This document shows, in pieces, positions 1 to 58,825 of a DNA stretch of 58,825 nucleotides. Source of the DNA: Burkholderiales bacterium (GTDB taxonomy: Bacteria > Pseudomonadota > Gammaproteobacteria > Burkholderiales > Burkholderiaceae_E). Under the pieces are notes generated by a model. That model ran no database searches, was not told the origin of the DNA, and saw only the letters and a program-made list of their open reading frames with translations. Made by a program: the position numbers and the translations under genes. Numbering within the stretch: position 1 is the stretch's first letter; each line of letters starts with the position of its first letter. Location of the stretch: positions 1-58,825 of the forward strand of contig JAPLQE010000074.1 in the NCBI GenBank assembly GCA_026399835.1, written 5' to 3'.

Positions 1-349
1 CGAGCATTTCCGCGGCGAGTGGGTGGCGCGCGGCGCGCATGCGCTGTGCCGCGTCGGCGGCCGGACCTCGGTGCAGGCGCGCCCGGATCATGGCTGCGCG
101 TTCCATCTGCGCGCGCCCGGCTCCGATGGCTGACGTCGCGCCGTCGTCCCGCCGCGATCGTCCGCCTCCCGGTCGACACGGCATCGCGACGATCCTGCGG
201 CTGCGGCGAGCGCGCCTCCCACGGCCCGCGGCGGTGCGGGCAGTCCCCGTGGGTCGAGTATGCTGGGCGCTGCCGACCCTGCACCGCGGCCGAGCCCGGA
301 CGATGCGTCCGCGGCCGAGCTTCCACCTCCCGACGCGAGCGGTCCCGCC
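1..349. other. No recognisable gene at window start
   Basis: I find no convincing gene in the first 349 bases. Several frames stay open on both strands, as expected at this GC content, but their translations are runs of Arg, Ala, Pro and Gly with no domain, signal peptide or family resemblance. The stretch may hold the promoter and untranslated region of the receiver gene that follows, or the end of a gene cut by the window edge. Confidence 0.4.
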
Positions 350-775
350 ATGATGCTGCCCGTGCCTCGACGCCCGAGCGTCCCCGTCCCGTCGTTCTTC
401 TCCCCCGAGCGCCCTGGCTGCGTCGTGGTCATCGACCAGGACCATGCCTGGGCGGACGGGCTGTGCGGCGCACTCGGTCAGGATCTGTTCGAGGTTCATG
501 CAGGCTACGGCTGGCCCGATCTCGAGCGTCTGGTCGACGCCCAGTCGCCGACGGTCCTGGTAGTGGATCTCTGCACCGATGCCGAGGTCGGCCTCGCCGC
601 GATCCGACGCCTGCGCCTCGTGCATCCACCCGAGGCGCTGCGGGTCGTCGCCACCGTCGGCACGGGGCGACCGGCCGAGATCGCTGCGGGACGGCGCGCC
701 GGCTGCGACACCTGCCTGGCCCGGCCTGCCACCTTCGCAGCGCTGCGCGAGATCGTCCGGCAGGTCGCTCGATGA
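350..775 (+). CDS. Degenerate response-regulator receiver domain protein
   Basis: A 141-residue protein made of a short proline-rich N-terminus and one receiver (CheY-like) domain; there is no output domain. The acidic pair lies in VVVIDQDHA and the likely phospho-acceptor Asp in VLVVDLCTD. The conserved Lys near the end is Arg (LARPATF), so ordinary phosphorylation switching may be weakened or lost. Its stop codon overlaps the ATG of the next gene (ATGA), so the two are almost certainly translated together. Several in-frame starts exist (260, 350, 353); 350 is chosen because the sequence before it looks non-coding. A regulatory or adaptor role for the protease downstream is inference. Confidence 0.65.
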   Translation: MMLPVPRRPSVPVPSFFSPERPGCVVVIDQDHAWADGLCGALGQDLFEVHAGYGWPDLERLVDAQSPTVLVVDLCTDAEVGLAAIRRLRLVHPPEALRVVATVGTGRPAEIAAGRRAGCDTCLARPATFAALREIVRQVAR

Positions 776-1503
776 CCGAGCCGCTGCTGCTCACCACCAC
801 GCAGGTCTCGACCTTCGACGGCACCCGACTGCTGACGAAGGCGAGCGGGTTCTTCTTCGAGCGGGACGCGCGGCTCTTCCTGGTCACCAGCGGCCACGTG
901 GTGTTCGACGAGCCGAGCGAGCACCGTCCGGACCGCATCGAGTTCGGCGTGCATCGCGACCGCGTCGACCTGACCTCGATGGCGACCCTCTCGGTACCGC
1001 TCTACCAGGGCGGCAAGGCCGCATGGCGCGCGGCCTCCGATACCGGCGGTCCGATCGACGTCGTCGCCATTCCGCTCGAGCACGGGATCTTCGCCGGTGC
1101 CGAGGCCTGGGAGGCGTTCCGGCCCGAGCACCTCGTGCCCGCGCTCGACGCGGTCGAGGTCGGCACGCCGCTGCTGATCGTGGGCTTTCCGCTCGGTTTC
1201 CACGACACCGTCCACTACCTCCCGGTGGTGCGCCAGGCCGGCATCGCCTCGTCCTTCGGCGTTCGTTTCCAGGGCCAGGGCTACTTCCTCACCGATGCGC
1301 GCACGCACCGCGGCACCAGCGGCGCCCCGGTGGTGATGCGCGTCGCGCAGCGCCCGGGCGCGGCCGAGGCGCTGCCATGGCGGCTGCTCGGCGTGCATGC
1401 GTCGCGGATGGACGTGGGCTCGCGCGACCGCGAGCACGACGAATCGCTCGGCCTGAACTGCGCGTGGTACGCGGACGTGCTGATGGTGCTGACGCGCGAC
1501 TGA
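772..1503 (+). CDS. Trypsin-like serine protease, apparently cytosolic
   Basis: A 243-residue single-domain protein of the chymotrypsin/trypsin-2 fold. The triad can be read as His42 (LVTSGHVVFDE), Asp96 (PIDVVAIPL) and Ser183 (HRGTSGAPVVM). No signal peptide, membrane segment or PDZ domain is visible, unlike DegP/HtrA proteins, so it should act in the cytoplasm. The start codon overlaps the stop of the receiver-domain gene before it. Substrates are unknown; small stand-alone proteases of this type are usually annotated only as trypsin-like peptidase domain protein. The catalytic residues and the overlap are seen directly; control by the neighbouring receiver protein is inference. Confidence 0.75.
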   Translation: MTEPLLLTTTQVSTFDGTRLLTKASGFFFERDARLFLVTSGHVVFDEPSEHRPDRIEFGVHRDRVDLTSMATLSVPLYQGGKAAWRAASDTGGPIDVVAIPLEHGIFAGAEAWEAFRPEHLVPALDAVEVGTPLLIVGFPLGFHDTVHYLPVVRQAGIASSFGVRFQGQGYFLTDARTHRGTSGAPVVMRVAQRPGAAEALPWRLLGVHASRMDVGSRDREHDESLGLNCAWYADVLMVLTRD

Positions 1504-1524
1504 CACCGCGCGCCGTCCGCGGAC

Positions 1525-1956
1525 TCAGTGCCGCGAGGCCTGCGGCGCCACCCAGCGCCGGATCGCGGCGAGCAATTCGGCAAGCCGCACCGGCTTGGCG
1601 AGCACCGCCTTGACGTCCTCGGCATCGAGCGCCCGCCCCGCCTCCGGCGTCGCCGACAGCACCACGACCGGGACCCGTGCGAGGCCTGCTACCCGTGCCT
1701 TGAGGGCCAGGAAGTCGCCGCCGTTCATGCGCGGCATCATCAGGTCCAGCACGATCAGCCCGATCGCCTGGGGCCGTTCCCGGTGCGCGCGCAGCGCGGC
1801 CTCGCCGCTGCAGGCCGTGACGGTCCGGTAACCCTCCATCTCCAGGATCAGCTGGCACGCCACGCGGGAGTCTTCGTCGTCGTCGACGATGAGCACGGCG
1901 GGCATCGCCGAGTCATGCGCACCGTCGTGCAGCGGGCCGTCGGTTGCGCCGTTCAT
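1525..1956 (-). CDS. Single-domain response regulator (CheY-like)
   Basis: A 143-residue stand-alone receiver domain with all canonical residues: acidic pocket LIVDDDEDS, phospho-acceptor Asp in IVLDLMMPRMNG, the Ser in VVLSATP and the Lys in VLAKPV. There is no output domain, so it probably signals by protein contact. A second in-frame ATG at 1905 would remove 17 poorly conserved residues and begin right at the domain (MPAVLIVDDD), so it is a good alternative start. It converges on the protease gene with a gap of about 20 bases. The histidine kinase at 2693 is a possible partner by proximity only. Confidence 0.85.
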   Translation of the reverse strand: MNGATDGPLHDGAHDSAMPAVLIVDDDEDSRVACQLILEMEGYRTVTACSGEAALRAHRERPQAIGLIVLDLMMPRMNGGDFLALKARVAGLARVPVVVLSATPEAGRALDAEDVKAVLAKPVRLAELLAAIRRWVAPQASRH

Positions 1957-2123
1957 CCCGATTCCTGGAAGCGTCCCGATGGCAGGGGCCCTTCAAGAAG
2001 CGGACCCAGACCTGAGCCGCAGGCACGAGTTCCGGATCGGTCGAATGCGATGCTCGCTGCGCTGCCGGATCGGTCGGGATGCCCGGCGAAGACGGGCCGC
2101 ACGGCAGGTGCCGCCGACGTGCG

Positions 2124-2426
2124 TCAGGTCTCGGGGAACATCGTCGCCAGCAGCCGGATCGGTTCGCCTCGTACGCCTGCGTTGAAGGCGCGCGTCGCGA
2201 CGCCGAGAATCTGCTCGCGGCGTCCCTCGAAGAGGTCGGCCACCGCGGTGTTGCGAGGATGGCCGCTGATCGTGCGCAGCGTCTCGGCGTCGATGGCGAA
2301 TCGGATCGGCATGCCGGTCTCGCCGACCGCGTCCATCTCGACACCGTCCGGGCGGACCCGGATGTCCGTGAAGCGAATGTCGGCGATGTGCCGCCAGCCC
2401 TGAGTGGATCCGCGTGGCGTACTCAT
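2124..2426 (-). CDS. Small DUF1488-like protein
   Basis: A 100-residue protein with no signal peptide or membrane segment. Its layout resembles the DUF1488 family of small proteobacterial proteins: a beta-rich N-terminal half (FTDIRVRPDGVEM, then PIRFAIDAETL) followed by a helix with the LFEGRREQILGVA pattern and a hydrophobic end. The function of the family is not known. It stands alone, read divergently from the histidine kinase. The assignment rests on pattern recall, so conserved hypothetical protein is the safe reading. Confidence 0.55.
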   Translation of the reverse strand: MSTPRGSTQGWRHIADIRFTDIRVRPDGVEMDAVGETGMPIRFAIDAETLRTISGHPRNTAVADLFEGRREQILGVATRAFNAGVRGEPIRLLATMFPET

Positions 2427-2692
2427 GACTTGTAACTGTACCGCGTTCGGGATCGCATGCCAGCGCCGTTACACCTGCGCTTCACCGGGCGCCGATGGCG
2501 GTCGACCGGTGTAGGAGCCGGGCGCGATCCTCCTGAAACCATGCGGGCGGGCTCGGTTCCGGCGCAAGTCGCGTACCCTGACAGAGGGGGCGTCGGGCGC
2601 CGCCGGGCGCCCGCGGATGTCCCCACGGAGCGTACCGAACCATAAGCGGCAGAGACCGCGCGTGGACCGGCCTGGCCGACGCTGGAGTTCCG

Positions 2693-3889
2693 ATGGCTGG
2701 AGCGGCACACATGCATCTGTTCCTGGCGAACAACCGCAACGACCTGATTGCGCGGTGCAAGGCCAAGGCCGCCCAGCGCCCGTTTCGGGCCGCGACCCAG
2801 GAGCAGCTGAAGAACGGCATCCCGCTCTTCCTCGAGCAGCTCGGGCAGACGCTCGAGGCGGACGAGCAAGGGCAGCCCATCGACAGCCTGCGGATCTCCG
2901 GTGCGACCGGGATCGAGCCGCCGGGCGGCTCGGAGATGTCGGTCACCGCGGCCGGCCACGGCAAGCAGCTGCTCGAGCTCGGCTACACGGTCGATCAGGT
3001 CGTCCACGACTACGGCGACCTCTGCCAGGCGATCACCGACCTCGCCGCGGAGCGGGATGCGCCGTTCAGCATCGACGAGTTCCGCACGCTGAACCGGTGC
3101 CTGGACAACGCGATCGCCGCGGCCGTCACCGAGTTCAGCGCGCAGCGTGACGCTGCGATGGAGCGGGTGCAGTCGGGCATCCTGAACGAGCGTCTGGGCG
3201 TGCTCGCGCATGAGCTGCGCAACGGCCTGGGGACGGCCACCCTCGCGGTCAAGGCGCTCGAGACCGGGAACCTGCCGATGTCCGGCGCGACCGGCAGCAT
3301 CCTCAAGCGCAGCCTGGCGTCGCTCGCGGCGCTCGTCGGGCACGCGCTCGACGAGGTCAGGACCAAGGCCGAGACGGCGGCCGGGGCCGTCCCGTTCCCG
3401 TTGGATGCGTTCGTCGCCGAAGCCGCGCGAGCCGCCGTGCTGGACGCCCGGGCCCGCGGCTGCACGCTGGACGTGGGTTTCGTCGACCCCGAGCTGAGTC
3501 TCGTCGGGAACCGTGCCGACCTGCTCGCGGCCCTCGCCAACCTGCTGCAGAACGCGTTCAAGTTCACCGAGCCCGGCACCGGAGTGAGGCTGACGGCCGA
3601 GGCCGTGGGCACTCAGGTGCTGCTGAAGGTCGAGGACCATTGCGGCGGACTGGCGCCGGGCGCCGCGGAGCGGATGTTCGCCCCGTTCTCCAAGCGCAGC
3701 GGGGACCGGACCGGCCTGGGCCTCGGGCTGACGATCGCGCGGTCCCATGTCGAGGCGGACTGCGGCACGCTGAACGTGGAGAACCGTCCGGGCAGCGGGT
3801 GCGTCTTCACGATGGCCTTTGGTCAGGCCGGAATTCAGGCCGGAATTCAGGCCGGAATTCAGGCCGCTGTGCAGAAGCCGACGCCCTGA
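2693..3889 (+). CDS. Sensor histidine kinase, soluble, with repeat tail
   Basis: A 398-residue histidine kinase without membrane segments. The N-terminal 150 residues are helical and resemble RsbRD/globin-like sensor modules. The dimerisation box LGVLAHELRNGLGTA places the phospho-acceptor at about His173. The ATPase domain has the N box NLLQNAFKF and the G2 box GLGLGLTIAR; the G1 region reads VEDHCGGL, missing the usual D-x-G spacing. The C-terminus ends in a QAGI repeat encoded by three exact 12-bp units. The start at 2693 has GGAG five bases upstream. No regulator lies in the same operon; the receiver protein at 1525-1956 is the nearest candidate partner. Confidence 0.85.
   Translation: MAGAAHMHLFLANNRNDLIARCKAKAAQRPFRAATQEQLKNGIPLFLEQLGQTLEADEQGQPIDSLRISGATGIEPPGGSEMSVTAAGHGKQLLELGYTVDQVVHDYGDLCQAITDLAAERDAPFSIDEFRTLNRCLDNAIAAAVTEFSAQRDAAMERVQSGILNERLGVLAHELRNGLGTATLAVKALETGNLPMSGATGSILKRSLASLAALVGHALDEVRTKAETAAGAVPFPLDAFVAEAARAAVLDARARGCTLDVGFVDPELSLVGNRADLLAALANLLQNAFKFTEPGTGVRLTAEAVGTQVLLKVEDHCGGLAPGAAERMFAPFSKRSGDRTGLGLGLTIARSHVEADCGTLNVENRPGSGCVFTMAFGQAGIQAGIQAGIQAAVQKPTP
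3824..3865 (+). repeat. 12-bp tandem repeat, three and a half copies
   Basis: The unit CAGGCCGGAATT occurs three times without mismatch, then half a unit. It lies in frame inside the last codons of the histidine kinase gene and encodes repeated QAGI. A unit length divisible by three means slippage would change the tail length without a frameshift. Each unit contains an EcoRI site. Confidence 0.95.
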
Positions 3890-3954
3890 AGACGGCGCAG
3901 TGCGGGGGGGGGGGCGCCCGAACGGCGGCGAGGCACGCGGGCGCAGCGCAAATG

Positions 3955-3974
3955 AAAACGAGCCAGGAGGCTCG
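3955..3974 (-). terminator. Rho-independent terminator of tRNA-Lys
   Basis: Read on the minus strand, a perfect 6-bp stem (CGAGCC / GGCTCG) with a four-base loop is followed directly by TTTTC. It begins 24 bases past the encoded CCA end of the tRNA and is the clearest intrinsic terminator in this T-poor window. Confidence 0.8.
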
Positions 3975-3997
3975 CGCCTGCTGACTCGCTTGAATGT

Positions 3998-4073
3998 TGG
4001 TAGGCCGTGCGGGATTCGAACCTGCGACCAACGGATTAAAAGTCCGCTGCTCTACCAGCTGAGCTAACGACCC
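3998..4073 (-). tRNA. tRNA-Lys (anticodon TTT)
   Basis: A 76-base cloverleaf on the minus strand. The 5' end is GGGTCGT and the 3' end ACGGCCT plus discriminator A and an encoded CCA. The anticodon loop reads CTTTTAA with anticodon TTT, the D-loop region is AGCTCAGCTGGTAGAGC and the T arm is GCAGGTTCGAATCCCGC. All four stems pair, with only G-U wobbles in the acceptor. It has its own promoter and terminator, so it is a single-gene transcription unit. Confidence 0.97.
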
Positions 4074-4129
4074 GTGGAACTGACTGCTTCTTCTTTTTGT
4101 GCGTTGTTTTTGTTCTAGAACAGCCCTCA

Positions 4130-4158
4130 AGTATACGACGGCCGCCGGCCAGGGTCAA
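4130..4158 (-). promoter_or_regulatory. Sigma-70 promoter for tRNA-Lys
   Basis: On the minus strand TTGACC (4158-4153) is separated by 17 bases from TATACT (4135-4130), a near-consensus vegetative promoter. The predicted start near 4123 gives a leader of about 50 bases before the tRNA 5' end, which would be removed during maturation. Confidence 0.75.
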
Positions 4159-4170
4159 ACGAGGCCGACG

Positions 4171-5289
4171 TCAGGCCATCCGCTCGATGCGCCAGATCTG
4201 GTAGCGCAGGCCGCCCCAGCCGCCCGCGACGATCGCCGCGAGGGCGATCATGGAGCCGAGGGCCAGGGTGGACAGGCCGCTCAGGCCCTGACCGATCGTG
4301 CAGCCGAGCGCGGTGACGCCGCCGATGCCCATCAGCGCCGCGCCGACGAGGTGATTGGCGGTGTCCTCGGGCCCCTGGAAGCCTTCCCAGCGGAAGCTGC
4401 GCGTGGCGAGCGCATGGGCGGTCGAGCCGGCGACGAGACCGAGCACCGAGGCGATCCCGAGGGTCACCGACTTGCTGGCATCGCTCCAGAACATCAGCAG
4501 CTCGAGCGCGTAGGCGGTGGGCGCGACGTAGCTGAGCGATTCCATACGGGTGCTGTTGGTGCCGAGGAAGACCTCCTCGAGCGTGCGCGGATCCTCGTCG
4601 AGATGGCCGATGTGGCCCGAGACGTACCAGACCGCGACGATGCCCGCGCCGACCGCGACGGCGCCGAGCAGGTTGCCGCGGTCGGCGCGGAACTCGTGCG
4701 AGGCGAGCGCGAAGGTCAGCAGCCCGCCGCCGACCAGTGCGCCGAGCACCAGCCGCATCGTGCCGAGCAGCGCGGCATCGCCCCCGGCGAGGAGCCGGGG
4801 CAGGTCCTGGCCGCCGGCCAGCTCGATGGCGACGCGGTCGACCGTGCCGGCGCGCAGCACGCCGAACAGGCCCTTGAGCGTCATGTAGGCGAACAGCCCC
4901 ATCACGACGAACACCACCAGCGACTTCAGGTTGCCGGCGCCGGCCCGCAGCAGCGTCTTGGTGCCGCAGCCCGACGCCAGCACCATGCCGAAGCCGAACA
5001 GCGCACCGCCCACCGCATGCGACAGCCAGATCAGCCGCGGCCCGGCGTAGATGGACTTGCCCGGGTCGATCAGGCCCGCCCAGGCGAGGCCCTGCGTGCC
5101 GATCACCGCGATGCCGATCGCGGCCAGCCACATCCGCATCCGCATCCAGTCGCCCATGTTCACGACGTCGGCGACCGCGCCCATCGTGCAGAAGTTGCTG
5201 CGGCTCATCGCGATGCCGAGGACGAAGGCGATGGCGAAGGTCGCCCAGGCGACCGTGTGCTGCAGCGTGACGACGTCCGCGTCTGTCAT
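4171..5289 (-). CDS. YeeE/YedE family thiosulfate/sulfur transporter (TsuA-like)
   Basis: A 372-residue polytopic inner-membrane protein of the YeeE/TsuA (DUF395) family, which moves thiosulfate or related sulfur compounds into the cell through a chain of Cys residues. The signature cysteines are present: SRSNFCTMGA near the N-terminus, ASGCGTKTLLR near residue 110, and ALGCTIGQGLSG near residue 330. The length fits the full one-piece form with both repeat halves. It sits 19 bases downstream of cpoB's far side, read in the same direction but in a separate functional context; no TusA-like partner is visible beside it. A second, split YeeE pair lies at 54-55 kb. Confidence 0.88.
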   Translation of the reverse strand: MTDADVVTLQHTVAWATFAIAFVLGIAMSRSNFCTMGAVADVVNMGDWMRMRMWLAAIGIAVIGTQGLAWAGLIDPGKSIYAGPRLIWLSHAVGGALFGFGMVLASGCGTKTLLRAGAGNLKSLVVFVVMGLFAYMTLKGLFGVLRAGTVDRVAIELAGGQDLPRLLAGGDAALLGTMRLVLGALVGGGLLTFALASHEFRADRGNLLGAVAVGAGIVAVWYVSGHIGHLDEDPRTLEEVFLGTNSTRMESLSYVAPTAYALELLMFWSDASKSVTLGIASVLGLVAGSTAHALATRSFRWEGFQGPEDTANHLVGAALMGIGGVTALGCTIGQGLSGLSTLALGSMIALAAIVAGGWGGLRYQIWRIERMA

Positions 5290-5308
5290 CGGATCCGGGC
5301 TCCGTGCG

Positions 5309-6160
5309 TCAGCGCTTGGGGGCCGGTCCGGCGAGCGTGGCGAGCCGCTCGCGTGCGGTCTGCGCCGCGCCGCTGCCGTCGAACTTCTCGGTGACGATCC
5401 GGAAGGTGTCGGCCGCGGCCTTGCGGTCGCCGAGGTCGACCTGCGCGTTGCCCACCGTCAGCAGCGCATCGGGCGCGCGCGGATGGTCGGGGTAGCGCTG
5501 CACGAAGCCCTGCAGGGTCGTGATCGCGCTCTTGTTGTCCTTCTGCGCGTACTGGCTGCTGCCGATCCAGTAGGTGACGCTCGGCGAGTAGGGGCTCTGC
5601 GGATAGACGGTCTGGAACTGCTGGAACGCCGTCTGCGCGCTCTTGAAGTCGCCGCCTCGGAAGGTCGCGAGCGCGGCCTCGTAGGTGCGCCGCTCGCCCT
5701 GGTCGACGTTGACCTGCTTGCCGTCGAGCGAGACCGCCACCGGCTCGAAGCGCTTGATCCGCGCGTCGAGCTCGGACGCGAGGTCGCGCTGGCTGCGCTG
5801 CGTCTTGGAGAGCTCGTTGGTCTGCACCTCGAGGGCGCCACGCAGCGACGCGATCTCCTGGCGCATCGCCTGGATCTGGTTCTGCAGCTCGAGCTGGCCG
5901 CGCGTCGTCTGTTCGAGCCGCTCGATGCGCGCCGACAGTTCCTCGATGCGCTTGAGCATCTCGCGCTGCATCTGCTCGACGCGGCTGCGCACGTCGAGGA
6001 TCGCCCGGCGGGCCTCGTCGTCGGAGAACAGCTGCGCCTGCGCCGGCAGCGTGGCGACGACGATCGCGGCGGCCGCAGCGGCGCGCGCAGCGCGCCGCGT
6101 GGCAAGCAGCGCGGCCGCGAGACGGCCTCGCACGGAGTTCATCGGCACGGTGTGGCGCAT
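5309..6160 (-). CDS. cpoB: Tol-Pal cell division coordinator CpoB (YbgF)
   Basis: A 283-residue periplasmic protein and the last gene of the Tol-Pal cluster. The order is a signal peptide ending near PAQAQ, a coiled-coil trimerisation region (ARRAILDVRSRVEQM through SELDARIKR), then TPR repeats (YEAALATFRGGDFKSAQTAF; SPYSPSVTYWIGSSQYAQKD; HPRAPDALLTVGNAQVDLG). In E. coli CpoB ties PBP1B activity to the Tol machine during septation. It begins 9 bases after pal. Met7 (6142) is an alternative start that gives a more ordinary signal peptide. Confidence 0.92.
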   Translation of the reverse strand: MRHTVPMNSVRGRLAAALLATRRAARAAAAAAIVVATLPAQAQLFSDDEARRAILDVRSRVEQMQREMLKRIEELSARIERLEQTTRGQLELQNQIQAMRQEIASLRGALEVQTNELSKTQRSQRDLASELDARIKRFEPVAVSLDGKQVNVDQGERRTYEAALATFRGGDFKSAQTAFQQFQTVYPQSPYSPSVTYWIGSSQYAQKDNKSAITTLQGFVQRYPDHPRAPDALLTVGNAQVDLGDRKAAADTFRIVTEKFDGSGAAQTARERLATLAGPAPKR

Positions 6161-6169
6161 CGGCGGGGC

Positions 6170-6733
6170 TTACTGGTAGGCGAGGTCGGCACGGCGGTTC
6201 TCGGCAAGCGAGGACTCGTCCGTGCCGGTGGACTTGGGCTTCTCCTCGCCGAGACTGACCGCCTCGATCTGCGAGTCGGACACGCCGAGCGAGGTCAGCG
6301 CGCGGCGCACGGCCTCGGAGCGCTTCTGGCCGAGCGCGAGGTTGTACTCGCGGCTGCCGCGCTCGTCGGTGTTGCCCTGGACGACGACCTTGCGTGTCTT
6401 GTTGGCGACGAGGTACTTGGCGTGCGCTTCGATCACGCCGCGGAACTCGTCCTTGATGCTGAAGCTGTCGAAGTCGAAGTAGATGCTGCGCTTGGACAGC
6501 GGGCTGTTCGGGTCGTTCAGCGGGTCCTTCGACGGGTCGACGGTGACCTGTGCGATCGGGCGCTCGCTGCCGATCGGCGCGCCACTGGCGCCGCCCGCTG
6601 TGCCGGCGCCGCCGGCGGTGCCGCCGCGGTTCTCGACCGGGGCGGGCTCGTCGAGCTTGACGGCCGAGCTGCAGGCGGCGAGCGCCAGCGCCGTGGCCAG
6701 CGCGGCGAAGGAGGCGAGGGTGCGTCGGTTCAT
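6170..6733 (-). CDS. pal: Peptidoglycan-associated lipoprotein Pal
   Basis: A 187-residue outer-membrane lipoprotein. The lipobox is LAACSS at about residues 18-23, followed by a Gly/Ala linker and an OmpA-like peptidoglycan-binding domain (IYFDFDSFSIKDEF; VVVQGNTDERGSREYNLALGQKRSEAV). It contacts TolB and peptidoglycan and keeps the outer membrane constricted at the septum. It lies between tolB and cpoB as in most Proteobacteria. The 112-base gap to tolB contains no recognisable gene or strong promoter. Confidence 0.96.
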   Translation of the reverse strand: MNRRTLASFAALATALALAACSSAVKLDEPAPVENRGGTAGGAGTAGGASGAPIGSERPIAQVTVDPSKDPLNDPNSPLSKRSIYFDFDSFSIKDEFRGVIEAHAKYLVANKTRKVVVQGNTDERGSREYNLALGQKRSEAVRRALTSLGVSDSQIEAVSLGEEKPKSTGTDESSLAENRRADLAYQ

Positions 6734-6845
6734 CTTGTCGGGACTCCGTGTTCGAATTCGGATCGTGCGAGGTGCAGGAGGTGAGGGGAGCGAAAGGGGC
6801 GAAGGCTGGAGGACGTTGTGATCGAGCGGCGGGCGCGCCGTGCGC

Positions 6846-8138
6846 TCAGCGCAGGAACGGGCCCCACGAGGGTTCGCGGATGTCGCCGAGCGAGGAGCTG
6901 AGCCGCTGCTTGACGCGCCCGTCCACCGAGGTGGCCATCAGCGAGTCGCGCCCGCCCTGCTGGGTCGCGTACATGATCCAGCGGCCGTTCGGCGCGAAGC
7001 TCGGCGATTCTTCCTGGCCGCTGTCGGTGAGCACCGTCTCGTTGCCGCCGGACCCGAGGTCCTTGAGGCCGACGAAGTAGCGGCCGTCGCGGCGCGTGAG
7101 GAAGGCCAGGTTGCGGCCGTCCGGGCTCACCCGCGGGCTCACGTTGTAGCTCGATCCGAAGGTCACGCGCGTGGCGTCGCCGCCGGAGGCCGGCATCCGG
7201 TAGATCTGCGGCGAGCCGCCGCGGTCGGAGGTGAAGAACAGCGTGCGGCCGTCGGGCGAGAACACCGGCTCGGTGTCGATCGCATTGGACGTGGTCAGGC
7301 GCCGCGCGTTGGCGCCGTCGACGGCGTTGATCAGGTAGATCTGCGACAGGCCGTTGAGCGTGAGCGCGACCGCGAGGGTGCGGCCGTCCGGCGACCAGGC
7401 GGGCGCGCTGTTGCTGCCCTTGAAGTTGGCGACCGCGACGCGCTGTCCGGTGGCCAGCGTGTGCACGTAGACGACCGGCTTCTTCTGCTCGAACGACACG
7501 TACGCGAGGCGTCCGCCGTCGGGCGACCAGGACGGCGAGATGATCGGCTCGGGCGAGACCAGCGGCGACTGCACGTTCTCGCCGTCCCAGTCGGCGACGT
7601 TGAGCCGGAAGCGGTTGCCCTGCTTGCTGACGAAGGCGATCCGGGTCGAGAACACGCCCTTCTCGCCGGTGAGCTTCTCGATGATCGCGTCGGCGATGCG
7701 GTGGCCGGCCAGCCGCAGGTCGGCCTCGGGCGCGACCAGCGACTCGCCGGCGATCGGGGCCTGCTTCACCGCGTCGTACAGGCGGTAGCGGATGTCGTAG
7801 CGGCCGTCGGCGAGCTTGGCGACCGAGCCCGCGACGAAGGTGTCCGCGCCGCGCGTGCGCAGCGCGGCGAAGTCGACCGGCGCCGTGTCCGAGGTGGTCT
7901 GCTGCGGATCGATCACGCGGAACGCGCCGCTGCGAGCGAGGTCGCTGCGCACGACGGCGGCGATGTCCTGCGGCGCGCGCGCGTCGTTGGCGAAGCCGGC
8001 GATCGCGATCGGCAGCTGGGTGGCGCCCACGCCGGACACGTCGATGCGCATCTGGGCGAGGGTCGGGGCGGCGAGCAGGGGCAGCAGGCCGACGATCAGG
8101 GGGCTGAGGAGGCGGAGGAGGCGGAGGAGGCGCTTCAT
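6846..8138 (-). CDS. tolB: Tol-Pal system beta-propeller protein TolB
   Basis: A 430-residue periplasmic protein, the usual length for TolB. A signal peptide (MKRLLRLLRLLSPLIVGLLP, cleavage after LAQ) is followed by the N-terminal domain and a six-bladed propeller with repeated SPDGxxLA motifs, such as SWSPDGGRLAYVS, AWSPDGRTLAVAL and VFSPDGRTLFFTS. It binds Pal and is released by TolA. The ATG at 8138 is chosen because upstream codons do not resemble protein and a signal peptide begins here. It follows tolA after 73 bases. Confidence 0.96.
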   Translation of the reverse strand: MKRLLRLLRLLSPLIVGLLPLLAAPTLAQMRIDVSGVGATQLPIAIAGFANDARAPQDIAAVVRSDLARSGAFRVIDPQQTTSDTAPVDFAALRTRGADTFVAGSVAKLADGRYDIRYRLYDAVKQAPIAGESLVAPEADLRLAGHRIADAIIEKLTGEKGVFSTRIAFVSKQGNRFRLNVADWDGENVQSPLVSPEPIISPSWSPDGGRLAYVSFEQKKPVVYVHTLATGQRVAVANFKGSNSAPAWSPDGRTLAVALTLNGLSQIYLINAVDGANARRLTTSNAIDTEPVFSPDGRTLFFTSDRGGSPQIYRMPASGGDATRVTFGSSYNVSPRVSPDGRNLAFLTRRDGRYFVGLKDLGSGGNETVLTDSGQEESPSFAPNGRWIMYATQQGGRDSLMATSVDGRVKQRLSSSLGDIREPSWGPFLR

Positions 8139-8211
8139 CGTGGCCCGATTATAAGTCGCGGGGACGCGGCGACCGCTTCGCCGCGTCGGGAGACGGGCCG
8201 AACGGTCCCGT

Positions 8212-9434
<1,223 letters not shown>

Positions 9435-9438
<4 letters not shown>

Positions 9439-9872
9439 GAGTCCTTGCCCCGCACCATCAGGCCGACCCGGCCGGCGCCCGCGGCGCGCACCTGGTCCAT
9501 CAGCTTCACCACGTCGCCGTACGGCACCTTCTGGTCGGCCGCGATCAGCACCGCCAGCGTGCCGGGCTCGCCGAAGCTGCGCAGCGTCGGCGCGATGTCG
9601 CGCTCGCCGACCGTGCGGTCGAACTGCTGGGGCATGTTGCGGGTGACCATGCGCAGCTCGCCGCCGGCGCCCAGGCGGATCTCGACCAGCGCGTCGGGGG
9701 GCGAGCTGCTCTGGCCGGCCCCGGGCACCTCGATCTGTCCGGGCGGCTGCAGCGGCGCGGTGACCATGAAGATCACCAGCAGCACGAGCATCACGTCGAT
9801 GTAGGGCACGACGTTGATCTCGGACACGAACCGGCGCCGGCCGCCACGGCGGGACGAGGAGACGCTGGACAT
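9435..9872 (-). CDS. tolR: Tol-Pal system protein TolR
   Basis: A 145-residue ExbD/TolR family protein. A basic cytoplasmic N-terminus precedes one membrane segment (VPYIDVMLVLLVIFMVTAP) that carries the proton-path Asp, then a periplasmic domain ending in VKLMDQVRAAGAGRVGLM. With TolQ it forms the proton-driven stator that energises TolA. It begins 16 bases after tolQ and its stop overlaps the tolA start. Confidence 0.96.
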
Positions 9873-9888
9873 CGCGTGGCTCCGGTGC

Positions 9889-10563
9889 TCAGCGCGTCTG
9901 GCGCTGCAGGATGTTGGAGAACTCCTCGACGAAGGTGTCGAAGCGGTTCGACAGCCGCTCGACGTCGTAGGAGAAGCGGTTGTAGGCGACGAAGGCTGGG
10001 ATCGCGGCGAACAGGCCGATGGCGGTCGCCACCAGCGCCTCGGCGATGCCGGGGGCGACCGCGGCCAGCGTCGCCTGCTTGACGTTGGCCAGGCCGCGGA
10101 ACGAATTCATGATGCCCCATACCGTGCCGAAGAGTCCGATGTACGGGCTGACCGAGCCGGCCGACGCGAGGAACGCGAGGCTGGACTCGAGCGCGTCCAT
10201 CTCGCGCTGGTAGGCGGCGCGCATCGCGCGGCGCGCGGCCTCGAGCATCGCGTTGGCATCGCCCGGCTTCTGCTGGCGGGTCTTGAGGAACTCGCGCATG
10301 CCGGACTCGAAGATCCGGGCGAGCGGGCCGTGGTCGCCGGGCTGCTCGGCGGTACGCTCGTACAGCGCGTGCAGGTCGCCCGGGCGCCAGAACTCGGACT
10401 CGAAGCGTTCGGTGGCGGCACGCGCGGCGCGGATCTGGAAGCCCTTCCTGAAGATCACCGTCCAGGAGGCGATCGAGATCGCGAGCAGTCCGGCCATCAC
10501 GCACTGCACGAGGACGCTGGCATTGGTCACCAGCGAGAGGATCGACATGTCGTTGTTGTTCAT
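9889..10563 (-). CDS. tolQ: Tol-Pal system proton channel TolQ
   Basis: A 224-residue MotA/TolQ/ExbB family membrane protein with three membrane segments: near residues 14-36, then around SVSPYIGLFGTVWGIM, then GIAEALVATAIGLFAAIPAFVAYN. The GLFGTVWGI and EAL-x-ATAIGL motifs are typical. It pairs with TolR to use the proton gradient. The start at 10563 overlaps the ybgC stop (ATGA). Confidence 0.97.
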   Translation of the reverse strand: MNNNDMSILSLVTNASVLVQCVMAGLLAISIASWTVIFRKGFQIRAARAATERFESEFWRPGDLHALYERTAEQPGDHGPLARIFESGMREFLKTRQQKPGDANAMLEAARRAMRAAYQREMDALESSLAFLASAGSVSPYIGLFGTVWGIMNSFRGLANVKQATLAAVAPGIAEALVATAIGLFAAIPAFVAYNRFSYDVERLSNRFDTFVEEFSNILQRQTR

Positions 10564-10973
10564 GGGGCTCCAAGCGTGTCGAGCAGGCGCTTCGGCAAGG
10601 GCGCGGGGCGGCCGGAGTGACGATCCATCACCGCGACGCGCACGGTCGCATCGGCGAGCAGCAGGCCGCCGTCGGCGCCGCGCGTGCGCTGCGTGAGTCT
10701 CAGCGACGCGCGCCGGACCTCGATCACCTCGAGGTCCACGTCGAGCAGGTCGTCGAGCCGCGCCGGTCGCCGGAATCGGATGTCGACCTCGCTGACCACG
10801 AACTGCAGGCCCGCCGCGGCCATCGCATCGTGACGCTCGCCGAGCGAACGCAGCCAGTCGCTGCGCACGCGCTCCATCCAGCGCAGGTAGGTCGCGTGGT
10901 AGACGATCCCGCCCGCGTCGGTGTCCTCGTAGTACACGCGCACGCGGATCGAGTGGCTGCGGGCCTCGCTCAT
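10560..10973 (-). CDS. ybgC: Tol-Pal associated acyl-CoA thioesterase YbgC
   Basis: A 137-residue 4-hydroxybenzoyl-CoA thioesterase-type hot-dog protein. The active-site motif YYEDTDAGGIVYHATYLRWMERVRSDW carries the catalytic Asp. It is a cytoplasmic thioesterase encoded at the head of nearly all Tol-Pal operons and has been linked to phospholipid metabolism. The ATG at 10973 is preferred over an in-frame TTG six codons upstream. The stop overlaps tolQ. Confidence 0.94.
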   Translation of the reverse strand: MSEARSHSIRVRVYYEDTDAGGIVYHATYLRWMERVRSDWLRSLGERHDAMAAAGLQFVVSEVDIRFRRPARLDDLLDVDLEVIEVRRASLRLTQRTRGADGGLLLADATVRVAVMDRHSGRPAPLPKRLLDTLGAP

Positions 10974-11009
10974 CGGACCCGATTCTACCAAGGCCCGGAC
11001 CGCCGTCCG

Positions 11010-11740
11010 TCAGCCCCGCGGCACGAGCATCGACCACGTGCCCCAGAGCAGCAGCGTGGCGAGCGCCGTCGCCGCCAGCGCGCGCACGGAGCCCTGCCGG
11101 CGGAACTCGTCGGCATCGAACTTCTCGGCCATCACCATGCCCATCAGGTAGCCGCCCGCGAGCCCGCCGATGTGCGCGGCGTTGTCGATGAAGCCCGCCG
11201 TGAAGCCCAGCACCAGCGAGAAGGCGACGAAGGTCAGCATCGACGATCGCATCGACTTCGCCAGCTCGGGCGGCAGCTTGTCGGCCTTGGTGGACAGCGC
11301 GGCGAGCAGGCAGCCGACCACGCCGAAGATCGCGCCCGATGCCCCGACCGAGACGCCGGTGCGCGCCGCGAAGAACAGGCTCGCCATCGAGCCCGCGAGG
11401 CCGGCCACGAGATAGATGAGCGCGAGCTGCGTGTTGCCGTAGAAGCGCTCGGCCAGGCGCCCGGTGTTCCACAGCGCCCACATGTTGAACCCCAGGTGAA
11501 CGATACCGCCGTGCAGGAACATCGCCGACAGCAGCCGCCACGGCTGCTCGAGCGTCAGCGGCAGGAAGTTGCCGCCCCAGATGGCCAGCTCCTGCGCGCT
11601 CGGCGACATCGGCGACAGGCCGGAGAGCAGGTTCAGCAGCCAGACCGTGACGTTGAGCGTGATCAGCGTCGGGGTGACCCAGGTGCGGGGCGTCGCCTCG
11701 TGCAGCCGCCAGACGAAGTCGTTGTGATCGACCGGCGTGC

Positions 11741-11744
<4 letters not shown>
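11010..11744 (-). CDS. Rhomboid-family intramembrane serine protease
   Basis: A 244-residue polytopic membrane protein. The catalytic Ser lies in [13 protein letters not shown] and the catalytic His in [17 protein letters not shown]. The second-helix motif [19 protein letters not shown] is also present. About six to seven hydrophobic segments are visible. Rhomboids cleave membrane-embedded substrates; the substrate here is unknown. The start overlaps the ruvB stop by four bases, so the two are probably cotranscribed, which says little about a functional link. Confidence 0.92.
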
Positions 11745-12796
<1,052 letters not shown>

Positions 12797-12894
12797 CGGT
12801 GCATTCTATCGGAGCGGCGGGGGCGGACTGTTCGGGCAGGCGCGCGGACCGTCCCCGCGGCTGCCGCGGCCCGCGCGCGCGATGCGGCCGCGCT

Positions 12895-13794
12895 TCAGCC
12901 GCGCCCGGGCGAGGACCGCAGCGCGCCGTCGGGCCCGACGGCGAGCCAGGGCAGGCCGGTGCGCTCGAGGTGGGCGGGCGCGTCGGCCTCGAGCAGCATC
13001 GCGATCGTCGTGTAGCCGCCTGCGGCCACCGCGACCGGCGCGACCACCGTGACCGAGCGCCAGTGGCGCACGGACCGGCCGGTGCGCGGATCGAGCAGGT
13101 GGCAGTGGCGCACGCCGTCGCGCTCGAAGAAGCGCTCGTAGTCGCCGCTGGTGCAGACCGCGCCGTCGGCGAGCGCGAAGGCGGCGACCGTGCCGCCCGG
13201 GTCGCGCGGGTCCTGGATCGCGATCGACCAGGGCGCGCCGTCGGGCTGCGGCCCGATCGCGCGGATGTCGCCGCCCAGGTCGACGAAGCCGTGGCGAGCG
13301 CCCGCCGCGCGCATCGCCTCGGCGGCGCGGTCGGCGGCGTACTCCTTGCCGAAGCCGCCGAAGTCGAGCTCCATGCCGGCGCGCGGCAGCCGCACGGTGG
13401 CGCCGTCGCGGACCACGTCCTGCCAGCCGATCAGCGGGCGCAGCGCGTCGAGCGCTGCGTCGTCGGGCACGATGCCCAGGCGGAAGTCCCAGGCCCGGCG
13501 CAGCACCCCGGACGTGGCGTCGAAGCGCCCGCCGCTGTCGCGCCAGAGCGCGTCGGCATAGCCGAGCAGGGCCTGCGTCTCGGCGTCGACCGGTACGGGG
13601 GCGGCGCCGGCGCCCCGGTTGATCGCCGCCACCACGCTGTCGTCGCGGTAGCGCGAGTACTTGACCTCGATGCGGCGGACCTCGTCGATCGCGGCCTGCG
13701 CCCAGGCGCTCGCGCGCACCTCGTCGGGCGCGGCGAGCCGGATCTCGCAGCGGCTCGCCATCGCGTCGAAGGTGATCCCGAAGGGGCGCGGCAT
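12895..13794 (-). CDS. ApbE-family FAD:protein FMN transferase-like, atypical
   Basis: A 299-residue ApbE fold protein. Family landmarks are MASRCEIRL, EVKYSRYRDDSVVAAINRGAG, RFDATSGVLRRAWDF, MELDFGGFGKEYAADR, FVDLGGDIRAIG and HCHLLDPRTGRSV. ApbE enzymes attach FMN from FAD to Ser/Thr in a Dxx(S/T)GA(T/S) motif using Mg. Two oddities stand out. There is no signal peptide or lipobox, so it looks cytosolic. The metal-ligand Asp of the usual D-x-x-x-T motif aligns with Gly259 (AGGYTTIAML, Thr263 kept). It is the last gene of the TlpA-DUF4266-DUF3570-ApbE operon, starting 17 bases after the DUF3570 gene, which is its obvious candidate substrate. Confidence 0.85.
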   Translation of the reverse strand: MPRPFGITFDAMASRCEIRLAAPDEVRASAWAQAAIDEVRRIEVKYSRYRDDSVVAAINRGAGAAPVPVDAETQALLGYADALWRDSGGRFDATSGVLRRAWDFRLGIVPDDAALDALRPLIGWQDVVRDGATVRLPRAGMELDFGGFGKEYAADRAAEAMRAAGARHGFVDLGGDIRAIGPQPDGAPWSIAIQDPRDPGGTVAAFALADGAVCTSGDYERFFERDGVRHCHLLDPRTGRSVRHWRSVTVVAPVAVAAGGYTTIAMLLEADAPAHLERTGLPWLAVGPDGALRSSPGRG

Positions 13795-13811
13795 CGCCGA
13801 TCCTCGCCGGA

Positions 13812-14966
13812 TCAGAACAGGTGCGTCAACCCGACCTGCATGATCGTCGCCCGCAGCGGCGCGAGGCCGCCGGTGCCGAGGCCGCCGAGGCGCCATTCGC
13901 CGCGCTGCTCGTAGTACTCGACCTTGAAGTCGACCAGGTTCGAGCGGTCGATCGCCTTCGCCACGCGCATGCCCACGGTCGCCGCGCCGAAGGCGGAGAG
14001 GCGCGCGTCGGGCGATCGCAGCGCGCCCATGTCGGTCACGTACCCGACCGGGAACGGCTCGCCCAGCGTCGGATCGTAGGTCGGCCCGTAGAAGAAGTTC
14101 GCCGCGCTCTGCGTGTAGTAGCGCAGCGACGGCGTCAGCGTCCAGCCGCCGGCCAGCGGCTGCACCCATTCGCCGGTGAGCGTGTTCGAACGCACGTCCC
14201 AGCTGTCGGCATAGGCGCGCCAGCCGAGGCGCATGGTCGCGCCCGGGCCTTGGAAATGGTGGTTCCAGCGCAGCAGCACCGCGGTCTGCACCCGCTCGCG
14301 GGGCCGCCTGTCGAGCGACTTGTACGGGTCGGAGTAGTAGCCCTCGCCGCGTGCGTGCGTCACGTTCAGCTGCACGATGTCGACCGGCGTCAGCACCTGG
14401 GTGACGCCGAGCAGCAGGTCGGTGGTGCGGCGGCGCTCGTCGATCACGACACGGTTGACCGGATCGATGCGGTCGTCCGCGCGCCCCAGGCCGAAGCTCC
14501 AGGTGCGGTTGTTGTCGGCGCTGGAGACGCTGGCGCGCAGCGACAGCGCACGCGAGACGTAGTCGTGCTCGCTCGAGTAGGCGCCGCCGACCGACAGCGC
14601 GGCCCGGTCCCAGTGGCGCGTGACGCGCACGTCGCCGGCGGTGCGCTCGTCATGCATCCGCGAGGCGCCGGAGATCGACGAATGCCAGCGCGGCGAGGCA
14701 CCCGAGACCGAGTCGTAGCTGGTCACGCCCTCGAAGCTCCAGCGGCCCGCCACCGGCACGCGCAGCCCGATCGACGGGGTATCGACGCGGATGCGCTTCA
14801 AGCCCGGCTGCGAGTCCTGGTAGTGGAGCCAGCGCACGTCGAGCTGGGCGCGTTCGGGCGGCGCCTGGGCCGCCGCCTGCGGGCACACGCCGGGCAGCGC
14901 GAGCGCGGCCGCGAGCAGGGCGGGGGCGATCGGGGCGCGGGTGATCGGGGTGCGGGAGGTGTCCAT
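13812..14966 (-). CDS. DUF3570 family predicted outer-membrane beta-barrel protein
   Basis: A 384-residue exported protein. The signal peptide (about residues 1-34) ends AAAQA. The rest is dominated by alternating polar/aromatic strands and closes with QVGLTHLF, ending in Phe as outer-membrane barrels do. It matches the DUF3570 pattern (DNNRTWSFGLGRADDRI; DIVQLNVTHARGEGYYSDPYK; LLRWNHHF; YYTQSAANFFYGP). Residues 85-91 read DSVSGAS and 99-102 read SGAS; the first fits the Dxx(S/T)GA(T/S) consensus of flavinylated proteins. No function is established as far as I know. It lies between the DUF4266 and ApbE genes. Its start is 12 bases past the DUF4266 stop. Confidence 0.82.
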   Translation of the reverse strand: MDTSRTPITRAPIAPALLAAALALPGVCPQAAAQAPPERAQLDVRWLHYQDSQPGLKRIRVDTPSIGLRVPVAGRWSFEGVTSYDSVSGASPRWHSSISGASRMHDERTAGDVRVTRHWDRAALSVGGAYSSEHDYVSRALSLRASVSSADNNRTWSFGLGRADDRIDPVNRVVIDERRRTTDLLLGVTQVLTPVDIVQLNVTHARGEGYYSDPYKSLDRRPRERVQTAVLLRWNHHFQGPGATMRLGWRAYADSWDVRSNTLTGEWVQPLAGGWTLTPSLRYYTQSAANFFYGPTYDPTLGEPFPVGYVTDMGALRSPDARLSAFGAATVGMRVAKAIDRSNLVDFKVEYYEQRGEWRLGGLGTGGLAPLRATIMQVGLTHLF

Positions 14967-14977
14967 GCAGGCCACGC

Positions 14978-15199
14978 TCAGTTGCAGCCGCAGCCGCCGC
15001 CGCCCACCCCGGTCCCGCCGGAGGAGCCTTCCTTGCTCGGATAGACCTGCTCGCTCATGCGGCTCTCGAGCGAGCCGGCGTCGAAGCGCATCTCGGGACG
15101 GGCGAGCTCGCCCTTCTCCCAGGCCTGGACCGTGACCGGTCCGCTGCAGCCCGCGCCCGCGCAGCCGATCGCCAGCAGCAGAAGCAGGCGAGCCGTCAT
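14978..15199 (-). CDS. DUF4266 small exported Cys-tailed protein (probable lipoprotein)
   Basis: A 73-residue protein typical of DUF4266. A hydrophobic N-terminus contains two possible lipidated cysteines (Cys13 in LAIGC, Cys18 in AGAGC). The family core follows (VQAWEKGELARPEMRF), then SKEGSSGGTGVGGGGCGCN at the C-terminus. The invariant Cys-Gly-Cys tail could bind metal or take part in thiol chemistry with the TlpA-like protein. ATG overlaps the stop of the TlpA-like gene. The role is unknown. Confidence 0.82.
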   Translation of the reverse strand: MTARLLLLLAIGCAGAGCSGPVTVQAWEKGELARPEMRFDAGSLESRMSEQVYPSKEGSSGGTGVGGGGCGCN

Positions 15200-15771
15200 G
15201 CGGCCCTCGCCGAGAGCGCTTCGCGCAGCGCCGCCTCGAGGGGCGCGCGGTCGTCGTCGCGAAAGCCCGCGTGGACCGTTCGGATGCGACCGTCGGCACC
15301 GATCAGCACCGAGGTCGGCATCGCGCGCACCGCGTAGCGCCGGGCGCTGTCGCCGGCCGGGTCGAAGGCGACGGTGAACGAGGCGCGATGCTCGGCGAGG
15401 AAGCGGCGGGCCGCGTCGGGCTTGGCGTCGAGGTTGACGGCGATCACCTGCAGGCCCTGGGCGCCGTGCCGCTGGTGCATGGCCTCCATCCAGGGGAACG
15501 ACTGCCTGCACGGGCCGCACCAGGATGCCCAGAAGTCGAGCCACACCACCCGGCCACGCAGCCCGGCCAGCGACACCGTTCCGGCGTCCGTGCGCAGCGC
15601 GAGCTCGGGGGCTGCCTCGCCAGCGGGCAGCGCGTCGACCAGCAGCGGGCGCAGCGCGATGCCGGCTGCGGCGAGCGCGCCCAACTGCAGCACCCGGCGA
15701 CGGCCGACCGTGCGGGCATGCGGGGGCAAGGCATGGTCGGGCAGCAGCGGAACGGGCAGTCGGCGGGGCAT
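15196..15771 (-). CDS. TlpA-like periplasmic thioredoxin-fold protein
   Basis: A 191-residue exported thioredoxin-fold protein. Near residue 24 a twin-arginine-like signal (GRRRVLQLGALAAAGIAL) suggests Tat export. The TlpA/ResA-type domain follows, with LRGRVVWLDFWASWCGPCRQ carrying the CGPC active site and the cis-Pro loop VRAMPTSVLIG. It is the first gene of a four-gene operon. Start 15771 gives the most ordinary signal peptide; ATG 15801 is in frame and would add ten residues. A 13-bp inverted repeat lies just upstream. It probably reduces or oxidises cysteines in a partner such as the DUF4266 tail (inference). Confidence 0.87.
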   Translation of the reverse strand: MPRRLPVPLLPDHALPPHARTVGRRRVLQLGALAAAGIALRPLLVDALPAGEAAPELALRTDAGTVSLAGLRGRVVWLDFWASWCGPCRQSFPWMEAMHQRHGAQGLQVIAVNLDAKPDAARRFLAEHRASFTVAFDPAGDSARRYAVRAMPTSVLIGADGRIRTVHAGFRDDDRAPLEAALREALSARAA

Positions 15772-15778
15772 GGCGGGA

Positions 15779-15840
15779 CCGTCGGTGGATCCGCCGATCA
15801 TCAGCCGCGGCCCCGTCGGAGGCGCCCGATCCACCGACGG
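15779..15840 (-). promoter_or_regulatory. 13-bp perfect inverted repeat before the TlpA-DUF4266-DUF3570-ApbE operon
   Basis: CCGTCGGTGGATC (15779-15791) and its exact complement GATCCACCGACGG (15828-15840) flank a 36-base loop, immediately upstream of the preferred TlpA-like start at 15771. In RNA this could form a long hairpin against the ribosome binding region; in DNA it could be a two-site operator. If translation began at 15801 the right half would lie in coding sequence. Confidence 0.55.
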
Positions 15841-15871
15841 ACGGTCGGCCGCGCGGGATCGGCGCGCGCCC

Positions 15872-15900
15872 GGTCGCGCGGGGGCTTCGGCCCCGCGACC
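15872..15900 (-). terminator. GC-rich hairpin after ruvA (no T-tract)
   Basis: Arms GGTCGCG...GGGGC and GCCCCGCGACC fold around a TTCG loop with a 3-base bulge, two bases past the ruvA stop. There is no T-run, so an intrinsic terminator is unproven; it could protect the ruvCA 3' end or separate it from the next operon. Confidence 0.4.
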
Positions 15901-15902
15901 GC

Positions 15903-16484
15903 TCAGCTGCGCGCGAGCAGCTTCAGCGCGTGGCGGATGCCGTCGGACACGCCGGTGTCGGGCGGCACCTGCTTGGCGGCGACGCTCGCCTCGCGTTCGG
16001 AATAGCCGAGCGAGAGCAGCGCGCGCAGGATGTCGGCAGCATGGTCCGGCATCGCCGGCTGCCCGGCGACCGCGGGGAGCTCGGGGGCGAGCTTGCCCTT
16101 GAGCTCGAGCAGCAGGCGCTCGGCGGTCTTCTTGCCGATGCCGGGCACCTTCACCAGCCGGCCGGCCTCCTGCAGCGTCACCGCCTGCGCGAGGTCGGCC
16201 ACCGACATGCCCGACAGCACCGACAGCGCGGTCCGCGGCCCGACGCTGGAGATCTTGATCAGCGCGCGAAAGGCGGTGCGCTCGCCCTCGGTCAGGAAGC
16301 CGTAGAGGAGCTGCGCGTCCTCGCGGACGACGAAGTGGGTCAGTAGCACCACGCGCTCGCCGGCCGGCGGCAGGTCGTAGAGCGTGCTCATCGGCACGTC
16401 GACCTCGTAGCCCGTGCCCTGCACGTCGATCAGCACCTGGGGCGGCGTCTTCGAGAGCAGCACCCCGGACAGGCGCCCGATCAC
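15903..16484 (-). CDS. ruvA: Holliday junction branch-migration protein RuvA
   Basis: A 193-residue DNA-binding subunit of RuvAB. Domain I ([20 protein letters not shown]), helix-hairpin-helix motifs ([35 protein letters not shown]) and the C-terminal RuvB-contacting domain ([15 protein letters not shown]) are all visible. The GTG start overlaps the ruvC stop (GTGA). Confidence 0.97.
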
Positions 16485-17050
16485 GAGTGCACCAGCCGGC
16501 CGCGGCGCACGCGCGCGCCGCGCCGCGCGAGCACCGAGGGCACCGCGTGACTGGCGGCGCCGGCCACGAGCGTCTCGACCAGCGCGATCGACTGCGCCTG
16601 GCAGGCCGCGCAGGCCAGCGCATCGGCCGCGTCCTTCGACGGCGTGCCCGGCAGCGACAGCAGTCGCACCACCATCTCCTGGACCTGCTGCTTGGTCGCG
16701 CGACCGTAGCCGACGACCGCCTGCTTGATCTGCATCGGGGTGAACTCCGCGACGGTGAGCCCGGCGGTCGCGGCCGCGCAGATCGCGGCCCCCCGCGCCT
16801 GGCCGAGCAGCAGCGTGGTCTGCGGGTTGACGTTGACGAAGACGCGCTCGATCGCCGCCGAGGCCGGCCGGTACTCGTCGATGACTTCGCGCAGCTGCGA
16901 GAAGATCGTGGCCAGCCTCGCGGGAAGCTCGCCATCGGGCACGCGGATCACGCCGCTCGCCACGTAGACGATGCGGCCCGCGGCGTGCCGCTCGACGATG
17001 CCGAAGCCGGTGAGCCGCAGGCCGGGGTCGATGCCGAGGATCCGTTCCAT
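16481..17050 (-). CDS. ruvC: Crossover junction endodeoxyribonuclease RuvC
   Basis: A 189-residue Holliday junction resolvase. Catalytic acidic residues lie in [30 protein letters not shown] and [10 protein letters not shown]. The ATG at 17050 begins directly at the family N-terminus ([10 protein letters not shown]); longer open sequence upstream is not conserved. It is coupled to ruvA by overlap and follows purH after 67 bases. Confidence 0.97.
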
Positions 17051-17117
17051 CGGCACGGATGATACGCGGGTGTCCGCGCGGGACCCCCGCCGGACCCGCG
17101 CCGCCGCCCGGCGCCGG

Positions 17118-18677
17118 TCAGTGCCTGAAGTGCCGCACGCCCGAGAACACCATCGCGACGCCACGCTCGTCGGCGGCCGCGACCACCTCCTCGTCGCGCA
17201 CCGAGCCGCCCGGCTGGATCACCGCGACCGCGCCCGCGTCGACCACCACGTCCAGGCCGTCGCGGAACGGGAAGAACGCATCCGAGGCGACCACCGAGCC
17301 CGCGAGGGTGAGGTTCGCGTGCTCGGCCTTGATCGAGGCGATGCGCGCCGAGTCGATGCGGCTCATCTGGCCGGCGCCCACGCCGAGCGTGCGCCCGTCG
17401 CCGCAGAACACGATCGCGTTGGACTTGACGAACTTCGCGACCCGCCAGGCGAACAGCAGGTCGCTCAGCTGCGCCGCGGTCGGGGCGCGCTTCGAGACGA
17501 CCTTCAGGTCCTCGAGCGCGAGGCGCCATTCGTCCGGCGTCTGCACCAGCAGCCCGCCGCCGACGCGCTTCAGGTCGACGTGGTTGGTCGAGCGCGCGAT
17601 CGGGATCTCGAGCAGCCGCACGTTCTGCTTGGCGGCGAACACGCGGCGCGCCGCATCGTCGAAGCCGGGGGCGATCAGCACCTCGACGAACTGCTTGGAG
17701 ACCTGCTCGGCGGCCACGCCGTCGAGCGGCCGGTTGAAGGCGATGATGCCGCCGAAGGCCGAGGTCGGGTCGGTCGCGAAGGCCTTGGCATAGGCGTCGC
17801 CGCAGTCGTGGCCGATCGCGACGCCGCAGGGATTGGCGTGCTTGACGATGACGCAGGCCGCCTCGTCGAAGGACTTGACGCACTCCCAGGCCGCGTCGGA
17901 GTCGGCGATGTTGTTGTACGACAGGTCCTTGCCCTGCAGCTGGCGGTAGTGCGCGAGCGTGCCGGCGGCTGGCGCGACGTCGCGGTAGAACGCCGCGCCC
18001 TGGTGCGGGTTCTCGCCGTAGCGCATCGGCTGCACGCGCTCGAACTGCATCGTCAGCGACTGCGGGAACGCGTCGTGCGTGCCGTCCGCGCGCACGCCGC
18101 CCAGCCAGTTGGCGATCGCACCGTCGTACTGCGCGGTGTGCGCGAACACCTTGCGGGCGAGCTCGAATCGCGTCGCGTCGGCCACCACGCCGTGCTCGCG
18201 GATCTCGCCGAGCACGCGCCGGTAGTCCTTCGGGTCGACCACGACCGCCACGCCCGAGTGGTTCTTCGCGGCCGCGCGCAGCATCGCCGGCCCGCCGATG
18301 TCGATGTTCTCGATCGCGTCCTCGAGCGTGCAGTCGAGGCGCGCCACGGTCTGCTGGAACGGATAGAGGTTGACCACCAGCAGGTCGATGCGGCCGATGC
18401 CGTGCGCCTCGATCGCGGCCATGTGCTCGGGCGAGTCGCGCCGTGCCAGCAGCCCGCCGTGCACCTTCGGGTGCAGCGTCTTCACGCGGCCGTCGAGCAT
18501 CTCCGGAAAGCCGGTGTAGTCCGACACCTCGGTGACCGCGAGCCCGGCCTGCTGCAGCAGCTTCGCGGTGCCGCCGGTCGACAGCAGCGTCACGCCGAGC
18601 GCGACGAGCTGCGAGGCGAGCTCGACGACGCCCTCCTTGTTCGAGACGCTGATCAGGGCGCGTTCGACGCGATGCAT
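17118..18677 (-). CDS. purH: Bifunctional AICAR formyltransferase/IMP cyclohydrolase PurH
   Basis: A 519-residue enzyme for the last two steps of IMP synthesis. The N-terminal MGS-like IMP cyclohydrolase domain (about 1-195) has [15 protein letters not shown] and [20 protein letters not shown]; the C-terminal transformylase has NPHQGAAFY and the catalytic KH in [14 protein letters not shown]. It lies between fis and ruvC, the usual betaproteobacterial order. Confidence 0.98.
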
Positions 18678-18702
18678 GGTGAGTCTCTCCCGGTGAGGCC
18701 GC

Positions 18703-18945
18703 TCAGAGCAGGCCGTAGTGCTGCAGCTTCTTGCGGAGCGTGTTGCGGTTGATCCCGAGCATCTCGCTGGCGCGCAGCTGATTGCCGTGAGCCTGCTTCA
18801 TCACGACCTCGAGCATCGGGCGTTCGACCGAGGCCAGCACCATGTCGTAGATCGCGCTGGGTCGCGCGCCCTCGAGGTCGCGGAAGTACTTCTCGAGGCT
18901 GCGGGTCACCGCCTGGTCAATGGACTGCGATTCGGTCGTCTGCAT
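18703..18945 (-). CDS. fis: DNA-binding protein Fis
   Basis: An 80-residue nucleoid protein. The N-terminal arm is followed by [11 protein letters not shown] and the helix-turn-helix (ANGNQ-like [18 protein letters not shown], then [12 protein letters not shown]). It regulates rRNA and many growth-phase genes and aids site-specific recombination. The ATG at 18945 matches the expected Fis length and places the first 29 bases inside the end of dusB, in another frame. It is probably expressed with dusB. Confidence 0.95.
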
Positions 18946-19975
18946 GGTCGAGATAGTCGTCGAGCAGCGCGAGCTGCACCTCGGGCCGGTCGGCGCGATT
19001 GATGGCGTCGCGAAGCCGCGCCGCGTCGTCGCGCCCGGGAGGGGCGTCCGTCTGCATGGGGGCCGGGCGGGGCGGGAGGCCGGCGGCGAAGCGCCGGTCC
19101 TCGCACCAGCCGTCGATGTACCAGCCGATGTGCTTGCGGGCGATCCGCGGGCCCTGCAGCTCGCCGTAGAACGCGTAGTGGTCGACGAGGTGACCGCGCA
19201 GCACGGTCCGGATCTCGTCGAGGCCGGGCGGCGCGAGCAGTGCACCCGTCCGCAGGAAGTGGTCGATCTCGCGGAAGATCCAGGGCCGGCCCTGGGCGGC
19301 CCGGCCGATCATCACCGCGTCGGCGCCGGTGCGTGCGAGCACGAACGCGGCCTTGGCCGGCGAGTCGATGTCGCCGTTGGCCACCACCGGCACGCCGACC
19401 GCACGCTTGACCTCGGCGATGGTGTCGTACTCGGCCTGACCGCCGAACGCGCAGGCCCGGCTGCGGCCGTGCACGGTGATCATCGCCGCGCCCGCCGACG
19501 CCAGCGCGCGGGCCAGCGCCACCGCGTTGCGGTGCGCGGGCGAGGGGCCGGTACGCAGCTTCACCGTCACCGGCACGTCGACCGCCGCGGCGACCGCGGC
19601 CACGATCGCGATCGCCAGGGGCTCGTCGGCCATCAGCGCCGAGCCGGCGGCGACGTCGCACACCTTCTTGGCCGGACAGCCCATGTTGATGTCGATCACC
19701 TGGGCGCCGCGATCGACGTTGAAGCGCGCGGCCTCGGCCATCATCGACGGATCGGCGCCGGCGATCTGCACCGCCTTCGGGGCCGGCTCGCCGTCGTGGT
19801 TCAGACGCCGTGCCGTCTTCACCGACGCCCACAGCCGGGGGTTCGACGCGGCCATCTCCGAGACCGCATAGCCGGCGCCCAGCGACCGGCACAGCTGCCT
19901 GAACGGCCGGTCGGTGACGCCGGCCATGGGCGCGACGAACACGTTGTTGGGCAACCGGTAAGGGCCGAGGAGCAT
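18917..19975 (-). CDS. dusB: tRNA-dihydrouridine synthase DusB
   Basis: A 352-residue FMN enzyme that reduces uridine in the tRNA D-loop. Landmarks are VAPMAGVTDRPFRQLCR, the active-site loop INMGCPAKKVCDVAAGSAL (catalytic Cys100), VKLRTG, the HGRSR motif and GADAVMIGRAAQGRPWIF. DusB paired with fis is a widespread arrangement. A run of nine G and a 209-base gap without a recognised gene separate it from the ubiH-family gene upstream. Confidence 0.95.
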   Translation of the reverse strand: MLLGPYRLPNNVFVAPMAGVTDRPFRQLCRSLGAGYAVSEMAASNPRLWASVKTARRLNHDGEPAPKAVQIAGADPSMMAEAARFNVDRGAQVIDINMGCPAKKVCDVAAGSALMADEPLAIAIVAAVAAAVDVPVTVKLRTGPSPAHRNAVALARALASAGAAMITVHGRSRACAFGGQAEYDTIAEVKRAVGVPVVANGDIDSPAKAAFVLARTGADAVMIGRAAQGRPWIFREIDHFLRTGALLAPPGLDEIRTVLRGHLVDHYAFYGELQGPRIARKHIGWYIDGWCEDRRFAAGLPPRPAPMQTDAPPGRDDAARLRDAINRADRPEVQLALLDDYLDHADDRIAVH

Positions 19976-20184
19976 GGCGGAGGGGGGGGGCGGGCCTCGC
20001 GACGGCGCGCGTGGCTGGATGGGGACGGGCCAGGGGGGGAGCGGATTCTAGCGAAAATCGGCCTGCACAAGAAGCGGGCAGTGAGACCTCGTTCCGAAGC
20101 CGGAGAGGGTGAGCGGCCGCTATCGTGGCGGGCCGCCGCGGTGCCCGTACCGCGCCGCGCGCCCGGCGAGCCTTCCGAACGGTC
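19976..20184. other. Intergenic region upstream of dusB
   Basis: A 209-base gap between the ubiH-family gene and dusB. It contains a run of nine G close to the dusB start and no convincing gene or strong promoter. Related genomes often carry dsbC hereabouts; nothing like it is visible. Confidence 0.4.
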
Positions 20185-21293
20185 TCAGCGGTGCCCGAAC
20201 ATCAGGTGCAGCGCGAGCGGGCGTCGCAGCGTCCCGATCGTGTCGAGCGCCGCCAGCAGGGGCGACTGCAGCGGGCGGGCCAGCGGCCAGGTGAAGCTGG
20301 CCGCCATCAGGTCGGTCAGCCCGATCGTGACCGAGCGGTCGAGACGCCGGCCGCGGCGCCAGCCCTCCAGCGCCTGCGGCAGGGGCGTCGCGCGCAGGTG
20401 AACCGGCGCGAGCGCGTCGGCGAGCTCGAACGCATCGCGCAGGCCGAGGTTCAGGCCCTGGCCGGCGACCGGATGCAGCGACTGCGCGGCGTTGCCGATC
20501 CACACATCGGTGCCCTCGAGCACGCTGCGCCGTGCGCGGCGCGCGAGCGGTGCGACCGCCAGCGGCCCCTCGAGCGCGAGCTCGCCGAGCGCCTCGCCGA
20601 AGCGCTCGCGCAGCGCGGCCGACAGCGTGGCGGGCCCGGCCTCGCGGCGCGCCTCGCAGCGCTCGGCGCGGTCGCACCAGACCATCGTCCAGCGCCCCGG
20701 CTCGGGCAGCGGCAGCAGTGCGAGCGGACCGTCGGGCGTGAACCGCTCGAAGGCCGTGGCGTGCAGCGCGGGCGGCGCCCGCGGGGCGCAGACCTCGCCG
20801 AGCAGCGCCGACTGGCCGAAGTCCCGCGTGTCCGCGTCCTCGCCCGCGTCGCCCTCGGCATGTACCCGCAGCGCCGCGAGCGTGTCCGGCGCGGGCAACG
20901 TCGCCCACCGGTGGACACGGGCCGCTGCGCGCAGCGCCTGCGTCAGCGCGCCGTAGCGCACCACGGCCCCGAGCGCCGGCATCCCGAGGTCGGCCGCGAC
21001 GATGCGCGTGCGCCCGGCATGCCCGCGCAGCGACACCTCGACGCGGTCGATGCGGCCGGCGGGCGGCAGCGCGACGATGCGCTCGAGCAGCTGGCGCGTT
21101 CCCTGGGAGATCGCGAGGGTGCGCGCGGCGAGCGCGGCGGGCAGCGGCAGGTCCGCGTCGGGCGGCGGGTCGAGCGCGAGGCCCGCGGCCGGCACGCCGC
21201 GGCGCACGAGGAACAGCGCGAAGGCCAGCGCGACCGGCCCCGAGCCGACGATGTGCCAGCAGGGGTCGACCGGGGTCGGGATGCCGCCTGCGC

Positions 21294-21297
<4 letters not shown>
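20185..21297 (-). CDS. UbiH/COQ6-family FAD-dependent hydroxylase
   Basis: A 370-residue flavoprotein monooxygenase. The C-terminal FAD motif GNAAQSLHPVAGQGLNLGLRDA is the classic UbiH/UbiF/VisC signature, and its place between pepP and dusB fits the betaproteobacterial ubiquinone hydroxylase locus. The N-terminal dinucleotide fold is divergent: IVGSGPVALAFAL has Ala23 where the third Gly of GxGxxG should be, and no clear acidic end to the second strand. A role in ubiquinone ring hydroxylation is likely from family and context; the position hydroxylated cannot be told. The start overlaps the pepP stop. Confidence 0.82.
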
Positions 21298-24374
<3,077 letters not shown>

Positions 24375-24393
24375 GCGTATCCGGGTGGCTCCC

Positions 24394-24399
24394 TATAAT
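24394..24399 (+). promoter_or_regulatory. Possible -10 element before lptD
   Basis: A perfect TATAAT lies 48 bases upstream of the lptD start in a region otherwise very poor in A and T. No good -35 element sits at the right spacing. The opposite strand reads TATTAT, so it could instead or also serve amgK. Confidence 0.4.
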
Positions 24400-24446
24400 A
24401 CGGGATCGAACTGCAGCGCCCCGGGGCGCCCCCGAAGCCGCCTCGA

Positions 24447-26744
24447 ATGCGCCGCGCCTGTTCCGTTCCCGGTCCGCTCCTGCTCGCCGCGCTGCTCGCC
24501 GCGCCGGTGCCAGGCGTCCGTGCGCAGGATGGCGTCGGGCCGGACGGGACGGCCAGCGCCCGGCTGCGCCTCGAGACCGAGCTGCGCGAAGCGAACCTCG
24601 AGGCCGACGCGGCCCGTCCGACCTTCGCGCGCGGCGATTCGGTCGAAGGCCGCCCCAATCGCGAGATCACCCTCGAGGGCAACGCGGAGGTGCGGCGCGG
24701 GGGCACCACGGTCCGCGGGGACCGGCTGACGATCTACGAGGCCGACGACGAGGTGGTCGCGGTGGGCCGCGTGCGGGTCTCGCGCGAGGGCATGGTCTTC
24801 ACCGGTCCCGAAGTGACGCTCAAGCTCGACGCCAACGAAGGCTCGTTCGCCTCGCCGCGGTACTACGTGCCGGCGACCGGTGCCCGCGGCGAGGCCGAGC
24901 GGGCCGACTTTCTCGGCCGCGGCGAGGTCGCGATGACCAACGCGACCTACACCACCTGCAAGCCCGACGATCCGGACTGGTACCTGCGGGCGGAGTCGTT
25001 CACCCTGGATCGCACCAAGGAAGAGGGCTCCGCGCGCTGGGCCACGCTCTACTTCAAGGACCTGCCGGTCTTCAAGGCGCCCGCCGTGTCGTTCCCGCTC
25101 GGCGACGAGCGCCGCAGCGGCTTTCTCGCGCCGACGCTGTCGATCTCGAGCACCTACGGCGCCGAGGTCCGGGTCCCGTACTACTGGAACATCGCGCCGA
25201 ACCGCGACTTCACCCTCTACACCAACGCGACCGCGCGCCGCGGCCTGCAGGTCGGTGGCCTCGCGAGGTACCTGGAGTCCAACGCGACCGGCGCCACCCG
25301 CTTCGAGTACAACCCGAACGACCTCGAGGCGCAGGCCCCGCGCTGGATGATCGACAGCACGCACACCCTGACCCACTGGAACGGGTTCTCCGGCGGCTGG
25401 GTGCTGCGCGGCGTGTCGGACGACCGCTACTTCGTCGACTATTCGCGGACCATCGCGCAGAGCGCCGAGCGCAGCCTGCCGCGCAGCGTGTTCCTCACCC
25501 GCGGCTTCGGCGACACGGTGGTCACCGCGCGCGCGCTGGCCTACCAGAACATCCTCGAGGCCCGCAGCGCACCGGCCTACGACCGCCTGCCGCAGATCAG
25601 CATCACGCACGCCAAGCGCGACCTGGCCGGCTTCGACCTGCTGGTCAGCGCCGACGCGACCGAGTTCAGCCGCAATCTGGCGGGCAGTGCGCAGGGCGCC
25701 CGCATGATCGTCAACCCCTCGATCGCCTATCCGTTCGGTGGCCCGGCCTGGTTCCTGACGCCCAAGGCCTCGGTGCACGCGACCTCCTATCGGCTCGACG
25801 TCAACCCGCTCGGGCCCGAGTCGATCGACCGCGTGCTGCCGACCGTGTCGCTGGACTCCGGCCTGGTCTTCGAGCGCAACACGACCCTCGGCAGCCGGGA
25901 CATGATCCAGACGCTCGAGCCCCGGCTGCTCTACGTCTACACGCCATACCGCGACCAGAGCTTGATCCCGGTGTTCGATTCCGCGGTGGCCAACCTCAGC
26001 TTCGCGACGCTGTTCAACGAGCAGCTCTTCGTCGGCGGCGACCGCATCGCCGACGCCAACCAGATCACCGCCGGTGCGGTCTCCCGCTTCATCGAGCCCT
26101 CCACCGGCATCGAGTCGCTGCGGCTCGGCGCCGCGCAGCGCGTCTACTTCAACGAGCAGCGGGTGACGCTGCCGGGCGTCCCGTCGCGCACGTACTCGCG
26201 CTCGGACGTGCTGCTGGTCGCTTCCGGCAACCTCGGCGGCGGTCACAACCTCGACGCCGGCGTGCAGGTCTCGGTGGCCGACGGCAACCTGCCGCGCTTC
26301 GGGGTGTCCTGGCGCTACTGGCCGGCCCACGACCGGCTGTTCAACCTGGCGCTGCGCTACCAGGAGCGCGACTACGCGCAGATCGACACCTCGTGGCGCT
26401 GGCCGGTCACGAAGCGCTGGAGCACGCTCGGGCGGATCAACTACTCGGTGCTGCGCGAGGGCATCGACCCGAAGACCGGCGTGCTCGGGCCCACCCAGCC
26501 GCAGCTGCTCGAGGGGGTGGCCGGCTTCGAATACGCGGCCGACTGCTGGATCGCCCGGATCGTCGCGCAGCGCTACGTGACCACCACCTCGCAGCAGACC
26601 AGCGCGTTCTTCGTCCAGCTCGAGCTCAACGGGCTCGGGCGGATCGGTCTGGACCCCTTCGATATACTGACGCGCAACATCCCGGGTTTCCGGCCGCCGT
26701 CCACCCGGCCGGCCTCGCCCTCCAGATTCTTCGGATACGAATGA
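24447..26744 (+). CDS. lptD: LPS-assembly protein LptD
   Basis: A 765-residue outer-membrane translocon for lipopolysaccharide. A signal peptide (cleavage near VRAQ) is followed by the periplasmic beta-jellyroll (NREITLEGNAEVRRGGTTVRGDRL) and a large C-terminal barrel (KARDLAGFDLLVSAD-like strands; LEPRLLYVYTPYRDQS). Besides a signal-peptide Cys only two cysteines are present, Cys171 and Cys700, enough for one inter-domain disulfide, against four in E. coli. It is followed by surA with a 4-base overlap, the usual pair. Confidence 0.96.
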   Translation: MRRACSVPGPLLLAALLAAPVPGVRAQDGVGPDGTASARLRLETELREANLEADAARPTFARGDSVEGRPNREITLEGNAEVRRGGTTVRGDRLTIYEADDEVVAVGRVRVSREGMVFTGPEVTLKLDANEGSFASPRYYVPATGARGEAERADFLGRGEVAMTNATYTTCKPDDPDWYLRAESFTLDRTKEEGSARWATLYFKDLPVFKAPAVSFPLGDERRSGFLAPTLSISSTYGAEVRVPYYWNIAPNRDFTLYTNATARRGLQVGGLARYLESNATGATRFEYNPNDLEAQAPRWMIDSTHTLTHWNGFSGGWVLRGVSDDRYFVDYSRTIAQSAERSLPRSVFLTRGFGDTVVTARALAYQNILEARSAPAYDRLPQISITHAKRDLAGFDLLVSADATEFSRNLAGSAQGARMIVNPSIAYPFGGPAWFLTPKASVHATSYRLDVNPLGPESIDRVLPTVSLDSGLVFERNTTLGSRDMIQTLEPRLLYVYTPYRDQSLIPVFDSAVANLSFATLFNEQLFVGGDRIADANQITAGAVSRFIEPSTGIESLRLGAAQRVYFNEQRVTLPGVPSRTYSRSDVLLVASGNLGGGHNLDAGVQVSVADGNLPRFGVSWRYWPAHDRLFNLALRYQERDYAQIDTSWRWPVTKRWSTLGRINYSVLREGIDPKTGVLGPTQPQLLEGVAGFEYAADCWIARIVAQRYVTTTSQQTSAFFVQLELNGLGRIGLDPFDILTRNIPGFRPPSTRPASPSRFFGYE

Positions 26745-28156
26745 ACACACGTCGTTCGCCCTCGTGGACGCTCGCGCTGCTGCTGCTCGCTGCGGCGACG
26801 GGTGCCCACGCGCAGCTGCGCCTGCCCGGCGCCGGCTCGGGCTCCACGCTCCCGTCGCTGCCGGCGCCGGCCGCTCCCGCTCCCGCCCCGCTCGCCAGCG
26901 CACGACCCGCCGAGCCGGTGCTCGTCGACCGCGTGGTCGCTGTCGTCAACAACGAGGCGATCACCATCCGCGAGCTCGACGCCCGGACGCGATCGATCGA
27001 GGTGCGCGTGCGCGGCCAGAACGTGCAGCTGCCGCCGAGGGAGGAACTGCAGCGGCAGGTGCTCGAGAAGATGATCACCGACCGGGCGGCCGCGCAGGCG
27101 GCCCGCGAGGCCGGGATCCGCATCGACGACGCGGCGATCGACCGCGCGATCGGCCGGATCGCGCAGGAGTCCAGGATCAGCGTCGCGCAGCTGCGCCAGC
27201 GCATCGAGGCCGATGGCCTGTCCTTCGCCGGCTTCCGCCAGGAGGTGGCGTCCGAGATGACGATCGGCCGCATGCGCGAGCGCGACATCGAGGCGCGCGT
27301 GCAGGTCTCCGAGGCCGAGGTCGACGCGCTGCTCGCCGAGCAGGGCGCCGGTGGCTCGGCGGCCGCGGCCGAGTACAACATCGCCCAGATGCTCGTGCGG
27401 GTTCCCGAGAATGCCCCGCCCGAGGTGGTCGAGCGCGCCCGCCAGCGCGCCGAGGCGATCGCCCGCGAGGCCCGCAGCGGCGTCGACTTCGGCCGCCTCG
27501 CGACCAATCTCTCGCAGAGCAGCGACGCGATCAGCGGCGGCGAGCTCGGCATGCGGACCGTCGACCGCCTGCCGCAGATGTTCGTGCAGGCGGTCGAGCC
27601 GCTGTCGCCCGGCGAGGTCGCGCCGGTGCTGCGCAGTCCGGCCGGCTTCCACGTCATCAAGCTGATCGACCGGCGCAACGGCGGGCTGGGCAAGCTCGCC
27701 GGCGCGCCGGTGCGCCAGACCCGCGCCCGCCATATCCTCGTGCGCGTCGACGAGCTCAACCTCGAGGCCGAGGTGGTCCGGCGGCTGACCGAGATCCGCC
27801 AGCGCATCGAGGGCGGCACGGTCACCTTCCAGGACATGGCGCGCCAGTACTCGAAGGACGGCACGGCGTCGTCCGGCGGCGATCTCGGCTGGGTCTATCC
27901 GGGCGACACCGTGCCCGAGTTCGAGCGCGCGATGGACGAGCTCGCGCCCGGCAAGATCGCGGGGCCGGTGCAGTCGCCCTTCGGCTTCCACCTGATCGAG
28001 GTCCTCGAGCGCCGCACCGACGAGGCCTCGCCCGATCGGGTGCGCGCCGCCGCCCGCAACGCGATCCGCGAGCGCAAGGCGGCCGAGGCCTACCAGGAGT
28101 GGCTCGCCCAGGTCCGTGACCGCGCGTACGTCGATCTGCGCCTCGACGATCGGTGA
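26741..28156 (+). CDS. surA: Periplasmic chaperone/peptidyl-prolyl isomerase SurA
   Basis: A 471-residue chaperone for outer-membrane proteins such as LptD. A signal peptide ends GAHAQ, then a Pro/Ala linker, the SurA N-terminal domain (VLVDRVVAVVNNEAITIRELDAR), and two parvulin domains (YNIAQMLVRVPENAP to GFHVIKLIDRR; TRARHILVRVDELN to GFHLIEVLERR). The ATG at 26741 overlaps the lptD stop; its own stop overlaps rsmA. Confidence 0.96.
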   Translation: MNTRRSPSWTLALLLLAAATGAHAQLRLPGAGSGSTLPSLPAPAAPAPAPLASARPAEPVLVDRVVAVVNNEAITIRELDARTRSIEVRVRGQNVQLPPREELQRQVLEKMITDRAAAQAAREAGIRIDDAAIDRAIGRIAQESRISVAQLRQRIEADGLSFAGFRQEVASEMTIGRMRERDIEARVQVSEAEVDALLAEQGAGGSAAAAEYNIAQMLVRVPENAPPEVVERARQRAEAIAREARSGVDFGRLATNLSQSSDAISGGELGMRTVDRLPQMFVQAVEPLSPGEVAPVLRSPAGFHVIKLIDRRNGGLGKLAGAPVRQTRARHILVRVDELNLEAEVVRRLTEIRQRIEGGTVTFQDMARQYSKDGTASSGGDLGWVYPGDTVPEFERAMDELAPGKIAGPVQSPFGFHLIEVLERRTDEASPDRVRAAARNAIRERKAAEAYQEWLAQVRDRAYVDLRLDDR

Positions 28157-28962
28157 AGCACGCACCCCGCAAGCGCTTCGGCCAGCATTTCCTCACCGAC
28201 GGCTCGGTGCTGCAGCGGATCGCCGACGCGGTCTCGCCGCGGCCGGGCGAGCGTCTGGTGGAGATCGGCCCCGGACTGGGCGCGCTCACCGCGGTGCTGC
28301 TGCAGCGGACCGAGCGGCTCGAGGCGGTGGAGATCGACCGCGACCTGGTCGCCCGGCTGCGGCAGCGCTGGCCGGAGCCGGCGCTCGTCGTGCACGAGGC
28401 CGACGCGCTGGCCTTCGACTTCACCGGGCTCGCGGGCGACGGGCGCATCCGGCTGATCGGCAACCTGCCCTACAACATCTCGAGCCCGCTGCTGATCGGG
28501 CTGCTCGAGCACCGCGCCTGCATCGTCGACGCGCACTTCATGCTGCAGAAGGAAGTGGTCGACCGGATCGTCGCGCCGCACGGCGTGGCCGACTACGGCC
28601 GCCTCGGCGTGATGCTGCAGGCCTTCAACCATGTCGAGCGCCTGTTCGGCGTGCCGCCCGAGGCCTTCGATCCGCCGCCGCGCGTCGACTCCTCGGTGGT
28701 GCGGATGCGCCCGCGCGCCGAGCCCCTGGTGCGCGACCGGGCGAGCCTGGAGCGGCTGCTGGCGGTGGCCTTCGGCCAGCGTCGGAAGATGCTGCGGGGC
28801 ACGCTGCTGCCCTGGCTGCGCAGCCAGGGCGTCGACCCCGAGGCGCCGGCGTTCGCGCTGGTGCCGACCGCGCGTCCGGAGGAGATCCCGGTGGTGGTGT
28901 GGGCACGGATCGCCGACGCGCTCTCCGACGCTCGCGCTGCGGCGTCGGCGCCGCCCGCCTGA
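28153..28962 (+). CDS. rsmA: 16S rRNA (adenine1518/1519-N6)-dimethyltransferase RsmA (KsgA)
   Basis: A 269-residue methyltransferase that dimethylates two adenines near the 3' end of 16S rRNA. Motifs: KRFGQHFLTD, the SAM loop LVEIGPGLGALTAVL, EIDRDL and the catalytic IGNLPYNISSPLL. The GTG start overlaps the surA stop (GTGA). The usual pdxA gene between surA and rsmA is absent. Confidence 0.97.
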   Translation: MKHAPRKRFGQHFLTDGSVLQRIADAVSPRPGERLVEIGPGLGALTAVLLQRTERLEAVEIDRDLVARLRQRWPEPALVVHEADALAFDFTGLAGDGRIRLIGNLPYNISSPLLIGLLEHRACIVDAHFMLQKEVVDRIVAPHGVADYGRLGVMLQAFNHVERLFGVPPEAFDPPPRVDSSVVRMRPRAEPLVRDRASLERLLAVAFGQRRKMLRGTLLPWLRSQGVDPEAPAFALVPTARPEEIPVVVWARIADALSDARAAASAPPA

Positions 28963-29026
28963 ACGGACGCGGGCGCGGGCGCGGCGGGCGGCGCCGTCGG
29001 GACCGCCGCCTGCGGCCCGATGCGCG

Positions 29027-29407
29027 TCAGCGCTGGATCAGCTCGATCTTGTAGCCGTCCGGGTCCTGCACGAACGCGATGACCGTCGTGCCGCCCTTGA
29101 CCGGACCCGCCTCGCGGGTGATGGTGCCGCCGGCCGCGCGGATCTTCTCGCAGGACGCGACCGCGTCCTCGACCTGGAGCGCGATGTGCCCGTACGCGGT
29201 GCCGATCTCGTACTGCGCCACGCCGTAGTTGTAGGTCAGCTCGATCTCGGCCTGCGCCGGGTTCGACTCGTAGCCGACGAAGGCCAGCGAGTACTTCTGG
29301 TCCGGGCGGTCGGTCTGGCGCAGCAGCGTCATGCCGAGCACGCGGGTGTAGAAGTCGATCGATCGCTGCAGGTCGCCGACCCTCAGCATGGTGTGCAGCA
29401 GTCTCAT
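29027..29407 (-). CDS. gloA: Lactoylglutathione lyase (glyoxalase I)
   Basis: A 126-residue glyoxalase I that converts the methylglyoxal-glutathione adduct to lactoylglutathione. Both halves of the VOC fold are seen, with metal ligands His5 ([10 protein letters not shown]), Glu in [10 protein letters not shown], His in YGHIALQV and Glu in YKIELIQR. The length matches the Ni-dependent bacterial type. It follows the YgjP-like gene by 13 bases. Confidence 0.96.
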
Positions 29408-29420
29408 CCGGTGTCCTCGT

Positions 29421-30326
29421 TCAGCTCAGCGTCAGGTCGTCGGGGAAGTCCTTGAGCCGGCTGCGGGCCGACTCGAACTCCGGCAGCAGGGTCTGGACCG
29501 TGGCCCAGAAGCGCGGACCGTGGTTCATCTCCTTCAGGTGCGCCAGCTCGTGGGCGATCACGTAGTCGACGATCTCGATCGGGAAGTGGACGAGTCTCCA
29601 GTTCAGGCGGATCGAGCCGTCCGGCGCGCAGCTGCCCCAGCGCGTGCGCGCCGACGACAGCCGCCAGCGAGTCGGTCCGCGGCCGAGGCGTTCGATGTAG
29701 ACCGGCAGCCGCTCGGCGAAGACCTCGCGGGCCCGCGCCTGCAGCCACGCCTGGACCGCGTCGCGCAGCGGCGCCTCGCCGGCGTCGGGCGGCAGCGCCA
29801 CGCGCAGCACCTCGCCCTCGAGCGCAATGCTCGCCGTGCCGGCGTGCACCCGCATCGTCAGGTCGCGACCGAGGTAGGCGACGGTGCCGCCGTCCTCCCA
29901 TCGCACCGCGAGCCGCTCGCGGCGCTGCGCATGGTCGCGCCATTCGACCAGCTTGCGCAGGATCCAGCGCTCCTTGTCGGCGAGCGCCGCGTCGATCTCG
30001 GTCAGCGTGACCCAGCGCGGCGCGGTCACCCGCAGGCCGGTGTCGTCGACGTAGAAGCCGATCGTCCGGCGTCGCGATCGGCGCAGCTCGTACTCGACCG
30101 CGTGCTCGCCGAGCCGGGCGACGCGGCGTCCGCGCGCCGGCGGCGCGGCGCGCGGCTCGACCGCGGGCGGGGCGGTCCGCGCCAGCGGGTCGCGCGGCGG
30201 CGCCTCGGGCCGCGGCGGGCGTGCGGGCGCTCGGGGCGGCGTCGGCGGTGGCGCGTCGAACAGCGGGAGCGTCAGTTGCAGCGCGGCATCGCCCGCTGCG
30301 CGGACGAGTTCACGGAGTCGCTTCAT
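29421..30326 (-). CDS. YgjP-like zinc metallopeptidase (DUF45)
   Basis: A 301-residue protein. The C-terminal 200 residues form the YgjP/DUF45 metallopeptidase domain with zinc motif [20 protein letters not shown]; the upstream part has [17 protein letters not shown] and [21 protein letters not shown], both typical. Residues 20-70 are rich in Pro and Arg. The physiological substrate is unknown. The start overlaps the end of plsC by 17 bases, so they are translated from one message. Confidence 0.88.
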
Positions 30327-31071
30327 TCAGTGCTGGCGAAGAGGAAGTGGTGCGGTAGGCGTGGGGGCTGATGCGGCGCATCTCGGCCTCGATCCAGCGC
30401 TCGGCGTCGTCGTTGACCTCGTCGGGCTCGCGGCCCGCGGTCGGGATCGGCGGACCGACCGAGACGACGACCCGTCCCGGGCGCTTGATGATCGGCTTCT
30501 TCGGCCAGCACTCGCCGGCGTTGACCGCGATCGGCACCACCAGGGCGCCCGTGCGTACCGCCAGGCGCGCGCCGCCGCTCTTGTACTTGCCCTGCGAGCC
30601 GACCGGCGTGCGCGTGCCCTCGGGGAACATCACGATCCAGCGTCCCTCGTCGAGCTTGCGCTGGCCCTGGCGGACCACCGACTCGAAGGCGTCGCGGCCC
30701 TTGCGCCGGTCGATGTGGATCATCTTCAGCAGACCGATGCCCCAGCCGAAGAACGGCACCCAGAGCAGCTCGCGCTTGAACACGAAGCAGACCTCGCGCG
30801 GCAGCCAGGACACGTAGAAGAAGGTCTCCCAGGTCGACTGGTGCTTGGACAGGATGATCGCCGGGCCGTCGGGGAAGTTCTCGCGGCCGCGCACTTCCCA
30901 TTCGATGCCGCAGATCACGCGCGCGGCCCACAGCACCATCTTCGTCCAGCCGATGGTGAACCGGTAGCGCAGGTGCAGCGGCAGCGGCGCGATCAGCAGG
31001 CAGCACAGGCCCCACGGCACGACGGTGACGGTCTGGAACAGCAGGAAGAGCGCGGTGCGCAGGGCGAGCAT
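30310..31071 (-). CDS. plsC: 1-acyl-sn-glycerol-3-phosphate acyltransferase
   Basis: A 253-residue inner-membrane acyltransferase that makes phosphatidic acid. A hydrophobic N-terminus precedes motif I LSKHQSTWETFF, which reads H-x4-E rather than the more common H-x4-D, and motif III MFPEGTRTPVG. The IDRRKGRDAF and VPIAVNAGECW segments also fit. It lies between gmhB-like and ygjP-like genes, the standard order in the order. Confidence 0.92.
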   Translation of the reverse strand: MLALRTALFLLFQTVTVVPWGLCCLLIAPLPLHLRYRFTIGWTKMVLWAARVICGIEWEVRGRENFPDGPAIILSKHQSTWETFFYVSWLPREVCFVFKRELLWVPFFGWGIGLLKMIHIDRRKGRDAFESVVRQGQRKLDEGRWIVMFPEGTRTPVGSQGKYKSGGARLAVRTGALVVPIAVNAGECWPKKPIIKRPGRVVVSVGPPIPTAGREPDEVNDDAERWIEAEMRRISPHAYRTTSSSPALNEATP

Positions 31072-31082
31072 CGGCGAGGCCC

Positions 31083-31610
31083 TCAGGGGGCCAGCTCGGC
31101 GGCAAGCGCCGAGAGGTCGGGCCGCACCACGGTGCCCGGCGGCAGGCGGTCGGCGTCGAAGGCCGCGCAGCCGTGCCCGCTCAGCACCAGCACCGGGCGG
31201 CAGCCCGCGGCGTGGCCGGCCTCGAGGTCGGCGCAGGTATCGGCGACCAGGACCGTGTCAGCGCCGGTGGCGCCCAGCCGCGCGAGCGCGTCGACGAGCG
31301 AGGCCACCGCATGCTCGATGCGCGCCGGCGCATCGGCCGGTGGCACGAAGACGACCGCGTCGACGCGGCCGCCGGCGGCCTCGATCTCGTCGAGGATGCG
31401 GCCGTGCATCGCGTTGAGGCCGGCCATGTCGGTGGCGCCTCGCGCGAGCGGGCCGCTGTCGGCCATCATCGCGACCCGCCAGCCGCCGTGCACGAGCCGC
31501 GCGATCGCGGCCGCGCTGCCGGGCAGGGACTGCCAGCCCTCGGTGCGCGCGCTGCGCCCGTCGGGGTCGCGGGCGACCACGCCGTCACGGTCGACGATGA
31601 CGAGTTTCAC
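31083..31610 (-). CDS. GmhB-like HAD protein, probably degenerate
   Basis: A 175-residue HAD-family protein at the position where relatives carry gmhB (heptose bisphosphate phosphatase), between glyS and plsC. The first motif is kept (IVDRDGVVARDPDG). But TNQSG is replaced by MADSG, the zinc-binding Cys/His loop and the CRKP motif with the catalytic Lys are gone (VFVPPADAPARIEHAV), and GDS is ADT. The GTG start at 31610 begins at the family N-terminus. It may be an inactive or repurposed paralogue, with true GmhB encoded elsewhere. Confidence 0.75.
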   Translation of the reverse strand: MKLVIVDRDGVVARDPDGRSARTEGWQSLPGSAAAIARLVHGGWRVAMMADSGPLARGATDMAGLNAMHGRILDEIEAAGGRVDAVVFVPPADAPARIEHAVASLVDALARLGATGADTVLVADTCADLEAGHAAGCRPVLVLSGHGCAAFDADRLPPGTVVRPDLSALAAELAP

Positions 31611-31627
31611 GTCGCGAAGTGTAGCGG

Positions 31628-33742
31628 TCACGCGGCGAGTTTCGACAGGTCTGCCACGCGATTCATGAGACGGTGAAGGCCGTCGAGCAGCGCGAGCCGG
31701 TTGCCACGCAGTCGCGGGTCCTCGGCGTTGACCATCACGCCGTCGAAGAACGCATCGACCGGCGCGCGCAGCGACGCGAGCGTGGTGAGCGCGCCGGCAT
31801 AGTCGAGCGCCGCGAGGTGCTGCTCGGCGAGCGGCGCGACCTCGGAGATCGCCGCGTCGAGCGCGCGCTCGGCGGGCTCGGCCAGCAGCGTGCGGTCGAC
31901 CGTGATGCCGGCCATCGCACCGTCGGCCTTCCGAAGGATGTTGCCGATGCGCTTGTTCGCCGCGGCCAGGCTCGACGCTTCGGGCAGCGCGCGGAACGCG
32001 GCGATCGCGTCCAGCCGCGGCAGCACGCGGTCGAGCCGATCGGCGTCGACGGCGAGCACCGCGTCGATGTCGGCCGCCGGATGGCCCCGCTCGCGCAGCC
32101 AGCCACGCAGCCGATCCACGACGAAGGCATGGAGCGCGTCGACGGCCGGCGTGACCGCAGGCACCTCGGCGAACTGCGCGAAGGCGAATTCGAGCAGGCC
32201 GCGCAACGTGGGCGCCTCGCCCGTGGCCGTGGCCGGCCGCTCGATCAGCATCCGCAGCACGCCGAGCGCATGCCGGCGCAGCGCGAACGGGTCGCGATCG
32301 CCGGTCGGGATCGAGCCGATGCCCCAGATGCCGGCCAGCGTCTCGAGCTTGTCGGCCAGCGCGACCGCGGTCCCGGTCACGCTCGCGGGGAGGGCGTCGC
32401 CGGCGAAGCGCGGCTGGTAGTGCTCGGCGATCGCCTGCGCGACCTCGGCCGGTTCGCCGTCGTGGAGCGCGTAGTGCCGGCCCATCGACCCCTGCAGCTC
32501 GGGGAACTCGCCGACCATGCCGGTCAGCAGGTCGGCCTTGGCGAGGAGCGCCGCACGGTCGGCCGACAGCGGGTCCCCGCCGAGGGCCGGCGCGACGTGA
32601 CGCGCCAGCGCGCGCACGCGCTCGGTGCGCTGCGCCTGCGTGCCGAGCTTCGCGTGGTAGACCACCGAGCCGAGCTGCGGGCTGCGGTCGACCAGGCGGG
32701 TCTTCTTGTCCTGCTCGAAGAAGAAGCGGGCGTCGGCGAGCCGCGGCCGCACGACGCGCTGGTTGCCGTCGACGATCAGCGAGGGGTCGGCGACCGCCAT
32801 GTTCGACACGATCAGGAAACGGTGGTCGAGCCGGCCCTGCGCGTCGAACAGCGGGAAGTACTTCTGGTTGGTGCGCATCGTCAGGATCAGGCACTCCTGC
32901 GGCACCGCGAGGAACTCCCGCTCGAATGCGCCGACGTAGACCGCCGGCCATTCGACCAGCGCGCAGACCTCGTCGAGCAGCGGCGCGACCTGCGACTCGT
33001 CGCCGAGCGAGACGCCGAGCGAGGCCGCCCGCTCGCGCAGCGAGGTCTCGATGCGCGTGCGCCGCTCGGTGAAGGATGCGAGCACGCGGCCGCGCCCGGC
33101 GAGCAGCGCCTCGTACTCGTCCGCGTGCGGCACGGTGATGTCGGCCTCGCCCTGGAAGCGGTGACCGTGGGTCAGGTCGCCCGACTGCAGGCCGAGCACC
33201 GAAGCCGGCAGCACCTGCGCGCCGTGCAGCACGATCAGGCCGTGGGCGGGGCGCACGAAGCTCACGCTGGTGCGGCCATCGGCGAGCTGGTACTGCATGA
33301 CCTTCGGGATCGGCAGCTTCGCGAGCGCCTGCTCGATCAGCGGCTGCACCGTCTGCGAGAGTGTCGCGCCCGGAGCGGTGCTGCGATGGAAGAAGCACTC
33401 CTGCTTGCCGTCCGAGGCGCGCACCAGGTCCTCGACGCGCGCGCCCTGCTTGTCGGCCCACTTGCGCAGCGCGAGCGTGGGCGCCCCCTGCGCGTCGAGC
33501 GCGACCGCCACCGACGGACCCTTGACCTCGACGGCGCGGTCGTCGGCGCGCTCGCGCACGTCGGCCACGCGCACCGCGAGGCGGCGCGGCGTCGCGAAGG
33601 CCGTGCACGCGCCGCCGGCGGGCGCGAGGCCCTGCGCGCGCAGCCCGTCGACGATGGTCGCGGCGAAGGACTCGCCCAGGCGGGCCAGCGCCTTCGGGGG
33701 CAACTCCTCGGTGAACAGCTCGATCAGCAGCGGCGAATTCAC
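31628..33742 (-). CDS. glyS: Glycine--tRNA ligase beta subunit
   Basis: A 704-residue subunit of the heterotetrameric bacterial glycyl-tRNA synthetase. The N-terminus LLIELFTEELPPKAL and internal EWPAVYVGAFEREFLAVPQECLILTMRTNQKYFPLFD are diagnostic; the C-terminal anticodon-binding domain is present. GTG start at 33742. It follows glyQ with a 10-base gap. Confidence 0.97.
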   Translation of the reverse strand: MNSPLLIELFTEELPPKALARLGESFAATIVDGLRAQGLAPAGGACTAFATPRRLAVRVADVRERADDRAVEVKGPSVAVALDAQGAPTLALRKWADKQGARVEDLVRASDGKQECFFHRSTAPGATLSQTVQPLIEQALAKLPIPKVMQYQLADGRTSVSFVRPAHGLIVLHGAQVLPASVLGLQSGDLTHGHRFQGEADITVPHADEYEALLAGRGRVLASFTERRTRIETSLRERAASLGVSLGDESQVAPLLDEVCALVEWPAVYVGAFEREFLAVPQECLILTMRTNQKYFPLFDAQGRLDHRFLIVSNMAVADPSLIVDGNQRVVRPRLADARFFFEQDKKTRLVDRSPQLGSVVYHAKLGTQAQRTERVRALARHVAPALGGDPLSADRAALLAKADLLTGMVGEFPELQGSMGRHYALHDGEPAEVAQAIAEHYQPRFAGDALPASVTGTAVALADKLETLAGIWGIGSIPTGDRDPFALRRHALGVLRMLIERPATATGEAPTLRGLLEFAFAQFAEVPAVTPAVDALHAFVVDRLRGWLRERGHPAADIDAVLAVDADRLDRVLPRLDAIAAFRALPEASSLAAANKRIGNILRKADGAMAGITVDRTLLAEPAERALDAAISEVAPLAEQHLAALDYAGALTTLASLRAPVDAFFDGVMVNAEDPRLRGNRLALLDGLHRLMNRVADLSKLAA

Positions 33743-33752
33743 TGTACGGTCC

Positions 33753-34640
<888 letters not shown>

Positions 34641-34692
34641 CGTGGTGTCGGCCCCGAGCGGGGCGTCCGGCGGCTGGACGGAAACCGCGATT

Positions 34693-36306
34693 CTAGCGGC
34701 TTCGAGTGCCGTGACCGGCCCGCGCAGCGACGACGGCGACCGCGATCGCTGCGAGCGACAGCACAAATGCCGTCGCGTTGCCCAGTCGCACGAAGGGCGT
34801 GAGGCCGGTCGTGCCCTGCACGCGCACCTCCAGCACGCCGTTGGTGTTCGGCTCGAGCATCGCGGTCACGCGACCGCTCGCGTCGATCGCCGCGGTCACG
34901 CCGGTGTTCGTCGAGCGCACCATCGGACGCCCGGTCTCGAGCGTGCGCATGCGGGCGATGGCGAGGTGCTGCGGCAGCGCGTGCGAGCGTCCGAACCAGG
35001 CGATGTTGCTGACGTTCGCGAGCACGGTCGCGCCGGCCTCGCCGCGCAGCGCGAGCCTCAGCTCCTCGCCGAAGAGGTCCTCGTAGCAGATGTTGAAGGC
35101 GATGCGCTGGTCGCCGACGGAGAAGGGCGGCTGCACGGTCGCGCCCCGGGCGAAGTCGCCGAGCGGGATCGTCATCAGGTCGACGAACCACCGGAAGCCC
35201 CAGGGGACGAACTCGCCGAAGGGCACGAGGTGGTGCTTGTCGTAGCGCTGCGCGGCATCGTAGGGGTCGACCGCGGTGCCCGGGCGCAGCATCAGCACGC
35301 TGTTGGCGTACGCGGGCTGGCCGCCTGGAGCAGCCGGGGGCAGGATCGTCGGCACGCCGAGCGCGAGCGCATGGCCGCGTGCGACATGTTCGAGCACGGC
35401 CTGCGCGATCGCGGGCGGCGTCCGGTCCCAGGGCACGGTCCAGGCGATCTCGGGCAGCAGGGTCAGCGCGGCCTGGCCGTCGACGAAGCGCTGCGCGTAG
35501 TCGCGCATCGCGGCGACCGCGCGCTCGGGGCGGAACTTCATGTCCTGCTCGACGTTGCCCTGGATGAGCCGCACCGAGAGCGGCGCGCCGTGGGGACGGG
35601 TCCACGCGTCGCGGGGCACGGCGAGCGGCGCGGCGACCAGCACCGCCGCGAGGAGGGCGGCCGGCACCCCGGCGCGGCCGCGGGCGGCGCCCGGTCCGGG
35701 GATCAGCGCGGCGAGCAGCGCGGCGAGCAGCGCCGCCGCGGCGCCGACCCCGTGGACGCCGACGAGCGGCGCGAGCCGGTCGAGGGGACCGCCGAGCTGC
35801 GCGTAGCCGACCGCCAGCCACGGGAAGCCGGTGAAGACCCAGCCGCGTGCGAGTTCGCCGAGCGTCCACGCGCCCGCCAGCCCCAGGGCGCCGGCGACCG
35901 GTGCGCGGGCGGCGCCCCAGCGCGCCGCCAGCCCGACGGCGAGCGCCGGATACAGCGACAGGTAGCCGGCGAACAGCAGGACCGCCGCCGCGGCCATCAC
36001 CGACGGCATGCCGCCGTAGACGTGCATGCTGATGTGGAGCCAGGCGAGGCCGGCACCGAACCAGCCGATCCCGAAGACCGCGGCGAGTCCGGCCTGCGCG
36101 AGCGCCGACGCGCCGCGCGCCCGCACGACGCGCAGCAGCACGAACAGGCCGGCCAGCCCGGCCAGCGCGAGCGTCCAGTGATCGAGCGGCGAGAAGCTCG
36201 CGGCATGCACGAGGCCGAGCGCCAGCGCGGCCAGCACGGCACCGGCCCGGGTGCCGGCGCCCGCGCGTGGCGCGAAGCCTCCGCGCTCAGCGCGGCGCGT
36301 CGTCAT
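34693..36306 (-). CDS. lnt: Apolipoprotein N-acyltransferase Lnt
   Basis: A 537-residue inner-membrane enzyme that adds the third acyl chain to lipoproteins such as Pal. Roughly the first 210 residues hold several membrane helices; the periplasmic nitrilase domain has the Glu-Lys-Cys triad in [28 protein letters not shown] and [14 protein letters not shown] last membrane helix lies at the C-terminus. The start overlaps the corC stop by 20 bases. Confidence 0.96.
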
Positions 36307-37153
36307 CGGACTCGGGCAGGGCCTCGACCCGCAGCAGCTGCACCGCGCGGGCGTCGGCGCGCAGCACGTCGACGCACCAGCGCCCGAGCATCACCCGGTC
36401 GCCGCGGCGGGGCACGCTGCCCAGGCGCTCGGCGACCAGGCCGCCGACCGTGTCGCTCTCGGCGTCGTCGAGCGTCGTGCCGAAGCGCTCGTTGAACTGA
36501 GCCACCGGCGTGAGCGCATGGACGCGCCAGCGCGCGCCGTTCGGGCCCGGCTCGAGCTCGAGCACGTTGCCGGCGGTCTCGTCTTGGTCGAACTCGTCCT
36601 CGATCTCGCCGACGATCTGCTCGAGCACGTCCTCGATGGTGATCAGCCCCGAGACGCCGCCGTATTCGTCGACGACGACCGCGAGGTGCTGGCGGGTGCT
36701 GCGGAAGTCGCGCAGCAGCACGTTCAGGCGCAGCGATCCGGGGATCAGCGGCGCGCGGCGCAGCAGCGAGCGGACCGTGGTGCCGGGCGCGGCGTACAGG
36801 CGCAGCAGGTCCTTCGCGTGCAGGATGCCGATCACGTTGTCGCGCTCGCCGTCGACGACCGGGAAGCGCGAGTGCGCGGTGCGGATCGCGAAGGCGACGA
36901 TGTCCGGCGTCGGCTGCGACACGTCGATGACGTCCATCTGCGAGCGCGGCACCATGATGTCGGCGGCCGACAGCTCGGCCACCTGCAGCACGCCCTCGAT
37001 CATCGACATCGCCTCGGCATCGAGGAGGTCGCGTTCCTGGGAGCGGCGAAGCAGGGCGAGCAGTTGCTCCCGATCGTCGGGCGTGCGCAGCAGCATCGCC
37101 GACATGCGCTCGAGCAGGGACGGGCGCGTCCGGCTCGAAACAGGGTCGGACAT
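36287..37153 (-). CDS. corC: CorC/HlyC family CBS-domain protein (magnesium/cobalt efflux type)
   Basis: A 288-residue cytosolic CNNM/CorC-family protein. It has an N-terminal segment with DIMVPRSQMDVI, two CBS domains (VVDGERDNVIGILHAKDLL; VVVDEYGGVSGLITIEDVLEQIVGEIEDE) and the C-terminal CorC_HlyC domain. It has been linked to Mg/Co export or resistance. It lies between ybeY and lnt, as in many Proteobacteria. Confidence 0.93.
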   Translation of the reverse strand: MSDPVSSRTRPSLLERMSAMLLRTPDDREQLLALLRRSQERDLLDAEAMSMIEGVLQVAELSAADIMVPRSQMDVIDVSQPTPDIVAFAIRTAHSRFPVVDGERDNVIGILHAKDLLRLYAAPGTTVRSLLRRAPLIPGSLRLNVLLRDFRSTRQHLAVVVDEYGGVSGLITIEDVLEQIVGEIEDEFDQDETAGNVLELEPGPNGARWRVHALTPVAQFNERFGTTLDDAESDTVGGLVAERLGSVPRRGDRVMLGRWCVDVLRADARAVQLLRVEALPESDDDAPR

Positions 37154-37246
37154 CGGATGAGGAGGGAGTCGGGACCGGTCGAGGATACCGGAGTTGCAGG
37201 GGTGGACCAAGCGCGCGCCCGACGTGCCCGGGCGCCGCGCGCGGGC

Positions 37247-37753
37247 TCAGCGGTACGGGTCGGCGATGCGGAAGCGCCGGAGCAGCGCGGTCTCGCGGGC
37301 CTCCATCTCGCGGGCCTCCTCCTCGTCCTCGTGGTCCATGCCCTGGGCATGCAGCACGCCGTGGATGACGAGATGGGCGAGGTGCTCGCGCAGCGGCTTC
37401 TTCTGCGCGCGTGCCTCGCGCACGAGCACCGGCAGGCAGATGACGATGTCTGCCTGCACCGGCCCGTCGCCCGAGCGCCGGGGCGCATCGCCCTGCGCGT
37501 CATAGGCGAAGGTGAGGACGTTGGTCGCATAGTCGCGGCCGCGGAACTGCGCGTTCAGCGCGCGGCCCTCGCGCGCACCCACGAAGCGCAGCGTCAGTTC
37601 GGCGTCGCGGTCCAGCGCGGCGAGTGCCCAGCGTCGCAGCTGTGCGCGGTCGGCCGGGCAGTCGCCGGCGCCGGGCTCGTGCTGCACCGACAGCGCGAGC
37701 CGCGGCGGCGCCGGCTCACTGCGCATCGCGCGGCGCGTGGCGTTCGTAGGCAT
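37247..37753 (-). CDS. ybeY: Endoribonuclease YbeY
   Basis: A 168-residue metal-dependent RNase for 16S rRNA 3'-end maturation and ribosome quality control. The zinc motif is [20 protein letters not shown], preceded by [14 protein letters not shown]. Two starts are possible: 37753 and Met10 at 37726, which lies just 8 bases before the phoH stop and removes poorly conserved residues. It is next to phoH, its near-universal partner. Confidence 0.96.
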
Positions 37754-38750
37754 CGACGATGCGCGCGACCAGCGGGTGGCGGACCACGTCGCTGCTGTCG
37801 AACTCGGTGAAGGCGATGCCGCGCACCTCGCGCAGCACGCGTCGCGCCTCGATCAGTCCCGAGGGCTGGCCGCGCGGCAGGTCCATCTGCGTCATGTCGC
37901 CGGTGACCACCGCGCGCGAGCCGAAGCCGATCCGGGTGAGGAACATCTTCATCTGCTCGGGCGTGGTGTTCTGCGCCTCGTCGAGGATGATGAACGCGGT
38001 GTTCAGCGTGCGGCCGCGCATGTAGGCGAGCGGCGCGATCTCGATCGCCTGGCGCTCGAACATCCTGGTGACGCGGTCGAAGCCCATCAGGTCGTAGAGC
38101 GCGTCGTACAGCGGACGCAGATAGGGGTCGACCTTCTGGGCGAGGTCGCCGGGCAGGAACCCCAGCCGCTCGCCGGCCTCCACCGCCGGGCGGGTGAGCA
38201 CGATCTTCTTGACCGCGTCGCGCTCGAGCGCGTCCACCGCGCAGGCCACCGCGAGGTAGGTCTTTCCGGTGCCGGCCGGCCCGATGCCGAAGGTGATGTC
38301 GTGCGACAGGATGCTGCGCAGGTACTCGCGCTGGCGGGGCGTGCGGCCCTGCAGGTCGGTGCGGCGCGTGTGCAGCACCGGCGAGTCGTCCGCACCGTCC
38401 GCGCCGTCCGCGCCCGCCGCGTCGGGCGGGGCGCTCGGGGCGCCCGGCGCCGTCGAGGGCACGGGCGCGGCACGGCGCTCGCGCGGCCCGCGCAGCTCGA
38501 CCAGGCCGAGCTGGATCTGCTCGACCGACAGCGGTGCGTCGGCCTGCCGGTAGAAGTGCTCCAGCGCCCGGACGGCGTGGCGCGCCTGCACGGCCGCGCC
38601 TTCGACCGCGAAGGTGTCGGCCCGGCGCGCGATCCGCACGTCGTAGGCCTCCTCGATCTGCCGAAGGTTGTCGTCGACGGCGCCGCACAGGTTCGCGAGG
38701 CGGCGGTTGTCGGCCTCGGTGGGCCGGTAGTGCAGGACGCTGCTCTTCAA
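37716..38750 (-). CDS. PhoH-family ATPase (PhoL/YbeZ)
   Basis: A 344-residue P-loop protein. Walker A is [21 protein letters not shown], Walker B is [21 protein letters not shown], followed by [10 protein letters not shown]. The N-terminal KH-like region is short, with an Ala/Gly/Asp-rich spacer near residues 115-140. It pairs with YbeY in rRNA metabolism. The start is TTG at 38750 with GAGG a few bases upstream; no ATG gives a better N-terminus. Confidence 0.94.
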
Positions 38751-38870
38751 GCTGCCTCGGTGGGGTTGCCTGCAAAGTCTACCGGGATACCGCGCCCGGC
38801 GTCGGGCGGGGCCGTGGCGGGCGTCCCGGGTCGTGGCGCAGGGTGGAGCGGCAGCGCCCGCGCGCCGCGG

Positions 38871-40211
38871 TCAGTCGACGATCGGCAGCTCGCCGCGCAG
38901 CGAATGGGGCAGCGCCGCGCCGATCCGCAGGTCGACCAGATGACCGACCAGGCGCGGCGCACCGGCGAAGTTGACCACCCGGTTGTTCTCGGTGCGCCCG
39001 GCGAGTTCGCCCGGATCCTTCTTCGAGGGGCCCTCGACCAGCACGCGCTGCATCGTGCCGACCATCGCCGCCGAGATCCGGCGCGCGTGGGCGTCGGTCG
39101 CCGCCTGCAGCCGGCGCAGCCGCTCGAGCTTGAGCGACTGCGGTGTGTCGTCGGCGAGGTCGGCGGCCGGCGTGCCGGGGCGCGACGAGTAGACGAAGGA
39201 GAACGAGCCGTCGAAGCCGATGTCCTCGATCAGCGCCATCGTCCGCTCGAAGTCGGCCTCGGTCTCGCCGGGGAAGCCGACGATGAAGTCCGAGGTGATC
39301 GACACGTCGGGCCGTGCCGCGCGCAGCCTGCGGATGATCGACTTGTACTCGAGCACGGTGTAGCCGCGCTTCATCGCGGCCAGCACGCGGTCCGAGCCCG
39401 ACTGCACCGGCAGATGGACATGGCCGGCGAGCTTGGAGATGGTGCCGTGGGCGTCGATCAGCCGCTGCGTGAACTCCAGCGGATGCGAGGTCGTGTAGCG
39501 GATCCGCTCGATGCCCGGCATCTCGGCCACGTAGTCGAGCAGCATCGCGAAATCGGCGGTCTCGTCGCCGGCGCCGGTCGCGCCCAGATACGCATTGACG
39601 TTCTGCCCGAGCAGCGTCACCTCGCGCACGCCCTGCTCGGCCAGGCCCGCGACCTCGACGAGCACGTCCTCGAAGGGGCGCGAGACCTCCTCGCCGCGGG
39701 TATAGGGCACGACGCAGAAGCTGCAGTACTTGCTGCAGCCCTCCATGATCGACACGAAGGCGCTCGCACCCTCGACGCGGGCCGGCGGCAGGTGGTCGAA
39801 CTTCTCGATCTCCGGGAAGCTGATGTCGACCTGCGCGCGGCCGGTGCGACGGCGCGCGTCGATCAGCGCCGGCAGGCGGTGCAGCGTCTGCGGCCCGAAG
39901 ACCACGTCGACGTAGGGCGCCCGGCTGACGATGTTCGCGCCTTCCTGGCTGGCCACGCAGCCGCCCACGCCGATCACCATCCCGGGCCGCTCCTTCTTGA
40001 GCGCGCGCAGCCGGCCGAGGTCCGAGAACACCTTTTCCTGCGCCTTCTCGCGCACCGAGCAGGTGTTGTAGAGCACGATGTCGGCGAGCGCCGGATCGTC
40101 GGTCATCTCGATGCCGCCGGCCTGCGACTGCCCGAGCACGTCGACCATCTTGGCCGAGTCGTACTCGTTCATCTGGCAGCCGAAGGTGCGCAGGTACAGC
40201 TTGGTGGTCAT
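38871..40211 (-). CDS. miaB: tRNA-2-methylthio-N6-dimethylallyladenosine synthase MiaB
   Basis: A 446-residue radical-SAM methylthiotransferase for tRNA A37. The UPF0004 domain has [11 protein letters not shown]; the radical-SAM cluster is [32 protein letters not shown] and a C-terminal TRAM domain ([13 protein letters not shown]) complete it. It lies upstream of phoH-ybeY in the same direction. Confidence 0.97.
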
Positions 40212-40231
40212 CTCGGTCGGGCCGGGTGGGG

Positions 40232-40609
40232 TCAGCGCTGCGGAGCGGCACGACGCGCCGCGGCGATCCGCGCGCCCAGGTCGCGGAACTCGGCATCGGA
40301 CAGCAGCCAGATCTGGACGACCTCGCCGAGCTGGCCGCGCACGTAGGCGATCTTGCGCTCGCCGTCGACCATCGCCGGCGGACGGATCATGTTGTTCTCG
40401 TCGTAGATGCGCGTGCCCGGTCCCAGCCGCAGCTCGCGTCCGTCGATCGTCGCCAGCGGGAACACGCCCATCCTCAGCCGGCCGGCCTCGGCGCCGTCGG
40501 GAAAGGTCCGGGCGGCCTGGCCATGCACGACCGGGGCCGCGATCGCCAGCACGGCGAGCGCCAGGCCGGCAGCGGCGAGGCGGGGGCGGAGACGGGCGGA
40601 GGACGGCAT
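40232..40609 (-). CDS. Small exported hypothetical protein
   Basis: A 125-residue protein with a clear signal peptide ([20 protein letters not shown], cleavage near GQA). The mature part, with [26 protein letters not shown] and a short strand-rich stretch, is the kind of small periplasmic protein often found beside miaB in Burkholderiales. I do not recognise a characterised family. It is the only gene between leuA and miaB, read in the same direction. Confidence 0.75.
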
Positions 40610-40641
40610 CGTGCGCGGATCATACCAAGGCGTCCGACGCC

Positions 40642-42333
40642 TCATGCCGCGCGTCGCGGCTGCGATGCGCCGAGCTCGCGGTCGGCCAGCCCGAGCCGGT
40701 TGGCCGCGGAGATCAGCGCGCGCAGCGAGGCCACGACGATGCTGCGGTCGATGCCCACGCCGTAGCGCGTCCCGGCCGCACCGTCGCAGGCCGCCTCGAT
40801 GAAGGCGATGGCGCGCGCGTCGGCACCGGCGTCGATCGAGCGCTCCTCGTACGCGTCGACGCGGATCGGCAGGCCGAGCGCATCGACCGCTGCATCGATC
40901 GGGCCGTTGCCCTCGCCGCGCAGCATGTGCCGCCGGCCGTCGACCGAGACCTCGAGTTCGACCTGGTGGCCGCGGTCGCTGCCGACCATCCGATGCGCGA
41001 GCAGCCGGATCCGCGCCGTCTCGTCGAGGTAGGCCTGCGAGAACAGCGTCCAGAGCTGGTCCGCCGTCACCTCGCTGCCGTGCTCGTCGGTGTGGCGCTG
41101 CACGATCGTGCTGAACTCGACCTGCAGCCGGCGCGGCATCACGATGCCGTGATGACGCTCGAGCAGGAACGAGATCCCGCCCTTGCCCGACTGGCTGTTG
41201 ACGCGGATCACCGACTCGTAGCTGCGGCCGAGGTCGGCCGGATCGATCGGCAGGTAGGGGACTTCCCAGGGCGCATCCGGCGCCTGCACCGCGAAGCCCT
41301 TCTTGATCGCGTCCTGATGCGAGCCGGAGAACGCGGTGAAGACCAGGTCGCCGACGTACGGGTGCCGCGGATGGATCGGCAGCTGGTTGCACTGCTCGAC
41401 CGTGCGCGCGACCGCGTTGATGTCGGAGAAGTCGAGCTCCGGGTCGATGCCCTGCGTGTAGAGGTTCAGCGCGAGCGTGACGAGATCGACGTTGCCGGTG
41501 CGTTCACCATTGCCGAACAGGCAGCCCTCGATGCGCTGCGCCCCCGCCAGCACCCCGAGCTCGGCCGCCGCGATCGCGGTGCCGCGGTCGTTGTGCGGAT
41601 GGACCGAGATCACCGCCGACGCGCGGTTCGGCAGGTTGCGGTCCATCCACTCGATCTGGTCGGCGTAGATGTTCGGCATCGCGCACTCGACGGTCGCGGG
41701 CAGGTTCAGGATCACCGGGCGCTGCGGGGTCGCGCCCCAGGCGTCCATCACCGCGGCGCAGACGTCGCGGGCGAAGGGCAGCTCGGTCGAGGAGAACACC
41801 TCGGGGCTGTACTCGAAGCCCCATTCGGTGCCGGGCCGCGCATCGAGCTGCTCCCGCACGAAGCGCGTGCTGCGGACCGCCAGCGCCAGCACGTCGTCCT
41901 GGCTCATGCCGAAGACCACGCGGCGGAACACCGGCGCGGTCGCGTTGTACAGGTGCACGACCGCGCGCTTCGCACCGGCCAGCGAGTCGATCGAGCGCGC
42001 GATCAGGTCCTCGCGGGCCTGCGTCAGCACGCTGATCACGACGTCGTCGGGCACCAGACCCTCCTCGATCACGTGGCGCACGAAGTCGAAATCGGTCTGC
42101 GAGGCGGCCGGGAAGCCGACCTCGATCTCCTTGACGCCGATCTTGAGCAGCGTCTCGAACATCCGCAGCTTGCGTGCGGTGTCCATCGGCTCGAACAGGG
42201 CCTGGTTGCCGTCGCGCAGGTCGGTCGACAGCCAGCGCGGCGCGCGCTCGATGGTGCGCGACGGCCAGCGGCGGTCGGGCAGGTCGATGCTCGGGAACGG
42301 TCGGTACTTGCCGGCGGGGGGCTTCATCGTCAT
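40642..42333 (-). CDS. leuA: 2-isopropylmalate synthase LeuA
   Basis: A 563-residue enzyme for the first step of leucine synthesis. The catalytic barrel has [21 protein letters not shown], the metal-binding HxH in [19 protein letters not shown] and [19 protein letters not shown]; the C-terminal regulatory domain that binds leucine ends the protein. It is the long LeuA type found in many Proteobacteria and Actinobacteria. Start ATG 42333 (Met3 at 42327 is an alternative). A leucine-rich leader peptide lies 145 bases upstream. Confidence 0.97.
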
Positions 42334-42421
42334 GGCTCGGGCTCCAGGGGTCGGTCGGGGTCGGGAATCGACCGTGATCCGGGGCGGAGGAAGCGATGAG
42401 CGTGGCCGTCGCCTCCCGCGG

Positions 42422-42529
42422 CCCCGAGCATCGGTCGGGGTACGGGGCGGGCCGGGGTGGCGCGCTGGACTGGCTCGATCAGCCCGGTGCGGGCAGCGTG
42501 CGACCCCGGCCCGACGCTAGTAGCAGCGT
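42422..42529 (-). promoter_or_regulatory. Attenuator-like pairings between leader peptide and leuA
   Basis: Read on the minus strand: a hairpin ACGCT/AGCGT (42514-42529) holds the Leu codon run; just after it GGGCCGGGGT (42503-42512) is exactly complementary to ACCCCGGCCC (42449-42458), giving 10 bp; GCCCG/CGGGC (42482-42494) overlaps the leader stop; and CCCCGA/TCGGGG (42422-42440) forms a later hairpin. Some of these exclude one another, as in amino-acid attenuators. No T-run follows, so control might act through Rho or on translation. Confidence 0.55.
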
Positions 42530-42565
42530 GGGCGGAAAAAGAAGGGCGGGGCGCAGGAAGAGCAT
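42479..42565 (-). CDS. Leucine-rich leader peptide of leuA
   Basis: A 28-residue reading frame ATG to TGA upstream of leuA. The peptide begins [19 protein letters not shown] and has eight leucines in 28 residues. Leu14-16 are encoded ctg-cta-cta (42518-42526); CTA is rare at this GC content, as expected for a codon run that senses charged tRNA-Leu. A promoter lies so close that the ATG would be at or within about three bases of the transcription start, so the message is probably leaderless. Seen directly: frame, codons, promoter. Role in leucine-dependent attenuation is inference from family knowledge. Confidence 0.7.
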
Positions 42566-42573
42566 CCGAAGAG

Positions 42574-42601
42574 CGTATCCGGCCGCGGGGCGGCCTGTCA
42601 A
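42574..42601 (-). promoter_or_regulatory. Sigma-70 promoter for the leuA leader
   Basis: On the minus strand a consensus TTGACA (42601-42596) is followed after 16 bases by GATACG (42579-42574). Transcription would start near 42567, right at the leader ATG. Confidence 0.6.
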
Positions 42602-42663
42602 ACACGCGCCGCCTCGCCGTCCCGGCGCGCCGCGCTGGGCACGGTGCATGCAGTACGGTTACC

Positions 42664-42710
42664 GGTGCTTGCAATGTCGCGGTGCACGGCGGTGCAAGCC
42701 GGTGCACGGG
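42664..42710. repeat. GGTGCA repeats in 10-bp phase
   Basis: Three successive 10-mers begin GGTGCA at 42681, 42691 and 42701, with GGTGCT at 42664. One helical turn spacing places them on one face of DNA. They lie 50-100 bases upstream of the exported protein gene at 42762 and may be regulator sites. GGTGCAC is also the half-site of the mhp palindrome at 49461. Confidence 0.5.
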
Positions 42711-42761
42711 CATCGTCGCGCCGCCGTTGAACCGGCACGTCGCCCACAGATGGAGAAGTTC

Positions 42762-43496
42762 ATGCAGGCCCGCCCGATCCGCAGTCCGAACACCGTACGT
42801 TCCTCCTGCAGCGCGCCGCGACCCCTGATCCGTTCGGTCGCGCTCACGGGCGCCCTGCTCGCCGCCCTGCTCGCGCCGGGTTCCCCGGCCGCCGCCGCCG
42901 AGGTCCTCGTGCGAGGCGAGGCCTCGTTCAAGGCCCCGGCCGACACCACCCTCGCCGCGCTGCCCGCCGACGCGCCGGTCCGCGCGGCCGACCTGCGCGG
43001 TGGCTCGCTGAGCTTCGAGCTGAGCTACGACGACGCGACCCCCGATGCCGACGTCGATCCGTGGACCGGCCGCTACGAGCGCGCGATCCGCGCGTTCCGC
43101 GTGCGCATCGGCGACACGCTGCTCGACATGCCGGTCTCGAGCGCACGGCTCGTCGTCTCCGACGGCGGCCAGGGGCGCCCGTACCGGGAATCGGTCCAGT
43201 TCGTCGCCGACGCGCGGGCGGGCGGCTACACCGTGCAGGCCGGGTGGGTGCAACTGAACCAGGCCGCGATGACCGCCGACCTGCGCGGCGCGACGGGCGT
43301 CCTCGACGGTGACCGTCTCCCCGCGCCGTCGCGGCTGGTCGCGCTGCCGACCTCCGGCGAGTTCGACCGGGCGTTCTACCTGCGCATCGATGCGCCGGGC
43401 GATGCGGCCAGGCCGCTCCTCTACCTGAGCACCTCCAAGCTGTCCGTCGGTCTGGCCGGGTCCGCCACCGCTGCAGCCGGCGCCACGGCGCGCTGA
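42762..43496 (+). CDS. Exported protein of unknown function
   Basis: A 244-residue protein with a long basic N-terminus and a Sec signal ([20 protein letters not shown]). The mature part looks beta-rich (GGSLSFELSYDDATPDADVDPWTGRY; FRVRIGDTLLDMPVSSARLVV) with a low-complexity Ala/Gly end. The ATG at 42762 is chosen because GGAG lies six bases upstream; ATG 42750 is in frame. A lipoprotein gene follows after 13 bases and probably belongs to the same transcript. I do not recognise the family. Confidence 0.7.
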   Translation: MQARPIRSPNTVRSSCSAPRPLIRSVALTGALLAALLAPGSPAAAAEVLVRGEASFKAPADTTLAALPADAPVRAADLRGGSLSFELSYDDATPDADVDPWTGRYERAIRAFRVRIGDTLLDMPVSSARLVVSDGGQGRPYRESVQFVADARAGGYTVQAGWVQLNQAAMTADLRGATGVLDGDRLPAPSRLVALPTSGEFDRAFYLRIDAPGDAARPLLYLSTSKLSVGLAGSATAAAGATAR

Positions 43497-43509
43497 TCCG
43501 GAGACCGCG

Positions 43510-43857
43510 ATGACCCCACGCTCCCGTCTGCTCGCGACCACGCTGGCCATGACCCTCGCCCTGGCCGGCTGTGGCCACGATCACTACTACGATCCCGGCC
43601 CGCCTCCGATCGCCGGCCTCGGTCTCACGCTCACCCGGGTCGGTCCGGAAGCCATCCAGCTCGACTGGAGCTTCGATCCGGCCGCCGCCGCCTACGAGGT
43701 CACCCGCGACGGCTTTCCGCTCGCGCGGTCCGCCACGACGAGCCTGGTCGACGCGAGCGTGGTCGGCGGGTTCCGGTACTGCTACCAGGTGACCGGGCGC
43801 GGCTTCTCCGGTGTGGTGGTCTCGGTCACCTCGGTGGGCTGCATCACCGTGTTCTGA
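43510..43857 (+). CDS. Small lipoprotein with fibronectin III-like fold
   Basis: A 115-residue predicted lipoprotein: lipobox LALAGCG at about residue 21, then a His/Tyr-rich HDHYYDPGPPP spacer and a single strand-rich domain resembling fibronectin type III (AIQLDWSFDPAAAAYEVTRDG; RYCYQVTGRGFSG) with two cysteines. It follows the unknown exported protein by 13 bases. The His-rich spacer could bind metal. Function unknown. Confidence 0.65.
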   Translation: MTPRSRLLATTLAMTLALAGCGHDHYYDPGPPPIAGLGLTLTRVGPEAIQLDWSFDPAAAAYEVTRDGFPLARSATTSLVDASVVGGFRYCYQVTGRGFSGVVVSVTSVGCITVF

Positions 43858-43924
43858 GCACGCGAGGCGCACGCCGGACGGGCGAGCGGCCACAATGCGG
43901 CCGACGTCTTCACCGGACACCGCC

Positions 43925-45643
43925 ATGGACCCGATCGGCCCCTTCGTCCACACCGAGCATCCCGCCGTGCCGCCCGCGCTCGAGGCGGGTCGCGATCCGG
44001 TGCGCCATCGCGTCGCGATCGCCGGCGGCGGGCCGGTCGGCCTGGCGCTGGCCCTGGCCCTGGCGCAATGGGGTGTCGCCTCGGTGATCATCGAGGCCGA
44101 CACCACGGTGTGCGTCGGCAGCCGTGCGATCTGCGTCTCGCGCCGCAGCCTGGAGATCCTCGGGGAGCTGGGGGCGCTGGACGGGCACCTGGCCCGCGGC
44201 CTGCCCTGGGAGGGCGGGCGCACCTTCCATCGCACCGACGAGATCCTGCGCTTCGGCATGCCGCAGGACGCGCTGCAGCGTCTGCCGCCGATGATCAACC
44301 TGCAGCAGTACTGGATCGAGCACTACCTGGTCGAGGCGGCGGCCGCGCATCCGGCGCTGATCGACATCCGCTGGGGCAGCGAGCTCGTCGGCTTCGAGGC
44401 CGACGATGACGGCGTGTCGATGACGGTCCGCTGCGCCGACGCCGAGCACGCGATGCGGGCCGACTGGCTGGTCGCCTGCGACGGTGGTCAGAGCTTCGTG
44501 CGGCGCTCGATGGGCCTGAAGCTCGAAGGCACTGCGTTCGAGGGCAAGTACGTGATCGTCGACATCACGCTGCCGAGCGCCTATCCCGCCGAACGACGCG
44601 CCTGGTTCGATCCGCCGTCGAACCCCGGCTCGACGGTGCTGATGCACAAGCAGCCCGACGACCTGTGGCGGCTCGATTACCAGATCCCCGACGACGCGGA
44701 CCTCGAGGCCGAGCTGCGGCCCGAGCGGGTCGGCCCCTTCGTGCAGCGGCACCTCGACATGATCGGCGAGGGGCACCTGCCCTGGGAGATCGTGTGGATC
44801 AGCGCCTATCGCGCCGGCGCGATGAGCCTCGATCGCTACCGGCACGGCCGCATCCCGTTCGCCGGCAACGCGGCGCATGCGATGCCGATCTTCGGCGTGC
44901 GTGGCCTGAACTCCGGGTTCGACGACGCGCACAACCTCGGCTGGAAGCTGGCGTCGGTGGTGCGCGGCCTGGGCGGCGAGGCGCTGCTCGACAGCTACGA
45001 CACCGAGCGTCGCCATGCGTACCGCGTGAACGCGGCGAGCGCGATCCAGAGCACCGAGTTCATGGCGCCGCCGTCGCGGGGCTTCTCGCTGATGCGCGAG
45101 GCGGCGATCACGCTCGCCCACCGGCATGCGTCGATCGCGCAACTCGCGAATCCGCGTCAGACGCTGCCGATCGGCTATCCCGATTCGCCGCTGTCGGCGG
45201 CGTCCGATCCGGCGACGGGCGGCCCGGCGCCGGGCGATCCGCCTCGCGAGGCGCCGTTGCGCGGGCCCCAGGGCGCGACCCACCTGAGCGCGCTGCTCGG
45301 CTCGGCGTGGACGGTGCTGGCCTTCGTCGCGCCGCAGGCTTCGCGGCTCGATCTGGCGCTCGATCGTCTGCTGGGCGCGCTCGAGCGCGGGCCGCTGCCG
45401 CTGAGGACGCTGGAGGTGGTCGCCGCCGGCGAGCCCATGCACGCGGGCAACCGCATCCGGGCGGTCGACGACGCGACGACCGAGGGCCGTGTCGCGGCGG
45501 TTCGCTGGGGGGCGCTCGACGGCGCGGTCGTGCTGCTGCGCCCGGACGGGCATGTCGCCGGCCGCTGGCGCCGGCCCGACCCCGCGACGCTGGGCGCCGC
45601 GCTCGACGCCGCCCGAGGGCTGCGTGCCGAGGTGGTCCGATGA
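43925..45643 (+). CDS. FAD-dependent aromatic hydroxylase (MhpA/PheA type)
   Basis: A 572-residue class A flavoprotein monooxygenase. FAD motifs: VAIAGGGPVGLALALALAQWG, LVACDGGQSFVRRSMG and GRIPFAGNAAHAMPIFGVRGLNSGFDDAHNLGWKL; the last deviates from the usual GDAAH and GGQGLN. The C-terminal thioredoxin-like domain (LLGSAWTVLAFVAPQ) is also present. The start overlaps nothing; ATG 43895 in frame would add ten residues. It is coupled by ATGA overlap to a DUF2783 gene. It converges on the mhp cluster and likely hydroxylates a related phenolic substrate (inference). Confidence 0.85.
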   Translation: MDPIGPFVHTEHPAVPPALEAGRDPVRHRVAIAGGGPVGLALALALAQWGVASVIIEADTTVCVGSRAICVSRRSLEILGELGALDGHLARGLPWEGGRTFHRTDEILRFGMPQDALQRLPPMINLQQYWIEHYLVEAAAAHPALIDIRWGSELVGFEADDDGVSMTVRCADAEHAMRADWLVACDGGQSFVRRSMGLKLEGTAFEGKYVIVDITLPSAYPAERRAWFDPPSNPGSTVLMHKQPDDLWRLDYQIPDDADLEAELRPERVGPFVQRHLDMIGEGHLPWEIVWISAYRAGAMSLDRYRHGRIPFAGNAAHAMPIFGVRGLNSGFDDAHNLGWKLASVVRGLGGEALLDSYDTERRHAYRVNAASAIQSTEFMAPPSRGFSLMREAAITLAHRHASIAQLANPRQTLPIGYPDSPLSAASDPATGGPAPGDPPREAPLRGPQGATHLSALLGSAWTVLAFVAPQASRLDLALDRLLGALERGPLPLRTLEVVAAGEPMHAGNRIRAVDDATTEGRVAAVRWGALDGAVVLLRPDGHVAGRWRRPDPATLGAALDAARGLRAEVVR

Positions 45644-45846
45644 GCGCGACCCTGTCCCCCGAGGCCCGCGATGCGCTGTACCGCGAGTGCGCGCTGGCGA
45701 TCACGGCCGTCGGCCGCGAGCGCGAGAGCCTGTTCCTCGCGCGGCTGACCCTGCTGCTGATGGAGGCGGTGGGCGACGAGGCGCATTGTCGCGAGGCGAT
45801 CGAGGCGGCGGCGAGCGCGCTGCCCGCGCCCAGCCTGTCGCGTTGA
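45640..45846 (+). CDS. DUF2783 small protein
   Basis: A 68-residue cytosolic helical protein (LSPEARDALYRECALAITAVG; LFLARLTLLLMEAVGDEAHC) matching the DUF2783 family, which is repeatedly found directly after FAD monooxygenase genes. Its start overlaps the stop of the monooxygenase (ATGA), pointing to a stoichiometric partner. Function is unknown. Confidence 0.75.
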   Translation: MSATLSPEARDALYRECALAITAVGRERESLFLARLTLLLMEAVGDEAHCREAIEAAASALPAPSLSR

Positions 45847-45903
45847 GTCGAGGCCCGCGCGCCCGGGCCCGGCGGCGTCAGACGACCCGGGCGGCCTGCC
45901 GCG

Positions 45904-46698
45904 TCACGCGTCGGCGAAGCGCGCGACGACGCTGCCGAGGCCGTCGATGCGGGCCTCGAAGCGATCGCCGGGGCGCGCGGCCACCATCGGCCCGAGCGCG
46001 CCGGTCATCACCAGGTCGCCGGCGCGCAGCGGCTGGCCGAGGGCGGCCATCTTGCGCGCGAGCCAGGTCGCCGCCACCAGCGGGTGGCCGAGGCAGGCCG
46101 CGCCGATGCCGCTCGAGACGGTCTCGCCCGCACGCACGGTGGTCATCGTGCACAGCTTGAGGTCGAGCCCGTCGAGGCGGCGCGGCACGCCGCCCAGCAC
46201 GACCAGCCCCGAGGACGCATTGTCGGCCACTGTGTCGACGAAGCGGATGTTCCAGTCGCGCACGCGGCTGCCGACGACCTCGATCGCGGGCAGCGCATAG
46301 GCGACCGCGCGGATCACCTCGAGCAGCGTCGTGTCGGCGTCCGGCAGGTCGCGCTCGAGCATCAGCGCGACCTCGGTCTCGACCTTCGGCTGCTGGGTGC
46401 GCGCCACCGTGATCGGCTCGTCGTCGCCGAGCACCATGTCCGCGAACAGCGTGCCGAAGTCGGGCTGGTCGACCCCGAGCTGGCGCTGCACGGCGGGCGC
46501 GGTCAGGCCGATCTTGCGGCCGACGATGCGTCGGCCCTGTCCGGTCCAGTGCGCGACGTTGCAGTGCTGCACGGCATAGGCGAGCGCCTCGTCGGCGTGG
46601 GGGATCGCGTCGCGCAGCGGCTCGATCGGCACGCCGGTGCGCTCGGCCTCGCGCAGCCGCGAGGCGTAGAGGGTGGTCGGGGTGAGGTGCTGGGTCAT
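45904..46698 (-). CDS. mhpD: 2-keto-4-pentenoate hydratase MhpD
   Basis: A 264-residue fumarylacetoacetate-hydrolase-superfamily hydratase. It adds water to 2-hydroxypenta-2,4-dienoate to make 4-hydroxy-2-oxovalerate. Landmarks: [32 protein letters not shown] and metal ligands in [16 protein letters not shown], and [12 protein letters not shown]. It is third in mhpA-mhpB-mhpD, its start overlapping the mhpB stop. Confidence 0.92.
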
Positions 46699-47654
46699 CG
46701 GGAGGCTCCGGTGTGCAGGAAGAGGGCGCCGTAGCCGGCGATCCATTCGGGTATCGCCCGGTAGCCGCGCACCGGGCAGGCGAGCGCGGCGCCGGTGTCG
46801 GGCATCGCGGCGCGCGCGATCAGCCAGGTCTTCGACTCGTGGGCCGAGAGGCCCGCGTCGCGGGTGATGCCGGCCTCGTCGAGCGCGGTCAGCGCGTCGA
46901 GCCTGCCGTCTGCGATCGCATCCATCCAGCGCCGGTCCCAGTCGGGCGCGAGCGGCCTGATCGCCGTGTCGCCGGCGGCGAGCGCCATGCCCGCCGCCAT
47001 CACGCGCCGCGTCTTCGCGTCGCGCTCGGCCTCGGTGGCCTCGCGCGCGACGGTGATGCGTTCGCGCACGGCCGCGTCCGGGTGGGCGAGGGTGGGAACC
47101 GGCGGCTCGTGCGACAGTCCGCCCGAGCCGATCACCAGCGTGCGGCGCGGCTCGGCGTCGAGGAAGCGCCCGAGCGCCTCGCCGAGCGCCCGGCAGCGGC
47201 GCAGGCGCGGAATGCCCGGCTGCGCGACCGCGTTCATGAAGATCGGCACGATCGGCGGCGTGTCGAGCCCGCCCCAGAGGATCTGCAGCGCCTGCGAGAA
47301 GCCGTGGTCGACGCTCATGCGGCGCGAGACCGCGACGTCGAAGTCGGCGTCCATCAGGTGGGTCGCCAGGGCGATGGCCGCGCCGGCGTCGACGTTCAGG
47401 CGGCCGGCCGGCGTCGTGTAGTCGCCGACGGCATGCGCCGCGTCGCCGATGCAGAAGGGCGGCATCAGTGCGTTGAAGAACCCGTTGTAGTGGTCGGGGC
47501 CGATCAGCACGACGAGCTCGGGCGCCCAGGCGTGCACGGCGTCGCGCAGCGCGGCGAGCAGCGCGTCGATCTCGTGGCGCACCTCGGGTGCGACCGGGTT
47601 CAGGTCCATCAGCGGGGTGTGCGACAGCCCCAGGAACGCACGGTCGGTGCTCAT
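46695..47654 (-). CDS. mhpB: 2,3-dihydroxyphenylpropionate 1,2-dioxygenase MhpB
   Basis: A 319-residue class III extradiol dioxygenase that cleaves the ring of 3-(2,3-dihydroxyphenyl)propionate with Fe(II). Active-site landmarks: [13 protein letters not shown], the [16 protein letters not shown] motif with catalytic His, and [14 protein letters not shown]. Length fits the E. coli enzyme. Both ends overlap neighbours by four bases. Confidence 0.93.
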
Positions 47655-49324
47655 GCGGCCTCCTTCGTCGGCAGGGTTCGGGGCGCGCCGAGCGCCGCCA
47701 CGTCGATCCGCAGGCGTGCGGCGAGTTCGCGCAGTGTGGCATCGAGCTGCCAGGGGAAGCAGACCGCCGCGACGATGCGGTCGGGCCGCAGCACGACGAC
47801 CGAGCCGGGCGCGGCGTCGAACCAGCGCTTGAAGGTGCCGTCGACGTCGGCGAGCACCAGGCCGTCCTCGGGCGGCTCGCGCTCGAGCGACTGGCACGCC
47901 GGGCGCACGACGACGCGGCGGGCGTCGAGCGCCGCGAGCAGGCGGCGCGAGTCGGCGCCGAGCCAGGCGTCGAAGCGCGCGCTCCAGCCGATCAGCGCGA
48001 AGCGCAGCCCGATCGCATCGTCGAGCTTCGAGATGCGCCCGGTGCCATCCGCGACACGCGGCTGCACGAACACCTTGCCGACCGCGCCCGCGGCGTCCGG
48101 CGCGCCGGGGTGGACGACCGCGCCGTCCGCGAAGAAGGGCATCGGCTTGAAGCGCATCTCGGCGATGTAGCGGCGCACCGGCCCGATCCGCGACAGCAGC
48201 GGGCCGAGCAGGTTGCGCGCGAGCCGGGCCAGCGGGCCGGCGGGCACGAAGATCTTCCCGACCAGCACCGACAGCTCGATCATCGCGCCGGCATGGGCGT
48301 GCCGCTCCTGCGTGTAGGTGTCGAGCAGGTCGTCGCCGGCCACGCCGCGCGAGGCCAGCGCGAGCTTCCAGCCGAGGTTGGTCGCGTCGCGGATGCCGGT
48401 GTTGAAGCCCTGGCCCTGCCAGACCGGCATCAGATGCGCGGCGTCGCCGGCGATCAGCACGCGTCCCGAGCGGAATGTGGGCGCGATGCGCGCGTGGTGC
48501 ATGTAGACACGGCGCCGGATGATCCGCGGACGCACGTCGGCCGGCAGCACGCGCGCGAGCAGCGCATGCACGCGCGCGTCGCTCTCGAACTCGGCCTCGT
48601 CGGCGCCGTCGGGCACCATGAACTCGAAGCGGCGGATGCCGTGGGGCAGCGCGAGCTCGACGTAGGGGAAGTCGTCGTCGAGCCGGAAGCTGACGTTGGG
48701 CGTGCCGATCGGATCGTCGGCCAGGTCGATCACCAGCCAGCGCGTCGATTCGCTGCGGCCTTCGAACGGCAGGCCCATAGCGTTGCGCACCGGGCTGCGG
48801 CCGCCGTCGCAGCCGACCAGCCACTTCGCGTCGACGACCACCGGTGCGCCGATCGCATCGCCCGCCTCGTCGACGGTGCGCAGCGTGACACGCAGGCCGC
48901 TGCCGTCCGGCCCGATCGGCGCCACCGACTCGAACGCGTGGCACAGCGCCAGGCTCACCTGCGGGAAGCGTCCGAGACCGAGGGCGAGCTCGCGGTCCAC
49001 CAGCGGCTGGATGAAGCCGTTGCGCCGCGGCCAGCCGAAGGGCTCGGCGGTGGGCTCGATCGAGGCGAGGAGCCGGCCGCGCCGGTCGACGAAGCGCATC
49101 ACCTGGTTCGGCACGGTGTGCCGGCGCACCGCCTCGACCAGCCCCACCGCCTGGAAGCTGCGCAGCGCCTCGTCGTCGACGCCGACCCCGCGCGGATAGT
49201 CGATCAGCGCCGGCAGGCGCTCGACGACCAGGGTGCGCACGCCGAGCGTGCCCAGGTGGTTCGCGAGCGTGAGGCCGCAGGGCCCCGCGCCGACGATCAG
49301 CACGTCGCAGTCGGTCGGCAGCAT
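47651..49324 (-). CDS. mhpA: 3-(3-hydroxyphenyl)propionate hydroxylase MhpA
   Basis: A 557-residue FAD monooxygenase that ortho-hydroxylates 3-hydroxyphenylpropionate. Motifs: [36 protein letters not shown], and [33 protein letters not shown], all canonical. It is the first gene of the minus-strand mhp operon; the stop overlaps mhpB. The 145-base gap to the regulator holds the palindromic operator. Confidence 0.93.
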
Positions 49325-49460
49325 GGGGTCGTCTCCGGTGGGCCGCCCGCACGGGCGGCGGTGAGGCAGGGTGCATCCGCGGATGCCGGTCGCGGATCGG
49401 GCCGGGCCGGATCGCTCCGGGTGCCGCACTGTCGTCCCTCGCCGCCGATCGGTAAACTGG

Positions 49461-49475
49461 GTGCACCAGGTGCAC
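49461..49475. promoter_or_regulatory. MhpR-type operator palindrome
   Basis: GTGCACCAGGTGCAC is a perfect 15-base inverted repeat around one central base. It matches the core of the E. coli MhpR operator as I recall it (GGTGCACCTGGTGCACA, read on the other strand). It lies about 137 bases from the mhpA start, a place fit for an upstream activator, and overlaps the region where mhpR translation could begin. Confidence 0.75.
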
Positions 49476-50315
49476 GTTCGACGCCTGTCCGGAGATGCAC
49501 CGCTGCGCAGCGGACCGCATGTCACGACGCAGCAGTACAAGACGGTCCGCGGCCTGTCGCGCGGGCTCGCCGTGCTGTGCGCGCTGAACCGCTCGGCCGG
49601 CGGCATCGCCACCGTCACCGAGATCGCGCAGGCGTGCGCGATGCACCGCACGACGGTCAAGCGGCTGCTCGAGACGCTGCGCGCCGACGGCTTCGTGCGC
49701 CACAGCGACCGCGAGGGCCAGTATTCGCTGACCTTCGAGGTGCGGCGCCTGAGCGAGGGCTTCGAGGACGAGGCCTGGGTGTCCGAGGTCGCCGGGCCCG
49801 CGATGCGCGATGCGGTGCGGCGCATCGTCTGGCCCTGCGACCTCGCCACCGCGGAGGCGGGCTTTCTTGTCGTGCGGGAGTCCACCCACAGGCTGAGCGC
49901 GCTGTCGCAGCACCGCGCGATGATCGGCGAACGGCTGCCGATGCTGGTCACCGCCGCGGGGCGCGCCTACCTCGCGGCCTGCGGCGAGCTCGAGCGCCAA
50001 GCGCTGCTCGAGCTGCTGCGCCAGCGCGCGGACCGCTCGGGCGAGCTCGCACGAGACACCGCCTGGGTCGGGCGCACGATCCGCGAGACGCTGCGCCGCG
50101 GCTATGCGTACAACGACGGCGAGTGGAGCCGCGAGGCGGCGTTCTCGGCGATCGCGGTGCCGGTGAAGTCGGGGCGCCGGCTGATCGCCGCGGTCAACAT
50201 GGTGTTTCCGAAGGCCGCGGTGTCGCGCCACGACCTCGATGTCCGCTTCGCGCCCGAGCTGCTGCGGCTGGCGCGCGCCATCGGACGCGGTGCGAAGCCG
50301 ATGGTGGGCGGCTGA
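49470..50315 (+). CDS. mhpR: IclR-family transcriptional activator MhpR
   Basis: A regulator of about 281 residues matching E. coli MhpR: QQYKTVRGLSRGLAVLCALN, helix-turn-helix ACAMHRTTVKRLLETLRADGFVRH, then LSALSQHRAMIGERLPML and FSAIAVPVKSG of the IclR effector domain. It is read divergently from mhpA. The start is uncertain: no ATG occurs in frame near the conserved N-terminus; GTG 49470 or 49461, or a rare CTG at 49503 (with GGAG nine bases upstream), are the options, and the GTGs lie in the operator. The domain content is sure, the start is not. Confidence 0.85.
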   Translation: MHVRRLSGDAPLRSGPHVTTQQYKTVRGLSRGLAVLCALNRSAGGIATVTEIAQACAMHRTTVKRLLETLRADGFVRHSDREGQYSLTFEVRRLSEGFEDEAWVSEVAGPAMRDAVRRIVWPCDLATAEAGFLVVRESTHRLSALSQHRAMIGERLPMLVTAAGRAYLAACGELERQALLELLRQRADRSGELARDTAWVGRTIRETLRRGYAYNDGEWSREAAFSAIAVPVKSGRRLIAAVNMVFPKAAVSRHDLDVRFAPELLRLARAIGRGAKPMVGG

Positions 50316-50356
50316 CGCGTCCGGCCGCGCAGCCGGGCGGGGGGTGCTGCCGCCCG

Positions 50357-51427
50357 CTACGCGCTCGCCCGGTACCAGGCGACGCCGTCGGCATCGATCT
50401 CGACCGTCGCCTCGCCCTGGGCGATCAGCCGGTTCAGGTGTGCGAGCGTCTCGCCGGTCGCCATGCCGAGCAGCCCGCGCGAGTCGATCGGCCGCCGGAA
50501 CAGCGCGGTGAAGACGTCGACCACGCGGCGCGGCTCGGACAGCCGCTCGCGCAGCGCGGCCAGGCCGCGGGCATGGCCGTCGGCGAGCTCGTCGAGGCGC
50601 GCGTGCAGGCCGCGGAACGGCAGGTTGTGCGCCGGCAGCACCAGCACGTCGTCGGGCACGGTCGCCTTGATCTTGGCCAGCGAGGCGAGCCAGTCGCCGA
50701 GCGGGTCGGCGTCGGGCTCGGTCGGGAACACCGAGACGTTCGAGGAGATCCGCGGCAGCACCTGGTCGCCCGAGACCAGCAGCTTGAGCGCGGGGCTGTA
50801 CAGGCAGGCGTGCTCGGGCGAATGGCCGCTGCCGGTGACGACCTGCCAGTCGTGCTCGCCGATGCGGAAGGTCTCGCCGTCGATGATGCGCCGGTAGCTG
50901 TCGGGCAGCGCGTAGGTGGACTTGCCGAACTCGCCGAAGCGCGCCCGGTAATGCTCCAGCGCATCGTCGTCCCAGCCGGCGCGGCGGTAGAAGCGGGTGC
51001 CGTCCTCGGGCGCGTCGCGGCCGGTGTCGGCCACCAGCACGCGGCAGGTCAGGTATTCGAGCCGCGTCATCCACAGGCGGCAGCCGGTCCGGCGCGTGAT
51101 CCATCCGGCCATGCCGACATGGTCCGGGTGCATGTGCGTGACCACGACCCGCTCGATGTCGCGGCCGCCGAGCGCGCCGTCGCGCAGCGCTCGCCACGCC
51201 GCTGCGGTCTCGGGCGAGCGCAGCCCGGAGTCGACGAGCGTCCAGCGTCCGCCGTCGGCGATCGCCCACAGGTTGATGTGCGACAGCGAGAACGGCAGCG
51301 GCATGCGGATCCACAGCACGCCGGGCGCGACCTCGATCGCCTCGCCGGTGGGGGGCGGCGTCTCGAACGGATAGTCGAGCACGGCGCGGGGCGGCTGGTC
51401 GGGCGAGGCGGCGGCGGTGGCGGTCAT
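50357..51427 (-). CDS. MBL-fold metallo-hydrolase
   Basis: A 356-residue metallo-beta-lactamase-fold hydrolase. The metal motif VVVTHMHPDHVGMAGWI (HxHxDH), further His in GSGHSPEHACLY and Asp in LLVSGDQVLP are present, plus the C-terminal helical extension common to this group (MATGETLAHLNRLIAQG). Cytosolic. Its substrate is unknown; similar genes accompany aromatic and acyl-CoA catabolic clusters. It is read divergently from the carbonic anhydrase gene and convergent to mhpR. Confidence 0.88.
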   Translation of the reverse strand: MTATAAASPDQPPRAVLDYPFETPPPTGEAIEVAPGVLWIRMPLPFSLSHINLWAIADGGRWTLVDSGLRSPETAAAWRALRDGALGGRDIERVVVTHMHPDHVGMAGWITRRTGCRLWMTRLEYLTCRVLVADTGRDAPEDGTRFYRRAGWDDDALEHYRARFGEFGKSTYALPDSYRRIIDGETFRIGEHDWQVVTGSGHSPEHACLYSPALKLLVSGDQVLPRISSNVSVFPTEPDADPLGDWLASLAKIKATVPDDVLVLPAHNLPFRGLHARLDELADGHARGLAALRERLSEPRRVVDVFTALFRRPIDSRGLLGMATGETLAHLNRLIAQGEATVEIDADGVAWYRASA

Positions 51428-51589
51428 GGGGGCGGGGCGGGCCGGCGCGAGCGGCGCGCGCGGCAGGCCCGGATCGTGACGATCGTCCGATCCTACACGC
51501 ACCGGCCGGGGTCCGGCCGCCGCCGCGTTTCCCGTATCCTGTGGCGGCCGCAGGCGCCGGACATCCGGCAGGGAGCCCGGGCGCAGCCC

Positions 51590-52336
51590 ATGGACGACAT
51601 CGATTTCCTCTTCTCGAACAACCGGGCCTGGGCCCGGCGGATGTGCGACGACGACCCGGCCTTCTTCAGCCGCCTCGCCGAGCAGCAGGCGCCGCGCTAC
51701 CTGTGGATCGGCTGCTCCGACAGCCGGGTGCCGGCCAACCAGATCATCGGGCTGGCGCCGGGCGAGATCTTCGTCCACCGCAACGTGGCCAACCTGGTGG
51801 TGTTCACCGACCTGAACTGCCTGTCGGTCATCCAGTACGCGGTCGACGTGCTCAAGGTCGAGCACGTGATGGTGGTCGGGCACTACGGCTGCGGCGGCGT
51901 GCAGGCGGTGCTCGAGCGGCGCAAGCTCGGCCTGGTCGACAGCTGGCTGCATCATGTCGAGGACCTGATGCACATGCACGCGCGCCGGCTCGACGCGATC
52001 GAGGACCCGCACGAGCGGGCCGACCGGCTGTGCGAGATCAACGTGCTCGAGCAGGTCGGCCACGTCGGCCGCCTGCCGATGGTCGAGGATGCATGGAACC
52101 GCGGGCAGAAGCTGACCCTGCACGGGATGATCTACGGCATCCACGACGGCCTGCTGCGCGAGCTCTGCCCGGGCATCACCGCGCCGGTCGAGCCGGCCGA
52201 ATGGCGGCGCACCGCGCTGCGGGCGCTGTTCGATCGACCGGGAGGCCGTGCGGTGCGGCCGACCCGTCAGGGTGCCGACGACGGTGACGGGTCCGAACGC
52301 CAGGGCGGCGCGCCGGCGGACGACGGCGAGGGCTGA
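51590..52336 (+). CDS. can: Beta-class carbonic anhydrase
   Basis: A 248-residue zinc enzyme that interconverts CO2 and bicarbonate. Zinc ligands lie in IGCSDSRVPANQI and GHYGCGGVQAVL, with the Asp-Arg dyad in CSDSR. The first 210 residues match E. coli Can; the last about 30 are a low-complexity Asp/Gly/Arg tail. It stands alone. Confidence 0.95.
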   Translation: MDDIDFLFSNNRAWARRMCDDDPAFFSRLAEQQAPRYLWIGCSDSRVPANQIIGLAPGEIFVHRNVANLVVFTDLNCLSVIQYAVDVLKVEHVMVVGHYGCGGVQAVLERRKLGLVDSWLHHVEDLMHMHARRLDAIEDPHERADRLCEINVLEQVGHVGRLPMVEDAWNRGQKLTLHGMIYGIHDGLLRELCPGITAPVEPAEWRRTALRALFDRPGGRAVRPTRQGADDGDGSERQGGAPADDGEG

Positions 52337-52424
52337 AGGGCGTGCCGGTCGGCGCGCCGTCCGCAGGCTGGTTTCCGCCGCAGCGCGGCCGCGATCGTCC
52401 TCCGGTCGGCCGCGGATGCCGCGA

Positions 52425-52444
52425 GCCCCGGAGAAGCCCGGGGC
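52425..52444 (+). terminator. Hairpin between carbonic anhydrase and chemoreceptor genes
   Basis: GCCCCGG and CCGGGGC form a perfect 7-bp stem with a 6-base loop, about 90 bases past the carbonic anhydrase stop. There is no T-run directly after it, so terminator function is unproven. Confidence 0.35.
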
Positions 52445-52557
52445 GCCTCGGCGCTTCTTGGGCGATCGCGCAGGGCGGCCCGGGCGGATGATGAGCGCCC
52501 CGGCCCTGCGTCCCGTGACGCGCGGGCCTGCCATCGACTGTTCGAGAGGGCCCTGCG

Positions 52558-54102
52558 ATGCGCAAGAACCTGCCCGTCACCGATCGCGAGCGGATGCTCG
52601 GCGATGGCGACACGCTGGTGTCGACCACCGACCTCAAGGGTCGGATCACCTACTGCAACCCGTCCTTCATCGCGATCAGCGGGTTCTCCGAGGACGAGCT
52701 GATCGGCAAGGCCCACAACCTGGTCCGCCATCCGGACATGCCGGAGGAGGCCTTCGCCGACATGTGGGCGACGATCGAGTCGGGCCGACCGTGGACGGCG
52801 CTGGTCAAGAACCGCTGCAAGAACGGCGACTTCTACTGGGTCCGTGCGAACGCCACGCCACTGACCGAGAACGGCGCGACCGTCGGCTACATGTCGGTGC
52901 GCACCCGGCCGTCGCGCGAGGAGGTCGAGGCCGCCGATGTGCTGTACGCGGCGATCCGCGAGAAGCGCTCCCGCCACGCGATCTCCGGCGGCATCGTGGT
53001 CCGCACCGGACCGGCGGGCTGGCTGCAGCGTGTCTCCGCGATGTCGCTCGCCTCCCGGTTCGCGCTGGCCGTGACGCTGCCCGTGTCCGCCGCGGCGCTC
53101 GGTGCGCTGGCCGTCTCGGGCCCGACGCTCGCCGCGCTCGCGCCGCTCGCCGCCGGCGGTATCGCGGCCGCGGCGGCCGTCGCCTGGCTTGTGGCGAGCG
53201 TCGCATCGCCGATGCGGCAGGTCTCGGCGTCGGCGCGCCGGATCTCGGGCGGTCAGATGGGCGCGACGATGTCGAGCGAGCGGCGCGACACGCTCGGCGA
53301 GCTGATGCGCGACGTGAACCAGGTGGGCGTGAACGTGATGGCGCTGGTCGCCGACGTGCGCGCGCAGATCTCCAGCATGGAGCACGCCACCGGCGAGATC
53401 GCCCAGGGCAACCTCGACCTGAGCGCGCGCACCGAGCAGGCGGCCTCGAGCCTGCAGGAGACCGCGGCCAGCATGGAGGAGATCGCCGGCACCGTCCGCA
53501 ATGCCGAGGGCAATGCGCAGACCGCCAACACGCTCGCCGCGGCCGCGCTGGAGACGGCGCGCGAGGGCGACGCCGCCACGCGGCGCGTCGATGCGGTGAT
53601 GCAGGAGATCGCCGAGAGTTCGCGCCGCATCGGGGACATCACCTCGATGATCGACTCGATCGCGTTCCAGACGAACATCCTCGCGCTCAACGCGGCCGTC
53701 GAGGCGGCCCGCGCCGGCGAGCAGGGGCGCGGCTTCGCGGTCGTGGCCTCCGAGGTGCGCTCGCTCGCGCAGCGCAGTGCCGAGGCCGCCCGCGAGATCA
53801 AGCGGCTGACCGCAGAGAGCTCGGGCAAGGTCGATGCCGGCGCGGCCAGCGCGCGGCAGGCGGCCGAGACGATGGGGCAGATCACCGAGTCGGTCCAGCG
53901 GGTGACCTCGCTGATCGACGAGATCGCCGCGGCCTCCGGCGAGCAGACCCGCGGCATCGAGCAGGTGGGTCAGGCGGTGTCGGACCTGGACCGCTCGACG
54001 ACGCAGAACGCGGCGCTGGTCGAGCAGGGCGCGGCGGCCGCGGGCAGCCTCAAGGACCAGGCGCACCGCCTGTCGCAGGCGATCTCGGTGTTCCGGGTCT
54101 AG
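52558..54102 (+). CDS. Aer-like methyl-accepting chemotaxis protein with PAS domain
   Basis: A 514-residue chemoreceptor. Residues about 20-125 form a PAS domain ([32 protein letters not shown]) like Aer, which senses redox state through FAD. A hydrophobic hairpin at about 167-216 anchors it to the membrane; a HAMP region and a signalling domain follow ([45 protein letters not shown]). No chemotaxis genes lie nearby. The end overlaps the convergent DUF6691-like gene by 53 bases. Confidence 0.93.
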
Positions 54103-54538
54103 CGGTCTGCGGCGGGCGTGTGGCCCGCCGGCGCTCGGCGAGCTCGAACAGCCCCATCCCCGCGAGCATCGCCGCGACGAAGACCCCGGCCTTGACGCCG
54201 CCCCCGCCGAGCAGGGCCGCGAGCGCGGGGCCGGGGCAGAACCCGGCCAGACCCCAGCCCACGCCGAAGGCGAGGCTGCCCAGCACCAGCGGCGCATCGA
54301 ACTCCCGTACCCCGGGCAGGCGCATCGGCTCGCCGAGCCAGGAGACGGCGCGCCGGCCGGCGAGCGCGAAGCCCGCGGCGGCGACCGCGACCGCGCCGCC
54401 CATCACCAGCGCGAGCGACGGATCCCAGGGGCCGGCGAGATCCAGGAAGCCGAGCACCTTGGCGGGGTCGACCATGCCGGAGAGGATCAGGCCCAGCCCG
54501 AAGACGAGGCCCGATGCGAAGGCGGCGAGGGTGGGCAT
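54050..54538 (-). CDS. YeeE/YedE-type membrane protein, second half (DUF6691-like)
   Basis: A 162-residue membrane protein of the half-size YeeE type, with four hydrophobic segments and the Cys motif [39 protein letters not shown] is also typical. It follows its sister by 11 bases. The pair together would form one transporter-like unit for a sulfur compound. The C-terminal 30 residues are low complexity and run antisense into the chemoreceptor gene. Confidence 0.85.
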
Positions 54539-54549
54539 CGGCGCGGGCC

Positions 54550-54981
54550 TCACGCGGCGAGCAGGTGCCGCGCGACGAACACCGTCGCGAAGCCCGCACC
54601 CATGAAGCACAGCGTGGCCACCAGCGAGCGCAGCGACAGCCGGGACAGGCCGCACACGCCGTGGCCGCTGGTGCAGCCGGCGCCATAGCGCGTGCCGACG
54701 CCGACGAGCAGGCCCGCCGCGACCAGCGTCGGGACGTCGGCGTCGATCCGCAGCGCGGGCAGCGGCGCGAGCAGGCCCCAGGCGAGTGGCGAGACGACGA
54801 GCCCGGCGACGAAGGCGAGGCGCCAGGCACGCGGGCCGTGGCGTGCGCCGAGCAGCCCGCCCACGATGCCGCTGATGCCGGCGATGCGCCCGCACAGCAG
54901 CAGCATCGCTGCCGCCAGGCCGATCAGCAGCCCGCCGGCGAACGCCGGTCCGGGGGTGAACACGTTCCAGTCGACGGTCAT
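54550..54981 (-). CDS. YeeE/YedE-type membrane protein, first half
   Basis: A 143-residue membrane protein. It has the half-size YeeE signature [29 protein letters not shown] with two cysteines, and [14 protein letters not shown]. It sits between the persulfide dioxygenase and the DUF6691-like gene, the usual order of this sulfur operon. Confidence 0.88.
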
Positions 54982-54998
54982 GGGGCGTGCCTCGCGGG

Positions 54999-56087
54999 TC
55001 AGTGCGCGCCGCCGACGACCGGATGGCCGTTCGCGCGCCAGCGCAGCATGCCGCCGGCCAGGTTGGCCACCTCGGCGAAGCCGGCCTTCTGCAGCAGCGT
55101 AGCGGCCTGCGCCGAGCGCGCGCCCGAGCGGCAGACGGTGACGACCGGGCGCTCCTTCGAGAGCTCGCCCAGGCGCGCATCGAGCTCGCCGAGCGGGATC
55201 GGCCGCGCCTGTGCGATGTGCCCGAGCGGCCCGTCGAACTCCGCGGGCTCGCGCACGTCGACCACCTGCACGCCGCGGGCGGCCTCCTCGAGCCCCTGCG
55301 GCTGGATCTCCCACAGGCCGGCGAAGGTGAAGACGAGCGCTGCCCAGCCGGGCTCGCGATCGGCGTACCCGGGGCCGGCGGGGCCGTCGTCGGATGGCCG
55401 GCCGCAGACGAGGTTGGCCGGCACCGCGACGTCGATCTGCTTGGGGTGCGGCAGCTTCAGGTTGTGCATGTAGCCGACGAAGTCGTCCTCGCCGATCTCG
55501 CCGCCGAGCCGCGGGTTGTACGCCCGCTCCTCGCGCACGCTGGTGACCGTCAGGCCGCGGTAGTCGTGCGCGGGATAGAGCAGGCAGTCGAGCGGCAGGC
55601 TGAACAGCTCGGCGCGCACCGAACGCCACAGCCGGTGCGGATCGCCCTGCTGGAAGTCGGTGCGGCCGCAGCCGCGCACCAGCAGGCAGTCGCCGCTGAA
55701 GGCCATCGACTCGTCGTCGAGCACGAAGCTCAGGCAGCCGTCGGTGTGGCCCGGGGTCGCGCGCACGGCGAGGTGGCGCGCGCCGAAGGCGATGCGGTCC
55801 CCGTGACGCAGCGTCCGGTCCGCGCCCTGCGCACCGCCCTCGGCCGGCACCGCGATGTCGGCGCCGCACAGCCGCTTGAGCAGTCAGGCGCCGGTGACAT
55901 GGTCGGCGTGGGTGTGGGTCTCGAGCGTCCAGCGCAGCCGCAGGCCGAGCTCGGAGACCAGCGCGGCGTCGCGGCGCGCCTGCTCGAACACCGGATCGAT
56001 GATCACCGCCTCGCCGCTGCGTCGGTCGGCCAGCAGATAGGTGTAGGTGGACGAGGTGGGGTCGAACAACTGCCTGAAGATCAGCAC
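54999..56087 (-). pseudogene. MBL-fold/rhodanese persulfide dioxygenase, interrupted by TGA
   Basis: A gene of 363 codons including one internal stop. GTG 56087 has GGAGG eight bases upstream and begins the family N-terminus ([18 protein letters not shown]). The metal motif is [12 protein letters not shown]; then TGA at 55886-55884 stands where homologues carry Trp; the frame continues unchanged ([23 protein letters not shown]...), through [36 protein letters not shown] to a C-terminal rhodanese with active Cys in [13 protein letters not shown]. Such ETHE1/Blh fusions oxidise glutathione persulfide. Either a recent nonsense mutation or a sequencing error (TGG to TGA). Operon with the YeeE pair. 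Confidence 0.85.
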
Positions 56088-56211
56088 GGCGCGGTCCTCC
56101 GGTCGCAGCGGCCTGGTGGGGTGGGGGTCGCTGCGCCGGCGAGTGTAGCGCTGCGGCCGGGTGCGACCGTGGCGCGCCGCGCGCCGGGAGGTACGATCGG
56201 CGGCTGTCCCG

Positions 56212-56487
56212 ATGCCCGCCCGAGCCCGAATGCCGTCAGCCCCCGGGGCGCCCGCCCGCCCGCCCGTCAATCCGATCCAGCCCGCCAAGCTGCTCCGTTC
56301 GAAGTGGACGGCGGCCGTGCCGGTCGCGCGCGAGAAGCACTTCCTCGTCACGCGCCTGATCGAACCCGATGACCCGGCGATGCGGCTGGAGTGGGTCGAG
56401 ATCGAGGCGGTCCATTCGGGTCGGGTGCGGCGCATCGCATGGCGCGAGCTGCGCGATCCGTCGGTGTGGCGGCAGGGCTGGGTGTAG
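56212..56487 (+). CDS. Trp-rich small protein of the TIGR02450 type
   Basis: A 91-residue protein. After a Pro/Ala-rich start comes the conserved core [45 protein letters not shown] and [16 protein letters not shown], matching a small conserved proteobacterial family of unknown function. The start may be ATG 56212 or ATG 56230. It converges on the sulfatase gene. Confidence 0.8.
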
Positions 56488-56530
56488 CGCGGCGAGACGG
56501 GGCCGCAGGCGTACCCGTCGCAGTCCAGGC

Positions 56531-56555
56531 GGCCTGCGCACGGCGTGCGCAGGCC
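56531..56555. terminator. 11-bp perfect hairpin between convergent genes
   Basis: GGCCTGCGCAC and its exact complement GTGCGCAGGCC are separated by GGC. The hairpin lies between the stops of the convergent small Trp-rich protein and sulfatase genes, so it could end both transcripts. No T-run flanks it on either strand. Confidence 0.55.
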
Positions 56556-56563
56556 CCTGCCGG

Positions 56564-57889
56564 TCAGCGCTGCGGCATGTCCTGGGTCGTGTAGCCGAGA
56601 CTGACCGCGGCGTCCTCCGGGATCGCCGGCATGGTCGCGTTCCAGGCCTCCCAGTCGGCGCGCATCGCGGCCAGGCGCGCGGGCTCGCGTTTCGCGAGGT
56701 TGGCGCGCTCGCGCTCGTCGCGCGACAGGTCGAACAGGTAGTCGACGCCGTCGACCCGCAGGTACTTCCAGGCGCCGTCGCGCAGCGCGCGCTGGCCGCG
56801 GTGCTTCATCCGCCAGTGCAGCGGCCGGGCGAACGCGCATGCCGGGTCGCGCAGCACCGGCAGCATCGACGCGCCGTCCAGCGGGTACGCGGGGTCGGCG
56901 GGCACGCCGGCCGCATCGAGCATCGTCGCGCTCCAGTCCATCGTCATGCAGGGCTGGGCGCTGCATGCGCCCGCCGGGATCACCGCCGGCCAGTGCGCGA
57001 TCCATGGCACGCGGATGCCGCCCTCGGTGAGGTCCATCTTCCCGCCGACCAGCGGCCAGCTGTCCGAGAAGCGCTCGCCGCCGTTGTCGCTGGTGAAGAC
57101 GACCAGCGTGTCGCGCTCCAGGCCCAGCCTGCGCAGCGTGGCCATCAGCGTGCCGATGCCTTCGTCCATCTGCCGGATCATCGTCCGATAGGTCTCGACG
57201 TTGCCGCCGTCGAGGTGGAACAGGTTGTCGCGCACCTGCGGCGAGAGGTGCGCGTCGTCGCGCGTCTCCCACGGCCAGTGCGGCGCGGTGTAGTGCAGGC
57301 TCAGCAGGAGGGGCGTGCCGGGCTCGCGCGCGGCGCGCTCCACGACCTCGACCGCCCGCCGCGACAGCAGGTCGGTCAGGTAGCCGTCGGCGGGGGTCGG
57401 CGTCTCGTCTTCCCACAGGTCGTGCTGGCCGCGCGAGTCGCAGTGGCTGAAGTAGTCGACGCCGCCCGACATCGGGCCGAAATGCTCGTCGTAGCCGGAC
57501 TTCAGGGGCCCGAAGGCGGGCGGATGGCCGAGGTGCCACTTGCCGACGAGCGCGGTGCGATAGCCGGCGGCCTTGAGCAGCGAGGGCAGCGTCGGATGCG
57601 AGGGCGGCAGGCCGATGTGCGGCTTGCCGCGGTCCGCGCTGCGGATCGGCTCCTCGGCCGCGCCGCGCAGCCGGTACTGGTAGCGGCCGGTGATCATCCC
57701 GAAGCGCGTGGGCGAGCAGACCGGCGAGTTCGAGTAGCCCTGCGTGAAGCGGATGCCGCCTGCGGCGAGCCGGTCGAGCTCGGGCGAGACCGGACCGAAG
57801 GCGGCGTCGCGCCCTCCGTAGCAGCCGAGGTCCGCGTAGCCGAGGTCGTCGGCGACGATGAAGATGAAGTTGGGACGGGTCGATGCCAT
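56564..57889 (-). CDS. Type I sulfatase
   Basis: A 441-residue arylsulfatase-superfamily hydrolase. Metal ligands lie in [19 protein letters not shown]; the formylglycine site is Cys58 in [17 protein letters not shown] (C-x-P-x-R), which needs a formylglycine-generating enzyme not present here. VGKWHLG and [20 protein letters not shown] also fit. No signal peptide is visible, so it is probably cytosolic. It starts 23 bases after the Bug-type gene; together they suggest uptake and desulfation of an organic sulfate ester (inference). Confidence 0.9.
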
Positions 57890-57912
57890 GGGCGTGAAGG
57901 CGCTGCCTGCGT

Positions 57913-58825
57913 TCAGTCTTCGGGGGTGAATCCGGAGGCCTTGACGACCGGGCCCCACATCGCGGATTCGCGCTGCTGCAGCGCGGTCAGCTCGGCGGCG
58001 GTGCTCGGCGCAGGCTCGAGGCCCAGGCGTGCGAGCCGCTCCTTCGAGGCCGGCGTGCCCAGCGACGCGACCACGGTCGCGCGCAGGCGCTCGAGGGTCG
58101 CGGGCGGCACCGCCGCAGGCGCATAGAGGCCGTACCAGAGCGGCACGTCGAGGTCGATGCCCGACTCCTTGAGCGTCGGCACGCCCTCGAGGAAGGGCGA
58201 GCGCTTCGCGCCCATCGTCGCGACGATGCGCACCCGGCCGGCCTTGTGCTGCTCGATCGCATCGCCCACCGGCGAGACCATGCACGGGATCTGGCCGCCG
58301 GCGACGTCGGTGACCGCGAGCGCCGAGCCGCGGTACGGCACGTGGGCCATCGGCACGCCGAGCGCGCGCGAGGTCGCGACGCCCAGGAAGTGCGGGATCG
58401 TGCCGGCGCCGGGCGAGCCGTAGCTGGCGCGGTCCCCGGCGCCCTTGAGCCAGTCCCGAACGCCCGCGAAGTCCTTGGCCGGGACCGAGGGCCCGACGGT
58501 CAGCCCGTAGTCGCCGATGCAGATCCGCGAGATCGGCGCGAAGTCCTTGATCGGATCGAACTTCAGGCCGCGGAAGACGTGGGTGAAGAGCGTCATCGGG
58601 CCCTGCGGCACCAGCAGCAGCGTGTCGCCGTCGGGCGCCGAGGCCTTGACCGCCTCGATGGCGAGGCGGCCGGCGGCGCCGGTCCGGTTCTCGACGATCG
58701 CCGTGCGGCCGAGGCCGGTGCCGATCTGCTCGGCGAGCAGGCGGCCGACGCCGTCGACGCTGCCGCCGGCGGCGAAGCCGAGCACGATGCGGATCGGCGG
58801 TGTCTGGGCCCGGGCGGCGGGCGCC
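57913..58825 (-). CDS. Bug/TctC family periplasmic binding protein (5' end beyond window)
   Basis: About 303 residues are visible; the start lies past the window end. The frame opens with the end of a signal peptide ([14 protein letters not shown]) and continues with the family signature [52 protein letters not shown], and FKPIKDF-like [13 protein letters not shown]. Bug proteins bind carboxylates or amides for TTT transporters and are greatly expanded in Burkholderiales. It is probably the first of an operon with the sulfatase. Confidence 0.92.

Follow-up and report, generated by a model that had tools for sequence, protein, structure and literature searches.

ApbE flavin transferases are pictured as acting on the periplasmic side, where they install FMN on secreted proteins; the typical enzyme is a secreted lipoprotein, and secretion seems to hold for most bacterial ApbEs, according to the relevant sections of a review (PMC12052999). 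The same sections describe a cytosolic ApbE of Klebsiella, which flavinylates a soluble fumarate reductase (PMC12052999). Meheust et al. 2021 reported, in the part of their account that deals with DUF3570, that this protein is flavinylated by its ApbE at two [ST]GA[ST] sites, and they described such clusters with or without DsbD, 316 of them without it (PMC8238504). The DUF3570 of Chlorobium luteolum, co-expressed with its own ApbE in E. coli, carried FMN on both sites, and in that experiment the protein was mostly found in the insoluble pellet (PMC8238504). This suggests that membrane folding is not needed for flavinylation.

In the window, which is the whole 58,825-nucleotide stretch analysed here, a TlpA/ResA-like thioredoxin, DUF4266, DUF3570 and ApbE are encoded in that order by four minus-strand ORFs between ruvA and ruvB (Table 1). 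The flanking ORFs are those we take to be ruvA and ruvB, named by recognition of their sequences without a family search. The TlpA-like and DUF4266 genes overlap by 4 bases, and gaps of 11 and 17 bases separate DUF4266 from DUF3570 and DUF3570 from ApbE. The coordinates, overlap and gaps given in the preliminary description are thus borne out. All four products score above the curated Pfam cut-offs (Redoxin 84.6, DUF4266 71.5, DUF3570 217.5 and ApbE 247.8 bits). Recent acquisition of foreign DNA was rejected on composition, as neither GC (0.745 for the operon, 0.729 for the window) nor GC3 (0.90-0.98, against 0.95-0.97 in four neighbours) gives any sign of it. An inverted repeat lies upstream of TlpA at 15779-15840; judged against shuffles, the entire intergenic stretch shows no better folding (z -0.20), and the 13-base arm of the repeat has no raised frequency in the window. 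A search for promoter and terminator patterns at the operon found none.

Table 1. Features of the operon and its flanks, in window coordinates
Feature	Position	Strand	Basis
TlpA/ResA-like thioredoxin, 191 aa	15196..15771	-	ORF translation, Pfam, N-terminus by eye
CxxC (CGPC, residues 85-88) of the thioredoxin	15508..15519	-	Read from translation
DUF4266 small lipoprotein, 73 aa, lipobox-like AGAGC close to N-terminus	14978..15199	-	Translation, Pfam
CGCN (CxC) C-terminal tail of DUF4266	14981..14992	-	Translation, homologue comparison
DUF3570 protein, 384 aa, signal peptide with AALALPG core, probable outer-membrane barrel	13812..14966	-	Translation, Pfam
FMN site 1, SGAS, DUF3570 residues 88-91	14694..14705	-	Translation; site type from the DUF3570 part of PMC8238504
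FMN site 2, SGAS, DUF3570 residues 99-102	14661..14672	-	Translation; site type from the DUF3570 part of PMC8238504
ApbE flavin transferase, 299 aa, without leader; GAGGA six bases 5' of ATG	12895..13794	-	Translation, Pfam, leader measure
ruvB, downstream flank	11741..12796	-	Sequence recognition
ruvA, upstream flank	15903..16484	-	Sequence recognition

The operon adjoins ruvB in 5 of the 12 genomes of the window's genus. It is flanked on both sides by ruvA and ruvB in G000, G005, G010 and G011, and in G008 the contig starts inside TlpA, leaving the ruvB side alone visible. The other seven genomes keep ruvA beside ruvB, with a spacing of 44-133 bases in six and of 292 in G006, where the RuvA match is cut short. 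This supports the earlier proposal that the set interrupts the ruvA-ruvB pair and was inserted as a unit. Among 80 related loci, all found through DUF3570, the four genes occur together in 69; the families therefore travel together rather than mostly apart. Since the set also recurs across Pseudomonadota, the association is not due to chance.

The flavin sites of DUF3570 are strongly conserved. Of 80 loci, 79 have SGAS or SGAT plus a following P at site 1, the remaining one having SGAS with no P, and site 2 fits [ST][GS]A[ST] in 79 of 79. A hydrophobic leader, taken as a measure of at least 1.6, is present in 111 of 120 DUF3570s, and the AA..LPG core of the signal peptide, which is near-invariant, may be part of a cytosolic recognition. 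The chain ends in F or W in 59 of 60 proteins and in G-x4-[FYW] in 56 of 60. DUF3570 is a probable outer-membrane barrel, with the barrel and the flavin positions on it deduced from the sequence. The periodicity expected of beta-strands is weak in it (the observed value is reached in 45 of 1000 shuffles), and it matches no solved structure in sequence at E<=1. A count by eye gives about 16 strands and would put the two SGAS sites beyond strand 3, on the outer side. Home-made dynamic-programming runs with 8-18 strands placed two strands before site 1, against the three counted by eye; they merged strands across tight turns, and the strand count is not settled.

The other two products would form the thiol half of the system. 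The thioredoxin-fold protein, with its CGPC, matches Redoxin, AhpC-TSA, Thioredoxin_8, Thioredoxin and Thioredoxin_2 at E<=0.001, and a Pfam search at this threshold gave no match to PF13899. It had been called Tat-like. A twin-arginine-like N-terminus is seen by eye in the window's genus only, so that the label holds there; it does not hold in general, as most homologues, also judged by eye, have an ordinary Sec-type leader. DUF4266 ends in CxC in all 121 hits at E<=1e-5. The leader measure reaches at least 1.6 in 115 of 120 DUF4266s and in 108 of 111 TlpAs; for these proteins, as for DUF3570, it is near-identical to the ApbE measure described below, not the same. In 49 of 80 loci, the stretch that was fetched includes DsbD. 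The window has none between ruvA and ruvB, and its genome has one DsbD_TM match, on another contig. The co-travelling families, the CxC of DUF4266 and the two conserved FMN sites support a flavin/thiol redox module in the envelope as the best reading, as had been proposed. The description of the system as uncharacterised does not stand, since FMN on DUF3570 and the gene set are already in the published account of the DUF3570 clusters (PMC8238504); the reading is mostly not new.

What we did not find described in the literature searched is a leaderless ApbE beside DUF3570 in Pseudomonadota. Signal peptide and lipobox were looked for in the window ApbE and are absent, and a leader-like stretch occurs in 0 of 102 Pseudomonadota loci. 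The measure is a 13-residue mean taken from any ATG, GTG or TTG within 60 codons of the FxAM motif; where a stretch exists the largest mean is 1.40, and elsewhere no start leaves 13 residues. A cruder measure, which ran into the first strand of the enzyme, gave at least 1.6 in L071, L076, L082, L091 and L134, and in L207 the open frame holds a hydrophobic stretch (1.85), mostly 5' of the first start codon. A single tree branch (support 99/92) has all 48 sampled Pseudomonadota DUF3570-linked ApbEs on the same side. Six Burkholderiales genomes whose operon has no ApbE were followed up, and 5 of them encode a leaderless enzyme of this type elsewhere. Some ApbEs of relatives without DUF3570 are leaderless too. 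Leaderlessness is no rule of the whole family. Leaders are present on two DUF3570-linked ApbEs of Hymenobacter (Bacteroidota), on plasmids, and, judged by eye, on the ApbEs of the 5 HZS_alpha-type genomes examined and on the single ApbE of G150, a genome in which no ApbE is seen at the DUF3570 cluster, on a contig that ends nearby. Therefore, DUF3570 can probably be flavinylated outside the cytosol.

The window genome, 97.95% complete, has one ApbE and two DUF3570s at E<=0.001, and neither FMN_bind nor DUF2271 finds a match at this threshold. Among the client families searched, DUF3570, FMN_bind and DUF2271, DUF3570 is thus the only recognised ApbE client. Since the single ApbE is leaderless and this is its only recognised client, attachment of FMN probably takes place in the cytosol and precedes export, and the same genome makes the question of cytosolic loading directly testable.

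We lean, somewhat beyond an even judgement, towards a Pseudomonadota-type DUF3570 flavinylation operon that combines cytosolic loading, export to a barrel and a thiol-flavin relay. Gene order, motifs and the absence of a leader are observed, and FMN on a homologue is published; the timing of loading, the barrel location and the path and direction of the electrons are the inferred parts. In this model, the leaderless ApbE would use cytosolic FAD to place FMN on the two SGAS serines of a still-unfolded DUF3570, which would then pass through Sec pre-loaded and become an outer-membrane barrel. DUF4266, the lipoprotein with the CxC tail, would make up the thiol half of the relay together with the exported thioredoxin, with electrons possibly passing from DsbD, encoded elsewhere in the genome, to TlpA, the CxC tail, the FMNs and an acceptor at or outside the outer membrane. 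For the Pseudomonadota clade as a whole, we find it evenly balanced whether a dedicated leaderless ApbE loads two covalent FMNs onto the barrel before Sec, giving together with the CxC lipoprotein a haem-free electron path.

The enzyme may instead act in the periplasm, as in published models, by an unrecognised exit route or from a true start upstream, inside the DUF3570 gene. The secretion that seems usual for bacterial ApbEs in the consulted part of the review (PMC12052999) and the leaders of the Bacteroidota, HZS-type and G150 enzymes speak for this reading, as does the frame upstream of the window ApbE, which is open into DUF3570. Of 102 loci, only 12 have a strict ribosome site ahead of the inferred start of ApbE, which also favours it; this count is barely informative, and translation coupling could explain it. 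Against an upstream start, an in-frame stop lies within 25 codons of the FxAM motif in 28 of 103 ApbEs, and the DUF3570 stop is a median of 44 bases from the motif (at most 90 in 86 of 101). With the leader-like stretch missing throughout the Pseudomonadota loci measured, we regard a periplasmic ApbE as improbable. It is even harder to believe that the enzyme serves a cytosolic client, with the DUF3570 here unflavinylated or flavinylated by chance. The Klebsiella enzyme, as outlined in the review (PMC12052999), is a precedent, but ApbE is co-inherited with DUF3570, the flavin sites are conserved, and FMN_bind and DUF2271 are unmatched in the window genome.

A further reading accepts the redox chemistry and gives it another purpose, namely thiol housekeeping rather than electron transfer to the outside: DsbD, TlpA and the CxC tail would keep the cysteines of a surface-sorted CTERM protein reduced, and the flavin barrel would serve as sink or source. 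Of 80 loci, 60 encode an Ig-repeat protein, in some cases with a JDVT-CTERM-like tail, and 32 encode MrtJ, a neighbourhood that we did not find described in the literature searched. JDVT-CTERM and choice-of-anchor-D models match in L085, the one representative tested, and a pattern search placed a GGGGCS-DP-helix-RRR tail directly before TlpA in 35 of 116 loci. In the window genome the only JDVT-CTERM-like match, on contig C19, scores 24.2 bits against a cut-off of 27 and stands ahead of the genome's second DUF3570 cluster. However, the window operon has neither an Ig-repeat/CTERM gene nor MrtJ, a search of the window genome for MrtJ at E<=0.001 finds nothing, and of the 10 relatives in which MrtJ exceeds the cut-off, only 2 have DUF3570. 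We consider housekeeping unlikely. MrtJ as an obligate partner was rejected: it is above cut-off in 10 of 150 relatives and DUF3570 is present in 18 of 150, a count that takes in the window genome, with both only in G065 and G088. At E<=0.001, MrtJ is found in 42 of 150 relatives, 13 of them with DUF3570; this threshold was discarded, as it also matches 11 of 14 control genomes. MrtJ-like genes of 61 bits, below cut-off, lie on the contig of the operon in G001 and G004.

If the preferred reading of a cytosolic transferase with an exported client is right, the translocon and the barrel-assembly machinery would have to accommodate a Sec-exported membrane protein bearing bulky covalent cofactors. 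A haem-free route for electrons, across the outer membrane or at it, is a further candidate role of the operon, whose neighbour in many Burkholderiales is an uncharacterised surface-sorting system. That system, JDVT-CTERM sorting with MrtJ as the putative sorting protein (PMC11980579), has a GGGG-C motif resembling the DUF4266 tail; it is absent from the window operon. The window ApbE has the same domain as the enzymes of PDB 1vrm, 4xdt and 4ifu, which it matches in sequence, and the H-x-x-D-P-x-T-G stretch is conserved between it and these ApbEs of known structure. Unlike the typical secreted lipoprotein of the review (PMC12052999), it has no signal peptide or lipobox and belongs to a separate tree group. 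It shares its leaderless state with the cytosolic flavin transferase of Klebsiella, whose client is a soluble fumarate reductase, whereas the only recognised client here is exported (PMC12052999). Also among the closest known systems is the 'DsbD system' of Meheust et al., with the same families, two [ST]GA[ST] sites and the CxC tail (PMC8238504). In contrast to their clusters with DsbD, the window operon lacks DsbD and sits between ruvA and ruvB; its thioredoxin is Redoxin/ResA-like, where theirs is named as PF13899; and its ApbE is leaderless, a feature that the part of their account devoted to these clusters does not discuss (PMC8238504).

The four open reading frames of the operon lie on the minus strand, flanked by ruvA and ruvB, at exactly the positions assigned to them in the preliminary description. 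Their products each exceed the Pfam cut-offs, for Redoxin, DUF4266, DUF3570 and ApbE. The translated thioredoxin contains CGPC, and the DUF4266 protein has a cysteine in a lipobox-like context and ends in GGGGCGCN. Besides its signal peptide, the DUF3570 protein has SGAS twice, at the putative FMN attachment sites. The ApbE holds the conserved H-x-x-D-P-x-T-G stretch, and GAGGA stands six bases ahead of its ATG. Further features are collected in the table.

Scanning a DUF3570 alignment against genome contigs gave at least 555 confirmed relatives, of which the best 80 were kept as loci, nearly all from Burkholderiales or other Betaproteobacteria as judged from titles. The four families, taken earlier for one unit, do recur together: the complete set is present in 69 of these 80 loci, every one of which was found through DUF3570. 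ApbE is absent beside DUF3570 in eight loci and TlpA in three (L066, L135 and L134); L134 additionally lacks DUF4266, and a contig edge starts both L134 and L135. With the window genome counted, DUF3570 was found in 18/150 relatives and in 29/398 genomes drawn from the phylum. The 30 phylum stretches around DUF3570 matches hold DUF4266 in every case, TlpA in 28 and ApbE close by in 20; beyond these 20, ApbE lies 5-6 kb off, at the stretch edge, in L216 and L218.

Features and their coordinates in the window and in other loci (L numbers)
Feature	Position	Remark
Unusually conserved DUF3570 signal-peptide core, AA..LPG	window 14860-14966	57/60 homologues
Imperfect inverted repeat	window 15779-15840	18-base arms, 89%; directly upstream of thioredoxin gene
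Second TlpA-DUF4266-DUF3570 set of the window genome	L033 7333-9229 (G000:C19, about 59332-61228)	without ApbE; SGAS site kept
DUF1800 and DUF1501 genes	L134 2242-5243	after ApbE; same two gene clusters in 8 loci
ruvA-ruvB copy in G005, looks broken	L052 6969-8190	DUF3570 split over two frames; DUF4266 tail without CxC; ApbE and TlpA matches unbroken
MrtJ and Ig-repeat JDVT-CTERM protein	L085 6991-9693; L080 6692-7096	also held by many Burkholderiales stretches

RuvB was detected in all 12 genomes of the window's genus. The operon has ruvA on one side and ruvB on the other in four of them (the window genome G000, G005, G010 and G011), and in G008 it adjoins ruvB and the contig ends within TlpA. 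In the remaining seven, ruvA is adjacent to ruvB, with a spacing of 44-133 bases in six and of 292 bases, measured from a cut-short match, in G006. Two of these seven, G001 and G004, have the operon at another site, and DUF3570 gave no match in the other five. Given this pattern and a base composition resembling that of its neighbours, the operon looks like a derived insertion that, by composition, is not recent.

The compartment of the ApbE was approached through its N-terminus, in 103 loci with ApbE near DUF3570, one ApbE each, leaving out nine duplicate loci and the distant ApbEs of L216 and L218. An in-frame stop lies within 25 codons of the FxAM domain motif in 28/103 ApbEs and within 30 codons in 41/103. 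In 74/103, a start codon (ATG, GTG or TTG) no more than 60 codons away leaves room for 13 or more residues ahead of FxAM; in this group the 13-residue hydrophobicity peaks at 1.40 among Pseudomonadota, against 2.30 for the sole Bacteroidota (L193). An earlier, cruder measure, which extended five residues into the ApbE domain, placed 6/96 ApbEs at or above 1.6 (L071, L076, L082, L091, L134 and L193), against 111/120 DUF3570, 115/120 DUF4266 and 108/111 TlpA proteins of the same loci. In L207, the ApbE open frame has a hydrophobic stretch (1.85), mostly upstream of the first start codon. The distance from the DUF3570 stop to FxAM has a median of 44 bases and is at most 60 in 61/101; in L205 the ApbE is on the opposite strand to DUF3570. 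A strict ribosome site precedes the inferred ApbE start in only 12/102 loci.

At E<=0.001, the window genome (97.95% complete) has one ApbE, two DUF3570 genes and one DsbD_TM match, and no match to FMN_bind or DUF2271. Six of the eight ApbE-less loci, L097 among them, were followed up, and for all but L097 a matching leaderless ApbE was located elsewhere in the genome. For L119, its N-terminus is identical to that of the ApbE at L128, a DUF3570 locus from the same assembly. The remaining two ApbE-less loci, L132 and L136, belong to G011 and G008 as their second clusters; in both genomes ApbE lies beside ruvB. Elsewhere, the ApbEs of two Hymenobacter plasmid DUF3570 clusters bear a leader. In another type of cluster (L211, L212, L216 and L218-L223), TlpA, DUF4266 and DUF3570 are accompanied by HZS_alpha-like (PF18582), SH3 and TPR proteins, and no leaderless ApbE is close by. 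Each of the five genomes of this type that were examined has a lipoprotein-like ApbE and one with a Sec-like leader, judged by eye; G156 and G164 encode the latter 11-12 kb away from DUF3570, and G481, G504 and G330 encode it elsewhere. In G150, where the DUF3570, DUF4266 and TlpA genes are close to the end of a contig, the single ApbE is elsewhere and has a lipoprotein-like leader. Because the Hymenobacter, HZS_alpha-type and G150 ApbEs have leaders, leaderlessness characterises the ApbE of the compact Pseudomonadota operon and does not extend to all DUF3570-bearing genomes.

A tree of 69 ApbEs included 48 DUF3570-linked Pseudomonadota sequences, 20 from relatives without DUF3570 (all such among 29 loci examined) and Hymenobacter. 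A branch (99/92) separates the 48 from the 20 others and Hymenobacter, whose row is long and whose placement is unsure. Since the ApbEs of relatives without DUF3570 are mixed, with a lipoprotein leader in some and none in others, the lack of a leader is not in itself rare among ApbEs. The notable feature is the exported client of a leaderless ApbE.

In that client, 79 of the 80 loci could be matched at each site: site 1 is SGAS in 59 and SGAT in 20, and site 2 is SGAS in 60, SGAT in 9, SSAS in 8, and TSAS and TGAS in one each. The signal-peptide core is near-invariant, with the consensus LGGAILAAALALPGV in 57/60 non-redundant sequences fitting an anchor pattern; the pattern permitted four letters before P and five after, and L (96%) and G (98%) were observed. 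The DUF4266 and TlpA leaders, aligned on their cleavage sites, are far less conserved. DUF3570 ends in F or W in 59/60 and in G-x4-[FYW] in 56/60. To judge from the sequences, these C-termini and the signal peptide fit a predicted outer-membrane barrel; period-two periodicity is weak (45/1000 shuffles). On our reading, the putative FMN sites would lie on the outer side. DUF4266 ends in CxC in 121/121 matches at E<=1e-5, a set that excludes the G005 copy, which ends without it.

The stretches fetched for the 80 loci also hold DsbD (49), MrtJ (32), an Ig-repeat (choice-of-anchor D) match (60) and thioredoxin reductase (15), the families being named from one representative each. A GGGGCS-DP-helix-RRR tail stands directly ahead of TlpA in 35/116 loci (36 pattern matches, one false). 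In L085 and, by eye, about a dozen loci, a single open frame joins the Ig-repeat JDVT-CTERM protein to the thioredoxin. The window genome's only JDVT-CTERM-like match is weak, below the cut-off, and lies just before the TlpA of its second DUF3570 cluster. Passages of PMC11980579 describe a neighbourhood of two genes, for MrtJ and a single JDVT-CTERM protein, and contain no link to DUF3570, which the paper does not name.

Our literature search returned only PMC8238504 (Meheust et al.) for DUF3570, for DUF3570 with DUF4266, or for PF14086; therefore the later paper PMC11334425 and the review PMC12052999 do not name DUF3570. In PMC8238504, a DUF3570 protein was shown to be flavinylated by its ApbE at both motifs; the paper also describes DsbD clusters that include genes for DUF3570, a thioredoxin-like protein and DUF4266, and a further 316 of this make-up that have no DsbD. 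The operon belongs to this known kind, and the compartment of its ApbE is the interesting part.
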